Assembly: GCA_033439255.1 (NCBI GenBank)
Contig: CM065879.1
Span: 228,501-292,500, forward strand
Length of the DNA: 64,000 nucleotides
Direction of reading: 5' to 3'
Origin: Hericium rajendrae
Taxonomy: Eukaryota > Basidiomycota > Agaricomycetes > Russulales > Hericiaceae
Of the stretch, positions 1 to 64,000 are shown piece after piece. Each line of letters begins with the position of its first letter. Position 1 is the first letter of the stretch. The notes under the pieces were generated by a model. It saw only the letters and a list, made by a program, of their open reading frames with translations, was not told where the DNA came from and did no database searches. Position numbers and translations under genes: made by a program.

Positions 1-585
1 CCGTGAACCACGATTCGCCTTCGGGGGCTGGGGAGGGGGAGTCGGAGGAGGTAGGGCCACATCGCTAGCGGAAGGACAGACGTCGTTGGCGAGAGGAGAG
101 ACAACGTCGGATTGCTTGGCCTCATCTGGAAGAGTTGTCGATGGGCCTACAGAAGCGGTGTCTTTGCGATTGTAAACGGACATATCGGGTTTGCAGTACT
201 TCGGGTGGTCGGGGTCCCCGTTGGCCGTGGTGTTCACAAGCTCAAGAGACGGACAGAGTCCGTGTGACTCCACTGCACTGATCTGGCGCACAGTCAGCGC
301 GATAACGGCGGACGATTATGAGTTGGAACGCACAAATTCGTTCTCTGACGATCCAATCGTCCCGAGTGCGTCGCCGACCTGAGGAGCAGGCTCGGAGTGT
401 GATGGCACAAATGCCTCGAGGAACTCGTCCACCGGCATCGGTCCTACAAACTCCATCCTCATGTCTTGGGCAATATCAAGTCGATACTGTGGTGCTTTGG
501 GATCTTTACTGGAAGACGTGAACGTCGCGGCTCTGGAGTTGGTATACTTAACTGGGGTACTCTGGAGCTCGGGTTGTTCAGGCAT
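1..585 (-). CDS. FunK1-type fungal kinase, 5' part only (paralogue 1)
   Basis: This is the N-terminal part of a protein kinase-like gene that leaves the window at base 1. Exon 1 is 585-334 (84 codons) and encodes MPEQPELQSTPVKY... ending ...SSENEF. A GTGCGT...CCAG intron (333-283) follows, and exon 2 starts at 282 with ISAVESHGLCPSL. The complete gene at 14144-16517 has the same exon 1 length, the same intron phase and closely similar residues (GPMPxxEFLEAFVP, HGLCPSL, HPKYxKxDMSV). The assignment to FunK1 therefore comes from that paralogue, because the catalytic part lies outside the window. Whether the rest of this copy is intact cannot be judged. Confidence 0.8.
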
Positions 586-634
586 GATGAAGTCAAGGGG
601 AGGGGAATGACTTACGGTCGTACAGCTATGGATT

Positions 635-642
635 CTTTATAG
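635..642 (-). promoter_or_regulatory. TATA box of FunK1 paralogue 1
   Basis: CTATAAAG on the minus strand lies about 50 bp upstream of the ATG at 585. The same motif occurs at the same distance upstream of the second FunK1 gene (16567-16574), inside about 400 bp of conserved flank. Confidence 0.5.
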
Positions 643-1023
643 AAATCGGACAATAGCAATGCCACACACGTTGCGAGTGGATTTGCAGAATTGTGGACTT
701 GAATGTGCTGGGAGGATGTCAACACGCCGTGCACGCGTTCAAGTTGAAACTCAGACGCTCATTGTGCGAGACGCGTTTTCGCGCTCCGCGGCGCGCACGT
801 GACCGCGTCAAGCTTTATTCGGCTAAAGGATTTGCTCGAGGATGTGTTTGTCCGGGCCCTGAGTCTAGACGATCCTGAGGCACGATGGTTGAGTCCAGTA
901 TCTACTCTGCCCCCGGGAGACTACCTGAGTCACGATCCCTGGCGCAGCGCCAGGACTTAATTTCTAATGTGAGATGAGGACCACTATTTCTCTCAAATAG
1001 AAGCACCGAATTTACGAAGGCAA
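643..1023. other. Conserved 5' flank of FunK1 paralogue 1
   Basis: No gene is seen here. The stretch is clearly similar to 16575-16880, the flank of the second FunK1 gene. Shared segments include the one around GCGCACGTGACCGCGTCAAG and the block ending in a purine-rich AGGCAARAGTCCT, so both genes came from one duplicated segment. The similarity stops at 1035 where the LINE begins and resumes at 13518. Confidence 0.75.
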
Positions 1024-1035
1024 GAGTCCTGTTCA
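1024..1035. repeat. Target-site duplication, left copy
   Basis: The 12 bases GAGTCCTGTTCA directly precede the LINE and recur at 13518-13529 directly after its A-tract. Two more A residues could belong to either the tract or the duplication. Confidence 0.9.
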
Positions 1036-1715
1036 GGGGGCTCCTTGATCTCTAACCACCACCATGGTGAGATTTTCCCATGCTATGCGCGGGCAAGGAT
1101 GAGCTTGCGACCACTGTCCAGGACGACTCTGTCGTTGACTGACGGACACTGCATGCTCTCAGACTACTATCTGGCCCCACCACAGTCCTCGCCAACGGCC
1201 CTGAGGGGCGCGGAGTGGAGTTGACAACGTAGAGACCACTACGAGCCACCACTCAAATACCACGTATGACTACACGCGATAACGTAAAAACCTGAGTAAT
1301 TACATACCACGTAAACCACATCTGCTCACTGGCATGTCTACCATGACCCGCACCACCCACCAACAGCCCGACAAATTGTGCCATCTGCGCCCCCTGCACC
1401 CGCCGCCACCGCCGCCGCCTACGACAATGACGACGACGACGAGAATGCCAAGCATAACCTAAGCCACCTCCCACAAAGAACCCTTCACTCCCCTTTGTCC
1501 ACTCTTATCCGATGACTGGCGGAACATTGGCCTTTGAAACTACACAAAGAACGGATAACAAAGCGTCCCTTCACGCGACCACCTGGACGTTACAGAAACA
1601 CGCCGACAAACCCCTTGGCGAAACGGCTATAAAAAACCTGATTCAATGGTGGTACGCCCCAGCACCAAACTTCATTCAACTAGCTAACAAACCTAACCCA
1701 CCCAATCCTCTTACC
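1036..1715 (+). other. LINE 5' untranslated region
   Basis: No coding sequence is supported in this 680 bp. It runs from the target-site junction to the ORF1 start. Fungal LINEs usually carry an internal promoter in such a region, but no specific promoter motif could be identified. Confidence 0.6.
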
Positions 1716-3624
1716 ATGTCTGCTACCCCGAACGACACCACCGTTCTGAACGACACTCTCGTCCCGAACGAGACTACTGCCCCAGCTAACGCCACGCTCC
1801 CCCCACCAGCCCCAGCCCTGAGCACTGGTTACAAGAAATCTGCGGTCATGGGTGCCTCTGCGATCGTGGAACAGGCAAAGAAAGATGCCAAGAAGAAAAT
1901 CCAGAATGGTATGCACCGTACCCAACTTCCCCCACCCCCAAACCCGCTGATGCTATTGTATAGACAAACTAGCAGCGAAACTGAGCCGTAAGGCTGCTGA
2001 GAAGAAACACACGAAGGTCACGACCACCATGCAGGGGCTGAAAGAAGCCCTGAAGCACGCGGACAACAACCTCGTCCTCTCTGACATGGACATCTCCGAC
2101 GAAGAATCCCCCTCCCTAGCCATCGGCACCGCCAATCGCTACGCCCTCTTGGAGGACACCGGCCTGCAGCAGGGCGCTCACTTGGAGCCTATGATAACTG
2201 ACGACATGCTCGCCGGCACCCAAGCTGCAGACGGGCTGTCCAGGGATGCTCCTCTACACCCTCTTCTGGTCACCTCAATGCACGCAGACCAACGTGCTAC
2301 GCCAGGTGAGGAGGGCGCTACACCGGGGGGAGAAGCTGCGGAACTAGACAGTTTCGTATGTCAACATGCACTGTCTATCAACTTCTCATCACCACCTAAC
2401 AACTCTCCCTTTCTCAAGTCCGCTGCATGGGTTGGTCTACTAGGACCCAACCGCGCAGCTTTCACGGCCCTGACGCCTGATCACGACGGTGACGGCATCC
2501 AAGAACTCTTCCCCAAGCTGCCAGACAATGCGGCGTCGGCCAACCCCAAGCCTCGCGATGAGCCTATGCCCGCAGAAACTGCGACACCCACTTCCGCATC
2601 CGACTCGCGCCTCCTGAATAGGCTGCAGCTAGCCGCTACCTATGCGCCAATACCCTCACCTGCGCAGGACGTCCTGAATGAGTTGGAATACACATCGGGC
2701 CCCTTCCCGACGATCCACGACCCCAACCCTGTCCAAGCCATTGCCTTCATCAATGAAGGACAAGTATTGAGCTGGAACCGCACCCCCGGCGGGAAGTTCA
2801 TCGCCTGCCTTTTTGATCCCTTGCACGAATCCAGGCCCCATGCAACCATCGCAGCAGTTCTCCAGCAGGCGGTTGCGAAACTTACGAATTCACCCAAGGC
2901 CGGAGTCGCAACCCTGATATCCAAGTACCCGCATGCTGCGATGGGCTGTGCACCCAGCTTCTTCCTCGTCTTCAACATCAATGAAGATGCTGCCAAAGCT
3001 ATGATCACAGCAGGAGTCTGGTCCTCAACCGCGCTCACCTTCCAGGCGATGGAACTCAACCCTGCCCTCCCTACGTATCTCTTCCCCGTCTTCAGCTTTG
3101 CCGACCACGTAACTGACGATAGAGTCATGGAGATCATCCAAGCCTGTTGGCTCGAGAATGACAGTATTCTCGAACTCCGCAAGCTCATGGAACAGTATGA
3201 CGACGAGTCGGGCATCACAGCCTCCCTCACGGAGGAGGACATCGTCACCTTCTTCAAAACCCTGACCGTTTCGCGCCTTGAGACCAAGGTCAGCGGAGGT
3301 TACCCCTGCCCTACTCATCGCCTCCATGCCGACCCGATGGTGCTCAAAGCTGAGCACCACCTCTATGTGCTCCGTGCGCACCTGCGAACCCTCGGGTACC
3401 CCACGCACCACGACGGCTCCAGAGTCCCAGTAACCGACTTTGAATGCCCGGTCTGCAACAGCATTGACCACCTGAAGGGCATGTGCCCCTTCCCGGACAT
3501 CCCAGGCTGGAACGGTGCACGTCACTATCTAGAGAAGAAGGACAAGGCCCTTAGAGGCAGGACCCCCATGCGCGGGTCGGAGAGAGGAGGGCCAAAAGGC
3601 CGCGGGGCGAAGCGCCCTTACTAG
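1716..3624 (+). CDS. LINE ORF1, CCHC zinc-knuckle Gag-like protein with a probable intron
   Basis: This is the RNA-binding, Gag-like protein expected to coat the LINE transcript. The best model joins 1716-1908 and 1964-3624 across a 55 nt GTATGC...TATAG intron with a CTGAT branch-like site, giving 617 codons. Across the junction the basic run continues as KKDAKKKIQN-DKLAAKLSRK. Without splicing, the first frame stops at 1991 and translation would have to restart at 2029 (531 aa). Near the C-terminus CPVCNSIDHLKGMCPF forms a CX2CX4HX4C knuckle, followed by a basic Arg/Gly-rich tail. The central region (about 260-420) is the conserved-looking part. Intron use is inferred from splice signals and frame, not shown by RNA. 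Confidence 0.8.
1909..1963 (+). other. Putative spliceosomal intron in LINE ORF1
   Basis: This 55 nt segment has a GTATGC donor, a pyrimidine-rich middle, CTGAT near the 3' end, and TATAG as acceptor. Removing it restores one continuous ORF1. A 1-2 base frameshift mutation in this area is the alternative. Confidence 0.6.
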
Positions 3625-4114
3625 AGTGTTGATTAAACTTCGACTACCATACATAACGATGTCACGCCTCATATGTAAACCATTCTAACTCTGTAATTTT
3701 ACTACCTTGCCAATGCGCCAAAAAAAACCAATAGTTCATAGAAACTACCACGAAACACCATCTCGTGCAACCAGACTAATTAGGGACAACAAGAAGTGCG
3801 GCAAGCCTAGATCTTGCAATGCTTCCCCAGACGTGAAGCTTGGGAAACGACATGCCAAAATAAATCCCGATGGCCCAAATATACTGCCGTGCAAGCGGGA
3901 CAGGAAAGCCGTAGGGACCCACCGACTGGCAAAGTGCCACAGCGGAGGCCTATTTAGGCCAAGGGCAAGCCGCGCCGAGAGGCTGAAGCTATTGTAAGTC
4001 TCCCGATGTTCATGTCTAGGATGACATCGGGAGACAAACCTTAGCATACGTCCTGCCGCGACAGTCGGTTAATGCTGTCCAAGCCAGTTCCACAGTCGTA
4101 AGCTGGCCTGTAAG
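3625..4114 (+). other. LINE spacer between ORF1 and ORF2
   Basis: No supported gene lies in this 490 bp. It contains an inverted repeat near 4000-4040 (CTCCCGATGTTCATG and CATCGGGAG), which could form a stem about 75-115 bases upstream of the ORF2 start. A role in ORF2 translation is only a possibility. Confidence 0.45.
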
Positions 4115-5629
4115 ATGACTACCAACTCACAAAATTCTACAACTATAATTTCGAGAGGTGCTTCCCCGGTGAATGGTTCGAGCCTCCCTGGTCTTGGAGG
4201 AGGGCACGCCATAATCACCGGCATCCCCCCAGATGAAGAGATCAGAGAGTATGGTGGCAATTTTCTGCAAAACAATGCGCCCTCACCACAGGCGCCACGA
4301 CTGGCCAATACACGGCAAACTCATCTAGCCCAAAGAGTGAATATCAGACTTGTGATGCTCAATATGAATGGACAGTTCATGAAAGACTGGCACGGCAAGA
4401 AAGTATCTAAATGGATAGAAATAAACCGCATGATGAAAAAAAAGAAGATTGCAATAGCGGCACTACAGGAGACGCACCTCAACGAAGAAGACATCCAATT
4501 TGTCGACCGCATATATTCCAAGCGCCTGAAAATACTGCACTCAAGTGACCCAGAAAGACCCCGGGCTTCCACAGGAGTCACCTTCATAATAAATAAGTCC
4601 CTCCTTTAGGACGAGGAATGTACTCTGACCGAAATTATACCTGGACGAGCGATAGCTTTGGAGATTAAATGGCAAGGAGGACACAAATTTCTCCTACTTA
4701 ACATATATGCCCCAACAAAAAGAGACGAACAACCGCCCTTTTGGAAAAAACTTGCCAAAACCTGGCAAGCGAAACACCTACGGCAACCAGACTTCATGCT
4801 TGGTGACTTCAACCTAGTAGAAGACATTATAGACCGTGCGCCAGCCCGCCCAGACCACCAGAAATCTGTCGAAGCAATGATCGAAACACGTCAACGACTA
4901 GGTCTCCAGGATACCTGGCGCCACACGCACCCCGATATGAAAGAATACACGCACCGTAGCCACAACGACGATACTTTCTCCCTCTCACGAATAGACTGCA
5001 TCTATACATCACCCAGACAAGCTGATTTTGTGTTCAAATGGACACATGAACACAGCCCGGTCCCAAGCAACCACTTCCTGGTAACAGTCAGACTGGCACC
5101 ACATGACGCACCACTAATTGGACCAGGCCGCAAAGCCATGCCCGTATACCTCACAAATAATAATGTTCTTGTGGATAGCATCGCAGCCGAAGGCATGAAG
5201 ATGGAACACTGTCTATATGACCCAAACTACGAGCACACCGACCAATGTAATCCTCAGACAGAATGGGTGAAATTTAAGACTTGCATAGCTGAACACATCA
5301 AGAAGCGCGCTCAAACAGAGAAAGGGAAGATGAAAACGACGCTAAAAAAGCTCAATAAAGACGTGGACTCACTATGCCAAAAACCAGACTTCGCTTCAAA
5401 TGAAGATGCCAAAGCCCACGAAGCTATCATCCAAGAAGAGATTGAACGCCTCCAAGAAAGACATAGAGGACAAACCAGCTCTGTAGCTAAGGCAACATGG
5501 GACCTGAAAGGTGAAAAGGTCAATAAGTACTGGATTAGAACAAATAAGAAACCAGAACCGCGAGAGCCTATAAGGCGCCTCCACAAGCCGAACACGACAC
5601 CGCCTGAATATGAGTCCGACTCAAAGTAG

Positions 5630-5870
5630 AACAAATTTTATTATTATTATTATTATTATTATAAAAAAAATATTAGAATATTGCTTAGAGAGTTATAATT
5701 AAGAATAAGAGATAATTATTAATATAAATAGAATATATTAATATTCCTAATAGAGAGAAATATAATATATAAAACATAAAATATAAAAATATAACAAATA
5801 CAAATATAAATTATAAAACAAAAAAATTTGAGGGGATAAACTAAAAATTAGTATAAATAGAAATTAATCC
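5630..5870. repeat. AT-rich insertion with an (ATT)n tract inside LINE ORF2
   Basis: About 240 bp of almost pure A/T starts with a TTA/ATT microsatellite (5638-5661) and interrupts ORF2. The endonuclease-linker reading resumes downstream as AGEYHDSLQTKDRDTTRTT. The sequences TAGAACAA (about 5627) and TAGAGCAA (about 5873) flank it and may be a diverged 8 bp target duplication. No coding potential or terminal inverted repeat is visible. Confidence 0.55.
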
Positions 5871-6058
5871 GTTAGAGCAATAGCTCCTGTTGCAGGCGAA
5901 TATCATGATTCCCTGCAGACCAAAGACCGTGACACAACCCGAACAACAGAAGAAAAACAGCAGAACCTTACTAACATTCTAAATGCAATCCCGCTTTCTC
6001 AGACGCTGCCCGATAACCATATGTCACGACTTAGCGATGCTATTACTGTCAAGACTCG

Positions 6059-6482
6059 GTCGTAGACAGCAGAGAACCACCCAAGTCACCAGCGATGATG
6101 GGAGCGAGAGAGCAGAGAGCGACTAGCAGCGCAGTGACCTGTATTGGAGGTACAGTACGGTACAGACGAAATGGACAATCTAGGGAAATAGATGAGCGAC
6201 AGGGAGCCTATAAGTACTGGGACGACAATGGAAAAAGAACAATGGACACCATAATGGGTTGAACAATAGAGTGAGAACAATGGTGACCAAAAGGAGAACA
6301 ATGGGAGGGAGAACAATAGGATGTCCCAAAGGGGAACAAGGGCATGGGTGAAGGATAGCCCCAGGTCATGTGAGGAAGTGAACATGTGATGGGGCTGCTG
6401 GAGCACATGACCGATGCGATGCCTTGATGGCAGAGAAGAAGGCAGAGAGAAATGGAGCGATCCGTGACAATTACGCACAAAG
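6059..6482. repeat. Second insertion in LINE ORF2, with GAACAATGG-type repeats
   Basis: About 425 bp of non-coding sequence separates ...SRLSDAITVK from the start of the RT block (SRNETATGLDGLPYELWKKL). Between 6225 and 6335 a degenerate motif GAACAATRG recurs about six times at 14-25 base spacing. The edges are approximate because no clear terminal repeat or target duplication was found. Confidence 0.5.
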
Positions 6483-9400
6483 ATGTCGCCATCCCGCAAT
6501 GAAACAGCGACAGGCCTCGATGGCCTCCCATATGAACTATGGAAGAAACTACATGGCCAATATAGGGCCCACAAAAAATTAGGAACTGAATACTTCAACC
6601 TTGTTAAAACACTTACGAATTTGTACAACGATATACAAGAATTCGGGCTTCTCCCAGGCTCTGACTTCAGTGCTGGATGGATGTGCCCGCTGTATAAAAA
6701 AAATGATAAGACGGAAATTGCGAACTACAGGCCGATCACCTTGCTCAATACCGACTACAAGATCCTGACGAAAATTCTAGCAATGAAACTAGCTGAATCC
6801 ATCCATTTGATGATCCACGAAGACCAAGCAGGTTTCATACCCGGAAGGTCAATTTTTGACCAAACAAGACTTGCCAAAACAATGATCGACTTCGCCGAAG
6901 CCACGGAAGTAAACGGCGTCATTATGGCCTTAGACCAAGAGAAAGCCTACGATAAAATTGAACATGAGTATCTCTGGAAGATACTTGGTAAATTCAACCT
7001 ACCGAACTGTTTCATCCAAACAGTACGATCGCTTTATGAATCCGCCCACACCAAAGTTGCCATCAACGGCCACTTCAGCAAAGCCTATCAAGTATCACGG
7101 GGCATCCGACAAGGCGACCCGTTGTCCTGCCTGCTCTTCGACCTAGCAATCGAACCTTTAGCCAGTTTACTACGAAATTCCCCAAAACTTACAGGTTTCA
7201 GAATACCAGGGACTGCACGAAGAGTCCTAGTAAGCCTATTTGCTGATGATACAGCCTTGTACCTCCACGAAAGTGATCGCTATGATGACATCGAGGAAAT
7301 TCTAGAGAAATGGTGTGCTGCCTCTGGTGCAAAATTCAACATCAATAAGACCGAGATACTCCCCATCGGAACGCCAGAACACAGAGAACGTGTATGCACA
7401 ATGCAAAAAATAAACCCCAATGACAGACGAACATTGAATGAGGCGACAAAGATCGCAGATGATCGGGCTCTCATCCGTTACCTAGGGACATGGCTAGGCA
7501 TCGATATTGATGATGCGACCCCCTGGGAAGTAATACTCGACCAAATCAGAAACATGCTGAAGCGATGGGCTACCAGCCGCTGCACAATAAAGGGAAAAAA
7601 ACATGTAGTACAGATGGTAGTAGGTGGAAAAACACAATACCTAGCGAAAGTACACGGTATGTCAACGAAAGTCGAAGAAGATCTGCAAAAGATAATCCAT
7701 AACTTTATATGGGAAGGAAAACGATGCGCACCAGTAGCCATAGAACACCTCTATAAGCCAGTCAAACAAGGTGGTATTGGCCTATTGGACATCAAAACAC
7801 AAAACGAAGCGATAGAACTCACTTGGATTAAATCATACCTGAACTTCAGCCCATCCCGACCCACATGGGCATATATTACCGACATCCTCATCAACAAGCT
7901 AGCCCCGGCACACTTTCATGGTTCCGCGACCATAAATGCCTTCCTACAGAATTGGTACCCGCCGATGCAAGGCCAACATAGTAAAAACCTGCCCTACGAA
8001 ATCAGCAACATGCTTAAAGTAGCGAAAAAATACAATACTGCCTTTGTTGCCCTAAAACTAGCAAAGGAAGTGAAAGAACAACTCCCAGCCTTCTATCATT
8101 TCGGTGCAAACACAACGAAGATGACTGAAAAACCAACATGCCTGCTTGAGAACCATGCGGTGCGATCAGTCGCAGACCTCATGATGGTGACCAGACGAAT
8201 CAACAACCCTACCACGGGTCGACCACACTCAGACCGACGGAACTGCCGATGCCAGGACTGCAAATGCGACCGAGACAATGACTGCACCCACCCAAATAAA
8301 TGTGCGATAGAAGCAAATGAAATGCTGAACTGACTGAAACCTAAGTATAACCCGAAGAAAGACCACATACATGACGGACTCACCCTTACGCACCGCCATC
8401 GACAGAAAAATACCACGGCAATAGCCTCGAACGGCTGCGTCCTTTTTGACCCAACAGTCACCTGTAAAACGACAATTGCAGAATGCTTCAGAGTCTTCAC
8501 CGACTCAACCAAAGCGTCAACTGAACCGGCTTACAGACTGACGAACCCACATGGTGGCCTGGATCTACCCCACCTGCACCGAACCATATACACAGACGGT
8601 TCATGCCAGAACAATGGAAAACTCAATGCAAAATGTGGCGCCGGCATCTGGATCCAGGACAGACACCCCCAAAATGAAGCCTTCCGCATACCCGGCAACA
8701 AACACTCCAACCAAATAGGCGAAATAGTAGCAGTTATCCATGCGCTACAAATCACAGACAACTGCGCCCCAATCACAATCAAAACCGACTCACTATACGT
8801 CAAAGATGGGCTTACCGAGCACCTCGCCACATGGGAAGACAGAGGGTGGATAGGAATAGCAAATAGCGCTTTTTTCAAGGCAGCAGTATACCAGCTACGA
8901 TGACGATCTGCAAAAACTGAATTCATGTGGGTCAAAGGACACAATGGCGAACATGGGAATGAAATGGCCGACGAATTAGCCGGGGAAGGCATTGATAAAG
9001 CAGAGCCGGACAAACTGGACTTGACTGTTCCAGACAATTTCACCATGACAGGAGCAAAAGCTATGACGCTAACACAATCTATCGCATACCACAGCATAAG
9101 CGATACGAAGAAAGAAAAATTAAGACCCACCACTCAGCTCAACCTTGAACGAGTCCGAGGAGCCCTTAGAACCTTCCTACAAACGGAGGAAACTGATGCC
9201 GCCATATGGAAGGCAACTCGACACAGAGATCTTAGCCTGCATTACCAGCAATGGCTGTGGCAAAACTACCATGGTGTATACTTTGTGGGCGACAAATGGC
9301 TCAAAGTTCCTGCCCTAGCTCACCGAGCTAAATGCCCCTGCTGCGAAGATCAAACTGAATCAATGAAACATATCCTACTCGAATGCACGGACAAAGCGAA

Positions 9401-9493
9401 CAAACTTATCTGGAACCTCATAAAAAAAGCCTGGCCCCATGGCGACGAAACATGGCCTGAAATTAACTATGACCTGATCCATCTGGAAAAACA

Positions 9494-9503
9494 GTCCCTT
9501 GGG
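9494..9503. repeat. Flanking duplication of the 3.4 kb nested insertion, left copy
   Basis: GTCCCTTGGG here corresponds to GTCCTTGGG at 12936-12944. Deleting everything between them restores the ORF2 reading frame, which supports a 9-10 bp target-site duplication with a one-base difference. Confidence 0.75.
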
Positions 9504-9799
9504 TGATAGCCGGAGTTCGCTACCATAGCCGAGCCATGGCTATAGTAACTGTACCTTGATTACCAATAACTCACCAGTTTGATATCCGCTGACCCGGCAA
9601 TGTTACAAACCCCAAACCAATGCTACAGTAGTTCCGGTAGCACATATAGATCATGAAATAAAAATGTTGAATTTGTACCATCCTGCACCCTCATAAGATG
9701 GTTTAAAGCATCCATCATGGCTTTCACAGTAAATGTTCACAATATATATTCATTGGGCCTATAATAATATGTTTACAGAGTAAATAAAAATGAAAAGGG

Positions 9800-10850
9800 G
9801 ATGTCGCGGAAGTACTTTGTTGCAGACTTCTCCAACGGCACGCCGTCTGCAAACAGCAGCCGTGGGGGGACGCGCTCCACGACATGCAGCGCCATCCACT
9901 TGCTGCTGTTCGCAAACATGCAGAGCGGGCCTGCTGCGGGGTTCACCATGACACAGAGCAGCGGGTGCTCTCGCGCAAGGCATAAGCGTGTGCAGAAGTG
10001 CGTGGGGCACATGCTGCTGGTGCCGCAGTGCACAACGAGCGGCAAGCCTGCGAGCAGCGTCCTGCAGAAGGTGAAGGTGCATGAGGCCTGCTGCAGGTCG
10101 AAGATCTCCCTGCGAGGGTGAGTGCGGAGGGAGGGAGGGGAGAGAGAGGCATGCCATTCGGCGGCGGTGGCAAATTGGTCCTTTTTCCAGAGGACTCGCC
10201 CTTGGCGATGGGTGTGGTCGTGACAAGGCCGTTGCCCTTCATTATGTTGAAGTACTTGACGGCAACCTTGCAGGATCATTTGGTGATGTTGCGGTGGGGG
10301 ATGAGCTGCGAGGAGGGGGTAGAGTACATTGGGGGTGGGTGATCTGGAGGGGGGCAGGCGATCCACAATCTGCATGCTGCATACATGCGTGCATGCGTGC
10401 GAGCAGTTGCGCATAGTGTTGAACGTGTACACACGGCCACAGTCATCCGAGGCCATGTGGGGGCTGGTGTGGGGCATGCACACTCAGGCCTGTGGACGTA
10501 CCAGGCATGCGAGTGAGCTGCAGATGCGTGGGGATGGACGCGCTGTCATGCAGGCGTGCGGGGGAGTGTCGAGTGGGTGGGGACGTCAAGCATATGTGTC
10601 TGGCACGAATCACGAAAGCTGCTCAGTCAGCTATTATGGTGAATAGCAGCAAGCACGCACCTTGATCAGCATGAGCACTGCCGCATCGAGCAGCATCGCA
10701 GGTCCCCTTGCATTTGCCTTGGAGTGCGCGAACAGGCACAGCGAGGTGCTCTTGGATGCACTAATCCCGAGCAGCCATCGATTCTGCAGAAAGCCTATGA
10801 GAAATCAAGAAAACAAAGGTACTTACTCCTGTGTACATGTGCTTTGAAGT
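9800..10850. other. Degenerate coding-like stretch, strand uncertain
   Basis: Open stretches exist on both strands: 9801-10121 on plus and 9773-10483 on minus. The minus frame includes EIFDLQQASCTFTFCRTLLAG and PLLCVMVNPAAGPLCMFANS. I do not recognise a domain in either. G/C-rich codons and a lack of start or splice consistency make both uncertain, and the stretch could be a captured gene piece. Confidence 0.3.
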
Positions 10851-10886
10851 CAAATCATGACTTGACAAAAAAAATGCGGGGCGTGT

Positions 10887-10914
10887 GAAGCATTTGGCTG
10901 CAGCCAAATGCTTC
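10887..10914. repeat. Perfect 28 bp palindrome centred on CTGCAG
   Basis: The 14-base arm GAAGCATTTGGCTG is followed directly by its exact reverse complement with no loop. It lies just after an A-tract (10866-10874). Confidence 0.9.
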
Positions 10915-10985
10915 CCATGCGCCCCCCCGCGATTTTTTTCTGCAAAGTCGACACTTGTGTGTGCGCGGCCCGCAGCCTGCCGAGG

Positions 10986-11017
10986 CATTCGAATGACCAT
11001 ATATGGTCATTCAAATG
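10986..11017. repeat. 32 bp palindrome centred on ATAT
   Basis: The inner 22 bases (10991-11012) are a perfect palindrome, GAATGACCATA plus its complement. With one mismatch it extends to 15 of 16 pairs. Confidence 0.9.
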
Positions 11018-11210
11018 AAACGGGCCGTGCGGCTCCGCACGCTCGACTTACGTGCGACGACTTTTACCTGCCACGTCATCTTCCTTCCACCCACCCCTTC
11101 GTCGCTGTGGAAATTTTATTGTAAGTATCTCTCATTCTTTTCTGATACTTCTTGGGCTGGGAATAAAGGTGAGTACCTACAGTTTTGCTATAGCTTCGTT
11201 AGCTAATCAA

Positions 11211-11244
11211 GAGAGTATCGCTCGTGTTGTCGAGCGATACTCTC
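11211..11244. repeat. Stem-loop with a 14 bp perfect stem, copy 1
   Basis: The stem GAGAGTATCGCTCG (11211-11224), a TGTTGT loop and the exact complement (11231-11244). The same stem, with a different 5-base loop, occurs at 62983-63015. Just upstream, GTGAGT at 11169 and CAAG at 11207-11210 read as a small intron that ends directly at the stem. Confidence 0.95.
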
Positions 11245-11255
11245 GTTTCTGTACA

Positions 11256-12480
11256 CTTCGCATGCCCCCACTGACCCCGCGCACCCGCACCACCTCCTGC
11301 GTGCCCACGTCGCCACCCGCGCACCCGCGCTGCCTCCTACATGCCCATGTCACCACTGCGCATCCATGCAGCCGCCCGCCACCTTCACCGACTCGCTCCC
11401 ATCTGTGCTGACTTCCGCGCGCCCCTTGCCAACTCTCGCGCACTCTGCCGATGCCCGCACCCTCGGCAATGCCCCTCGCACTCCCGCGTGCCCCCGCTGA
11501 CTCCCACGCACCCCTGCTGACTCCCGTGCACCTTCACCGACTTGATCGCTGGTGCTGCCTCTTGCGCGCCCCTGCCGCCTTTCGCGCCCCCGCACGGACT
11601 CGCACACGCCATGCCGATGCCTGTGCCACCTCCCGTACATCGGCGCTGCCTCCCGCGCCTCCCTGCTGCCTCCCATTCCCCCCCCGCGCAGCCTTGCACA
11701 CACCTGCGCCGATGCCAGCACGTCCGCGCCACCGCTCGCGCGCCCGTGCCGCTGGCATCTGTCCAGCGCACCCATGCCGCCTTCAACGTGCTCATGCTGC
11801 CTGCAGCATGCCTGTGCTGTCCCTGTAAGCCCGTGCCAATCCCTGTAAGCCCGTGCCAACTCACATGCGCCCGCACCAACTCGCGTGCGCCCACCGGCGC
11901 CAACTCGCATGCACCCGCACCGATTCGCATGCACCCGCGCCGATTTGCATGCGCCCACGCCGACTTGCATGCACCCGCGCTGACTCGCACACCTCCGCGC
12001 AGGCTGGTGCCACCTCTGCCGACTCCCATGTCCCCACGCTAATGCCTGCATGCCCGCGCCACTTCCAGGACACCCGCGCCGCCTCCCGCGCCTCCGCGCC
12101 TCCCGCAAGCCCTCCCCTGCCAACTCGCATGCACCCGCGCGGACTCATGTGCACACGCGCTGCCTCGCACGTGCCCGCGCTGCCTCCTGCATGCCCATGA
12201 TGCTGCTCGCATGCCCGCGCCGCCTCCAGTGCACCCGCGCTACCTGCGCCAGCTACAATGCACCCGCACTGACTCCCCCGTGCGCACAAAGATTCCTGCA
12301 CGCCCGTGCCGACTCCCGTGCACCCGTGCTGATACCCACGCACCTCTGCCAATGTGCACGCACCAGTATCGATGACCGCGCACCCGTGCCGACCCCTGCT
12401 GCCCCTGCCGCCTCCTGCACATGCCTGCCAACTTCTGCATGTCCCTCACCGACCCCCACATGCCCATGTTGCCTCCTGTA
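11256..12480. repeat. C-rich, strand-asymmetric region with a degenerate ~20 bp repeat
   Basis: About 1.2 kb is strongly C-rich on the plus strand. The clearest tandem block (about 11894-11994) has a 20 bp unit close to ACTCGCATGCACCCGCGCCG repeated five times. Long open frames occur on both strands (11350-12123 minus, 11451-12200 plus), but they are by-products of the low-complexity composition and are not reported as genes. Confidence 0.75.
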
Positions 12481-12484
12481 GTGC

Positions 12485-12520
12485 GTGGGAACTGTTTTGC
12501 TGCAGCAAAACATTTCCCAC
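12485..12520. repeat. 36 bp palindrome centred on CTGCAG
   Basis: Arms of 18 bases pair at 17 of 18 positions with no loop. It marks the right edge of the C-rich region. Like the palindrome at 10887 it is centred on CTGCAG, so the two may bracket the hairpin and C-rich unit. Confidence 0.9.
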
Positions 12521-12935
12521 GAGGCGTTGGGTGCTGTAAATGCAGAAGAATATGGATTGGGAGATGTACTATTAGTGTACAAGATGTAATTAGCCAGAAA
12601 TATAGTATTTTCTGTGGTATACTGCCGGAGATCTGATATAAAAGATAATCATGGATGATAACAAACTATACATGACTATAGGTGGAATGAAGCTACCAAA
12701 GGGTATAGACTCTATTGTAGGTGCACTGTAGATACTGTAGCTTTGAGCAGCTATGGTAGATTTGGCCATCTACAGACTGCTATGGACTGCTACAGACTGC
12801 TACAGATCAGCTACAGGTAGCAAATATAGAGACCCACTTGTCACCAAGAGCTACACAATCTATGGAACCTTTTTCAGCTACTGTAGATTAATATTGCTAC
12901 TGTAGATCCCTGTAGAATCTACGCCTTTTCCAGAT

Positions 12936-12944
12936 GTCCTTGGG
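12936..12944. repeat. Flanking duplication of the 3.4 kb nested insertion, right copy
   Basis: GTCCTTGGG matches the left copy at 9494-9503 except for one missing C. Confidence 0.7.
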
Positions 12945-13343
12945 ACCGGAAACCTCACAGTGAATTTAACACCAGCACCGGCGCATGGAACACAAGCGAC
13001 CGTGCAAGAAGATGGACACACTGCAAAACTGACCTTGAGGGACCGAGGAGCATCAAGGCTCCTCCGAATCCTTGTCTCCGAGGCGGCTTATCTTATCTGG
13101 GTCATCAGATGTGCCCGAATCGTCCAAGGTGACAAACATTCCGAACGTGCGATTATCACCCGATGGAAAAGAACAATAACGGACCGAATAACCTCGGACA
13201 GAATCATAGCATGTAAACTAAAAAAGAAACCAGCAATGATCAAGCTGGTTAAGAGTACCTGGCATGACACCCTCACTCATCCCCCAAGCGACTGGCACAT
13301 CCGCCCCGAGGTTTTAGTGGGTCTCAAGCCCCACACTGCCTGA

Positions 13344-13517
13344 TGAGATATCAGGCATGCATTTGCGCATTTTTCCTCACAGCACTGTCATCCCAAGTGG
13401 AGGGCAGTGGTTTAAGCTTTTAGGTGAAACTCGAGTTGTATAATCGTAGCTAGCTAAACTAGTTACGCTCTGTATGATATAGTGAATCCTAATACATGGC
13501 TATTCAAAAAAAAAAAA
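13344..13517 (+). other. LINE 3' UTR and A-tract
   Basis: About 160 bp of untranslated sequence follows the last ORF2 codon and ends in 12 A residues, the mark of target-primed reverse transcription. Confidence 0.8.
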
Positions 13518-13529
13518 GAGTCCTGTTCA
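13518..13529. repeat. Target-site duplication, right copy
   Basis: GAGTCCTGTTCA is identical to 1024-1035. The flank then continues in register with 16890-16925, the unfilled paralogous site. Confidence 0.9.
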
Positions 13530-13594
13530 ATTTGGTCTGGTTGTTTACTACGTCTGCTACGCTCGCCGCTCACTGCACAATGCATAATCATGAG

Positions 13595-13714
13595 TCATGA
13601 CAAGTTCCAGTGTGTGCCTGCAGACTCCGGAGCATCAGGTTCATAACCAGCGGACTTGAGGAATTCAGCCAAAGATTTCTCATTGACGACGTATCCCGCA
13701 AGGACTCTAACCAT
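13595..13714 (-). pseudogene. Truncated copy of the VAGYTIEHEEL orphan family
   Basis: The short reading frame begins MVRVLAGYVVNEKSLAEFLKSAG, and a stop follows after 39 codons. It aligns with the first ~25 residues of the three intact family members at 22734, 27222 and 37442 (MxRIVAGYTIEHEELVxxLxxxGW). The remaining ~100 residues are missing. It could instead be a short gene with more exons, but no matching downstream exon was found. Confidence 0.5.
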
Positions 13715-14143
13715 ACTGCAGGCGAAAGTCAGAGCGAGGACATGCCACACGTGTGCAACATACGCAAGTGAAGTTTTGTCGTCAGAGGATATAAGTATCA
13801 CTTGGGAATGCCACCATTTCAAAAGTATGGCGGGTCGACCGCCTGTTATATATGCTGAAGTAATAATAGATGACTGAAATTATATGCTCTTTCTTTACGT
13901 TTACACCTCAAATCCAGATTCCACATTTATCTGGCTAGTCGTGGGCTGCTGCATGCGATCTAACAGGATTGAATGCGAGACTGAGTGAAAACGAGCATAC
14001 ATATAATCCTAATTCATAGCTAACATGGTAAATTCATAGATGACAGCATAAGTGCATACAATCCAATTTAGTGATCAACAACCCAAACCCATTTCTTCCT
14101 AAATGCAGGCGTAACGACAATCCAGGAATGTTGCTCCAGTCAC
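13715..14143. other. Intergenic, no gene seen
   Basis: About 430 bp between the truncated orphan copy and the end of FunK1 paralogue 2. It is A/T-rich with no supported feature; part of it must hold the FunK1 3' UTR. Confidence 0.5.
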
Positions 14144-16517
14144 CTACTTCTCCTCTGCTACTCCCGGCAAGGAGGAATAGAACGAGTTGGTGCTGAGCAG
14201 GGGTATACCCTCACTGCCTTGCTCCAATGAACGCACTCGCTTGCCGCGATTGTATGCCATCGACTCCCCTACACGCTTCCCAGCGTTTCCCGCCAGATTG
14301 TCACGGCCAGCGTCGTCCACGGGCCAATCAGGGTCCTTGAGTTGCTTATCGAATATAGCCATGACGTTCTCGGAATTGGATAAGAAGGTGAAGGAGGCTT
14401 TCGTCACTTCTTCATTGTAGAACCTTTGATCTTGATCGTCGTAGATGTATCCAAAATGTGCTCGAAGTTCCTTGATGATATTCAGGAGAGGGGGCTTGAA
14501 GTAGTCACGAAGGTCTTTCTGGGGAAAGACCCTACCATCGAAGACACTTAGCTTATGGGATCCACCTGTAAATACTTCGAGCGTGTTGTCCCAGACGGAA
14601 GAGTCGAACACCGTTTTCATGTCGCTTTCTAGTTTTGCTTGTAGTAGCGAGTGGCGGCAATAGCGCAGAACATGATAGAGGAGAACGTGGAAGAAGGATT
14701 CCAAATCATGGCGGAGTTCGTGTGGAACGCCGGTTTTAATTAGGATCTCTGCAGCAATGAATTGCCACGTCCCCTGCAAGGTCCACAAGTGAGCGTCCTG
14801 GGCGGACACGATAAGCTACCAATCACTCACAGTCCTCCAATTCCGCCGTGACACGTTGAGGTCAACGGATTTGGACAATTCCCAATCGATGAGCAAGCCT
14901 TCATACCCCTCGCCATCTTTGCTCTTCCGTACGAGGATGTTTCCGCCGCTCACGTCGCGATGCAAAACACGCGCCTTCGAAAAAGCGACCCAGTGGGCTG
15001 AAGAATGAAGATATCGATCAACAACACAGCGATGTGGCGACAAGATGGATACGCACATTCAATGGCATGTCGAATAGAGATAGAGAGCTCGCGAGAGGAC
15101 TTGGATGACTTCAATGGGCGGCCGATGGTATCGAGCACGATCCTATAGTGAGCATGCGGGGCTACCCGCACTTTCCCGACTACCCAAGGCTTTGACTTGA
15201 ATTCCTGCGTCCGCGTCTTCTGCTCCCCTACATCTCCCGAGCAGACCAGCCCCGCGATGTATGGAACTTTGTGCTTGTGCAAGAGCCGGTACGTGACACC
15301 TTCAGGTTTGATTTCAGGAACATCGGCACGCCAGGTATCCTTGAGATAGACCAAGTCATGCGTCTTTAGATCGAAGGCGATGTATCCAAACGTGCACCTT
15401 CCCGTCGGCGCATACGTGTACCACCGCGCGTTCGGGGCAACGAAATAGTGATCCTTCTTGGTTTCCTCGTCATGAACGTGGAACTTGTGCAGTGTAGTGA
15501 AGGACACATCGATCTGGCCATTCATGTCCTCCAGATATTCGCGCACAGACGCTGACTCGAGGAAGGATTTCGCCAGGTCAGCTTCTGCCTTCGTTGGCCT
15601 ACAGACAGTGGGATCACGTCCGCGCTGCTCAGGAGTCATGTGGTTGAATCTCCACAAGAATTCGGCAAGGTATTGGCCGTCGCTCCCAAGACTCATGCGC
15701 TTGGTGACAATGCCGCCTGCTCGGTCCCAACGGATGAGGCGATAAGAGTTTGGATGCAGAAGAATCAAGAAAGAGAACGCGCGGAATTGAGCGGAGAGTT
15801 GAGCAGTGGCGTATTGGATCAACTGTCCGAGATTGCATTTCGCCTCGTAGGTGTCGTGCAGAAATGATCCCTTTTCGCCTGAAGAGTCGGTATCCGTGAA
15901 AGGATCGCTTGTATGGTCTTCAGGCTTGCATTCAATTGGCATCTCGAGGATAGGGAAGCACATGCGTAAGTTATGTGCTGCTTTCCGTGAGCGCTTGCTC
16001 TTTGGCGACGGGGGAACCTGATGAGCTGGGCGAACATCGTTCTCCTGCTTGGTATCATCGAGCGCGTTCTTCGCTTCGCCCGCAGCGATAGTGTCGTCGC
16101 GGTTGAAAACCGACATGTCGGACTTGGAGTACTTTGGGTGGCTCTTATCCCCTTGATTCTTGGTGTCCACAAGTTGAAGAGACGGACAGAGTCCGTGTCT
16201 CTCCACTGTGTCGATCTGGTCGAGATTCAGCAATCGAAAGACATCTTATCGTTAGCTGAACATACAAAAGCTTTCTCGGGTGATCCAGTATTCTCCAGGG
16301 CTTTGCCAACCTGGGGAGCAGCTTCGGAATGTGGCGGCACGAACGCCTCGAGGAACTCGTTCATTGGCATCGGTCCTATGAGCTCCATCCTGCTGTCTTC
16401 GGCAAGATGAGGGTGAAGCTGTTCTCGGCTGATATCCAGACTGGAAGACGCAAACGTCGCGGCTTTAGCTTTGGTATGTTTGATTGGGGTAGTCTGGGGC
16501 TCAAGCAGTTCAGGCAT
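14144..16517 (-). CDS. FunK1-type fungal protein kinase (paralogue 2), complete
   Basis: The four exons are 16517-16266, 16215-15057, 14997-14831 and 14773-14144, giving 735 aa with all intron phases consistent. The kinase-like part starts around residue 230. The catalytic loop reads HRDVSGGNIL and the metal-binding motif is IDWELS, with DWE in place of the usual DFG, as is typical of FunK1. It is followed by RTGTWQFIAAEIL and HDLESFFHVLLY, both typical of the family. FunK1 kinases are strongly expanded in agaricomycetes and their substrates are mostly unknown. The N-terminal ~80 residues match paralogue 1. The C-terminus is basic and Ser-rich. A TATA box lies about 50 bp upstream. Confidence 0.9.
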
Positions 16518-16566
16518 GATGAAGCGAGAGAGAGCGAGATGACTTACGGTCGTACAGCTATGGATT

Positions 16567-16574
16567 CTTTATAG
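16567..16574 (-). promoter_or_regulatory. TATA box of FunK1 paralogue 2
   Basis: CTATAAAG on the minus strand, at the same spacing from the ATG as in paralogue 1. Confidence 0.5.
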
Positions 16575-17302
16575 ATAGAAATGCCACACAGTTTGTGAGT
16601 GGACTTTCGGAAATGTGGACTTGAATGTGTTGGGAGGACGTCAACACGCCGTGCACGCTTTGAAATTAGAACTCAGACGTTCATTGTGCGAGACGCGTTC
16701 GCCGTTTTCGCACTCCGCGGCGCGCACGTGACCGCGTCAAGCTTTATTCGGCTAAAGGGTTTGCTCGAGAATGTGTTTGTCTGGGGACTTCATGATCCCT
16801 GGCTCAGCTCCAGGACTAAATTTCTAATGTAAGATGAGGACCACTATTTTCCTCAAATAGAAACACCAAATGCACGAAGGCAAAAGTCCTATTCAATTTG
16901 GTTTGGTTGTTTATTACGTCTGCTACACTCGCCGCTCAACAAGTTCCCCTAGCCCTCAGTGCGTGCCTGCATACTTACTACTGCATGCTTTCTATTGTGA
17001 AATGGCCATGTTTCTGTTTCGTCACCAGCCAGTCACATTGTCAAAGGTGGATTTGCACTGCGTTGCATTGTCCCAACGTGGACGTGACTCTGGAAATGAA
17101 ATTCTCATACCACGGCAGGCAGCGTTTCAACATGAAATGCCCGACACGCATGGACATCGGTAAATGAGACCGGCTCCCAGTGCTGATGCCAGTATCGCTG
17201 ACCGACAATGTTCCGAGGCAATGAAGATTGACACGCGCGTAGCTGGAACCTGACTGGGACATACAGAGCTGAACCTTCAGTCCCATCAAAATTCCGGACA
17301 TC
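16575..17302. other. FunK1 flank holding the empty LINE site
   Basis: No gene is seen. Bases about 16860-16925 read through the position where paralogue 1 was split: AAAAGTCCTATTCA is followed directly by ATTTGGTTTGGTTG. This is the pre-insertion state of the site. The rest up to 17302 is the 3' flank of the GST gene. Confidence 0.75.
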
Positions 17303-18129
17303 TCACGGCAACGCTTCGCCACCATCCCCATGGACGTACTTCTCCATCGCCCCCCACAACCGTGCCCACCGCCCCTCATCCGCAGTCATCAGCTTCTTCC
17401 ATTCTCTAGATTCCCGCCCATTGTATATCCTGAGCCACGCGAGCACACTGACAAGCGCCACATCCGCCCAGCTCGGTTTGTGGGCCATGAAAAAGACCTT
17501 GCGTTCGTCATTAGCGTTGAGCCACCCATGGATGCGCGAGAAGCCCTCGAACGCCTGTTTCCACAGCGCTTCATGTGTGGATGCGGGCGCGATCTCCGCG
17601 AGGGGCTTGCCGAAGTGCGTCTCGCGCGCGCGGCGGAAGTAGTCCTCGCTGCGCGGGTTTAACGTCGGGGCTATGCGGGTGATGTGCAGGAGGAAGAGAT
17701 GCTGGGTCAGCAGCGCAGGCAGCATGTCGATGAACATCGTCTGAAATGCATCGGTGCCCTCTGGGACCAGCGTCATGCCCCCGGGGTACGTCGCATCGAG
17801 ATACTTCGCGATGGCGAAGGAGTCGACGACGGTCGCGCCGGTCGACGAGTCCTGGATGAGGGGCAGCGTGTACAAGGGTGCGCCGGCGCGTGTGGTGCTC
17901 GGTGGTGCGCCGAGCTTGAGGGAAAGGGATTCGATATCACAGTACTCGACCCAGATAGTCTTGTACTGGACGCCTTTCATGTTCAGTGCGATTCTGCGGT
18001 GTGCCATTAGTCAAACTATGTGCGGTGGATGATGTGGGAGACATGCCTGGCTTTCCAGAGGTTGGGCGACCAGGTCTGGCCAGACCAGGCATTGCCTGGG
18101 AGGTCGTATAAGATGATGGGTTGCGACAT
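17303..18129 (-). CDS. Glutathione S-transferase, two exons with a GC-AG intron
   Basis: Exon 1 is 18129-18047 and exon 2 is 17993-17303, giving 257 aa. Thioredoxin-like N-domain: MSQPIILYDLPGNAWSGQTWSPNLWKARIALNMKG, then YTLPLIQD and VVDSFAIAKYLDATYP (the Ser/Ala-type glutathione contact region). The C-terminal all-alpha domain ends with WARLWGAMEKYV. The layout resembles the basidiomycete GSTs that act on wood-derived or xenobiotic compounds, but the class was not tested. The intron starts with GCATGT rather than GT; no GT donor keeps the frame. The pseudogene copy at 38384-39040 keeps the same donor. It runs divergently from the P450 gene, about 1.16 kb away. Confidence 0.9.
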
Positions 18130-19293
18130 GACACTTGAAGTTCGTGAACGGTGCTAAAAGCCGCAGATACTTATTTATACCGTACCACTTCTCATGTGAG
18201 TGCCTGGGGCACTAACTGCGATAGCGCATCACATAGATATCATCGTTACGAAGCGCTGAGCGATAACATACATAGTATGCCAAGCATGGCTGAAAATTTG
18301 TTATATCAGCCGTATTTCCCGTATTGGCGGAATGATGATAGCTTCTTACCCTCGTGTTGTCCTCGTGAGAGGTAGAGAAGCCATTCGACCCAGCCTCTGT
18401 GACTCCGCATGGCGACAAGATTGTCAAACGCAGGACTGAGGGAGGACCAACATAAGCATCATTAGAAGACTTACAGCAGCTTGCGAGCGAGACAGCAGTG
18501 ATGGCAGGAGGTAAGGAAGGTAAAAGCCTGAAATAGCGGACTTAACCCGGCCGACATGGAGCATGTTCTGCTTAGTGTTCAGCTTCTGCATTGCGCAACA
18601 GTGTCGCGTCGATCTTAGCCGCATGAATCAGCAGTGAATACCTAACAAGCTGTTTGATTGGCGACCAGTCTCGGATCGTTGAATGCAAGTTGCAGTGAAA
18701 GTTTGATCATTGCGGCCGAGGCTCGGCAGGATGGGGGGATTATGGCTGAGTTTGAACTGAATTTGAAAGGTTCCGGCCGCTGCGCCACGACCTCAGGCCC
18801 TCACTGTCGCGACGCCATGACGACTCCTTATAATTGTGCGTACACGACACGAGGCATTGCGAGCTTGCAATGGGAACTCACGTGAAATTCAGGACATAAA
18901 GGCCCTAGCCAACCCACCATCTTCTCATCTCATCGTCCGTCGGGCCGTCGGGACTCCGACGTTATTGCCGGATCGTTGGTGGGCCAGGTCGGACAGGGTT
19001 GGACCAGGTCGGCCCCACCGCTCTCCCCGCTACATCGCACTGACCGCGAGCACTGAGCTGTCTCAGTTTATTGGGGCCGCGAACATCAGCTTGCTTCTTC
19101 ATTTTGATCACAGGAGATACGTGAGTCTAAAAAAAGGTACTTAAGCCGGGACGGCGTCGGTACATTGGCCGCGCTATTTCATTCCTGACTTCGTTCCCCA
19201 ACGCTTTTCATTTTTCAAGTTCCCTTGAATTGGCAGCTGTTCAACGTATAAAGTGTCCTCTGTGCCTCTCATCCGAGACATCCATCGTCGACC
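18130..19293. other. Divergent promoter region between GST and P450
   Basis: No gene is supported. Bases about 18420-18770 match 37780-38110 in inverted orientation, so the GST 5' flank was duplicated with the gene. A TATAAAG motif lies about 50 bp upstream of the P450 start. Confidence 0.6.
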
Positions 19294-21650
19294 ATGAGTC
19301 TCTTCCGGACGAACGAGCCTGTGCTCCTATGGACGGCGGGTTTGGTTATTACAATTCCCCTCTTCTACAAGCTCGCACAGCGAGTTTTCATAAACCCATA
19401 TCTTTCATCTCTACGCGATATACCTGGCCCTGCATCACCGAGCTTCATATGGGGCAACATGAAAGAAGTTTTCGATGCAGAAGCGCTGGTCCTGCACGAG
19501 AAATGGCTCGACGAGTATGGCCCCGTTATAAAATATAAAGGTTTATTCAATGTTCGTTGCACCTCGTCTTTTCGAAAAATCACAGACTGACTTTCGATCC
19601 TGCAGTTAGATAGGGTGTTAACATTGGATTTGCGGGCGATAAACCATGTTCTGGCTCATCCCATGATATATGAAAAGCCTGAACAAGTCCGGCGTAGCTT
19701 GGGAGAGGTTCTTGGACAGGGTATGTTTTTTTCTCTTCAATAAATATTTGATTATTGTCGAACAACGTCTCAGGTCTGCTGTTTGTGGAAGGTTAACAGT
19801 CAATCTCTCGAGTTATGACGCCAATCTGATCTCTACTTATTGCAAGGCGATCAGCACAGACAGCAGGTAGGCAACATGCGCCCCTCATAATGAGTCGATT
19901 GAGATCTTACCTTTGGTTCCAGCGTAGAATCATGGTACATTCCTTCTGTTTCTCGCTCCCACAAGATCTTGTATTGATACGGGTTCGAAGAGTCCAGCAT
20001 TCGGCCCAGCTCAAGTCCGCGCTCTTACAGAGATTTTTGTGCAGAAATCGTGCCAAGTCAGTGCCTCTCCTTCTGACGCATACATCGTGTTCACAAATTT
20101 CTCAGCTTCGTGACATCTGGGACGCCGAGATCGCGCAGGCGGAATCCACCGATGGCAAGGCCAAGATTGACGTCCTGTCATGGCTAAACAAGGCGACACT
20201 CGACGTCATTGGATTAGCAGGTCGATAGTGTCATCCTTCGCCTGATTTCTCAGTCTGATATATGCAGGTTTCAACTACGCCTTCAATGCGCTCAATGCTG
20301 ACGGAGAAGAAAATGAGCTCAGCGTAGCAGTGCGGACGATGGTCGGCGGCGGCAACAATCGAGGCCTTTTCGACATCATCAGGGTCTTTGTCCCGTGGCT
20401 GGGATTCATCGTGCGTTACCCGTCTTTTCTAACGCCCTTCATCAAATTTAATACTTCGCTAGCAAACGAAACGGTCGCGCGCAGCCGCCGATGCTCAGAG
20501 ATCAATGTCGCGCATCGGCCATCAGCTCCTTGCAGAGAAGAAGGCGGCGGTGCTCGCCGCAGCTGAGTCGAAGAAGGCAGGAGAGACGGTCGAAATCGGT
20601 CGCACCGATATCGAAGGTCGGGATCTAATGAGTCTGCTCGTCAAGGCGAATATGGCAACAGATCTGGCGGAGAACATGCGAATGGATGACACCGACGTGC
20701 TTGCGCGTATGTGCATTTTTGTTCGTGGTCGATCATCATCCTATCTGATCTCGTGCATCCAGAGGTCCCAACGTTTCTTATCGCTGGGCATGAGACGACA
20801 AGGTGTGTTGTACTCGTCGGGCCGCACGAAACTCCCTGAATATGTCGATCGAACAGCACGGCCGTGACATGGGCACTCCTCGCTCTTGCCAACCACCCTA
20901 CCGTTCAGACCAAGCTCCGCAAGGAGCTGCTATCTGTAGACACAGATGCCCCGGATATGGAAGGCCTGAGCGCGCTGTCGTATCTCGACGCTGTCGTGCG
21001 CGAGGTAATGCGGCATTTCTCGCCTGTGCCGAACACGGTCCGGATAGCGAACACAGACGACATCATCCCGACGGACGTAGAGTGGACAGACCGAAAGGGC
21101 GTGAAACACCGCGACATCCAGTGAGTTGGAGATCTTGCGTTTCGGCAGTACGCTGAAAATCTCTGCCTGGTGTAGGATGTCCAAGGGCGACTCGGTATTC
21201 ATCCCCATTCTTGCTGTCAACCGCTCCAAGGATTTATGGGGCGAGGACGCTCGCGAGTTCAAGTGCGCGTCACATTTTATGAACCTGGATGTTTCCTGAC
21301 CAGCATCCCTTCAGTCCGGAACGGTGGCAGAATCCCCCAGACACCATACACGCTATCCCCGGCATCTGGGGAAACAGCCTAGCTTTCTCTGGCGGCTCGC
21401 GCGCCTGTATTGGATACCGCTTTTCCGTCATCGAGTAAGGCTGCTTACCCTACGTAGATGAGATTGCTGATTGCTGGGCAGGATGAAGGCGCTGCTGTAC
21501 ACGCTGGTGCGCGCGTTCGAGTTCGGCATGGCGGTGCCTCTGGAGGAGATCAGAGCAAAGGCGCAGATAGTCCAGCGCCCGTTTTTGAAGAGCGATATGG
21601 CGGCAGGGGCGCAGCTGCCGCTGTGGGTGTCGCCAGTGAAGAGAGGATAG
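19294..21650 (+). CDS. Cytochrome P450 monooxygenase, many exons, one apparent frameshift
   Basis: A membrane-anchored P450. The start at 19294 gives [28 protein letters not shown], a signal-anchor helix, then the Pro-rich hinge [10 protein letters not shown]. Small introns separate the exons that carry [66 protein letters not shown] and [16 protein letters not shown]. The I-helix reads [11 protein letters not shown], the K-helix EVMR (ExxR), the PERW segment is present, and the heme loop is [10 protein letters not shown] with the Cys ligand. It ends [10 protein letters not shown]. One extra base at about 20489 shifts the frame between ...ETVARSR and [18 protein letters not shown], so this allele may be broken or the sequence may have an error there. 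The P450 family number was not assigned. Confidence 0.85.
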
Positions 21651-21749
21651 ATGCTGGGAGATCAATGGGAGATGTTAATCTATGTGACTTATGATCAGGC
21701 CTTCTTTGTAGGGACGCGGTAAGCGAATACAGCAGCGTGATTGATTAAC
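21651..21749. other. 3' flank of P450
   Basis: Short non-coding spacer with no feature seen. Confidence 0.4.
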
Positions 21750-22500
21750 CTAATGCTTGGCGGGAAACCATCGAAACCTCGTCGCCTTACCAGCTTTCCA
21801 GCTCCTAATACCATATACATACGGTATACATTTGGCATCCTTTTCCGGTACGTCCGTCTTTTTTTCACCGGTAACACCCTTGATTCATACCGCTATCACT
21901 GGGTTTCAAGTCCGAATTGCAGTCCTTCCATTCCTGTGATTGATTCGACCTATGGTCTGTCAAGTCATACTATGCTTGAGAATCAGTGGTCGCCAGGACG
22001 TCGCATCAACGCTTTCTGATCACGAGGAAAGGGAATTGCACATTCAATCTAATGCTTACCATTCTATATGCCGCTGCCCTGGAAAACAATACAGTATGGA
22101 CAATGTGGCATTACTGAGGCATTGGCTGCACGGCATCCCTCACAGCCGTTGTGAATGATAGCAATCATTGATGATGCCAATTGAAACACTCTAGGACCCG
22201 CACTCGTTCTGGCATTTGAACATCCAGAAGAAGGTTCAGCCTTCATGCACGGTATAAAGACCACAACACACAGTACGTCGCAGCAAGGCAAGGCTGGCCC
22301 TTCCTCCATCTCCAGCCATTCTCTACACTCGTTTTGGGTCGCTGGCATGTCCGTCATCTTCACTTCCAATCATTACTACTGGCAATCATGCAGGGTAAGC
22401 GAGGGGGCTACGGCCCTGAGTTCTCGACTACGTACCAGGACTTGCAGAGGACGTGGAGTATCCCCTATGGAGACTACTCGGCCAGGCACAGATGTCACAT
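21750..22500 (+). pseudogene. Remnant of an aspartic protease locus (promoter and internal fragment)
   Basis: Three blocks match the promoter and gene at 40.0-41.33 kb in inverted orientation. They are a block near 21755-21790 (similar to 41240-41300), one near 21930-22015 (similar to 40960-41060), and the TATA plus 5' UTR block at 22250-22395 (similar to 40625-40757). Right after it, GGYGPEFSTTYQDLQRTWSIPYGD matches the flap-proximal exon GYGPKSSSTYEDLQRTW of the intact protease. The signal-peptide exon, both catalytic exons and the 3' end are missing, so this is a relic. Confidence 0.75.
22251..22259 (+). promoter_or_regulatory. Relic TATA box of the aspartic protease family
   Basis: GGTATAAAG followed about 25-35 bases later by AAGGCTGGCCCTTCC, as upstream of the intact proteases. 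Confidence 0.5.
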
Positions 22501-22733
22501 AAGACATATTCTCCGATCATCTATCGCGTGTCGTCCTGTGTCCTATTGTTGTCTTTCTATTGTTTCCTTCGCGCTAAAGTACGGATTCTTAAGCTGCTTG
22601 GGCATCTCGCGTCCTTCAATGCCAAACCGCAACTACGTACACGAATTTCACGATAGTAACCAATCTTTCTAGCGAGGTTCGTAGGCTGCATGTGCTCTCT
22701 TCGTGTATGGCTCACACTCTTCTCGCATACAGC

Positions 22734-23212
22734 ATGGCCATGGCTCGGATTGTGGCGGGGTACACTATTGAGCACGAAGAGCTCGTCAAGATGCTTAAAG
22801 CTCAGAGATGGGGTCCTGGACCTGGAGAGCCAGAACTGAGCGTAAAAGAAGCAATGATGACTTTCATCAGCTGGCGTTGTGCGCAGCCGGAACCAGAAGA
22901 CATAACAAAAGCGTTGCCACGGCCACAATGTGCGTACAGTCTTCGAGCTTCTGCGTGTCGTATCCACTAAAATTCATGGCAGACTGGTACGACAAAGATG
23001 ACAATGAGATCCTGGCTTTCATGACGCGGTATAGCGGTGAGAAAGCCAACTGGCGGACTCTTCGCTATAGGGAGATGCCCAAGGATAGAGAGATCCGGGA
23101 TAAATTCATCGCGCAGACGGGAAACGTGCTAGATGCCAAAAAGATGCGGTTTTGGAGTTCGCCGGAGACGTACTTGCATCTTCCCCTGGGAACTAAGCTC
23201 TTTCTAGATTGA
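22734..23212 (+). CDS. VAGYTIEHEEL orphan-family protein, copy A
   Basis: Not recognised as any named family. Exons 22734-22929 and 22983-23212 join across a 53 nt GTGCGT...GCAG intron to give 141 aa: MAMARIVAGYTIEHEELVKMLKAQRWGPGPGEPELS..., then LPRPQ-YWYDKDDNEILAFMTRYS, and ...NVLDAKKMRFWSSPETYLHLPLGTKLFLD. No signal peptide or membrane segment is seen. The intron lies at the same place and phase in copies B and C, which supports the model. Each of copies A and B lies upstream of, and convergent with, an F-box gene. The start could lie a few codons upstream, because the frame is open there in all three copies. Confidence 0.75.
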
Positions 23213-23590
23213 TAGCGGCCTTTTCTTACATTTGCAATTCCTGTTGATTCCACTTTATCCGACATGTTCTGATCGTTCCTGTAATTCGTCTCATTTTTGT
23301 GCCCACCATTTATCCTCGTACCGGAGACGTTTGACAGTCCCATTCAACTCGCAGTTTCGAGGTCGTGTGCAGAAGCTGTTCACGCAGATCTCGTAGGAGA
23401 TATAATTAAACTACACTGTATCCTTCACTCTAGAAATGGCCTCAGCAGTTCTAATAATCATGGCCACTGCCGCACCCTGCCATCTATGGAATGGTGAGTT
23501 ATGATTCTGACTGTCTTCGCCTTGTATTACACGTCAAAAACTAGAATTTACAGCTGTCTCAAATGATCACGTCCCATGTAAAGGAAGACT
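23213..23590. other. Convergent 3' intergenic region, block copy A
   Basis: About 380 bp between the orphan gene and the F-box gene, with no gene seen. Its right half matches 28120-28239 in block copy B. Confidence 0.5.
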
Positions 23591-25433
23591 TCATGCGTTG
23601 CTACAACTATCACATTGCAGATTCTCGACGTGTTCGGCAAGCTCGGGAGACAGAGCCTCGCTATCGTCGCATCCTGTGATCACCAGTATAGGAACGGGGT
23701 TTGCAAACGCCTTCCGCGTCTCGAGCATGGTAAGCAGCGACTCGCCGAGATTCGATGTCCAAGCGTATCTGAAGCCTGGCATAGTCTTACTCAAGGGCAC
23801 ATCAGTGATCCGGAGCTTGTCCAGGTTCGGAAGCAGAAAAGCCGAAGCCTCATAAAGCTCTGGAAAATCGAGATCTGGGATTTGGCCGTCCGGTGTGGTC
23901 CTCAGAAGCTGCAGGAAATAGTCGATGCCACGCCCCTTCAGCGTAAGATCTCTCACTGCGGACATCTTGCTAAACACATTTTTGAACGTGTCGTAGAGAG
24001 TGTATCTAAACTCCTCTGAGCTCATCGAAAGATCCGTGAGCTTGTGGACGTCAAAAGACCCGAGTAGTTGTTCTTCCGCTGTGGTATGACCTGCGGCTGG
24101 ATAGGTTCCGGAACTGGTCCATCGCAGGGAAAGTCGCGGCTGGACGACCTCGAAGTCCGCTTCGAACCACACCCGCATTGTGAAATCAGATCTGCCTGAA
24201 AGCCAGTGGTCATGATGGAGCTGCATCTTGGAAGGCGTTGGGCGGGATATCGTGTCTGTTGTCTCAATGACACCGGTAGCGAGAGAGATGATGCGGGGCG
24301 CTACCTCCGCATTGCGTGCCTTAAATTCGAAGTCCTTTCGTGCAGCTGGAGGTATAGTGAGACTAGAAAGAAACTCCATACAGGACGTGTCTGCCCAACC
24401 GTGGAGAACCAATGTCTTGAGAGAGAGTAGAGGGACATTCCCACACGGAATACGCTCTCCGGATACAGTGTTACGCCCAACGGCCCTCAAGTTTTCCAAT
24501 AAGGGAGACTCCTTAAGAACTGCTAGCAACTTGGCCAAGGAAAGGTCTCCTGCGATGTCCAGCTGTAGATCTGTCAGGTTGCAAAGGTAAGGTGCATCCC
24601 AATGGACACCTTCGCATCCGCGAATGGTAAAGCGGCATAAGCGAGGTGCTGTGCGTGCAAAAATGTGCGGCGGCAAGACCTTGGTAATAGTGTCTAAAGT
24701 CAATGATTCCAGCATAGGCGCAGGGTGGTTGAGATTGGCGAGCACCCCGAGTCTGCGCTCGTCAAGAGATCCGGGATCTAACTCTTCGATGTCTTCACTC
24801 CACTCTCTTTCTTCGCCTGAGAGATGTAGATCCTTCAAGCGCGACATACGGTCGGCGCTGACCGCCTTGAGCACGGCGTCGCAGACTTTGTGGTCTTTTG
24901 TAATGCATGCCGAGAGGCTGAAGGGAACCTGCTTCGACCTTGCAAGCATTTCGTCCATCCACGGTCCTGTCGGCGGGGCTCCAATGTTGGTCCACAGCGC
25001 AGGCGCAGAAAGCGCCACGTGTCTCCACCGTCGACAGACATGGGTCGCGGTAATCCATCCGAGGGACGCTTTGTCGCCGGACCGGTGGCCCTTCAGGGGC
25101 TCCGATGAGGGAGGGTCGCATTCGGCGAGGACGCTGAAGACATGCGTGAGCACCTCTGCGGGCAGTCGTGCTGTGATGGAGAGATCGTTGACGCGAGCGA
25201 CGGTGAGCGTGACGAGATGCTGGATCGCCTTGAGTTCGGTTAAAAGCATGTCGCGCGTGCGATTGACCGTCTCCATCGAGCTAAAAGCAGACACGCCGTC
25301 TGTGGAAACGAGTCTCGTCCGTAGACACGTCGCCCAGTAGTCGCTGCGAGCACGAACACAAATTCAGCATCAGAAAACGACGAAGGATCGTTAGTACGCA
25401 CCAAGCTCTATTTTCGAAATTGGCTGGACGCAT
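23591..25433 (-). CDS. F-box-like protein, copy A
   Basis: Exons 25433-25402 and 25343-23591 give 594 aa. The start MRPANFENRA joins CDYWATCLRTRLVSTDGVSAFSSMETVNRT across a GTGCGT...CGCAG intron. The F-box-like segment is at about residues 75-140: ARLPAEVLTHVFSVLAECDPP...LGWITATHVCRRWRHVALSAPALWTNIG. After it come irregular leucine-rich stretches (MLESLTLDTI, LCRFTIRGCEGVHW, NLTDLQLDI, MSAVRDLTLKGRGI), as in agaricomycete F-box/LRR proteins that present targets to SCF ubiquitin ligases. Copy B at 28240-30082 has the same length and exon structure. The target protein cannot be predicted. Confidence 0.85.
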
Positions 25434-25825
25434 GACGTGGTAGATGCTCGTAAGAAAATTGTGAGCTATCCGTGATAATCCAATGGAGGCTGGTGGCTTG
25501 TCCTATGATGTAAACAGTGATAGCGGGGGAGGGAAGTTGAAAGCGATGAGGCGACCAGTCTTAAGTATTATTGATGAACAATGAGCGCAACACAAGCCAA
25601 CAATGCGACTTGGACAATAAGACTTTCCATAAGCGAATTTCATACCAGACGTGACCTCTCCATCGACAAAGCGACCTTTCATTCCCCTCGTGATCAAAGC
25701 ATGCGCTCCTCGCAGGCGGGAACTAATGTCCTGGAGCCGTTACCAATGTCGAAGTTCGCTCTGTTCCTTCTTACCGGAGCACGCGCCGTACTGCTCGAAA
25801 GATCGTACCCCGCACATCCAAACCT
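25434..25825. other. Intergenic, block copy A
   Basis: No gene is seen. The stretch 25560-25765 matches 30640-30830 plus 31126-31146 of block copy B, in which about 295 bp of transporter-like sequence interrupts the match. Confidence 0.6.
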
Positions 25826-26830
25826 TCAATTCCGCAGATCCACAATAACCGCCTGGCAACCGGACGGCAGCGCCACATTCACGGACACCCGCCCGCTTTC
25901 ATGCAACACCGCGCCGTGCGCCTCGTGTATGTGCCTGAACATATGCAGCCGGCACGCCTGCAGCGCAGCCGCCCTCGCGGCGAGATACGGGCAGCTGGCG
26001 TCGAAGCCGCGGCGCGCCTGGTCGAGCGTCACATGCAGCGGGGTGTGCGTCAGGAGGATCTCGGTGTCGGGCGGGATCCGCGCGTGCATCGCTAGAGACA
26101 GGATCCTATGATAAGCGCCGGCCTGCGAGCTCGGGGTGCTGCGCACCGGAGTACTGGAATGCGCCATGTACGAAGAACAGCGTGGCCTGGGCGGAGAAGG
26201 ATCAGCGTGCTTCGAGAGCCGTGGACAGCGCCGCGCACCGGAGAACCGTAGACCTTCCACCGCCGCCCGGCGGCAGTGTCGAACTCGAGGCTCTGGTGTT
26301 CGAGGAAGTAGAAACCCGCGCGGCGCATCGCCTCGCTCGAAAGCATCTCGCGAGCTCGCGCGACGTCCTAAAAGAAGTCAGCATTGTGGATTACCATGCG
26401 GGCCGTGTAAATACCTCGTCACTGATACCATAGATACCGGTGCCGCGTCTCGGGAGGTCTATCCACTTCGTGTCCAAATACAGATCATGGTTACCTGCGA
26501 TATACCTGCGCCCATGCGCCTCATCATTACGCCCAAGTCTCGGAAAGCGCCCTCACACTTTCGTATGCTCGAGGCTCATAAGCCCGTCGACCGTCAGCTG
26601 CAGCTGCTCTATCGTACCCAAGCTGCTCAGATCGCCCGCCTGCAGCAGCACGTCGCCTGGCAGCACCGGATATACCCTCGAATGCATGTCTGGGATACAT
26701 TAGGATGCGCGTATGTTTGCGCCGTAGTTGTCGTACATGGTAGCGGATGCTGTGAAGGCTTAGGCGCTTGCAGGAAAACCGTGGCCGGTCTGCCAAGTAG
26801 GCGCTGGCACCGCATCTACACTTCAATAAC
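25826..26830 (-). pseudogene. Metallophosphoesterase, decayed copy A
   Basis: Homologous to the intact gene at 31536-32545. The metal-site motif GNHD is kept (AGNHDLYLDTKWIDLP), but the first block is broken. The stretch after VYDNYGANI hits a TAA, and the DTH motif now reads DMH behind it. The final motif GHIHEAHG has become RHIHEAHG, which changes the conserved Gly before the metal-binding His. The C-terminus still reads LLTHTPLHVTLDQARRGFDASCPYLAA to VIVDLRN. The gene is probably dead, because the N-terminal metal-binding block cannot be translated in one frame. Confidence 0.75.
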
Positions 26831-26856
26831 TTAAGAACACCAGGGAATCTCGTCAA

Positions 26857-27221
26857 TCCTTTGCTCTCTCGTTCCTATTCCTATTAGAAAGTTTTCGCAT
26901 TCGCCGAAATGGAATCTTGAATGCAATATTGGAGCTGTCTAACCCTAGGATGCCCCGCGTAAAAGCGACTGTTGAAGCATAGGGTTTGAATGGGCCCATT
27001 CCATTCCGGCCCTTGCGAAAACTCTCTACTGTTCTCTTTCTATTGTTTGCGAATACTAGTACTCAAGCTGAAACTCAAGCAAGTGCCTGCTGCTCGTATC
27101 CTTCAACACAACCCAACCACATACACGGACTCAAGGACAGAAATCGAGCTTCCTACTGAGGTTTGTACGATTGCATATGCTTTCTTCACGCTGGATTCAC
27201 CATCTTCTGCTCGGCTACAGC
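26857..27221. other. Intergenic; 5' flank of orphan copy B
   Basis: No gene is seen. The part at 27030-27060 (TTCTCTTTCTATTGTTTGCG) matches 22545-22570 upstream of orphan copy A and marks the start of the second duplicated block. Confidence 0.5.
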
Positions 27222-27689
27222 ATGGTTAGGATTGTGGCAGGCTACACTATTGAGCACGAGGAGCTCGTCAAGTTCCTTAAGGCTCAGGGATGGGGCCCTG
27301 GTCCTGGAGAGCCGGAGCTAAGCCCTCACCATGCATGGATGACTTTCGTGAGCTGGCGCTGCTCGCAGCCGCGATCAGAAGATCTGAGAAAACCATTGCC
27401 CCGGCCACAGTGTGCGTGCGATCTCCTACTTTACGTGTCGTATCCGCTAAAACTAGATGCAGACTGGTATGACAAAGATGGAAATGAAGTCCATGCCATC
27501 ATGACGCGGTATAGCAGCGACAGAGACAACTGGCAGACCCTTCGCTTCAATGAGATGCCCATAGATAGGGAGCTCCGGGACAAGCTCATCGTGCAGACAG
27601 GCAACGTGCTGGATCCGGCCAAGATGCGGTTTTGGAGCATGCCAGAGACGCACCTATATGTTCCCCTGGGCACTCCTTTTCTAGACTGA
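27222..27689 (+). CDS. VAGYTIEHEEL orphan-family protein, copy B
   Basis: Exons 27222-27411 and 27463-27689 give 138 aa: MVRIVAGYTIEHEELVKFLKAQGW, then LPRPQ-YWYDKDGNEVHAIMTRYS, ending HLYVPLGTPFLD. The 51 nt intron (GTGCGT...ATGCAG with a CTAAAAC branch-like site) is a multiple of three and has no stop, so a naive reading frame runs straight through it and adds 17 false residues. Copies A and C, whose introns are 53 and 50 nt, show where the true junction is. Function unknown. Confidence 0.8.
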   Translation: MVRIVAGYTIEHEELVKFLKAQGWGPGPGEPELSPHHAWMTFVSWRCSQPRSEDLRKPLPRPQCACDLLLYVSYPLKLDADWYDKDGNEVHAIMTRYSSDRDNWQTLRFNEMPIDRELRDKLIVQTGNVLDPAKMRFWSMPETHLYVPLGTPFLD

Positions 27690-28239
27690 CCTGTGAGTTG
27701 TCACTCGGCTGTCGGAACGTGCCTTGCCTTACATGATATTTCCTTTCAGCTCGAAAGGCTTGCGGCCGTGAACGATCCATGATTTCACAGACTTTTTGTA
27801 CCCAATGTATTACGATCGTTCGCATGCAGTTTCAGCATAGTTTTCGTCTCTATCATCTATGAGCACCGCGTGGATACTAATACTACTGAAGAAGTTAAAC
27901 TTCACGCTTCGACTCGTGATTTCGAGATTAGCTATCAGTAGACAACAAAGCGCGCTTCAATACTCGTCGAGCGATATAGAGGGATATATCTGAACCAAAG
28001 AAGTCTGCGCATTGAAATCCGCCCACTCCCAATCCGATCTCGTATCCCTCTGCAAAATTGAATGGATCACACTGCGCGAGCGGTACATAAATTCTGCATG
28101 CAGACCCAAATTCAAGCCGCTTTTAGTAAAGGGATTCTAATAAGTATGGCCACTGCTGTACTAGATCACCTAGCAGTATACGTCAAAAGCCATAATTTAC
28201 ATTTGTCTGAAATAATCACGTCACATGTAAGGGAAGACT
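27690..28239. other. Convergent 3' intergenic region, block copy B
   Basis: No gene is seen. Bases 27890-28000, including a CGTCGAGCGATATAGAGG segment, match 36650-36790 in inverted orientation next to orphan copy C. Confidence 0.55.
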
Positions 28240-30082
28240 TCATGCGTCGCTGCGAGTGTCGCATTGCAGATTCTCGACGTGTTCGGCAAGCTTGGGAGAC
28301 AGAGCCTCGCTATCGTCCCATCCTGTGATCACCAGTATAGGAACGGGGTTTGCAAACACCTTCCGCGTCTTGAGCATGGTAAGCAACGACTCGCCGAGGT
28401 TCGGTGTCCAAATGTATCTGAAGTCTGGCGTATTCAAGGGCACACCAGTAATTCGGAGCTTGTCCAGGTTCGGAAGCAGAAAAGCTGAAGCCTCATAAAG
28501 CTCTGGATAATCGAGATCTGGGATTTGGCCGTCCGGTGTGGTCCTCAGAAGCTGCAGGAAATGGTCGATGCCACGCCCCTTCAGCGTAAGATCTCTCACT
28601 GCGGACATCTTGCTAAACGCGTTTTTGAATGTGTCGTGGAGGATGAAGTCGAACTTCTCCGAGCTCATCGAAAGATCCGTGAGCTTGTGGAGGTCAAAAG
28701 AGCCAAGGAGTTGTTCTGCTGCAATGTGATCTGCGGCTGGATAACCTGCGAAACTAGTCCATCGCAGAGAAAGTCGCGGCTGGACGACGTCGAAGTCCTC
28801 TCCAAACCACACCCGCATCGTGAGATCAAGTCTCCCCGCAACCATGAAATCATGATTGAGCTGCATCTTGGAAGGCGTTGGATAGCATGTCGTGTCCGTT
28901 GTCCCAAGGATACCGGTAGCAGCAATAGCAATAACGCGTGGCGTTACCTCGGTGTCTTTGGCCTTAAATTCGAACTCCCTCCGTGCAGTCGGCGGAATAG
29001 TAAGACTAGCAAGGAACTCCGCGCAGGCCGTATCCACCCAACTGCAGAGAAATAATGTCTTGAGAGAGAGCAGGGAGACATTCCGGCGGGGATGACGCCG
29101 CTCTTCAAATGTAGTGTACAGCCCGGTGATCCTCAGGGTTTCCAACGAGGGAGACTCCTTGAGCACTACTAGCAGTTCAGCCAACGAAAGACTCTCGTTG
29201 ATGTCCAGCTCGAGACCCGCGAGATTGCGGAAGTAGGGTACACCCCAATGAACACTTTCGCATCCGCGAACGATAAGGCGGCGTAAGCGAGGTACTGTGC
29301 GTGCAAACATGTGTGGCGGCAAGATCTTGGTGACAGTGTCCAAAGTCAATGATTCCAGCACGGGCGCAGGGTGCTTGAGATTCGCGAGCACTTCGAGCCT
29401 GCGCTCGCCGAGACATCCCGGCTCTAGCTCTTCGATGTCTTCGCTCCACAGGCTCCATTTGTCACCCGAGAGATGCAGATTCTTCATGCGTGACATATGG
29501 TCGGCACTGACTGCCTTGAGAACGGCATCGCAGACTTTGAGATCTCTGGTAATACATGCCGAGAGGGTGAAGGGAACCTGCTTCGACCTTGCAAGCATTG
29601 TGTCCATCCACGGTCCTGTCTGCGGGGCTCCGATGTTGGTCCAGAGCGCAGGCGCAGAAAGCGCCACGTGTCTCCACCGTCGACAGACATGGGTTGCGGC
29701 GATCCATCCGAGGTGCACTTTGTCTCCGGACCGGTCGCCCTTCAGGACTTCCGAAGAGGGAGGGTCGCATTCGGCGAGGATGCTGAAGACATGTGTGAGG
29801 ACCTCCGCGGGCAGCCGCGCTGTGATGGAGAGGTCGTTGACGCGGGCGACGGTGAGCGTGACGAGATGCTGGATCGCTTTGAGTTCGGCCAAAAGCATAT
29901 TGCGAGTGCGATTGACGACCTCCATCGAGCTAAACGTGGACACGCCATCCGTGGAAATGAGTCTTGTCCGTAGGCACGCCACCCAGTAGTCACTGAACAC
30001 AAGCACGATTTTTTGAGTATAAGGACGACGAAGAAGCTTTGATAACGCACCCTTCGCTTTTTTCGACATCGTCCGAACGCAT
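28240..30082 (-). CDS. F-box-like protein, copy B
   Basis: Exons 30082-30051 and 29992-28240 give 594 aa, the same length as copy A. The N-terminus is MRSDDVEKSEG joined to DYWVACLRTRLISTDGVSTFSSMEVV. F-box-like segment: ARLPAEVLTHVFSILAECDPP...LGWIAATHVCRRWRHVALSAPALWTNIG. LRR-like stretches follow (VLESLTLDTV, LRRLIVRGCESVHW, LAGLELDI). A longer unspliced frame extends upstream to 30150, but splicing at 30050/29993 matches copy A and gives the same protein start. An SCF ubiquitin-ligase substrate adaptor is the likely role; the target is unknown. Confidence 0.85.
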
Positions 30083-30829
30083 GATGAGGTAGTTCGTCTT
30101 ATAGCTAGATTTTCTGAGACTTCAAAATGCAAAGTGCTGTGAGACAGCACTGCTCGTTGTATTGCTGGTGGCTTGCTTTTCGTACCAAAATATAGGGGAG
30201 TTTTTTTTTTACAACACGACGACTGCCCTGCTTAAGTAGGAGTATCGAGGAACAATAGAAGCTCGACAATGGAGCTGCGACAATAATGAGACATTCAAGA
30301 CTCGGAACCGAATTTCATTCCGCTCGGACAGTCTCGGTTACTTATCGGCAACTTGTCGGCGTGTGACAAAAGAGAGAAAAACTTTGCGACTCACTCCTGT
30401 CAGTTATAGGTTTTCTCGAGTCGACCAAGGCTTTATCAGAGTATACTGAACCTGGTACTGGCTGCAGTAGGGCCAGGTCAAGTATTTGTCTTGACGTGAT
30501 CATCGATCATCAGTGAGGAAAGGATGATGTGGCTGACAACAAGGTGAGTTCAAACTGCGGCCGGCATGGTGTCTGCACCTGTCTGCGCGTCGTCCGACCG
30601 ACTCTACGTCCTGTCCACGTCCGCCTCGACGCATCCTTTATCGTTAATGAACAATGAGCGCAAGTGAGTGACTCACTCAAGTCGACAATGCGACTTCGAC
30701 AATAAGACCTTCCATCAACGAATTTCATACCGGCATGATCTATCCATTGACAAAGCGACCTTTCGTAGCCTTTCGTGAGAGTAATCCCCTCATGATCAAA
30801 GCATGCAGTTCTCGCAGGCGGGAACTGAC
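30083..30829. other. F-box B promoter side and intergenic DNA
   Basis: No gene is supported. A T-tract lies at 30201-30210. Bases 30640-30829 match 25560-25730 of block copy A. Confidence 0.55.
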
Positions 30830-31125
30830 GCTCCGTGGAATCCGTTCTTCCAGGGCATTGGTGTGGGCATGCTGTCCATGACGATCCCGATCCTGCAGTG
30901 CGAAACGGCTCTTGGGCACGGTCACGGTCTCTTCGTCTCTCTCGGTTGAGTACTGCCTCAACCTCGAGTATCAGTATGCGCTCTCCGCTTGGGTCGGGTA
31001 CGCCTTCTTCTTCACCGTGCCCAATGAGATCGCGTGGCGCGGTCCCTGCAACATCCAAGCTGCGCTCGCTGTCATCTTGCTGAGCCGGACGTTTATCCTG
31101 CCCGGGCAACAATATCCTATAACAA
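30830..31125 (+). pseudogene. Fragment of a sugar/MFS transporter gene
   Basis: The plus strand reads GIGVGMLSMTIPILQCETA, then with a small shift SVEYCLNLEYQYALSAWVGYAFFFTVPNEIAWRGPCNIQAALAVILL. This resembles the middle of fungal MFS hexose transporters (the VGxxSxxxPxYxxExAP motif region and TM helices 5-6), although the Pro and Glu contacts are altered. It has no start, no end and is frameshifted. It sits exactly where block copy A is continuous, so it is DNA inserted after the block duplication. Confidence 0.65.
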
Positions 31126-31535
31126 ATTTTGAAGTTCGCTTTGTTCCTTCCTAGCTAGTATCAAGAAAGACTCACTTTTCTATACGGATGAAACTGTTCA
31201 TGATGCCAAAGAAAGGCCGCAGGATCATCGCGGACGCCAGCTTTAGTCGCCAAGGGTGGAGTCACAGAACCTGGGCCGACCTTGCTGTCTTCGTCTGCAT
31301 TCGAACGATCCAAGAGAAACTGAACATTCCCTAGATCCTCGCATGCCTGCAGTCCCTGTATGCCTCACACCCCACCTGCCGCATCGAATTCATCGACTCA
31401 AACTATACCGGGCCCATTCGGCTGCGAGTCCATCAAGTCTGTAAGATCGGTAGCCCATTATATCACACAAAACAAGAGATCACCCAGAGCACGCGCTGAG
31501 TTACTCGAACGCAGGTCGCAAATCATACCCAGACC
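31126..31535. other. Intergenic, mostly unique to block copy B
   Basis: No gene is seen. Bases 31147-31520 have no counterpart in block copy A. Confidence 0.45.
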
Positions 31536-32545
31536 TCAATTCCGCAAATCCACAATGACCGCCTGGCCGCCCGACGGCAGCGCCGCATTCACGGACACCC
31601 GCCCGCTTTCATGCACCACCGCGCCGTGCGCCTCGTGTATGTGTCCAAACACATGCAGGCGGCACGCCGGCAGCGTGGCCACCCTCGCAGCCAGATACGG
31701 GCAGCCAGCGTCGACGCCGCGGCGCGCCTGGTCGAGCGTGAGATGCGGCGGGGTATGCGTCAGGACGATCTCAGTATCGGGCGGGATGCGCGCGTGTATC
31801 GCTAGAGAAAGGACCCTATGATAAGTGTCGGCCTGCGAGCTGGGGGCGCGGCGCACCTTCTCCCTCTTCGGCGCCGGAGTACTGGAATGCGCCGTGTACG
31901 AAGAACGGCGTGGCCTACGCGCAGAAGGATAAGTGTGCTTCGAGAGCTTTGGACAGCGCCACGCACTGGAGAACCGTACACCTTCCACCGCCGCCCGGCG
32001 GCGATGTCGAACTCGAGGCTCTGGTGTTCGAGGAAATAGAAGCCCGCGCGGCGCATCGCCGCGCTCGACAGCATCTCGCGAGCTCGCACGACGTCCTGGG
32101 AGAAGTTCAGCATTGTGGATGGCGATGCGGTTCGGTCGGTGCAGTACCTCGCCGCAGATACCGGTGCCGTGCTTGTATCGCCTCGGGAGGTCTATCCACT
32201 TCGTGTCCAAGCACAGATCGTGGTTGCCCGCGATAACCCTGCGCACGGAGCCTCAGCACCAGGTACGCGCAGGTCAGGAGGGCGCACGCACACTTTCGTC
32301 GGGTGCGCGAGGCTCGTGAGCCAGTCGACCGTGAGCTGCAGCTGCTCGATCGTGCCCCAGCTGCTCAGGTCGCCTGCATGCAGCAGCACATCGCCCGATG
32401 GCACAGGAAAGATCTTTGAGTGTGTGTCTGAGATACACACGAAGCGTGTCCAGTCGGCGCCTGGGTGCGGGGGTATGTCCGTGCCGTAGTTGTCGTACAC
32501 GGTGGCGGATGCCGAGGACGCTATGGGGGTTGGAGACATCGTCAC
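31536..32545 (-). CDS. Calcineurin-like metallophosphoesterase (MPPED/UPF0046 type), intact copy B
   Basis: The five exons 32545-32292, 32238-32148, 32095-31967, 31914-31857 and 31801-31536 give 265 aa with all phases consistent. Metal-binding motifs in order: RFVCISDTHSK (DxH), LHAGDLSSWG (GD), VIAGNHDLCLDTKW (GNHD), IVLTHTPPHLTLD, and CRLHVFGHIHEAHGAV (GHxH). This order and the HTPP...GHIHEAHG spacing fit the MPPED1/239AB group of cyclic-nucleotide or phosphodiester hydrolases; the substrate in fungi is not established. There is no signal peptide. Its 5' end is 281 bp from the divergent Hook gene, so the two may share a promoter region. Confidence 0.85.
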
Positions 32546-32826
32546 CGCGCTGTTCTAAGGTGCTATAGGAATCTAAGACGGGTATGTGCAGATGCACGAG
32601 ATAGTTGTAGGGACATGAGCATTTATATGAAAGTGTAGAGGCTGTGGAGACTGAGCGGTGTAGACTTGGACAACGCCCCCTTGCAATATTGGACGGCCCG
32701 GCCCGGTCCGGCCCTAAGCATGGCTTGTGCACTGTAACCTCGGAAACGTAATTACAACCTACCACCGTAAACCCTCACGAACAGGTCAAGAGCAGGCTCA
32801 GTCGAACTCAAAGATCCGTAGCAGAC
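32546..32826. promoter_or_regulatory. Bidirectional promoter region (metallophosphoesterase / Hook)
   Basis: 281 bp between two divergent starts. No clear TATA box is seen next to the Hook start; the segment includes a GC-rich GGCCCGGCCC stretch near 32695. Confidence 0.45.
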
Positions 32827-35800
32827 ATGGCGGGGGATGCACAGCGGAAAGAGCTGGACGCCTTCTTCTCTTTCTTCGCCACCTTTGACCTCACACGCTC
32901 CGTCACGACCGTCGCCGACCTTGGAGATGGTGCCGCCCTCTTCGAGATCCTGTCCACCATGTACGCCGCGCGCCTTCTCTATCCATGTGCCCCAGTAACA
33001 GAGACGCGATGCCAGCGATGCGGACTATTTCCGCCAGCCGACGCGCCCGTCGGCGCAGCTCTCGGACAACTGGGTTCTGCGCTTCAGCGCGCTCAAGCGC
33101 CTGTACCGGCTCATGACGCAGTACTTCTCCGACGTACTGCACCAGCCGACGAGCGCGGTCGAGGTGCCGGATCTGCAGGCCATCGCGAAGGACCATAATG
33201 TCGGCTCGACGCTGCTCCTGTGCCGCCTGACCATTGCCATCGCCGTGCAGTGCGAGAAGAACAAGGACTTCATTGAGAAGATCCAGGGTTTGAGCGAGAC
33301 GGACCAGCATTACCTCATGAAAGCCATCGAGCAGGTGAGTTACGATATTCTGCCTTTGGATTGTATTTTACAGCTTATGGCTGTAGGTCATGGCCAAGGT
33401 CAAGCACACAGCCGGGGACAGGGCGGCAGGGGAAGCGACTATGACAGAGTGAGCATACCCGTCCTTCCTATCATCATAGTCTGATTTCAATTTGAGGGAT
33501 GACCACTACTACCAAATCCAGTCCGAGCGAAGTCGCGTGGCAGCCGAGAAAGAAACGCTAGAAAAGGTGTACCAGGCACTACTCGAAGAGCACCGAGTGC
33601 TGCAGACCAACTACGACGACGCGGTATCGGAGAAGGACGAGGCGCTGGCGCGCGCGAAGGAGGTGCAGCGTGAGGTGGAGACGCGGCGGAGCGACAAGGC
33701 AGACGTGATGCTGCGTGCTGAGATCGACCGTCTGCGAACGGAACTGTGCGTTTCTTCCTCCTATGACGTCGGCGTTCATCCAAGACGCACTGCAGACAGA
33801 AGAGCGAGGACAACCTCGCACTGTCAGAGTCTGAGCTCGACAAGCACACTGGTCTGGTCAGCGATCTCACGCGCCGGGTCGATGAGCTGCAGGGAAAGGC
33901 GGACGAGGCTGCGAGGCTGAAAGATCAGCTTGACGAGTAAGACACAAATTCCTTCAGCGTGTATTCGGCGCCGACGCCGTGTCCACAGGTATCGGCATGC
34001 TGCCGACCGTCTGGCGAAGACGGAAAACGTGATGGAGAAATACAAAAAGAAGCTCCAAGAAGGCGCGGATCTCCGCCAGCACGTCAAGGTGAGCCTCACC
34101 CCCGCCCGAATCGGAAGCCGCATAGCCTGATCCGTCCTCTCAGTCCCTAGAAAAGCAAAACGCCGACTTGGTGGACAAGAACGCGTCGCTGGAGGAGGAG
34201 TACCGGAAGGTGGCGGCGTTCAAGCCGCTCATGGAGTCGTACAAGAACCAGATCGCCGATCTCGAGGGCAAGGCCGCGACCCGGAACCAGGAACTCGACA
34301 CCCTCCGCTTTGAACTCGAGCAGGCCCGCACCAAGCTGCGCATCGCCGAAGAGGAGCGCGCGAAGGACTCAGAGACTCTCGAGCTCTACCAGGAGCGCGT
34401 CCGCGAACTCGAGCTCTCCTCGCAGCGTCCCGTGCCGAAGGCTGTCAAGCGCGATGAAGCGCCCAGACCAGCGGGCGAAGCTGAGGAGCCCGAGGGCGAG
34501 CTGCTCGCGCATCCGGAGGCCACAGCAGACGATTCTGACGAAGACGCGGGGCTGGACCAGGGCCTTGGCGGCGAGCTCGACGACGCGCTCACCGGCACGA
34601 CGATGACGGATCTGAAGCTCCAGGTGCGCAAGCTGCAGCGTGAGCTCGATGGCGCGAAGACGAGCCAGGCGGACGCGAGCCGCGTGCTGGTGCTCGAGAA
34701 CCTGCTCGACGACGCGAACCGCATGAAGTCGCGGTACGAGGCGGATTACCTCGCCGCGCATCGCGAGAAGCTGTTGCTGCAGAATGATCTTGAGGAGATT
34801 CGGAGTGGCAAGAGCCTTGGCAATGGGTATGTTCGTTTCTGTCCAGGCTGCGAGCGCGATTGACGGTGTGCAGCACGGAGGCTGCCATTGCTTTGCGCCA
34901 GCGACTGAATGAGACAGTCGAAGAGCTCGACGGACTGCGCAAGCAGCATACAGAGCTTGAAGTCCGGCATGAAGCCCTGACGAAAGAGCTTACCATAGCC
35001 AAGTCTGACTGTGAGTATCTTCGTCGCTCGCGATTTTCTCTCATTCAAAGCCGTTTTCAGTGAACCTGGTCAACAAGGATCAACTCGAGATCCTTGCATC
35101 GTTGCGCGAGTCCGTCAACGAGGACAAATCAGGTCTTGAGACTGAAGCCAAGCGCCTGCATGATCAAATCAAAGAGCTCAGCGAGAAGAACAAGATGCAG
35201 CTCGAACAGATCAACGGGCTGTTACTTGAGAAAGTCAATCTGCAGAGCGACGGCATCGGCCAGCGCGAGAAAATGCTGCAACGCGAGCGCGATTTCGGGT
35301 GAGCCGTTCAGCCCATGTCAAAATATTATCCGATATTGAAAGGATACAGCGAGCTGCGCGCGTCGATGTCTGGGCACGACGTCCCAGAGGACATCAAACA
35401 GCGCGTACTGCGCCTGCACGAAGACAACGTGCAGCTCAAGGAGCAGCTCAAGACGCAGACAGAGAAGCTGGTCAAGGCCCGCACCGTGAGGCTCCCTGCG
35501 TCCTATTGTGGCTGGCACCCGATCGTAATGCGTTACCTTCCAGTTCATTAAATCGCAAGACCGGCTGTTTAAGGAAGAGCAGGCCAAGTTGAGCGGGTCG
35601 ACAACGCCCGTCAGTGTCTGGCTGAGTTTTTTAGCATGGCGCAACGCTAATGATTGTCTCTTTGTGTTTTCAGGGCGCCTTTGAAGATGCGGACGCGGAG
35701 GTCAAAATGCTGCGCGAGGACGTCGAGAGATACAAGGTACGGGCGAGACCTGGTCCAAAACACCTCCACTCGGCTTGACGATCTGACGCTGCCTTCTTTC

Positions 35801-36044
35801 AGCGCATGGTCAACGACACGCATAAGCGCTACCACAAGGAGCAGGAGCTCATGCTCAGCGCCATCCACAATATGAGCATGGCGCGCGCGCGAGAAGCGCT
35901 ATCGCAGCAGCAGCAGGGCCGGTCGCAGCCGACGAGCTGGCTCGGGCAGCAACGGAAAACGGTGAGCATTCCAGCGTGCTTCTTGGATGCTTGCGAGGTG
36001 CTGATGCGTCGTGCGTGCAGCTGGGGCCGATGTTGCGGAGATGA
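32827..36044 (+). CDS. hok1: Hook-like dynein adaptor (coiled-coil protein)
   Basis: This is the fungal Hook protein, which links dynein, and in fungi also kinesin-3, to early endosomes. The N-terminal Hook domain reads MAGDAQRKELDAFFSFFATFDL, then DADYFRQP, NWVLRFSALKRLYRLMTQYF, and VGSTLLLCRLTIAIAVQCEKNKDFIEKIQGLSETDQHYLMKAIEQV, with the conserved helix that binds dynein light intermediate chain. The rest is nearly all coiled coil over about ten further exons: SERSRVAAEKETLEKVYQAL, YKKKLQEGADLRQHVKSLEKQN, LKLQVRKLQREL and KNKMQLEQINGLLLEKVNLQ. The last exon (36021-36044) encodes LGPMLRR. An acidic, Pro-rich insert (about 34440-34600) interrupts the coil. Exon borders in the middle were placed by frame and splice signals. 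Confidence 0.85.
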
Positions 36045-36963
36045 TTTGATAGGATGTAATTTGCTTGTTGTTTTATGTTCGGAGAGGCTTTGCATATACC
36101 TTCTAGATACCATTTATTCAACACACCGCCGGCTCATTCTGGCGTTTCCATCGTTTGCCGCAGTGCTGTTTAAGTGGGGCTGGTCGGCCTGCTGGGCTAT
36201 AAAGTACGTTCGCTTTGATCTAGGTCAGGATCATTAAGTCGAACACTGCGCCTCTCGGTCCATATACATTCCTTTTATCATGAACCACTTTCGCAGAGTT
36301 GGCGTTCATAACCCTTACGCATCTTGTAACCCTTACGATTGTGCTTTGCGCAGCCATGGCCCTTGTGATGTCATCCGCGATCCGTACGGTGCCTTCAGTC
36401 CTCGAGTGCGTGTTGACGAACCACGGGCGCAGGTGGACAACCGCTGCAAGTCGTATAAGTGTGTTACTCCGCATCGATGGTATTACGCGTGAGCTGCCGG
36501 TGCAGCAGATATGAAGCACGTCAAAGGAGGACTTTAGAGATGGTCGCAAGGCAAACTAAGTTGTATCCTGCTCGCGCTGCACGATCTATTCAACTTTGCA
36601 GAGGGACAAGAGTTCGGATTAGAGCGGGCGAAGTTTAATGTGCAGACTACTGCTTCGAGCATATATTTTCCTCTATATCGCTCGACGAGTATTGAAGCAC
36701 GCTTTGTTATTGTCTACTGGCAGCACACGACCTTGAAGTTGCGAGTCGACGGGTACAATCCAACTTCTTCAGCGGCATCCAGCGGCGCTGATAATTGATG
36801 GACGCATTAATTAGACTAGAAACGCACACGAACGAACACGATGTATTGGGTACAAAAGCTCTGCGGAATCGTGTATCGTTCGTAAGCGCATGCAGGCAGG
36901 GCTGGAAGGAAATGCTATGTAAGACAACACCGCGTTCAAGTTGAGACAACTGAGGTATGTACA
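36045..36963. other. Intergenic, no gene supported
   Basis: Only short unsupported frames are present. Bases 36650-36790 match the downstream flank of orphan copy B in inverted orientation, so the duplicated block with copy C extends to here. Confidence 0.5.
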
Positions 36964-37442
36964 TCAATCTAGAATCACGCGAGTGGCCAGGGGAAGATGT
37001 AGGTATGTCTCCGGCGTGCTCCAAAAGTGCATCTTTTGGGGATCCAGCACGTTGCCCGTGTACGCGATGAACATATTGCGGATCTCGATATCTATGGGCA
37101 TCTCCCTGAAGCGAAGAGTCTTCCAGTTGTCTTGCTCGGCGCTGTACCGTGTCATGAAAGCTAGGATCAGCTTTTCGTCCTTGTCGAACCAGTCTGTACT
37201 GATTTTAGCAGGTACGAAACACGAAAGCTCGGAAGTTGCACACACTGTGGCCGTGGCAGTGGCAACTGCTTTGCCGTATCTTCTGGTTTCGGCTGCGCAT
37301 AACGCCAGCTGATGAAGGCCATCATAGCGTCTTTAGGGCTGAACTCTGGCTCTCCAGGCCCAGGGCCCCATCCCGCAGTCTCAAGGAGCCTGACAAGCTC
37401 TTCGTGCTCAATAGTGTAACCTGCCACAATCCTAGCGGCCAT
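36964..37442 (-). CDS. VAGYTIEHEEL orphan-family protein, copy C
   Basis: Exons 37442-37244 and 37193-36964 give 142 aa across a 50 nt GTGTGC...TACAG intron. MAARIVAGYTIEHEELVRLLETAGWGPGPGEPEFSPKDAMM is followed by LPRPQ-YWFDKDEKLILAFMTRYS and ...NVLDPQKMHFWSTPETYLHLPLATRVILD. Without the intron the gene would look frameshifted. It lies in inverted orientation relative to copies A and B, beyond the Hook gene. Function unknown. Confidence 0.75.
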
Positions 37443-38383
37443 GCTGTGTGCAAGCCGGAGGGTGTAAGTCAAATACGAAGATTCAAAAGAGCACACGCAA
37501 CCGTACAAACCTCGCCAAAAATATCACTTGCTGCCGTTAAATTTCTGTACGTGATTGTGTAGAAGGCCGCGAGAAATGAGATCGCCCGAGAGTCTTAGAA
37601 CCTAAGTAGTAGTTTTGAACAATAAGTATTGATCAGACATTAGCTTGCCGATGCATTGTGCCCTCGGCTGGGGATGTTACGTAGATGGTCTGTAAGGATG
37701 TCAACTTGTTGTTCCGGAGACTCGCGAGGAAGGACGGCGCGTGATGGCCCGGCGCAGTGGCTGACTGTTCAAACTCAGTTGGTTCTCAGCCCACGCGCCG
37801 AGCCTCGGCCGCAATGATCAATCTTCCACACTGCCAACTTGCATTCAACAATCCGAGACTGATCGCGAATTTAAACAGAGTATCACTGCAAACTCGCGAG
37901 GTATTCTCTGCTGATTCATGCAGCAAAGATCAACGCAACACCGTTGCGCAATGCAGAAGCTGAACACTAAGCAGGGCACACTCCATATCGGTCGGTTTAA
38001 GTCCGCTACCTCAGGCTATAACCTTCCTTATATCCTACCATCACCGCTGGCTCGCTCGCAAGCTGCTGTAAGTCTTCTAATAATGCTTATGTTGGGCCTC
38101 CCTCAGTCCTGCGCATGACAATCTTGTCGATATCCGTAATCACAGAGATTGGGTTGAATGGCTTCTCTATCTCTCACGAGGACGACACAAGGGTATGTAA
38201 CCACCATCATCCTGCCAATACGTGAAAGACGGCTAATATCGAAATCTAGCCACGCTTCTTGACAGGTCATATCCTGTATCGCTCAGCCCCTCGCAGCGAT
38301 GATGTTTTCGCGACGCGCTGCGCGGATAGGTATAAATGTCTCCGACTTTTAGCACCTATCACGGACTTCAAGCTTCAAGCATC
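37443..38383. other. Duplicated GST 5' flank (inverted relative to 18.4-18.8 kb)
   Basis: No gene is seen. Bases 37780-38110 match 18420-18770 as an inverted copy (for example TTGCGCAATGCAGAAGCTGA against its complement at 18576-18595). Confidence 0.7.
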
Positions 38384-39040
38384 ATGTCGCAGCCCATCAC
38401 GTTTTACGACATTCCAAGTAATCCATAGTCCGGCCTGACATGGTCTCCCAATCTCTGGAAAGCCAGGCATGTGTCCACATTCGTTAAGCACGTATTGATA
38501 TCCTGACTAGCGATCTGTCATTTGAGAATCGCGTTGAACATGAAGGGCGTCTCGTACAAGACAATGTGGATCAAGTACTGTGACGTCGAGGCCTTCTGCA
38601 TCAAGCACGATGTACCCCGACCAGCACGCAGGCACCTATGTACACGATCCCTCTCATCGAGGACCCATCGACCGGCGCTTCCGTCGTCGAATCTTTCGCC
38701 ATCGCTAAGTACCTCGACGCGACGTACCCCGGGGACGTGACGCTGGTCCCGGAGGGCACCGACGCGTTCTAGACGATGTTTGTCGCCAGTGCACGCCGCC
38801 CGCATCGCCACGCCACCCTCCCCGCGCAGCGAGGATTATTTCCGCCGCGCGCGTGAGGCGCAGTTCAGTATGTTCTTCGCGGAGATCGCGCGCTAGTCCA
38901 AGCACGAGGCCCTGTAGAGAAAGGCATTCGAGGGCTTCTCGCGCATCCATGCTTGGCTCAACGCTAATGGCGGACGCAAGACCTTTTTCATGGGCCACAA
39001 GCCGAGCTGGCCGGATGTTTCCATTGTCATTATCAGGATA
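38384..39040 (+). pseudogene. GST pseudogene, inverted copy of the gene at 17303-18129
   Basis: Reads MSQPITFYDIPSNP*SGLTWSPNLWKA in exon 1, then IALNMKGVSYKTMWIKYCDVEAF, SFAIAKYLDATYPGDVTLVPEGTDAF*TMF and AFEGFSRIHAWLNANGGRKTFFMGHKPSWPDVS. In-frame TAG codons lie at 38426, 38770, 38894 and 38915. Compared with the intact gene, three are single transitions (TGG to TAG at 38426 and 38915, CAG to TAG at 38770). A deletion removes ~15 codons after TMF, and the 3' end is missing. The GC donor of the intron (AG|GCATGT) is kept. Confidence 0.9.
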
Positions 39041-39232
39041 AACCGGGCTGACCTGAGCAAAGGTCGATGGATATCAGATATGAACTAAGAACTACGTTTT
39101 CTTATGAATTAGAATCCCTCTGCAGAACGCGGCTTCAATTCGATGCCGTTCTCTAAGCACCACTCTACAATACAGGCTCCAGTGTGGCGCACATCTGCTA
39201 TTACATCTGCGTATTATCTCAACACCAGCGCC

Positions 39233-40628
39233 TTACTTCAACTTCGCCATCGTGATCTCGTTCTCGTCCGTGTCGAGAATCTGATAGAAATTCTTCATGA
39301 AGGGAATGCCGATGCTCCATGTCGACCTGTCACTATCCTGGATATTGGAATAACAAAGGTTGTCGACGCCCGGAACGTCAATCTTTGGCCCAATGATGTC
39401 GACGGAATTGATCGCAAACTCGACCGAGCCGACCGTAATCGACATATCCGGTATCTTGGTATGATCGCACGGGACGCCGAATATGCCATCCTCGGTCGTA
39501 AATGCGCCCGGGAACGCATGGAAGAACTGGCCGTCGCCTTTGGTGGTCAACATGCGCGCGTTGCCGGTGTCGAGGATGGCATCGCGGCTCGTGCGCACGG
39601 TCCGCCCGCCGACCTTCGAGTTCGCGAGCGTGAGCTGCCAGAGGCCGGTCGTGCCCCGGTTGCGGACCTTGACGAGGTTGCCCGCGCCGGTCTGGTACTT
39701 GTCGGTGTTCGACCCGCCGAGCGTGATCTGCCCAGTCCCCGCGGCCCCGTTCGCGCCGCGCCCAAGCGTAATTCCCACCATGTTCTTCGGGACCAGCTTC
39801 GATGTTGTCAAACCCTCGAGAAGCGTGATCCCTCCCGTGCGTGTCGGACCTCCGATTTTCTAACCAGGCCAATAGTCAGCTATGCGTTCAGCACCGACCA
39901 GAGCATGCCAGACTCACGCCATTGCTAAACCCAGCGATACCTCCATATGGAGCCGTGCTCAATTGTCCTGTCAAGGTCTCGCCAACACCGATAACGAAGC
40001 CTGCCATTGGATCTAGGCGGCTAACTGTCACGGAGTCTCTGGCGACCGGCCCCGACGCTTCGCTGCCGTCTCCATAACGAACGCTCCAGGTCCTCTGCAG
40101 GTCCTCGTATGTAGAGGAGGACTTAGGGCCGTAGCCCCTCCGGGTACCCTATTACTGCAGGGTGAGCGCTACGAAGCACCGTCGACAGTTCACTACGATA
40201 CTGACCTTCTGGGGGGAATCCTCTGATACCGCCCAAAACGTGCCCGAACCAGTATCTGCTAGCATGGGGGTGATCTGGGGCTGAGTACCTAACTTGACAC
40301 CCATGAGATAGCCCGCATCCTGGCCCAAAACCTGGTAGGCTTGGAGAGGGACATTGATGACGCGAGGCTCAGGATCAGCACGTGCAGTGAGATTCAAAAA
40401 GCTATGGAAAGCGGTCAATTTCCACTATATCGATGGACACGCGCAACAGCCGACTCACCGGACGTCAATAGTTTCGTACTCCACCGAACCCGCAGAGGCG
40501 TTCAGCGGCTGATGAGTATTGACAACGACATCCCCGAGATCGGTAGGTGCAGCATAAACGTATGCAGAGATGCTGAAGGCGACCAGAACGGCGTTCAAGA
40601 GTCCAGTAAAAGAGGGGGTGAACTGCAT
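39233..40628 (-). CDS. Secreted A1-family aspartic protease 1 (polyporopepsin-like)
   Basis: The four exons 40628-40459, 40401-40206, 40148-39918 and 39859-39233 give 407 aa. The signal peptide MQFTPSFTGLLNAVLVAFSISAYVYA is followed by a propeptide with an LTARADPEP region. The first catalytic motif is MLADTGSGTFW and the second is AILDTGNARML. The flap region is WSVRYGDGSEASGP, and a Cys pair (VPCDHTK, NLCYSNI) is near the C-terminus. The enzyme is expected to digest protein outside the cell at acid pH. Close relatives of this fold in wood-decay fungi show the same layout. Promoter: TATA about 120 bp upstream. It is a neighbour of a second intact protease, a pseudogene and a fragment. Confidence 0.9.
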
Positions 40629-40746
40629 GATTGATAGTAGTGATTGGAAGTAGATGACGGACGTGCCAGCGACCCGAAAAGAGTGTAGAGAATAGTTAGA
40701 GATGGAGGAAGGGCCAGCCTTGCTGCAAACAGAATGCGCGCTGCGG

Positions 40747-40757
40747 TCTTTTATACC
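40747..40757 (-). promoter_or_regulatory. TATA box of aspartic protease 1
   Basis: GGTATAAAAGA on the minus strand, followed by AAGGCTGGCCCTTCC. The same pair occurs upstream of protease 2, of the pseudogene at 45 kb (slightly diverged) and in the relic at 22.25 kb. Confidence 0.6.
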
Positions 40758-41238
40758 ATGCAATGAAAGCTCTGCCAAGGCGATTGCCGCAGAATCTTTC
40801 AGTCGACTTCATCAGATTAGCATCAGTCACGACGACCTGTGAAGGGCGATGCATCGAAGCCACAGAAAGCTCCACTTTTCTCATCGAAAGTTGTGTTTGG
40901 GAGCAGCCGCATATAAAATGAGCTCGCTGGTGCATTGAATGTACAATCTTCTACGATCAATTACCATCGGCGTGCGCTCCTGGCGACCATTGATTCCTAA
41001 GCATGCAATAACTTGAATAGATCACAGAGAGCTTGGATACCAAATTCAATGTCATCAGCACTGATGGAATCGATACTGACCAACAGCTACTTACTTGTGG
41101 CATAGATATTTGGACCAAGTTTGATGAGCCATTATGATTGAGCCAGAGATAGTAGCATAAACCATGGGCTTCATGGCGAGAATTAAGCACCAAGGAGCCT
41201 GTGGGAGCCATATGGGTACCGTATGTCTAGATACGGAA
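40758..41238. other. Upstream region of aspartic protease 1
   Basis: No gene is seen. Two blocks (40960-41060, 41240-41300) recur in the relic at 21.75-22.02 kb. Confidence 0.55.
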
Positions 41239-41427
41239 TCAGGCGAGTGGGGATGCGCGAGGCGATGAGATTTCGACGGTTTCCCACCAAGTACTGCGAC
41301 CACCAGCATGCGCATACGGCATTGCTGTGTCCACATAATCCTTAAGGGCAGTGATTGTATTCAAGACATCACCTGTCAAATCACTATTGAACGCGACGTA
41401 GCCAAGACAACTTGCACCAGTAGCCAT
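41239..41427 (-). CDS. Small hypothetical protein or gene remnant
   Basis: 62 codons: MATGASCLGYVAFNSDLTGDVLNTITALKDYVDT... The composition looks protein-like, but no family is recognised. The last ~20 codons overlap a block that is also conserved, untranslated, at 21.76 kb. It may be an isolated exon of an older gene. Confidence 0.3.
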   Translation of the reverse strand: MATGASCLGYVAFNSDLTGDVLNTITALKDYVDTAMPYAHAGGRSTWWETVEISSPRASPLA

Positions 41428-42300
41428 GTAGGCAATCCGTCGAGGATGGCGCGAACAAACTAGGGTTATTCGATCTATAGGGTTATTCGATCTATAGAGA
41501 TATCCGATGTCAGCGAGAACTCAGAAGACCCAGAAGTCGTTGCGAATGGTTACTACTTACTATGCAGATATGAATAGAAGAACATAATACTGTAAAGATG
41601 ACGCATCTCATGGTGTAGCTGCCATAACTTGGATTTCGATGTTTCCGAGGTTGACTGAGCGCCTACTGTAGTGTTTGCCAACCAGCCGGCCCTAAACACG
41701 CGCCACGAGCGCTTAGCACTCAGCACTCCGGTGCAAATGAGCAGGGATGAGCTCAGATGAGACCACTGCGAATAAACCTTCCTTCCTTCCTTCAGGTTGC
41801 GCGGCTTTTAAGTCTGATGCAACGAATCGAGGGCGTGAAATTGGGTTTCGACGACAACCTTTTTTTCCCAGCTCCCCATGCCTGAGGCCTGACACGTGGC
41901 TTTGGGGAAGCAGCAGAAAGATCATGTAAGTGTTTTCGTGCAGCTTCCATCCACCCGCTGAGCGTTGTGCCCCAGTAGGTTGGTAAAATGTTTGTTTCCT
42001 CACGATCTGATCCGTGGTCCTTATCAACTCCGTGTGGCTAATCTCGTAGTGCAGACAGGTTTCGTCAATATCACTGGATGTCTGCGGAGTCGCTTGTCCC
42101 CACTGGTTCGTCCAAACGCATGCTTTCGACGTCGTGCAAAGAATTCACGACAAGGTTTAAACATTTAAGGACAGTGCATCAACATTCCCTGTCGCCATTA
42201 CACTACATGGGCTGCTGCCGTATCATGATCGAATAGCTAACATCATAAAAAAGGTGAAGCTCTGATCAGTCACGGTCCTCTCCTGGCTCCCAATGCCAAT
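41428..42300. other. Intergenic with a solo LINE 3' tail
   Basis: No gene is seen. A 16 bp unit with GGGTTATTCGATCTATA is repeated in tandem at 41463-41500. Bases 41759-41795 (ACCACTGCGAATAAACC then TTCC repeats) match the 3' end of the LINE at 58862-58900, so this is a solo 3' tail or a very short truncated copy. Confidence 0.5.
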
Positions 42301-43683
42301 TTATGCCGGCTTCGCCAAGGTAATCGTGTTTGCGTCCGAGTCGAGGATCTGATACACGTTCTTGAGGAACGGAATACCGAGGCTCCAGGTAGTCCGCGCA
42401 GGCTGGCCGGGCTTGTCTTCGTGGTCCTGAATAAGGGAATAACAGAGTTGGCCCGGCGTTAACCCCTCGGCCACGATTTCCGCTCCAATGATATCGACAG
42501 GATTGATCGGGAACTCCACCGTACCAACCGTGAAAGACATCGGAGGTATCTTCGTAGGGTCGCACGGCAGGCCGAATATACCATTCTCGCTCGTGAATGC
42601 GCCGGGAAACGAATGGAAGAACTGGCCATCGCCCTTCGTGGTCAGGATGCGGCTGTTTCCGGTGTCGAGGAGGGCACTGCGGCTCGTTCGGACGATGCGC
42701 CCGTTCACCTTCGAGTTCGCGAGGGTGATCTGCCAGAGTCCACTCGTGGCCGTGTTACGGACTTTGACGAGGTTGCCGGCGCCAGTCTGGAACTTGGCAG
42801 AGTTCGACCCACCGAGCGTGAGCTGACCGGTTCCCACGGCGCCAAGTTTCGCGCCGCGCCCCAGCTGGATCCCCACCACGCTAGCTGGGATCAGCTCAGA
42901 CGCCTTCAGGCCCTCCAGAATGGTAACGCCTCCCGTGCGTGTGGTGGCTTCGAGTTTCTAGCAAGGATACCTGTCAGCATTCTTCCCAATAGCACCCAAA
43001 ACGTGTCAGACTCACGCCATTGCTAAAGCCAGCCGTACCGCGCGCAGGGACCGACGCGAGCACCCCTGAAATTGTAGTGCCAATGCCGATGGGGAAGCCC
43101 GGCATGGCATCCAAAGCCCCGACTTTGACACTGTCTGTGACGACAGGCCCCGAGGCGGTGCTGCCGTCTCCATATGTGATAGTCCAGGTCCTCTGCAAAT
43201 CAGTGGAGCCTGAAAAGTCAAAGCCCTTTTGGTCTGCGTGAGCCCCATAAATCGAACAAACAATTTGATTCGAAACCAACCTTCTGCGTGTCTGTTTTGG
43301 GAATCACCCAAAATGTGCTTGAACCGGTGTCCACAAGCATAGGGATGTTCTGGAGTCCTGATCCCAACTTGAAACTTCCGACATAGCCCACATCCCTCTG
43401 CCCTAGCTGAAAGGCTAGGAGTGGAACACTGACCACACGCGGTTCAGCACGCGCAGTGATATTACTATTACGAGCGATGAGCCATTGCTGAATTGCAGTC
43501 ACGCAAAAGCACCACTTACGAGATGACAACAGCGTCATTATGTTCCACCGCGGTGTTTGGAAGTTCACGAACACCGAGGGCGGCATCGTGGCGACCAGCG
43601 GGAACAGCTTGCACGTCTCCGGCGATGCTGAAGGCGACGAGAACGGCGTTCAGGAGAACGGTAAAGGAGGGAGTGAACTTCAT
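42301..43683 (-). CDS. Secreted A1-family aspartic protease 2
   Basis: The ATG at 43683 begins the signal peptide MKFTPSFTVLLNAVLVAFSIAGDVQA. Then come SNITARAEPRVVSVPLLAFQLG, catalytic MLVDTGSSTFWVI, flap region WTITYGDGSTASGP, GFSNG, catalytic ALLDTGNSRIL, and the Cys pair GLPCDP...GQLCYSLIQD. It ends ITLAKPA. About five exons and roughly 410 aa. The intron between TQK and the flap exon has a weak donor, and its exact border is uncertain. The protein is clearly paralogous to protease 1 over its whole length, with the same intron order. Expected to be secreted and active at acid pH. Confidence 0.88.
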
Positions 43684-43807
43684 TATGCGGATAGCTATTG
43701 AGAGATGAGCGATGACGACGGGCGAACCAGCGACCCAGAAAGAGTGTAAGAGAATGCTTGAGTGATGGAAGGGCCAGCCTTACTATTAGCAGAACCAATG
43801 CGACGAG

Positions 43808-43817
43808 CTTTTATACC
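43808..43817 (-). promoter_or_regulatory. TATA box of aspartic protease 2
   Basis: GGTATAAAAG on the minus strand, with AAGGCTGGCCCTTCC downstream, as in protease 1. Confidence 0.6.
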
Positions 43818-43829
43818 GTTTCAACGAAA

Positions 43830-44990
43830 CCTAGCGCCCTGCTTTGCCAGGTCGAGTGCACTCGTACAAAGCATCGGTCAGGGTCATCAATGATACGTGT
43901 AGCTCACGACGATCGGCGAAAGCGTCACGTAGCAGCTGCTGCGCCATAAGGGCGCATGAAACGACGTTAGCTCCCTGGGGTATTGAGTTTGAATTACGTC
44001 GATCCTTCGTTTGAGTGTACCACGACTCGAACAGGCCATAGCCTGATTAAGATCAGCGCGACTCCGAGATGCTTCAATCCAATGTCATTGGTATTAGCGC
44101 AGAGTATGTATTGTTCTTAGCAGTGGAAGGTTTGAATTCAGTCGTGCAGAGACAAAAGGACAATTTACGTACTAGCGCAAGTCCAAAGAGCTCTTACACT
44201 GGCGACCATAGGGCGGATCAAAGGCGAGATCTGCAAATAGCCACGAACCTGCATAGGAATGTTGAGTGTGTTGGAATGATCAAAACGTGACAAAGTACCC
44301 CAGGTTCTGATTTATCGGGCCGGATTTCAGGACCATGCTATGCAGGTTGGCTATGCTCGCGGTACGAGGACCAATGAAACGCGACATACACAGTCGTGCC
44401 TTCGTAGCACCCACATAGTAGCGCCTATGGGCCTCAGGGCTGGCCATGACTATGACGCTGATCGATCTCCTGATCACCTAGTTATGATGGCGAGGAGACC
44501 ATTTCTGAATGAGCCAGGTAATATGGAGAGATTATACATCTAGAAAAGGCTTATTTCGACTTCGAAGCTTATAGAATGATTGAGAGTACTTAGGCGTGAA
44601 CGCGGAAGCGCTGAAGCTGAAGTCCCAGTACTATGAAAAAAAAAGTAGTATGCAAGCGGCGCGCCAAAGCAGAGCGTCGTGCTCAACTCGTCGCATCATT
44701 GTCGCATCGCCCTCGGGCCCGACATCAATTCGCCAATTCCAGTCGGCCCAACCTACCTGACGCCGCTTGCGAATCCGGAAAGCTCGCCCATGATGGCATG
44801 AGTTTGCCGCGTTTTGCGTACTTACGCGCTTGCAGATACCACATCCAGATACATTCCATGTCGCCGTTACAACAATCATAATGTCATGATTGAATCATAA
44901 CCTGAAACTACAATTCAATCAGACATATGATACTAGGCGCCGCCATAGGGTTAACAAAGGACGTTACCAGTGAGTTTGTTCACGTCCGAG
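43830..44990. other. Intergenic between protease 2 and the protease pseudogene
   Basis: About 1.2 kb with only unsupported short frames. No repeat or RNA gene was recognised. Confidence 0.45.
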
Positions 44991-45777
44991 TCGAAGATCA
45001 AAGACCTCTGTTGCCTACCTTCATCCCAATGATATCGACAGGGTTAATCTGAAACTCGACCGAGCCGATAATGAAGGACATAGGGGAAATCTCCATATGA
45101 TCGATGGTACTCCATAGATGCCATGGGGATCTCGAAGACTCCGGATAGTTACGAAAAAGACGGCGCGTCGCCGTCTGAGACCGGAATTCGGGCGTTACAA
45201 GTGTCGAGGATGATGTGACGGTTGGAACGGACAGCTTTCCCATTTATATTGACGTCCACAATGTTGATCGCCCAAAGTCCGAATCCTGAGTATGCTGCTT
45301 GGACAGTGTTTCGAGATTCCCTGGGCCAGTCCTGTAAATTGCCCTATTGGGAAGCGCAGCATGGCAGCCAAACATCCGATCTTAACATGATCTCGAACGA
45401 TCATCCCCGTGGCTCTCGCGAAACCATTTCCGTGTGTCATCTGCCAGGGTACCAGCAAATCGTCGAATGTATTTGAGGAACTTTCAAGTCCCTGCATGTT
45501 ACCCTATCGGCTCCCGGGTCAGTAGCGATAATTTAGGGAAAAAATTGCTTCGACACGCACTTTTTGTCTCTGAAACCACCCAGAAAGTATTTGTGCCCGT
45601 GTCCATGAGGAATCTCGTCGGTCCGGGGTGTGTTCCTAAAGTCATTTCTACAATATAGCCTATCTCTTGTCCTTGACGGGGAGATAGCGTGCAATGGAAC
45701 ATTGACTGTACGGGGACTAGGAGTACGCGCAGTGATATGAAGTTACCATTGGTCAGATCGTGCGGCACGTCCGACAC
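44991..45777 (-). pseudogene. Aspartic protease 3, pseudogene
   Basis: Fragments in several frames match the intact genes: VEMTLGTHPGPTRFLMDTGTNTFWVV (first catalytic Asp kept), WQMTHGNGFARATG in place of the flap YGDGS, and MEISPMSFIIGSVEFQINPVDIIG from the C-lobe. The segment with the second catalytic DTG is scrambled to TLVTPEF. The 3' end is missing, and no single frame links the parts. Confidence 0.8.
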
Positions 45778-46991
45778 ACGAGATCGAGGCTGGCCATTCC
45801 ACAGGGGCGTTTACGAGCCGAACATCATCAAGAATGGCGTTATTGGGCCTGAAGGAACGGCTTGAGCGTTTTTAAGAGCAACTAAACGCAAGGCTGAAGA
45901 TCATATGCAGAAAGATCGTGACAGACTTATTAGGCTTTTACCCGATTGGTAAGGGATATAAGAGACAAACGATGGTGGAAGACGTATCAGCGCCCCAGAA
46001 AGAGCGAATAGAGTTATTGAGCGACGAGGAGAAGGGCCGGCCTTGCGTCAACGGAACCAATGGTCGGCTCTTTATACCATGCGATCAAAGTCGCCTCTGG
46101 TCGGGGATGGGTCGACAGAGCCTATGTCTTCGTTCACGTCCTACAGTCTTCCAGATTCATCAGGGACTAGAAAGGAGCACACGTGTTGATATCGCCTTTG
46201 CTCGCAAGTTCTGGTTTCAGGAGCGATGCAAGCTTTACCCCAGCTCGGAGAGGTGCGGTACCCTGGCGATGCGCCGCGAGTCTGTAATATAACACTGCGA
46301 CTTCATCAATCAACACCTACGACAAATCAAATATGGCCAGACCTTTCTCACCAGCCTTTTTTCGATCGAATTACTATACTTATTCTATCAACTTGTCTTG
46401 CTGCATCAACGTGAGAGTCGGGTGGGGTAGCACTGCGCTGTTGTCAATGCTCTGGGCAACAGATGTGTGCGACGTCAGAACTCGAATTTGGGAGCTGCCC
46501 TGTTGCGCATGACGTCCTTTTGCCGTTGATTGCTTGTAAGTCAGATTGCGCTAGGTAAGGGAAGTCAGCAGTTGCAGGAAAGTAGAGGTGAGTTCAAATT
46601 GAAGAGCTCGAACATGGCCGACGACGCCGAAGCTGCAGTTGCTTAGTCATCATAAACAATATCCCTCCATCGATTTATCGATCATCTCGTGGTGCAGCTG
46701 TCGGTCCGTGCACAGTACAGGCAACTTTCAGAAAGTCGGAATTGCATACAGCGGTCGTCATTTCAGGATAAGTATAATTGCTGAAAAGTTGAATGTGAAT
46801 GTAGATATTATATGTAGTACTTCCGTCAACGTTAGCTCCATTGCCCACCTTGCCCCGACAAGTCGTACAATACTGTAATATTGAAGTCACTCATTGTAAT
46901 CACACACGATCACGAATCACGATCAAACAGCAAGCAATGCTTGTTTACAAGTGTGCAGCTAGTAGTAGTATCCGGAGACTACCCTAAATAT
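45778..46991. other. Flank of protease pseudogene 3
   Basis: A diverged family promoter lies at 46034-46078, with TTTATACC at 46070-46078 and GGGCCGGCCTT at 46034. The remainder to 46991 shows nothing else. Confidence 0.5.
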
Positions 46992-47283
46992 CTATGCGTA
47001 CTTCGCTAACGTGATCTCATTCGCATCCGAGTCGAGGATTTGATAGGCGCTCTTCATGAATGGTGTACCGAGGATCCACCGGCGCGTGCTGCCAGCGGGC
47101 AAATCCTGGATAAGGGAGTAACAATAGCCTTTGTCGCCTATCTTCATCCCAACAATGTTGATGGGATTGAGCATGAATACGACCGAGCCGACCTGGAAGG
47201 ACATGGGCGGGATCTTCGTATGATCACAGGGTACACCATATATGCCGTTGGGAGTCTTGACCGCCTCAGGATCACACAATACA
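46992..47283 (-). pseudogene. Aspartic protease 4, C-terminal fragment only
   Basis: Reads ...TPNGIYGVPCDHTKIPPMSFQVGSVVFMLNPINIVGMKIGDKGYCYSLIQDLP...WILGTPFMKSAYQILDSDANEITLAKYA, the last ~90 residues of the family. The reading frame is clean, but it stops abruptly at about 47283, where unrelated sequence begins. Both catalytic aspartates are missing. Confidence 0.85.
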
Positions 47284-47890
47284 TTGACTTTCGCCGCAAC
47301 CTACGGGCCAGACAAAAGTGGCCTAAGGCCGTAAGTTACGGACTGGTCAAAGCTAGCTGGAATCACTGTTTTTGGTCCGTAAGCCACGAACCAGCTGGAT
47401 TTGGGAATAGACCATAGGTTACGGGTCGGCTTGCATAGATATGTACCGCAGTTTACGGTGCAGCTCGGTCACCCATATTTAATGCCTCGCAAACTACGGC
47501 CCAGCTCAACTGGCCTCGTCCCTGTCCGGATTCACCAGCCCGGTCTCGGACCACTGCATGCACATTCGGACTCGGACTCGGACTCGGATTCGGACTTATA
47601 TTATTCAGACTAGGGTTCGGATTCGGACTCGGAATTTCAGATTCTCAGATCCTTAGGCCTCGGACTTATGCTCAAATCTGGCTGCAGATTCGGATTCACT
47701 CAACGGACTTGGGCCAACCGGTTTCAGCGTGCAATGGACCGGTATACGAGAATCAGAATACAATTGTATTGTCTGCGGACTACTACTTTCTCAGCCGGAC
47801 TATCCACACGATGAAGGGAACTACTGATAAACGCGCACGAGAATCCATGCCTGACTAAATAAAATGTAAATAATGAGGAACTGACTGTGA
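47284..47890. other. Non-coding region with a (GGACTC)n microsatellite
   Basis: No gene is supported. At 47566-47600 the unit CGGACT(C/T) repeats about five times, and degenerate copies continue to about 47640. TACGG-containing words recur at 47300-47500, which suggests an old repeat. Confidence 0.5.
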
Positions 47891-50182
47891 CTACGCACTC
47901 TCGACCTGGATCCTTGTGACGTGTGCCACCTGGTCCTTCAACGTGTTCTGGTCCACCTGGAGGTTTTGCATCTGGCCCTGCAGCACAACGTAGTCCTCCT
48001 CCAGGTGCTGCTGCCCCAAACTGTTGTCACGTGCGTGAGTCTTGATGAGCCCTCGGAGCTTGCACACTTCCTCCTTGAGGTCATCAACCTGGCTTTGGAG
48101 AGACTGCGCCGTTGACCATGAGCGTTGTGCGAGGTCCCGAATTGAGTGCAAGCTCACATCACTGGTCAGAGTGACACGACTATTAGAGCTGTTCTTGGCA
48201 CCTGGCAATCCTCTAGCTGCAGACGGACTACCCTCTCGGTCCGGGTGATGTGGGGGCAGCGTGCGGGGTTTCTTCCCCACAGGAGGTGCAGCAGGAATTG
48301 GTTCTGCTCCATCGTCGTCCGTGACAACATATTCCGCGGACTTCGGAGGGCCTAGAAATATGGTTAATGAGCCCCCATACTCTCGGCGATGGAGTGGATT
48401 ACCTTTACGTTTCCGTCCCGAGACGTTGGTAGCTCGTTCTGCCGCTTGCTCCCCGGCTTCCCGCTCCCCGCCTTCTCCGTCGGAACCTCTCTTGCCTGTT
48501 CTACGGGTCTTGCCCTGCCCACCTGCCAAGGGACACTTAGCCCGGCGTTTCCAACACCACCAGCATGCTCCATTCGAATTTTCAGACCGTACGCATCGAG
48601 TACCCTTTCGACTACAGGGGGAACAAGGTGGGGACTGAATGAAGACTTTAGCATGCAGGAACAAACAAGAGAAAGGCAGATATGCTTACCACTACAGGTA
48701 GGTCGTCTGGGGGCCCATCGGGCATAGGACTCCCTTTACCCTTCTTTCCCGCTCCGTTACCTGCAGGAGGATCCTGCACATCCGGAGAGCTCTCCGCTTC
48801 GGCGTGATGGGGTCGGTCCAGTTCCTGATCCCCCGGACTGCCTGCCATAACCACATCGAGCTGTTCATTATGTGCAACTTGGAGGCCGGACTGGACTGGT
48901 GGAGCCGGCGCAGTCAGGGCCAGGGTCGTTGGAGCTCCAGAGGGAATCTGGGCTGGGATGCGGCGGTCTTCTGTAAATGTGATCGAAGATCCGGATGGCC
49001 TCTGCTCGTTTCTCTCCAGAGGATCATCAGTTGTTGCGCTCTGAGTAGTGCTTAGTGGTGCCGGATGGGGTGCAGATGTGAAACCGACAGGCTTAACGGC
49101 CATTTCAGTCGTTGCTAAGATGACATGTCCCGCGGATTGTACAGCAGGGGGTCGGATCGGTCTGCTGGTTGACGCAGCAGGTGTCTTTCCACCATCAACG
49201 GACCCAGCAGACCGCACAGACTCGGTAGGAAGGCATTCTGTGGCCCCACGTGATGTTCCCGGGACTGGGGGGGGGGGGGGAGGGCACGGTTGTGTTGTGA
49301 TCCAAATCTTCTGAAACCCACCAACGCTCTGACAATGGAATTCTCCCCACACACTTCGACCAATCATCCCTCCCCTCCGAAAAGGAGTCCACCGTGCCCG
49401 CGAAGGTCTTCGGATCCAACAATTTCTTCGCCCTTATGAGACCAACCAAATTCCTGCCAACACTCTGGATCAGCGGGGGTAATGCGAATGTCTTGTTCTT
49501 GTCCATCACTTTGAGCATTTGAATGATGCAAGACGCTGTGTCCTAACAACATGACCCCAGTAAGCTAAATGTACAAGCTAAAAGCTAGAACAGAACTTAC
49601 ACATTCTTTCAACAATCGGCGGTGCCACCACTCCCGGCGCTTGTTCGACATCGGCTGAATCTCAATGGCCTTCTTCAAAGCGACCATGGCACACCCCACA
49701 CGGGCCTCGTGCAATTGAAGGTTGCCGAGGAGTTCTGAAGTAGTAGTCATACCGGGTGGGCGAACAATGTCAACGAAGTGAGCGTGGGAGGGGGAACAGT
49801 ACAACTGTGCTGGCAGACACAGCATCCGGCAATAGCCGCTGGATGGGCGATCCGAGGTGACCGTGATGCGTGACTGTGACAACATATTGGCGACACCTCC
49901 ATGCAGACCGAGAACGCCTTTACTGGGTCCCGTCTGCTTGTCCTGTTCTTGTCCTCTCAAAACAATATGTCTGACAATACCACAAAACAAACAGTCCTGA
50001 ACAAGGTTAGAATGCACTTGTAAACCTGTCACTATTAGTCCACTTAAACATGTCTCTTTTTGGACTCCATTGCTCCTGCCTCCTTGTGTTGCATGTACAG
50101 GACTCCACCCTTGCTTCGCGCCAGTCGCCAAACCGCCGGAACCATGTCTCAACCGAGTCCCATCAGCCTGGACAGAATTCAT
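47891..50182 (-). CDS. Orphan gene: Zn2Cys6-like cluster plus C-terminal coiled coil
   Basis: Several exons on the minus strand. The upstream part includes MTTTSELLGNLQLHEARVGCAMVALKKAIEIQP and RREWWHRRLLKEC, joined across an intron (49600-49546) to DTASCIIQMLKVMDKNKTFALPPLIQSVGRNLVGLIRAKKLLDPKTFAG. A long Pro/Ser/Thr-rich linker follows. The last exon (up to 48664) has CSPCSRKGTRCVRSENSNGACWWCWKRRAKC, with the CX2CX6CX9CX2CX6C spacing of a Zn2Cys6 cluster, and then a heptad-rich coil (SLQSQVDDLKEEVCKLRGLI). A run of 14 C on the coding strand (49267-49280) separates two frames that otherwise join well. No fungal-specific transcription factor domain is visible. Such cluster-plus-coil proteins are common in agaricomycetes, with unknown role. 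Start uncertain. Confidence 0.6.
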
Positions 50183-51300
50183 CTTTTCTGTCCTTGAGCC
50201 GGAATGATTCTGATATCACCCCACCTGAGGCAAGTTTCATCATTACGCTATAGAGCCGCATCTTCATCATTGGTACAGTGGCTCCGTATTACGTCGACAT
50301 TGACCCTTCCGTCAGAACCGGACAGGAAGGCCTGGCAGCACCAGGTCCTGACCGGTGAGCGCCTACCCTTCACACCGGACTCAACTGAGCAGACCGAGCC
50401 GATTAGAAGAAATTGGCGTTTTGCGTCGCTTGATTGCGTGGAAGATGGAGGAATTGCGGGAGCTCATCGAGCTCCATATTCAATTACAGAAACCTCGGAG
50501 CTTTTCTATGAAGAGCAGTAGCTAAAATATTCTGGTAGACTCAGTCAACTTATTAGAAGGCTTGGACGCTATCCTTAGATTGCAATGGGACATGCTGCGG
50601 GTCATCTTATGTCAGGGTCCTAGTCCTAGCCGGAGCTGATCCGACATGCAAACACTCCTCCGGACGGCAACTGTCTTCGGATGTAGGCCACCCCAGCATC
50701 ATGTCTAGAACGACGCTCGGTAAGCGGCTTGTCCCAGAGAACCATTCTTTCGGAAGCATGGCCAGATCCGGCAGACCATTCCGGCTTTCCGGACAGGATC
50801 TTACTGACTCAGTCACCATCTAGAACATCGCCCAAGTCCTTCGATCTGCCACGGTGTCGCATCCACCATAATGACCCAGTGGAACCGTAGAAATTGATGC
50901 CAGAGAATTGGTTATAGAGATTGGCATAGCTAGGGAATCATACCCCGGTGCGGTACTGGTATGACTGGGGATGATATAGCTCCGTCGCACTGGATGTTTC
51001 AGTCCGGTAAGGGCGTACCTGGGAAGTGGTAATGGACATTGCAATCGCTGGGGGACAATAACCGGACCATGTACGATTTCGGATTCAAATGATAGGATAG
51101 CGTCAACCGTCGGGTCCGAGGGAGGTGTATATCATCATTTGCATCATAAGCCAGAATGGAGGTCCTTTTGGTAACAGGGTGAATAATCACAGATGACATT
51201 CGATCCAGCAAAATGACAAGATGACACATGAGGTACAGGTACATGCGGTCACGGAATTGCATAATACAAGCCGGGCTCCCCTGCAACTTCCTCATCCCCC
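50183..51300. other. Intergenic, no gene seen
   Basis: About 1.1 kb of unsupported short frames. Confidence 0.4.
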
Positions 51301-53277
51301 CTAATCCTCTGCTGTCAACGGAGACTGCACAGAGTCCCATTCCACATCTGCAAGGGTTCGCAAGGCCTCCACCTGGCTGACTGTGATTGCACAGTTCTGC
51401 ATAACGAGAGTGAGCCGTGTCCCAAGCGCTGCATGGCGATAGGCCAGGGATTGCTTGAGAATGTAGCCAACAGCGTAAGAAGGACGAGGGGCAAAGAATT
51501 CACGGTTTTCAATCCTCGGATGCTCAGTGTCAAAATCCACTTCTGAAAAATGGATTTGGGTGACATTTCTGAAGAGATGCGAGAAGTCCGGGGGTATCGT
51601 TTCTTGGACTTCATCGTGCTCTAGCTTCGGCATGTACGAGCAGGGGGCAGCAAGTGCCATGCATAATGTGCGGCCAACGTCGCCCTTGACGGATACAGTG
51701 TGAATATTGGTGTAACTGGCAAAATGGGAGATCCAGTTGCTCGACCGCAGGTTCTCGTGGCCGGACTTGCGGGCCCAGTTTAAATCGTGATCCTTGCCGG
51801 ACTCCACGATCAGGTGTCGGATGGAGACCTTAGTCTCTGGGCTTGGACAATGGTCCAAGGGCTTGAGGAGGTGCCTGTGCAATACTCCCTCAGACCTCCC
51901 GCAGGCAACATGGGCAACCACACGTGCGCACGGGATATCTGCACTGCCAGGGGGATAGTCCGTGTCTTGAGGGAGAGAGACATCGGCCCAGAAAGACAGG
52001 TCCCAGGACTCAGATGACGAGACAGGCTTGACTCGCATCGTCATAGGATAAGGTGCAACGTGGTTATTGAGAAAATGGGTCATGGTGGAAAAATCGTCCA
52101 CCTCAGGGGCATAGCCTAGGATGAAGACATCGCATAAGGGAGGTATGTGGACATGCTGGATGACATTGCCGATGTGGAGGAATGAATTTGATTCACATGT
52201 GAAGTGACGGAGACGAGTCAGTTGGACCATGGGCACGTCCGGAGGGGGGTCAGGCTGGGAAGGGAAGCAGTGAGACATGAACAATGTCTCTAGCCCACAC
52301 ATTTGCGATAAAGCAAGGATGAGATCGAGAAAGGCCTTCTCGGGGGATGGACCAGCAGCAGCGGGTGGCTCATGCTCGGATTCAGCATAGGGAATGCCAT
52401 CATGTTCAGAATCAATGTTCATAACATCGGAAATTGACGTGAAGTGATTATTTATGTGCAATTTGGTGAGGTTGCGCATGAATGATGCGGACCATGTCGG
52501 GACAAGGTAATGTAGCATCATCATGCGGAGCGAAGGCACTTGCTCTTCAAAGAGGTCTGCGGGGAGGATACCCACACGGCCGCTCCGTAACCGGACTGCA
52601 AGAAATACCGATTCCAAGATCGGCGCCGGATGGACCAGGGATCGAATCAGGTTGAAGGAACCTGAGATAAAGTTGACAAGGGAAAGATGGTGGATGCGAC
52701 GCATGCATTGCGCCAGGAGTGCAACGGTATGCGGGGTGGGGATGTTATGCCTCCAATATACATCCCTGTAGGACAGGGGCAGTGAGTGGGAGCGTTCCAC
52801 CAGGGCTTCTCTCCAGGGCTGAGATAATCCCGTGCAAATATTTGTCCACAGGCTGCCATCCTGTAATGCGGCGACTCGGAGAAAGGTGCAGGTATGCGTG
52901 ATGTGAAGCCACCCCAGGCCTTTCATGGATGCTGGCTCGTTAGCAGCGCAGAAGTGCAAGATACGATTTTGCAATTCAATGGGGATGCAGGCAAGAGGTG
53001 ATAGTGTATTTCGCTTGGTGCAGATGGCAGTGCGGTCCGTCCTCAGTCTTCGGATGATGTCCCCCATGCCATGCGGGTCGTTGCCACAGGCGCGGACAGC
53101 AACGAGCTCTCCATCTACATTTTTTATTAATTTGTCCAGCCGACGTCGCTCTCGCTCGATATCATGCGGGTCGGTGTGCGTGGGGATCCTGTAACAGGGA
53201 TGTGAGACACTACCATTCATGGACAACGGATCGAGAGCAGACTTGCATTGTACCGTCAGACATGGTGTTCTTTTCAA
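51301..53277 (-). CDS. Divergent F-box-like protein
   Basis: A single exon of 658 aa. An N-terminal coiled segment (DIERERRRLDKLIKNVDGELVAV) precedes LSPLACIPIELQNRILHFCAANEPAS...LGWLHITHTCTFLRVAALQDGSLWTNICTGL, the F-box-like region. The rest has irregular leucine-rich stretches (MRRIHHLSLVNFISG, RNLTKLHINNHFT, LTRLRHFTCESNSF, LSHLFRNVTQIHFSEVDF). It is unrelated in detail to the F-box pair at 23.6 and 28.2 kb. The start could be at the second Met (about residue 19). Confidence 0.75.
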   Translation of the reverse strand: MKRTPCLTVQCKSALDPLSMNGSVSHPCYRIPTHTDPHDIERERRRLDKLIKNVDGELVAVRACGNDPHGMGDIIRRLRTDRTAICTKRNTLSPLACIPIELQNRILHFCAANEPASMKGLGWLHITHTCTFLRVAALQDGSLWTNICTGLSQPWREALVERSHSLPLSYRDVYWRHNIPTPHTVALLAQCMRRIHHLSLVNFISGSFNLIRSLVHPAPILESVFLAVRLRSGRVGILPADLFEEQVPSLRMMMLHYLVPTWSASFMRNLTKLHINNHFTSISDVMNIDSEHDGIPYAESEHEPPAAAGPSPEKAFLDLILALSQMCGLETLFMSHCFPSQPDPPPDVPMVQLTRLRHFTCESNSFLHIGNVIQHVHIPPLCDVFILGYAPEVDDFSTMTHFLNNHVAPYPMTMRVKPVSSSESWDLSFWADVSLPQDTDYPPGSADIPCARVVAHVACGRSEGVLHRHLLKPLDHCPSPETKVSIRHLIVESGKDHDLNWARKSGHENLRSSNWISHFASYTNIHTVSVKGDVGRTLCMALAAPCSYMPKLEHDEVQETIPPDFSHLFRNVTQIHFSEVDFDTEHPRIENREFFAPRPSYAVGYILKQSLAYRHAALGTRLTLVMQNCAITVSQVEALRTLADVEWDSVQSPLTAED

Positions 53278-53541
53278 CGCACAGATATTTGGTAACGAAG
53301 AGAGAAATGGGAATTGAGTGGAGGAGGACTAAGTACACGAAGTGTCCGGCTTACACACAAGGGAGAATAACAGTCACACTACGTTACATCGACATGACAG
53401 GGCTGACAGTTGCGGACCTAGAGAATCAATAACAAGCAAACAGGCGGGCATCAAAACAAGGCGTGCATCAAAACACGATGCGTATCTAATAATGAGGATC
53501 CTCTGAAAGCCACGTGGAGCCTGCGCCGCGATGGATGGACC

Positions 53542-54416
53542 CTACATGACATCCTCGGCATCCGGTGCATCCAGCGGGATCGTTGTGGGCTCAGTTGGAA
53601 AGGATCTTGCTCGGGAAATGAATATCTCCTCGAGACCGGCAATGAGGTTGTCGTTGATGCTACATCGAAGTAGGTGGTCGACGACTTGGGGAGGGGTGAT
53701 GTGACCACAGTCCCCGGGATAAGGACAGGGAAAGCCAAAGTCAGACCGCGGTCATGGACGAGTCATCGCAACTTCGATCTGGGCGAATAACCCAGCGACC
53801 GAGAAAATGCTGGCCAGCTCCATCATCCAAATCATCTCGAGCACCCCATCCCCTTCGTCCCCCTCATCCGGCCCCGTCTCTACGCCGAATCGCCATGCGC
53901 GAACGAGATGCGGTGTTATGGTATCATCGAGACCGGAAATGCCAGCCGGTGCGAGATGCGGATACGTTGTGTAGAGGTATAACCAATATTCCACGCGGTC
54001 TTGTGGTGGAAAGGATCGGGCGGACGGGGTTCCCGGAGGCATGTTGTGACGAGGGAGGTCTGGAGGGGGGTGGTTGAACATGGTAAGGGAAGGGAAATGC
54101 AGAGGAGAGACTGACCGGAATTCTGAGCTAGGCCATGACGTCGGTCACGGATGAGAAGATGGAGGATGTCAATCCTGTCTTGTGCGTCGTAGAAGTTGTG
54201 GATGACAGTGCCAAGGATTTCTTTCATTTCGTCACACTGTTCGCGAAGACGGTGTACTTGGCGAGAGGTGATGGCAACTGCTTGTTCCATCTGAGAAAGT
54301 TGCTCGCGCATCCGCTCGAATGAAGGTGAACGTCGGATCCCGGTGTGAGCAGTGTGGGCAGTTGCAGATGGCGAGGAAAAGGGAGAAAGAGAAGGCATGA
54401 TCAGCACGAAGAGCAA
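53542..54416 (-). CDS. Small orphan coiled-coil protein, two or more exons
   Basis: N-terminal exon: SPSFERMREQLSQMEQAVAITSRQVHRLREQCDEMKEILGTVIHNFYDAQDRIDILHLLIRDRRH, a clear amphipathic coil. Next exon: VEYWLYLYTTYPHLAPAGISGL...IWMMELASIFSVAGLFAQIEVAMTRP. A TGA at about 53743 is followed in the same frame by RSDFGFPCPYPGDCGHITPPQVVDHLLRCSINDNLIAGLEEIF up to 53542. So there is either another intron here or a premature stop. Not recognised as a named family. Confidence 0.5.
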
Positions 54417-54672
54417 GTGGGTTGGGAGACGGGAAGCAGCGGGTGGAAGAGATAGCAGTGAAGAGAAAGAGGAGGAACAGGGACATATTTATACTACTCA
54501 CGAGCAGGCAACTGCGAAATGACTTGAGGTCAACACCCGGAATGTCCGTCTGCAGCTTGCAGGAAGAAGGGTGCAAAGGTGTTGGAAATCCGCCCGGACC
54601 AACAGCCCAGACGGCAATGATCTTCAACGTGAAACATCTACATGGGACCAGTTGTCCTGAGCAAGAACACAT

Positions 54673-54834
54673 GAACAGTTGTCGCCTACACATGGCGAAC
54701 AAGCGCCACATAGAACAGTTGTCGCCTATACATGGCGAACAAGCGCCACATAGAACAGTTGTCGCCTAAATGCACGGCGAACAAGTGCCACATAGACCAA
54801 TTCTAGCCTATACACGGCGAATAAGCATGACGTA
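54673..54834. repeat. 40 bp minisatellite, four units
   Basis: Units start at 54673, 54713, 54753 and 54795. The core is CAGTTGTCGCCTA, then (C/T)ACATGGCGAACAAGCGCCAC. The first two units differ at one base; the last two diverge, and the third is 42 bp. Confidence 0.9.
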
Positions 54835-54842
54835 GACGACAC

Positions 54843-55890
54843 GAGGCAGACAACCTTGCTCGCATCTTTGGAGCATGTTCAGCATGCATTTTTTCACCGC
54901 TTATTAGGTCTCTCCGCCCGGTCGACGCTTGCCTTCCTCTATACCGAGACAAGTTTGGAACCGCTGCGCTATCGCCGTGTGCAACTCCTCCTCCTCCCAT
55001 TCGTTCACTACGCCTCGCTGCAGCCGCCGGACCGCCTCGTATGCCATGCATTCCGCGCATTTCTCCACTTGGCAGCTGATGGCGTGCCCGGATGGGCTTC
55101 AGACGTTATTTATGTCCTGCACACTCTGCCTCTCCCGGTACATGTCATGCTGTCCGTTATTGACAGCAAAGCAAATACCAGACATTCTCGCACGTGTTAC
55201 CGCTTCCATGCGCACACATTGGTCTGCTGTCATCAACGCTTCCCCTCGTGCGACGCTTTTGAATGGACGGACGGAGATTGTACATCACGGTGAGTTGCCC
55301 AGCCAGCCGGTTTTCCATTTCAGGCCTTATCTCCAGGTCCGAATCCCACCACACCGACTAGCCCTCACACGCCTCCTCTTCACCGACCACCATCTGGCTT
55401 GCAAGGACCTGCGCCGTCCTTCTGCACATCAGCCTCGCATCCTGCGATGCTGACGCCTTTGTCGCTTCTGTAAAGCAGCTGTAGAATCCCCCGAACATGC
55501 CTTGTTGGAATGCTGTGCTCACCCGTCACTTTGCTCCCTCCGCACTTCCTTCCTCGAACGTGCCTCTCAGTTCCTGGGTCCAATGTGCTCTCGTACGCTG
55601 TTCGGGTCTCACGATACACGCTCGATCACAAAGAGCCTTGTGCGCGAGCGGGGCATCCTCGACATGCTTGCGAAGTTCACCTTCGATGTGCTCGAGGTCT
55701 TTGCTGCCTCGCCCGTGTTCATTCATCCTTCTGCACAAGTTTCGCATGTGGTATGTCTCTGTTTGCTCGTGCGCTGGCCGGTCCCTCACACTCTTGTCGT
55801 GTCTCTATGGGACGTTGTCTAGGATTGACCCGGTCTCATAGCCACGAGGTTCTCGCGTGCATGGGTTTACCCTCGCGGGAGGTTTTCCTG
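54843..55890 (+). mobile_element. 5'-truncated LINE fragment (C-terminal RT region), second family
   Basis: The plus strand reads HAFFHRLLGLSARSTLAFLYTETSLEPLRYRRVQLLLLPFVHYASLQPP, then WASDVIYVLHTLPLPV, and CRFCKAAVESPEHALLEC with the C-terminal CCHC-like knuckle seen after the RT of many basidiomycete LINEs. The frame is disrupted in several places. It differs from the Tad1-like LINE at 1-13.5 kb. The 3' UTR continues beyond the LTR element, at 58513-58905. Confidence 0.75.
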
Positions 55891-55894
55891 CCGC
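55891..55894. repeat. 4 bp target duplication of LTR element, left
   Basis: CCGC directly before the LTR at 55895. The same CCGC follows the other LTR at 58509-58512. Confidence 0.7.
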
Positions 55895-56058
55895 TGGAGC
55901 AGGCCAAAGGGACACGACGCAAGCCCTAGGATAGTGGCAGGATGAGGAATGTGCTACCACATGCTGACTCTGATCTAGCTCTATGCTGACTAAGCCTCTG
56001 CCTCTAGCGGTGCTATCATGTGATCTATGCCTCTCAGACCCCCTGATCTCCCACTCCA
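55895..56058 (-). repeat. 3' LTR (164 bp) of the LTR element
   Basis: Identical at every base to 58345-58508. It begins TGGAG and ends CTCCA, a perfect 5 bp inverted terminal repeat with the TG...CA ends typical of LTRs. Confidence 0.9.
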
Positions 56059-56071
56059 TCGTCCCCCCCTC
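56059..56071 (-). other. Polypurine tract of the LTR element
   Basis: GAGGGGGGGACGA on the minus strand lies directly upstream of the 3' LTR. This is the expected place for plus-strand priming. Confidence 0.75.
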
Positions 56072-56108
56072 AAACATGGCGACGCCCTCGTCGCCTCAAA
56101 AAAAGACC

Positions 56109-58310
56109 TCAACCAGAAGACTCACGAACCCAGCCCAGACTCTGCAAAACTCTACTCAGCTCAACCAAACGTGGATCTCCATCCCAACTCAGAGGTGAAG
56201 GTGGCACAGCAAAACCAGAAGGCGAACTCGAAACCTGCATGATAGATGGCCGACCCACACGAAGACCAGCTGGATGACGACGAGTGATCACCGGTGCTAA
56301 TAGAAAAGCGGGACGTGGTGGATGCAGATCAGCACGATGAGAACGACGAGCACGTCGCTGCAACGACCCAAATGGTGACCTCGAAGATGAACGTAGAACT
56401 GAGAAGTCACGGGGAGGTGGTAGTGGAAGCACCGAATGGATGGGGAGGGAATCAGCTTCATCAGCCCAGGAAAAGGATGCAGGAGGTGGAATGTTGGCAG
56501 ATGGGGAGCAGGTTTGTGTGTGAGCATCCACCTGCAAGATGGTTAATGGCATCGTAGTCTCCGTCTGTGCATCAGCCTGTTCAGGCCTCCGATCCTGCCA
56601 CCTACGAGATTCCTCCTCACAGCCTTTCGCAAATCCCACCGACTGAGCTGACTCAAGCTCCTTGTCCGACAGTGCAAACCCATCCTCGAAACCTGAATTG
56701 TAAGCGGTAAAACGAATTTCACGCAATAGCTGCTCGTCGATAGCGTCAATAGACGAGACGCGCTGCCCAAGGGTTGCGACTGCGGGTGCAGGGTCTGGTG
56801 CGTTGTCGGCTCGGGAAGTGGTGGAAGTGATGCGGGCCTCAAGACGACCCTGCGTGAGCCCTTCCTCCATTCCAGCGGTCCTGCCTTCTCTAAGCCCCTG
56901 CTCACGGCCCTCTACTCTTCCCGACTTCTTCCCTGCCTCAAGACCCTCACGGAATCCCATATTCCGTCCCTCCTTCAAACCCGCCGCGTGGCCTTGCCGA
57001 AGCGCAGCTGCTACGACTTCCTCTAGGTGCGCGGGATCGAAAATGGCGGGGTCGGCATCAGCGAAGATCGACGTGGGTCGTGGTGGCGTGTTGAGATGCG
57101 CGGCGGCTTCCTGGGGCCCTCTCGGTTCGAGTCCGGGCGTCGGCGGTATCGTGTCTTGGCGCGCGGACGAGGGGACCTTGTAAGGGGCAGATGGGGGGTT
57201 GGACTGCGCAGATGGCGGGGCGTGGGTCTCGGTACGTGCATGCAGGGCATGTGCTTCTTCATCGCGGGCTTCACCGCGGCTTCGCGACTTGTCTGCGGTC
57301 GCGGGTGCATGCGTGGTGCTGCCAGGTGGTACGGACCGTGCTCGCGGGTGGGGCACGCCGGCCGCGCCGGCTCCAGCGAGTATTGCCGGCTCGTTCATGG
57401 CGGCACGCGGACGTATGGTGCTCGGGGGTGGCGTGGGCGAGGCGCGTGGGGTCGTGGCTTGTGTGCGCGATGCAGGAAGGGCGGGAGTGCGTACCGGTCG
57501 TGGGTCTCTACCGTGCACGTCCCGCGCGGTGCACACCTCGTCCTCGCGTGGCCCTGAGCCCTTCTCCGACTCGTTCTCCGTGGCGCGCATGCGTATGGTG
57601 CGTTGGGGTGGCGTGGGTACGTCCTGCGCGTTCGCGATGGTCATCTGAGATGCGGGGAAGGTGGGCTGGGGTGTGGAATGCGCGTTCGCACGGTGGACGT
57701 CACGCGTCTCGCGTTGGGTGGTCGCGGGCGGGGTTTCTGGCTCATGTGCGATCGCGAATGGCGGCTGGGGGTGGCTATGCGACGTGCGAGCTGCGTTCGA
57801 GCTCGCTGATGCGGTATGCGGTGCGAAGGAGGAGGTGCGAGGCTGGGGGCACGCGTTCTGTTCGTGCACGTTGCGTGGCTGCTGCGTAGGCGCCGGCGTG
57901 GCCTCCTTTGAATCAATTGCGGCGGGGGTGTCGTCTGCGATGACGGGGGCTACGAGCGATGGCGCGGGGCTCGGGGTACTTGCTGCTATTGAAGCTGCTG
58001 CTGCTGCTCTCCAAGCAGCTTTGGCTGCGCGTTTGTTCTTGCCCATATCGGGTAATTCCGTATTCGGATGTCGAACGCAAGACTCGATGGCCGAATGGCT
58101 GCGCTGGGGCACGAAAAGGGCGGTACGCACTAGAAAACCTCTGCTGGAGACGATAGGAGATGCAAAAGATGCAAAAAGACACTGAGAGACGCAACACGGA
58201 GACACGAGACGCAAAGAGGCAGAGACGAAACACGAGGCACGCGAAAATGATGTGATAACTGCACGAAAAGACAGGAAGACTGCCGAAAACCCAAGCGCAA
58301 CGCAACGCAA
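56109..58310 (-). CDS. Single 733-codon ORF of the LTR element, possible Gag-like protein
   Basis: Open from just inside the primer-binding site almost to the polypurine tract. The likely start is the Met at 58046 (MGKNKRAAKAAWRAAAAASIAAS), giving 645 aa. About 300 residues of Pro/Ala/Thr-rich low-complexity sequence follow. The middle has AHLEEVVAAALRQGHAAGLKEGRNMGFREGLEAGKKSGRVEGREQGLREG, a charged helix with Gly every 4-8 residues, then SSIDAIDEQLLREIRFTAYNSGFEDGFALSDKELES. The C-terminus is Ser/Pro/Arg-rich. No CCHC knuckle, protease, RT or integrase is seen. Its place suggests a structural (Gag-like) role or a captured host gene; neither is shown by homology. The same Gly-spaced charged helix type is known from FliH-like proteins, and convergence is likely. 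Confidence 0.65.
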   Translation of the reverse strand: MRCVALGFSAVFLSFRAVITSFSRASCFVSASLRLVSPCCVSQCLFASFASPIVSSRGFLVRTALFVPQRSHSAIESCVRHPNTELPDMGKNKRAAKAAWRAAAAASIAASTPSPAPSLVAPVIADDTPAAIDSKEATPAPTQQPRNVHEQNACPQPRTSSFAPHTASASSNAARTSHSHPQPPFAIAHEPETPPATTQRETRDVHRANAHSTPQPTFPASQMTIANAQDVPTPPQRTIRMRATENESEKGSGPREDEVCTARDVHGRDPRPVRTPALPASRTQATTPRASPTPPPSTIRPRAAMNEPAILAGAGAAGVPHPRARSVPPGSTTHAPATADKSRSRGEARDEEAHALHARTETHAPPSAQSNPPSAPYKVPSSARQDTIPPTPGLEPRGPQEAAAHLNTPPRPTSIFADADPAIFDPAHLEEVVAAALRQGHAAGLKEGRNMGFREGLEAGKKSGRVEGREQGLREGRTAGMEEGLTQGRLEARITSTTSRADNAPDPAPAVATLGQRVSSIDAIDEQLLREIRFTAYNSGFEDGFALSDKELESAQSVGFAKGCEEESRRWQDRRPEQADAQTETTMPLTILQVDAHTQTCSPSANIPPPASFSWADEADSLPIHSVLPLPPPRDFSVLRSSSRSPFGSLQRRARRSHRADLHPPRPAFLLAPVITRRHPAGLRVGRPSIMQVSSSPSGFAVPPSPLSWDGDPRLVELSRVLQSLGWVRESSG

Positions 58311-58315
58311 CGCTA

Positions 58316-58341
58316 GTGGGTCGAATCCGCTCTCATCACCA
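58316..58341 (-). other. Primer-binding site of the LTR element
   Basis: On the minus strand it begins TGGTGATGAGAGCGGATTCG three bases after the LTR. Its complement ends ...TCGAATCCGCTCTCATCACCA, which looks like the T-arm and acceptor end of a tRNA. The exact tRNA, with acceptor stem GATGAGA and discriminator A, is probably Leu-like, but this was not verified. Confidence 0.75.
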
Positions 58342-58344
58342 CGA

Positions 58345-58508
58345 TGGAGCAGGCCAAAGGGACACGACGCAAGCCCTAGGATAGTGGCAGGATGAGGAAT
58401 GTGCTACCACATGCTGACTCTGATCTAGCTCTATGCTGACTAAGCCTCTGCCTCTAGCGGTGCTATCATGTGATCTATGCCTCTCAGACCCCCTGATCTC
58501 CCACTCCA
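58345..58508 (-). repeat. 5' LTR (164 bp) of the LTR element
   Basis: Identical to 55895-58058 less 2,000 in name only; the true partner is 55895-56058. In element sense this copy lies before the primer-binding site, so it should carry the promoter. Confidence 0.9.
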
Positions 58509-58512
58509 CCGC
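58509..58512. repeat. 4 bp target duplication of LTR element, right
   Basis: CCGC directly after the LTR, matching 55891-55894. Confidence 0.7.
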
Positions 58513-58905
58513 GGGCTCATCCCCGCTCGGTACTGACCCGGTTTTGCCATGGCGTCGGTTTTGGTCTCATCTGAGGTTTTCCTTTGCATGGATCTTTCAT
58601 CGGGTTGTGATTCATGTGTCTTGTGGCGGCCTGGTTTACCCACACACAGGTTTTTCCCTCAAAAAGAGATTTTCCTGGTGTGGGTTTTTCATCAGTTCAC
58701 CCGCTACACTGCTCTCTCTGTTCAATTCTGTGTGTTTGTCTTTTCTACTCTGTCGTCTATGTGCGTCATCCTCGACAGCGATCGGAGTAGTTACATGACT
58801 TGAGTGTACATAGCATAGTTTGTGCCTGACTATGTAGTATGAACACTGCTCTGTTCCGGAATGGGACCACTGCAGAATAAACCTTCCTTTCTTCCTTCCT
58901 TCATC
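58513..58905 (+). mobile_element. LINE 3' UTR with a (TTCC)n tail
   Basis: Continues the LINE fragment interrupted by the LTR element. It ends ACCACTGCAGAATAAACC followed by TTCC repeats. The same end is found alone at 41759-41795. The tail type differs from the A-tail of the Tad1-like LINE. Confidence 0.6.
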
Positions 58906-59176
58906 ACTCAAGCCGCGGGCTGCGGCTTTGGTATGGCCATCGACCATCTCATTGTCATGAACACTGACATGTCCTGGAACTCAGAGCAGAGTGATGCGGA
59001 GCAAGCGAATCAATACCAGTGCATTGTACTCTCATGACTGTGTTATTCGAAAGTACTCTAAGCCTATGCCATAGGAACAAATAGCACATCATCGCAGACC
59101 GGTTGCCCATGCAGTTCACAGAAATGCAGCAGACATTGTCCAAGGGCACCAAAACCTGGCTCTTGGATCAGAAGGC

Positions 59177-61238
59177 TCACCGACGTGCAGCAGCCTTCTT
59201 TTTCTCCGCAGTCTCCTGTCTCTTCTTGTAAGCAGCGGCATTCTTTTCCCGTTGGGCCGTCTGCTCTGGAATGATCCTACGACAACAATGATTTTCGAAT
59301 TTCCACCAGTCAATGACATGGCATACTCACATTGCCATCTTCTTAGTGGGCACCCGTGTGCGGCCGCTCCGCTTGCTGGGAGAGCCAAGCAAGGCTTCAG
59401 ACAAGGCGGCTGGAGGGGGTGCAGCCCGGGACGACTGATGCTGTGACTTTTGCTTCTCAGGTGCAGCTGGGGCATCCGATGGTGATTGTACCTTTCCCCT
59501 CTTCTCGATCTGAGCCCGAGCAGGCAGAGCCTGTTTGCGAATTCTCTTGCTGGGACCAGCAGATGGTGCAGCTGCAGGCAACATATTCTTTCCAGTGGTT
59601 TCAGAGTATGCTGTGCGAGCATTCTCTAGATCCTCCTTCATGGTAATGCATTGCGGTTCAACATACTTTCCGAGGTAACGGAACGGAATTGTAGAGTTCT
59701 GAACATAGTCCGGGACCCCTGCATCAGGCCGACTTTCATCATCAGAGTCCGATGCACCCATCTGTGCAGTTTCAAGATCCCGGAGCAGTTGCCCATACGC
59801 CAAGGCCACCTCCATCAGTGCTGGTTTGCTCAAGATGTCTCCATCGCAATTACGCCAAGGCGTCTTGGGGTCCAATAGCCACTGTATCTCAGACTTGGGA
59901 TTCACATTGGCATGAACACGGCGCGGCAACCATGGCCTTGGATAGTCAAATGTAGCCCAGTCAGGATGGTCTGGGTCTGCTGTAGTGCGATGTCCCTGCT
60001 GAAGGTATGATCAAATAACCAACATGACATATATTTTGGGACAGCGTACCCTGCACAATGAGATCTCCAGCACGAGGTCTTGATACAACTGCAGTCCAGA
60101 AAGACCGCTGAGGAAGGCAAACTTGGCTTTTTCATTTTTTGCCGAGTTTCCTGGTGTTTTCAGCGGACTGCCATCTGAGTCCAGACCGACTTGTGGATCA
60201 ATCCGAGCCTTGTTTTTGGACTTATTGTTCGAAGGCATGGTCCCCGCACGCCGTTCCCTAAGCTGTTGCAAAGCCTTAGCTTTCCCAGCATTTGTCACTC
60301 GTAGACTGGTTTCCAATGGCATAACGTCTTCGACATCATCCACATCCTCCTCTTCAGATCCGAAAGAGCCCAGGTCGAAAAACTCTCCATGTTCGTCGTA
60401 ACCATTATGATCCTTTGTCCGAGCATTTTTGCGACCCGAGGGAATGCCAACCATCTCGACATCCTTCTCAGCTTCCGCGTCCGAGACATCCTGAGGGTTG
60501 GGCACATCCCGGTCTGCAAACCGCACTTGAATTTCCTTCCGTCGACGAATCCGGACAGTCTTTCCTCCCCCGGTGTTGCCCTCACTGTCGGATGGAATCT
60601 CCATCACAGGGGTCCACTCGCCCTTCACGACGACCGCCTTGAACTCTAATACAGTGAGGCCATCAGACTCCCAGTTCTGCCAGAATTCGATGATGGGTTT
60701 GAGTTCCTGCCTATTAATGCGTGATGGATCTTCCCAAACGTATCCCGTAGGAAGGTACATCGGGTCAATGTAGTTCTCGAAGCCGTCAGCTTTTATCTTC
60801 GCCCAGGGAATTGCCGATGCCTTCGGATTGGCGCGTGCTGATGAATTAATGCATTAGCCGGGCCAAGCATGTTCATCACAGAAAATACACACCGTAATGA
60901 AAGGTTAGAAACTCCCTTATCAGCGATATCAACAAATCTGGCGTGTATTCTTCGAAATCCGCAGGTATTGTAACACCTCCGTCTGGATTGTAGATCAACT
61001 GTAGAGTTGGTTTCCTGGACTTCTTGACTGCGTGGCCCGGTTCATTGGAATCATCCCCGGGACCTTCTGGAGTCAGCACCGCAGACCAAAGCATGAAATT
61101 CTGCATACCATATAGAGCTTCGGCATAGGATGTCCAGGCCGACATCATTGGCTGCTCATCCCAGTCCTTCACTGCTTCTGCGAGGGTTGGCCGTCCGAGG
61201 TCACCGTTGTAATCGAACCTGGGTTCATTCAATATCAC
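59177..61238 (-). CDS. Orphan lysine-rich protein, four exons
   Basis: The visible exons join in frame. First: MILNEPRFDYNGDLGRPTLAEAVKDWDEQPMMSAWTSYAEALYGMQNFMLWSAVLTPEG...DLLISLIREFLTFHY. Next: ARANPKASAIPWAKIKADGFENYIDPMYLPTGYVWEDPSRINRQELKPIIEFW. Then GHRTTADPDHPDWATFDYPRPWLPRRVHANVNP and the tail IIPEQTAQREKNAAAYKKRQETAEKKKAAARR. Introns are GTGTGT...CATCAG, GTACGC...CAGCAG and GTGAGT...CGTAG. Acidic (EEEDVDDVEDV) and basic low-complexity parts suggest a nuclear protein. No named domain is recognised. Proteins with this N-terminal WTSYAEALxxMxxFxLWSA pattern appear widespread in agaricomycetes, from memory and not checked. An upstream exon is possible. Confidence 0.65.
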
Positions 61239-61420
61239 TCGACTATGGAAAAGGTTAGATCATACTTCCGGACCACCGCCGTCCCCTCTTCGTCTAGCCA
61301 TGTCCCCAGGACCACTACGGACATCCATCTGAAAAATCCCAAATTTATATAGCTACCAGTCACAATTATCTAAGCTATATACATAACTTATACAGATATA
61401 TAGATCTATAGCAGCTATAT

Positions 61421-61500
61421 AGGCTACATAGCCCTATATGTCATCTATGTAGGTCTATATAGGCTACATAGCCCTATATGCTATCTATATAGGCCTACAT
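61421..61500. repeat. 40 bp tandem repeat, two units, in a CTATAT-rich region
   Basis: AGGCTACATAGCCCTATATG starts at 61421 and again at 61461, with similar 20-base second halves. The surrounding 61360-61690 is built of CTATATAG/CTACATAG words. This resembles the CTGTAG-rich arm at 12720-12920, and both lie on the same side of a skewed GC region. Confidence 0.75.
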
Positions 61501-61773
61501 AGATAGCAAGCACAGCTATGGAGGCTATAGACATGTCTCTACTTGCTATAGAGCCTATGTAGTCTATGTTCACTATATCACCCTGTAAGTGCATGCTATA
61601 TGCTATAACATCTGTGAGATATACAGCAACTATAAACATTATCCAGAATATACATATGATATAAGTCACACCAAAGATACAGTAAGTCAAATCAATTTAT
61701 ATTATTTCAGTCATAAGTAAGTACAAAGGTTTAGAGAAATCTAAGTATAAGTAACTATGTCGAACATCGGGGC

Positions 61774-62982
61774 CTAGTTCAGCACGGAGGTGGCATGCAA
61801 TGGCCGTGCATGGATGCAAACGCGGCGCGCATGCGGAACGGGAGAGGGACGAGCGAGGACGGGGATATCGCACGTGAGTGAGACGGAGCGCATGCGAGGG
61901 AGAGACGTGGCGCGCACCGGGCGTTGTGCGCGTACGCGCGCGGCGTTCTGCAGGCGTGCGGAGTGTTGAGCGGGCGGGGCGCACGCTGGGCGGGGTCTTG
62001 CGCGTGAACGCGGGATATCGCGCACGTGTCCAGATGCGGGGCCTGCTTCTGGAGCATTGCACGCGTGTCCGAGAGGTGGGGCGCGCGGGCGTGGTATTGC
62101 GCACGCATACGGGCTGTGCTGCGCGCGGGCACGACGTGGTGCACGTGCGGGGTGTTTTGTATGCGTGCGGGGTCGTGCGGGCATGCGGAGTGTGCGCCGC
62201 GCGTTGATGCGTGCGCCGCGCGTCGATGCGTGCGCGGGGCACTGAGCGAGCTTGCGGGGCGTTGGCGCGTGCACGGGGCATTGCGCAGGCGGGTGGGGTG
62301 TTGAACGTGTGTGGAGGGGGCATGGGGCGTCAGCGCGGGACGTTGCGCGGGCGGCTGGAGCGTCGCACGCGTGTCCGGGGCGTTGCGTGCATGTCCAAGC
62401 GTGGCCCGCGCGGGCTGGTCGTGGCGCGCGAGCGTGGGCTGCTATGCCGTGTCCGGGACGTGAAGGGCGAGCGCAGGGCATATCACGCACGCGTGGGGCT
62501 TGGGAGGTGCATGCGGGGCCACGGGGCACGCGTAGTGCTTCTTGGGCGCGAGCATGGGGCATTGTTCTCGTGGGCGGGGCGTTACGAGCGTGCGGGGCTT
62601 TGGGCGAGCGTGCGGGACCGTTGGCAATGGGCACGGACGATGTTTGAGTCCCGTTGCCAGGGCAACGGGACTCGACGGTGCGCGCTTGCGCGGACGTGGA
62701 GGGCACAGGCGATGACGTGGCCGCCGGTGCGGACACGTTGTTGACAACGCGCAGACGGCGTGCAATAGTGCGTGTGCGTGGCCCGTGCCCGTGCGCGCGA
62801 ACGGGGAAGCCGGGGCTTGTGTGTCGTTGAGGTCGTGCGCGGGTGACGTGGGGTTTTGGGAGTCGCGCATGGGACGGGGAAGCTGCGCGCGGGTGAAAGT
62901 GGTGGTGAGGGGCACGACAGGGCTGGTGGGAGCGAGGAAGAGGCCGAGGGAGCGCGAGCGGTCGAAGGAGAAAGAAAAAAAC
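61774..62982. repeat. G-rich, strand-asymmetric repeat region, copy 2
   Basis: About 1.2 kb, G-rich on plus and so C-rich on minus, made of degenerate units such as CGTGCGGGGCGTTGCGCG. It is the counterpart of 11256-12480 in opposite orientation. Long frames on both strands are composition artefacts. Confidence 0.7.
62646..62673. repeat. Inverted repeat, 13 bp arms and 2-base loop
   Basis: GAGTCCCGTTGCC, AG, then the exact complement. It lies inside the G-rich region. Confidence 0.95.
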
Positions 62983-63015
62983 GAGAGTATCGCTCGAAAA
63001 ACGAGCGATACTCTC
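62983..63015. repeat. Stem-loop with the shared 14 bp stem, copy 2
   Basis: GAGAGTATCGCTCG, AAAAA loop, exact complement. The stem is identical to 11211-11244. On the minus strand a GTAAGT donor (63063) and an ACCAG acceptor (63018-63014) place a 46-50 nt intron that ends directly at, or a base inside, the stem, as in copy 1. Confidence 0.95.
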
Positions 63016-63467
63016 TGGTTTAGGGCAAAAACAACAAAGATAAGTTGTTTTTACTTACCTGATAGCCCTCTGCTTACTACTGATCCTCCGCACCGAAGTT
63101 GACGAGCTCGGGGTGAAGGAGAGAATGAGGCGGCGAGGGAATGGAGAGGGGAGTGACGAGAGATGAAAGATGGAGTCGGAGAGGGACGAAATAAGTCGAC
63201 GCGCGTTGACGTTCGGTGCTTCAGCCACCGACCCAGCGAAGTCATGTTAATCGAGCTTCAACAAGTCTAATAAAATCGTATAAATTCAGAGAAAAAGCGC
63301 ACAGTCAAAGATGATACATTAAATTCAAACATATGAGAAATCTGATGATCTACTGTACTATATCTCCCTGAGCCGCAACATCAACTTAATTAAGTCTGCC
63401 AGCCCAATCCCTGACGCGACGCTCGGCAACGCCCGGCAGCCGCGATTCCCGGCTTCTCCCGGGATTC
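63016..63467. other. Divergent spacer between two possible transcription units
   Basis: The minus strand from about 63240 to 63064 looks like a pyrimidine-rich first exon leading to the intron before the stem-loop. No protein gene is supported. Confidence 0.4.
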
Positions 63468-64000
63468 GTTTATAAGGCTCGCGCGACGCGCCTTTCCTCT
63501 TGCTCTTAACCCCCACCATGTCCTGCCACGTCGACGCTTCGTCGTCGTCGGCTGCTCGCTCGTCGTCATTGCTTCGTCCGTCGTCGTCGTTTATTACTCG
63601 TTGCTATCTCTATTAAGGTAAGGTTTTATTCTTTAATCTCGTATGTCTTGTGCTAATGCCTTCATACTTATATCAGTACCTTTGTATACTTACTAGGTAA
63701 GGTTTGTTATGTCTTATACTGATGCGTTAGAATTGTCTAGTACATTTTCGCTTTTCTCTTAGTTTGGTAAGCTTTACTATGTTTTCTTTGGAGTGTCTTC
63801 TAATATTAATATATATTTGTTTTAGCTATTTTCGCTTTTTATAAGAATGGTAAGTCTTAGTGTTCTATCTCTTATCTTTACTAATGCTTATGTTGTCTTA
63901 GATTGTCCTTTATGTTTAGTATATTATGTAGTATAAAGTTGTAGTATACTATTATGTTGTAGTTAGTCAATGAAAATTTGTTGTCTTCTCTCTGATTTTG
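63468..64000 (+). other. 5' end of a transcription unit with four small introns
   Basis: A TATA motif (GTTTATAAGG, about 63467-63476) precedes an ATG at 63518 with a 32-codon Ser-rich frame ending in TAA right at the first splice donor. Candidate introns: 63618-63676, 63697-63730 (or to 63762), 63767-63825 and 63850-63901. Each has a GTAAG donor, a CTAAT or CTGAT branch-like site and a TAG/CAG acceptor. The exons between are about 20-36 bases. The unit runs off the right edge. It may be a spliced leader region, a non-coding RNA, or the start of a third hairpin-type repeat. Confidence 0.45.

Follow-up and report, generated by a model that had tools for sequence, protein, structure and literature searches.

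In a window of 64,000 nucleotides of the Hericium rajendrae genome (C2:228501-292500), a short element bounded by two long terminal repeats (LTRs) carries one large open reading frame (ORF) and no recognizable retrotransposition enzyme, which raises two questions: how such an element moves, and why it keeps a gene. Its structure is summarized in Table 1, and the genome searched for its relatives comprised 46.77 Mb in 19 contigs. A Pkinase_fungal match was recorded near the element, and both this match and the introns in tRNA genes of the genome agree with a fungal source. Most of the anatomy reported by the first-pass annotation was reproduced: the two repeats were identical over all 164 bases, they began with TGGAG, ended with CTCCA and were flanked by CCGC, the primer site followed the first LTR of the minus strand after three bases (TCG), and the interior was mostly one open frame without enzyme motifs, the only Pfam match in the ORF being Yae1_N. 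Two details were revised. The polypurine tract, described as touching the second LTR, is separated from it by 4 bases, and the ORF, given as 645-733 aa, indeed has 645 codons from its ATG, while the figure of 733 aa counts from a TTG. With TG...CA repeats, a target-site duplication, a precise empty site, a tRNA primer site and a polypurine tract, the element has the full makeup of an LTR retrotransposon.

Table 1. Features of the Hericium rajendrae element, in window positions
Feature	Position	Strand	Remark
Whole LTR element	55895-58508	minus	2614 bp
Target-site duplication CCGC, copy 1	55891..55894	none	single CCGC at empty sites
3' LTR, 164 bp	55895..56058	minus	base-identical to 5' LTR
Polypurine tract GAGGGGGGG	56063..56071	minus	4 bases from 3' LTR; read from sequence
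6-bp hairpin GGCGAC-GAGGGC-GTCGCC	56078..56095	minus	just upstream of polypurine tract
Single ORF, 645 codons from ATG (MGKNKRAAK...), stop included	56109..58046	minus	
Conserved C-terminal domain	56112..56480	minus	alignment of 15 copies; pI 11.8
GxxxG-repeat module matching Pfam Yae1_N	56841..56957	minus	Pfam
Primer-binding site TGGTGATGAGAGCGGATTCGACCCAC	58316..58341	minus	complementary to tRNA acceptor and T arm
5' LTR, 164 bp	58345..58508	minus	base-identical to 3' LTR
Target-site duplication CCGC, copy 2	58509..58512	none	same 4 bp as copy 1

The left flank of the element is part of a repeat with 17 copies, that of the window included, at 98-100% identity, and the flanks abut directly, leaving an empty site, in all 16 other copies of this repeat. 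When aligned in detail with two uninterrupted repeat copies, the joined flanks matched at 198/200 and 197/200 bases and contained a single CCGC. The window copy, to which this empty-site test applies, was accordingly inserted with a 4-bp duplication. Chance repeats or a tandem duplication were ruled out by the empty sites and by the other copies of the element described below. The window element looks like one recent insertion, and at a fungal substitution rate of 1.05e-9 per site per year, as quoted in PMC5689174, a single difference per 164 LTR bases would by our own arithmetic represent about 2.9 million years, so that identical LTRs mean "recent" only coarsely. The earlier description of the element as young holds for this insertion but not for the ORF family, which is old: among the copies compared, the most distant ones have reached a synonymous divergence of about 1.5-2.5 in the C-terminal domain.

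The window LTR matched 35 LTR-like places in the genome, and the C-terminal domain of the ORF, with a diverged copy as the query, gave 66 matches; once four pairs of split matches had been joined, about 62 loci were left (C4:266319 and C4:269105 could also belong to a single copy). Of these 62 ORF loci, 33 had the primer-site pattern on their own strand no more than 6.5 kb upstream, and 29, as searched, lacked it. At 36/62 loci the domain is free of stops and its frame reaches at least 550 aa; at 26/62 the domain contains a stop or the frame is shorter than 550 aa. Fifteen whole elements were fetched (the window element, L031-L034, L037, L038, L040-L043 and L058-L061) and the remaining 47 loci were judged by coordinates alone; the LTR pairs around the ORF differed at 0-2 positions in 15/15 copies examined, and broken ORFs occurred among the copies, for example in L031 and L043. 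Further copies with their own target duplications, which the first-pass annotation had proposed to count by BLASTN in the same genome, were found. The element is not alone in this genome, and its ORF, with relatives at so many loci, is not a single-copy host gene. A host gene caught between coincidental repeats was also rejected, since all 15 fetched copies sit inside LTR pairs.

An enzyme-bearing Gypsy partner that shares the LTR ends and primer site, for which the first-pass annotation had suggested a search, was found in the same genome in two forms. The first, L039, is 7.0 kb long; its two LTRs agree at 98.8% over an alignment of 172 bases, its Gag ORF has a CCHC knuckle, and its Pol ORF matches reverse transcriptase (RT), RNase H and integrase. 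The second, the Gag-Pol element L035/L036, measures 10 kb and has CCGC duplications and LTRs with 1 difference in 165 bases; its Gag and its Pol are each split. LTR identity to the window's was 70% for L039 and 80-81% for L035/L036. Pfam identified a protease in neither element and recognized no Gag domain in L039, and because of this the label "Gag" for L039 is based on position and the knuckle.

The 15 ORF elements and the two Gag-Pol elements carry in common, with small variants, the LTR ends, the primer site, the polypurine tract and the hairpin. The hairpin was present in 17/17 elements and fully paired in 15/17, with two-sided changes at 3 of its 6 pairs (pairs 1, 4 and 5). In a control on 11 elements, sliding the 3' arm by -3 left 54/66 cells paired versus 66/66 in register, and other slides left 20-32 cells paired. 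Four-base NCGN duplications are likewise common to the ORF elements and the Gag-Pol partners. We examined 22 target sites, namely those of the 15 ORF elements, the two Gag-Pol elements and five solo LTRs (five of nine single-LTR loci, the partial LTR matches L049-L052 being left out). The 4-bp duplication was exact in 21/22 insertions, with one mismatch in L061; L040, for instance, was flanked by GCGA on both sides. The centre of the duplication was CG in 20/22 insertions and TG and CA in the other two, at a CG frequency in the window of 0.069 (binomial P about 1e-21). This strong bias points to an integrase preference for CpG. No NCGN-targeting fungal Gypsy family was found in the literature searched, which did not extend to subscription journals or Repbase.

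The window primer site aligned with a tRNA 3' end over 25 matches, 1 mismatch and 2 single-base gaps, scoring 42, compared with 24 for the best among 3000 random window segments. It resembles the 3' ends of three tRNA genes in the genome, so that the earlier expectation of a matching tRNA was borne out. None of the three was called without introns, and ARAGORN called all of them once introns were allowed, one as Leu(AAG) and two as Ile(GAT); since all three share the CTAAG anticodon-loop sequence, we infer that each is probably Leu(AAG). With up to 2 mismatches permitted, the primer-site pattern occurred at 64 places in the genome versus 5 for the reversed control, and these comprised 33 by the ORF, 11 by partner-clade Gag (for which the genome holds 18 matches) and 20 by neither. 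The pattern lay within 8 kb of 9/17 larger partner-clade Pol matches, where one of the nine (C4:258976) probably owes its hit to a nested ORF element with a primer site of its own and the 17 are drawn from 22 close matches with five fragments left out, versus 0/24 distant Ty3 matches among the 46 of 396 candidates that were scored.

Within the window's subfamily, the ends of the elements were 97-100% identical and the start of the leader, judged by eye, was also common, while interior stretches fell to 47-80%. The first kilobase of the window element, for example, was 92-100% identical to L031, followed by a sharp drop. Co-packaging of RNAs from different lineages, followed by template switching, would be expected to leave uniform ends and mosaic interiors, and the mosaicism fits such a process; gene conversion may be an alternative source.

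The window element, with an intact ORF, no RT or integrase, and shared handling motifs, corresponds to the semi-autonomous Gypsy partners of the Quinta and Sabrina kind. As far as genome sequence can tell, we put at about 85 to 90% the probability that it belongs to a semi-autonomous LTR retrotransposon family that is cross-mobilized by a Ty3/Gypsy Gag-Pol partner in the same genome. The first-pass annotation had proposed a non-autonomous fungal LTR element that uses borrowed enzymes, and the copies, the tRNA-matched primer site and the Gypsy partner all lend support to that proposal. In the cycle that we envisage, the LTR would drive transcription of the element RNA, this RNA would be packaged into the partner's particles, reverse transcription would be primed by a tRNA-Leu-type primer, and the partner's integrase would insert the element at NCGN with a 4-bp duplication; the anatomy lends strong support to the last two steps. 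A variant that we regard as rather improbable is a divided, two-component retrotransposon, in which the Gag-Pol and ORF elements are mutually dependent and the ORF protein, of which the enzyme-less element is the sole source, acts in trans for both; if this were true, the pair would behave like a segmented virus-like system exchanging ends between its segments.

Cross-mobilization by a Gag-Pol partner leaves the second question, the gene itself. Selection on the ORF was estimated from 9 intact copies of the 15 (L031 and L043 are broken, and L058-L061 were not included). The dN/dS ratios, which are approximate because many dS values are near saturation, were 0.14-0.38 for the C-terminal domain (36 pairs), 0.21-0.49 for the GxxxG block (28 pairs, two undefined), 0.56-0.88 for the N-terminal part (36 pairs), a weak constraint, and 0.41-0.61 for the whole ORF. 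Pooled uncorrected pN/pS values were 0.38, 0.55 and 0.78 for the C-terminal, GxxxG and N-terminal blocks, with bootstrap intervals all below 1 (95% interval of the C-terminal value, 0.31-0.47), and the C-terminal domain had a third-position excess of 0.44 versus 0.22 and 0.19. As both dN/dS and pN/pS were below 1, the gene is constrained, most strongly at its C terminus. Applied to one pair of partner elements, the same method gave Gag a ratio of 0.13-0.18 and RNase H-integrase one of 0.05, with RT undefined; the whole-ORF ratio is well above the RNase H-integrase value. From these comparisons of copies, the ORF protein appears to be kept working by selection. The dN/dS signal in all three blocks, the C-terminal third-position excess and the frames of 550 aa or more at 36/62 loci already largely contradict the reading of the ORF as a passive passenger of a plain non-autonomous element, its frame kept by chance or youth. 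We hold this reading to be very unlikely, although it agrees with the recent age of many copies and with the broken ORFs, both in L031 and L043 and at the 26/62 loci with a stop or a frame under 550 aa.

The protein, 591-929 aa long in 13 copies, starts with the basic sequence MGKNKRAAKAAW (pI of the first 20 residues, 12.0), has a long Pro/Ser/Thr/Ala-rich part and ends in a domain of about 123 residues with the consensus SWADxxDSLP...PRDFSVLRS...RRARRS...LxWDGDPRLxELxRVLxxLGWV. This C-terminal domain had no Pfam match and, at the level of sequence, no PDB match. Pfam scored Yae1_N in the window ORF (E 5e-7) and in 13/13 copies (best E 5e-11), and its other match was weak and confined to one copy (SMN_YG-box, E 0.15). 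A scan of the 13 copies revealed no CCHC or YxDD motif. Outside this genome, the one fungal collection covered, relatives were confirmed at none of 19 pattern-matching stretches in viral contigs and at none of 38 in prokaryote genomes. The first-pass annotation had called the protein Gag-like or captured from the host; as stated, this was not supported, since no similarity to the partner Gag was detected (below) and the only named match was Yae1_N. The HMM comparison that it envisaged thus did return a match to one named family, Yae1_N, and did not detect similarity to the partner Gag, for which the profile was shallow.

Yae1 and Lto1 are deca-GX3 proteins. The element protein shares with them the GxxxG repeat that Pfam recognizes as Yae1_N, and separate, better-scoring Yae1_N matches occur in the genome at C3:2168590 and C8:1009559, as would suit a captured host gene, consisting of a Yae1/Lto1-like GxxxG part and the C-terminal domain, that acts outside the particle, for example in anti-silencing. 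The match is however confined to a repeat model of 39 positions and is no proof that the protein came from the host; what is shared is a short GxxxG repeat, located differently from copy to copy, and the element protein differs from Yae1/Lto1 in its basic ends, its Pro/Ser/Thr/Ala-rich part and its own conserved C-terminal domain, which is without Pfam or PDB match. No LTR-free donor gene was identified among the 15 of 62 loci fetched, and no Yae1-carrying retrotransposon was found in the literature searched. We consider host capture unlikely, if worth keeping in mind.

A Gag diverged past recognition, which would make the element a fungal counterpart of plant TR-GAG or of the wheat Quinta type, seems to us improbable. 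Such a Gag would account for the single large protein encoded after the primer site, the C-terminal constraint of 0.14-0.38 overlaps that of the partner Gag or is slightly weaker, and wheat partners supplying Gag are described in the relevant passages of PMC11302176. In addition, the Gag ORF of the partner itself escapes Pfam, and the lack of a Pfam match therefore carries little weight. On the other hand, hhalign gave probabilities of 0.0 and 0.1% against the partner Gag, with a shallow profile that comprised a single Gag plus two pieces of a second, and the CCHC knuckle, present in the Gag of both partner elements, was seen in 0/13 copies. By the same two results, a mere diverged copy of the partner's Gag found no support, at the depth of this profile.

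Tentatively, we favor an RNA-binding, self-assembling protein that binds and packages its own RNA. It would bind the very RNA that encodes it and bring this RNA into the partner particles or stabilize it within them; the basic ends would contact the RNA and the GxxxG helices would multimerize. Because the fold model of residues 340-645 was poor (AlphaFold2, single sequence, mean pLDDT 51.8), this role is argued from charge and repeats only. Such a cis-preference would explain why, despite its borrowed enzymes, the element has its gene maintained by selection.

The closest known systems are in wheat, where, according to PMC11302176 and PMC9744471, RLG_Quinta is paired with RLG_Cereba, and RLG_Sabrina and RLG_WHAM with RLG_Wilma; the enzyme-less Gypsy elements of these pairs keep Gag or other ORFs. 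As in the Hericium family, these elements have an intact ORF, share LTR ends and a primer site with an autonomous Gypsy partner, and show traces of recombination among lineages; Quinta carries in addition a domain whose function is unknown, and the short proteins of four Sabrina derivatives have no relatives in wheat. As described there, however, the wheat families carry a recognizable Gag or short unique proteins, whereas the Hericium protein is 591-929 aa long without detectable Gag similarity, and the Hericium family further differs in its fungal genome, the purifying selection on its protein and its 4-bp NCGN duplications.

In fungi, the non-autonomous LTR elements for comparison are the TRIM and LARD elements of Boletales, called non-coding in the part of PMC5689174 that treats them, and Helenus (PMC10886601). 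TRIMs are under 1 kb and encode no mobility proteins, and the Hericium element, at 2614 bp with a 645-codon ORF, falls outside this class; it falls outside LARD as well, its interior being mostly one constrained ORF and not non-coding. Fungal Helenus, according to the text on it, has 5-bp duplications in contrast to the 4-bp duplications here. Bdelloid rotifer LTR retrotransposons likewise possess an extra ORF beyond the usual set, but in the account of PMC5408684 this is additional to the conserved ORFs. The resemblance to another plant group is in overall design, a non-autonomous LTR element with one large ORF, and the difference is that no Gag domain was recognized in the Hericium ORF, with a shallow profile and with Pfam missing the partner Gag too. 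That group, TR-GAG, comprises plant non-autonomous LTR elements with one large ORF, named for their Gag domain. Comparable pairs of element and partner are known from wheat; for fungi, the literature searched (subscription journals and Repbase lay outside its scope) yielded no non-autonomous LTR element whose conserved ORF is other than Gag.

Elements that borrow enzymes would be expected to lose their genes. The Hericium family has a protein with no detectable similarity to Gag that was kept by selection through deep divergence, and its helpers are identifiable in a mid-sized genome. The NCGN target preference provides a second tractable feature. With a kept protein and identifiable helpers, it becomes directly testable why an element that is not autonomous should retain a gene, the candidate reasons being cis-preference, a part in the particle, anti-silencing and mutual dependence.

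As summarized in the table, the element at 55895-58508, which carries a single ORF and no enzymes, is flanked on either side by parts of another repeat, and this host repeat was found in 17 copies sharing 98-100% identity. The spacers at the inner LTR edges of the element both exceed the 2 bases that are usual in retroviruses, and the integrase may trim more bases. The LTR/primer-site spacer of a genome relative, L061, is 2 bases long.

Features of the window
Feature	Position	Details
Open frame with reverse-transcriptase domain	6468-8330	621 codons; RVT_1, E 3e-34
Large direct repeats	22739-32437	spacing ~4.5-5.7 kb; identity 74-91%
Parts of host repeat	55494-55894, 58513-59300	
Spacer, polypurine tract/LTR	56059-56062	4 bases
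Spacer, LTR/primer site	58342-58344	3 bases

Elsewhere in the window, the open frame with the reverse-transcriptase domain is a retroelement separate from this element. The large direct repeats, one copy of which contains an F-box-like ORF, are probably tandem gene duplicates.

At C13:433167-438478 and C12:1034028-1043365 in the genome, members of the Ty3/Gypsy Gag-Pol partner family appear, from the coordinates, to host nested ORF elements. A solo LTR with ACAT duplications (L048, 3654-3818) was also observed immediately behind the Pol match of a partner-family element, in the opposite sense.

Among the stops listed for broken ORF, Gag and Pol copies genome-wide, most were TGA, TAG was rare and TAA absent, the pattern expected if methylated CpG decays and turns CGA into TGA. 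In another relative of the element, L043 (297-7032; 6.7 kb), the ORF is interrupted by several kb of sequence, part of which consists of tandem arrays whose repeat units measure about 80 and 122 bp, and the two LTRs are identical; L043 was apparently mobilised with its ORF already split.
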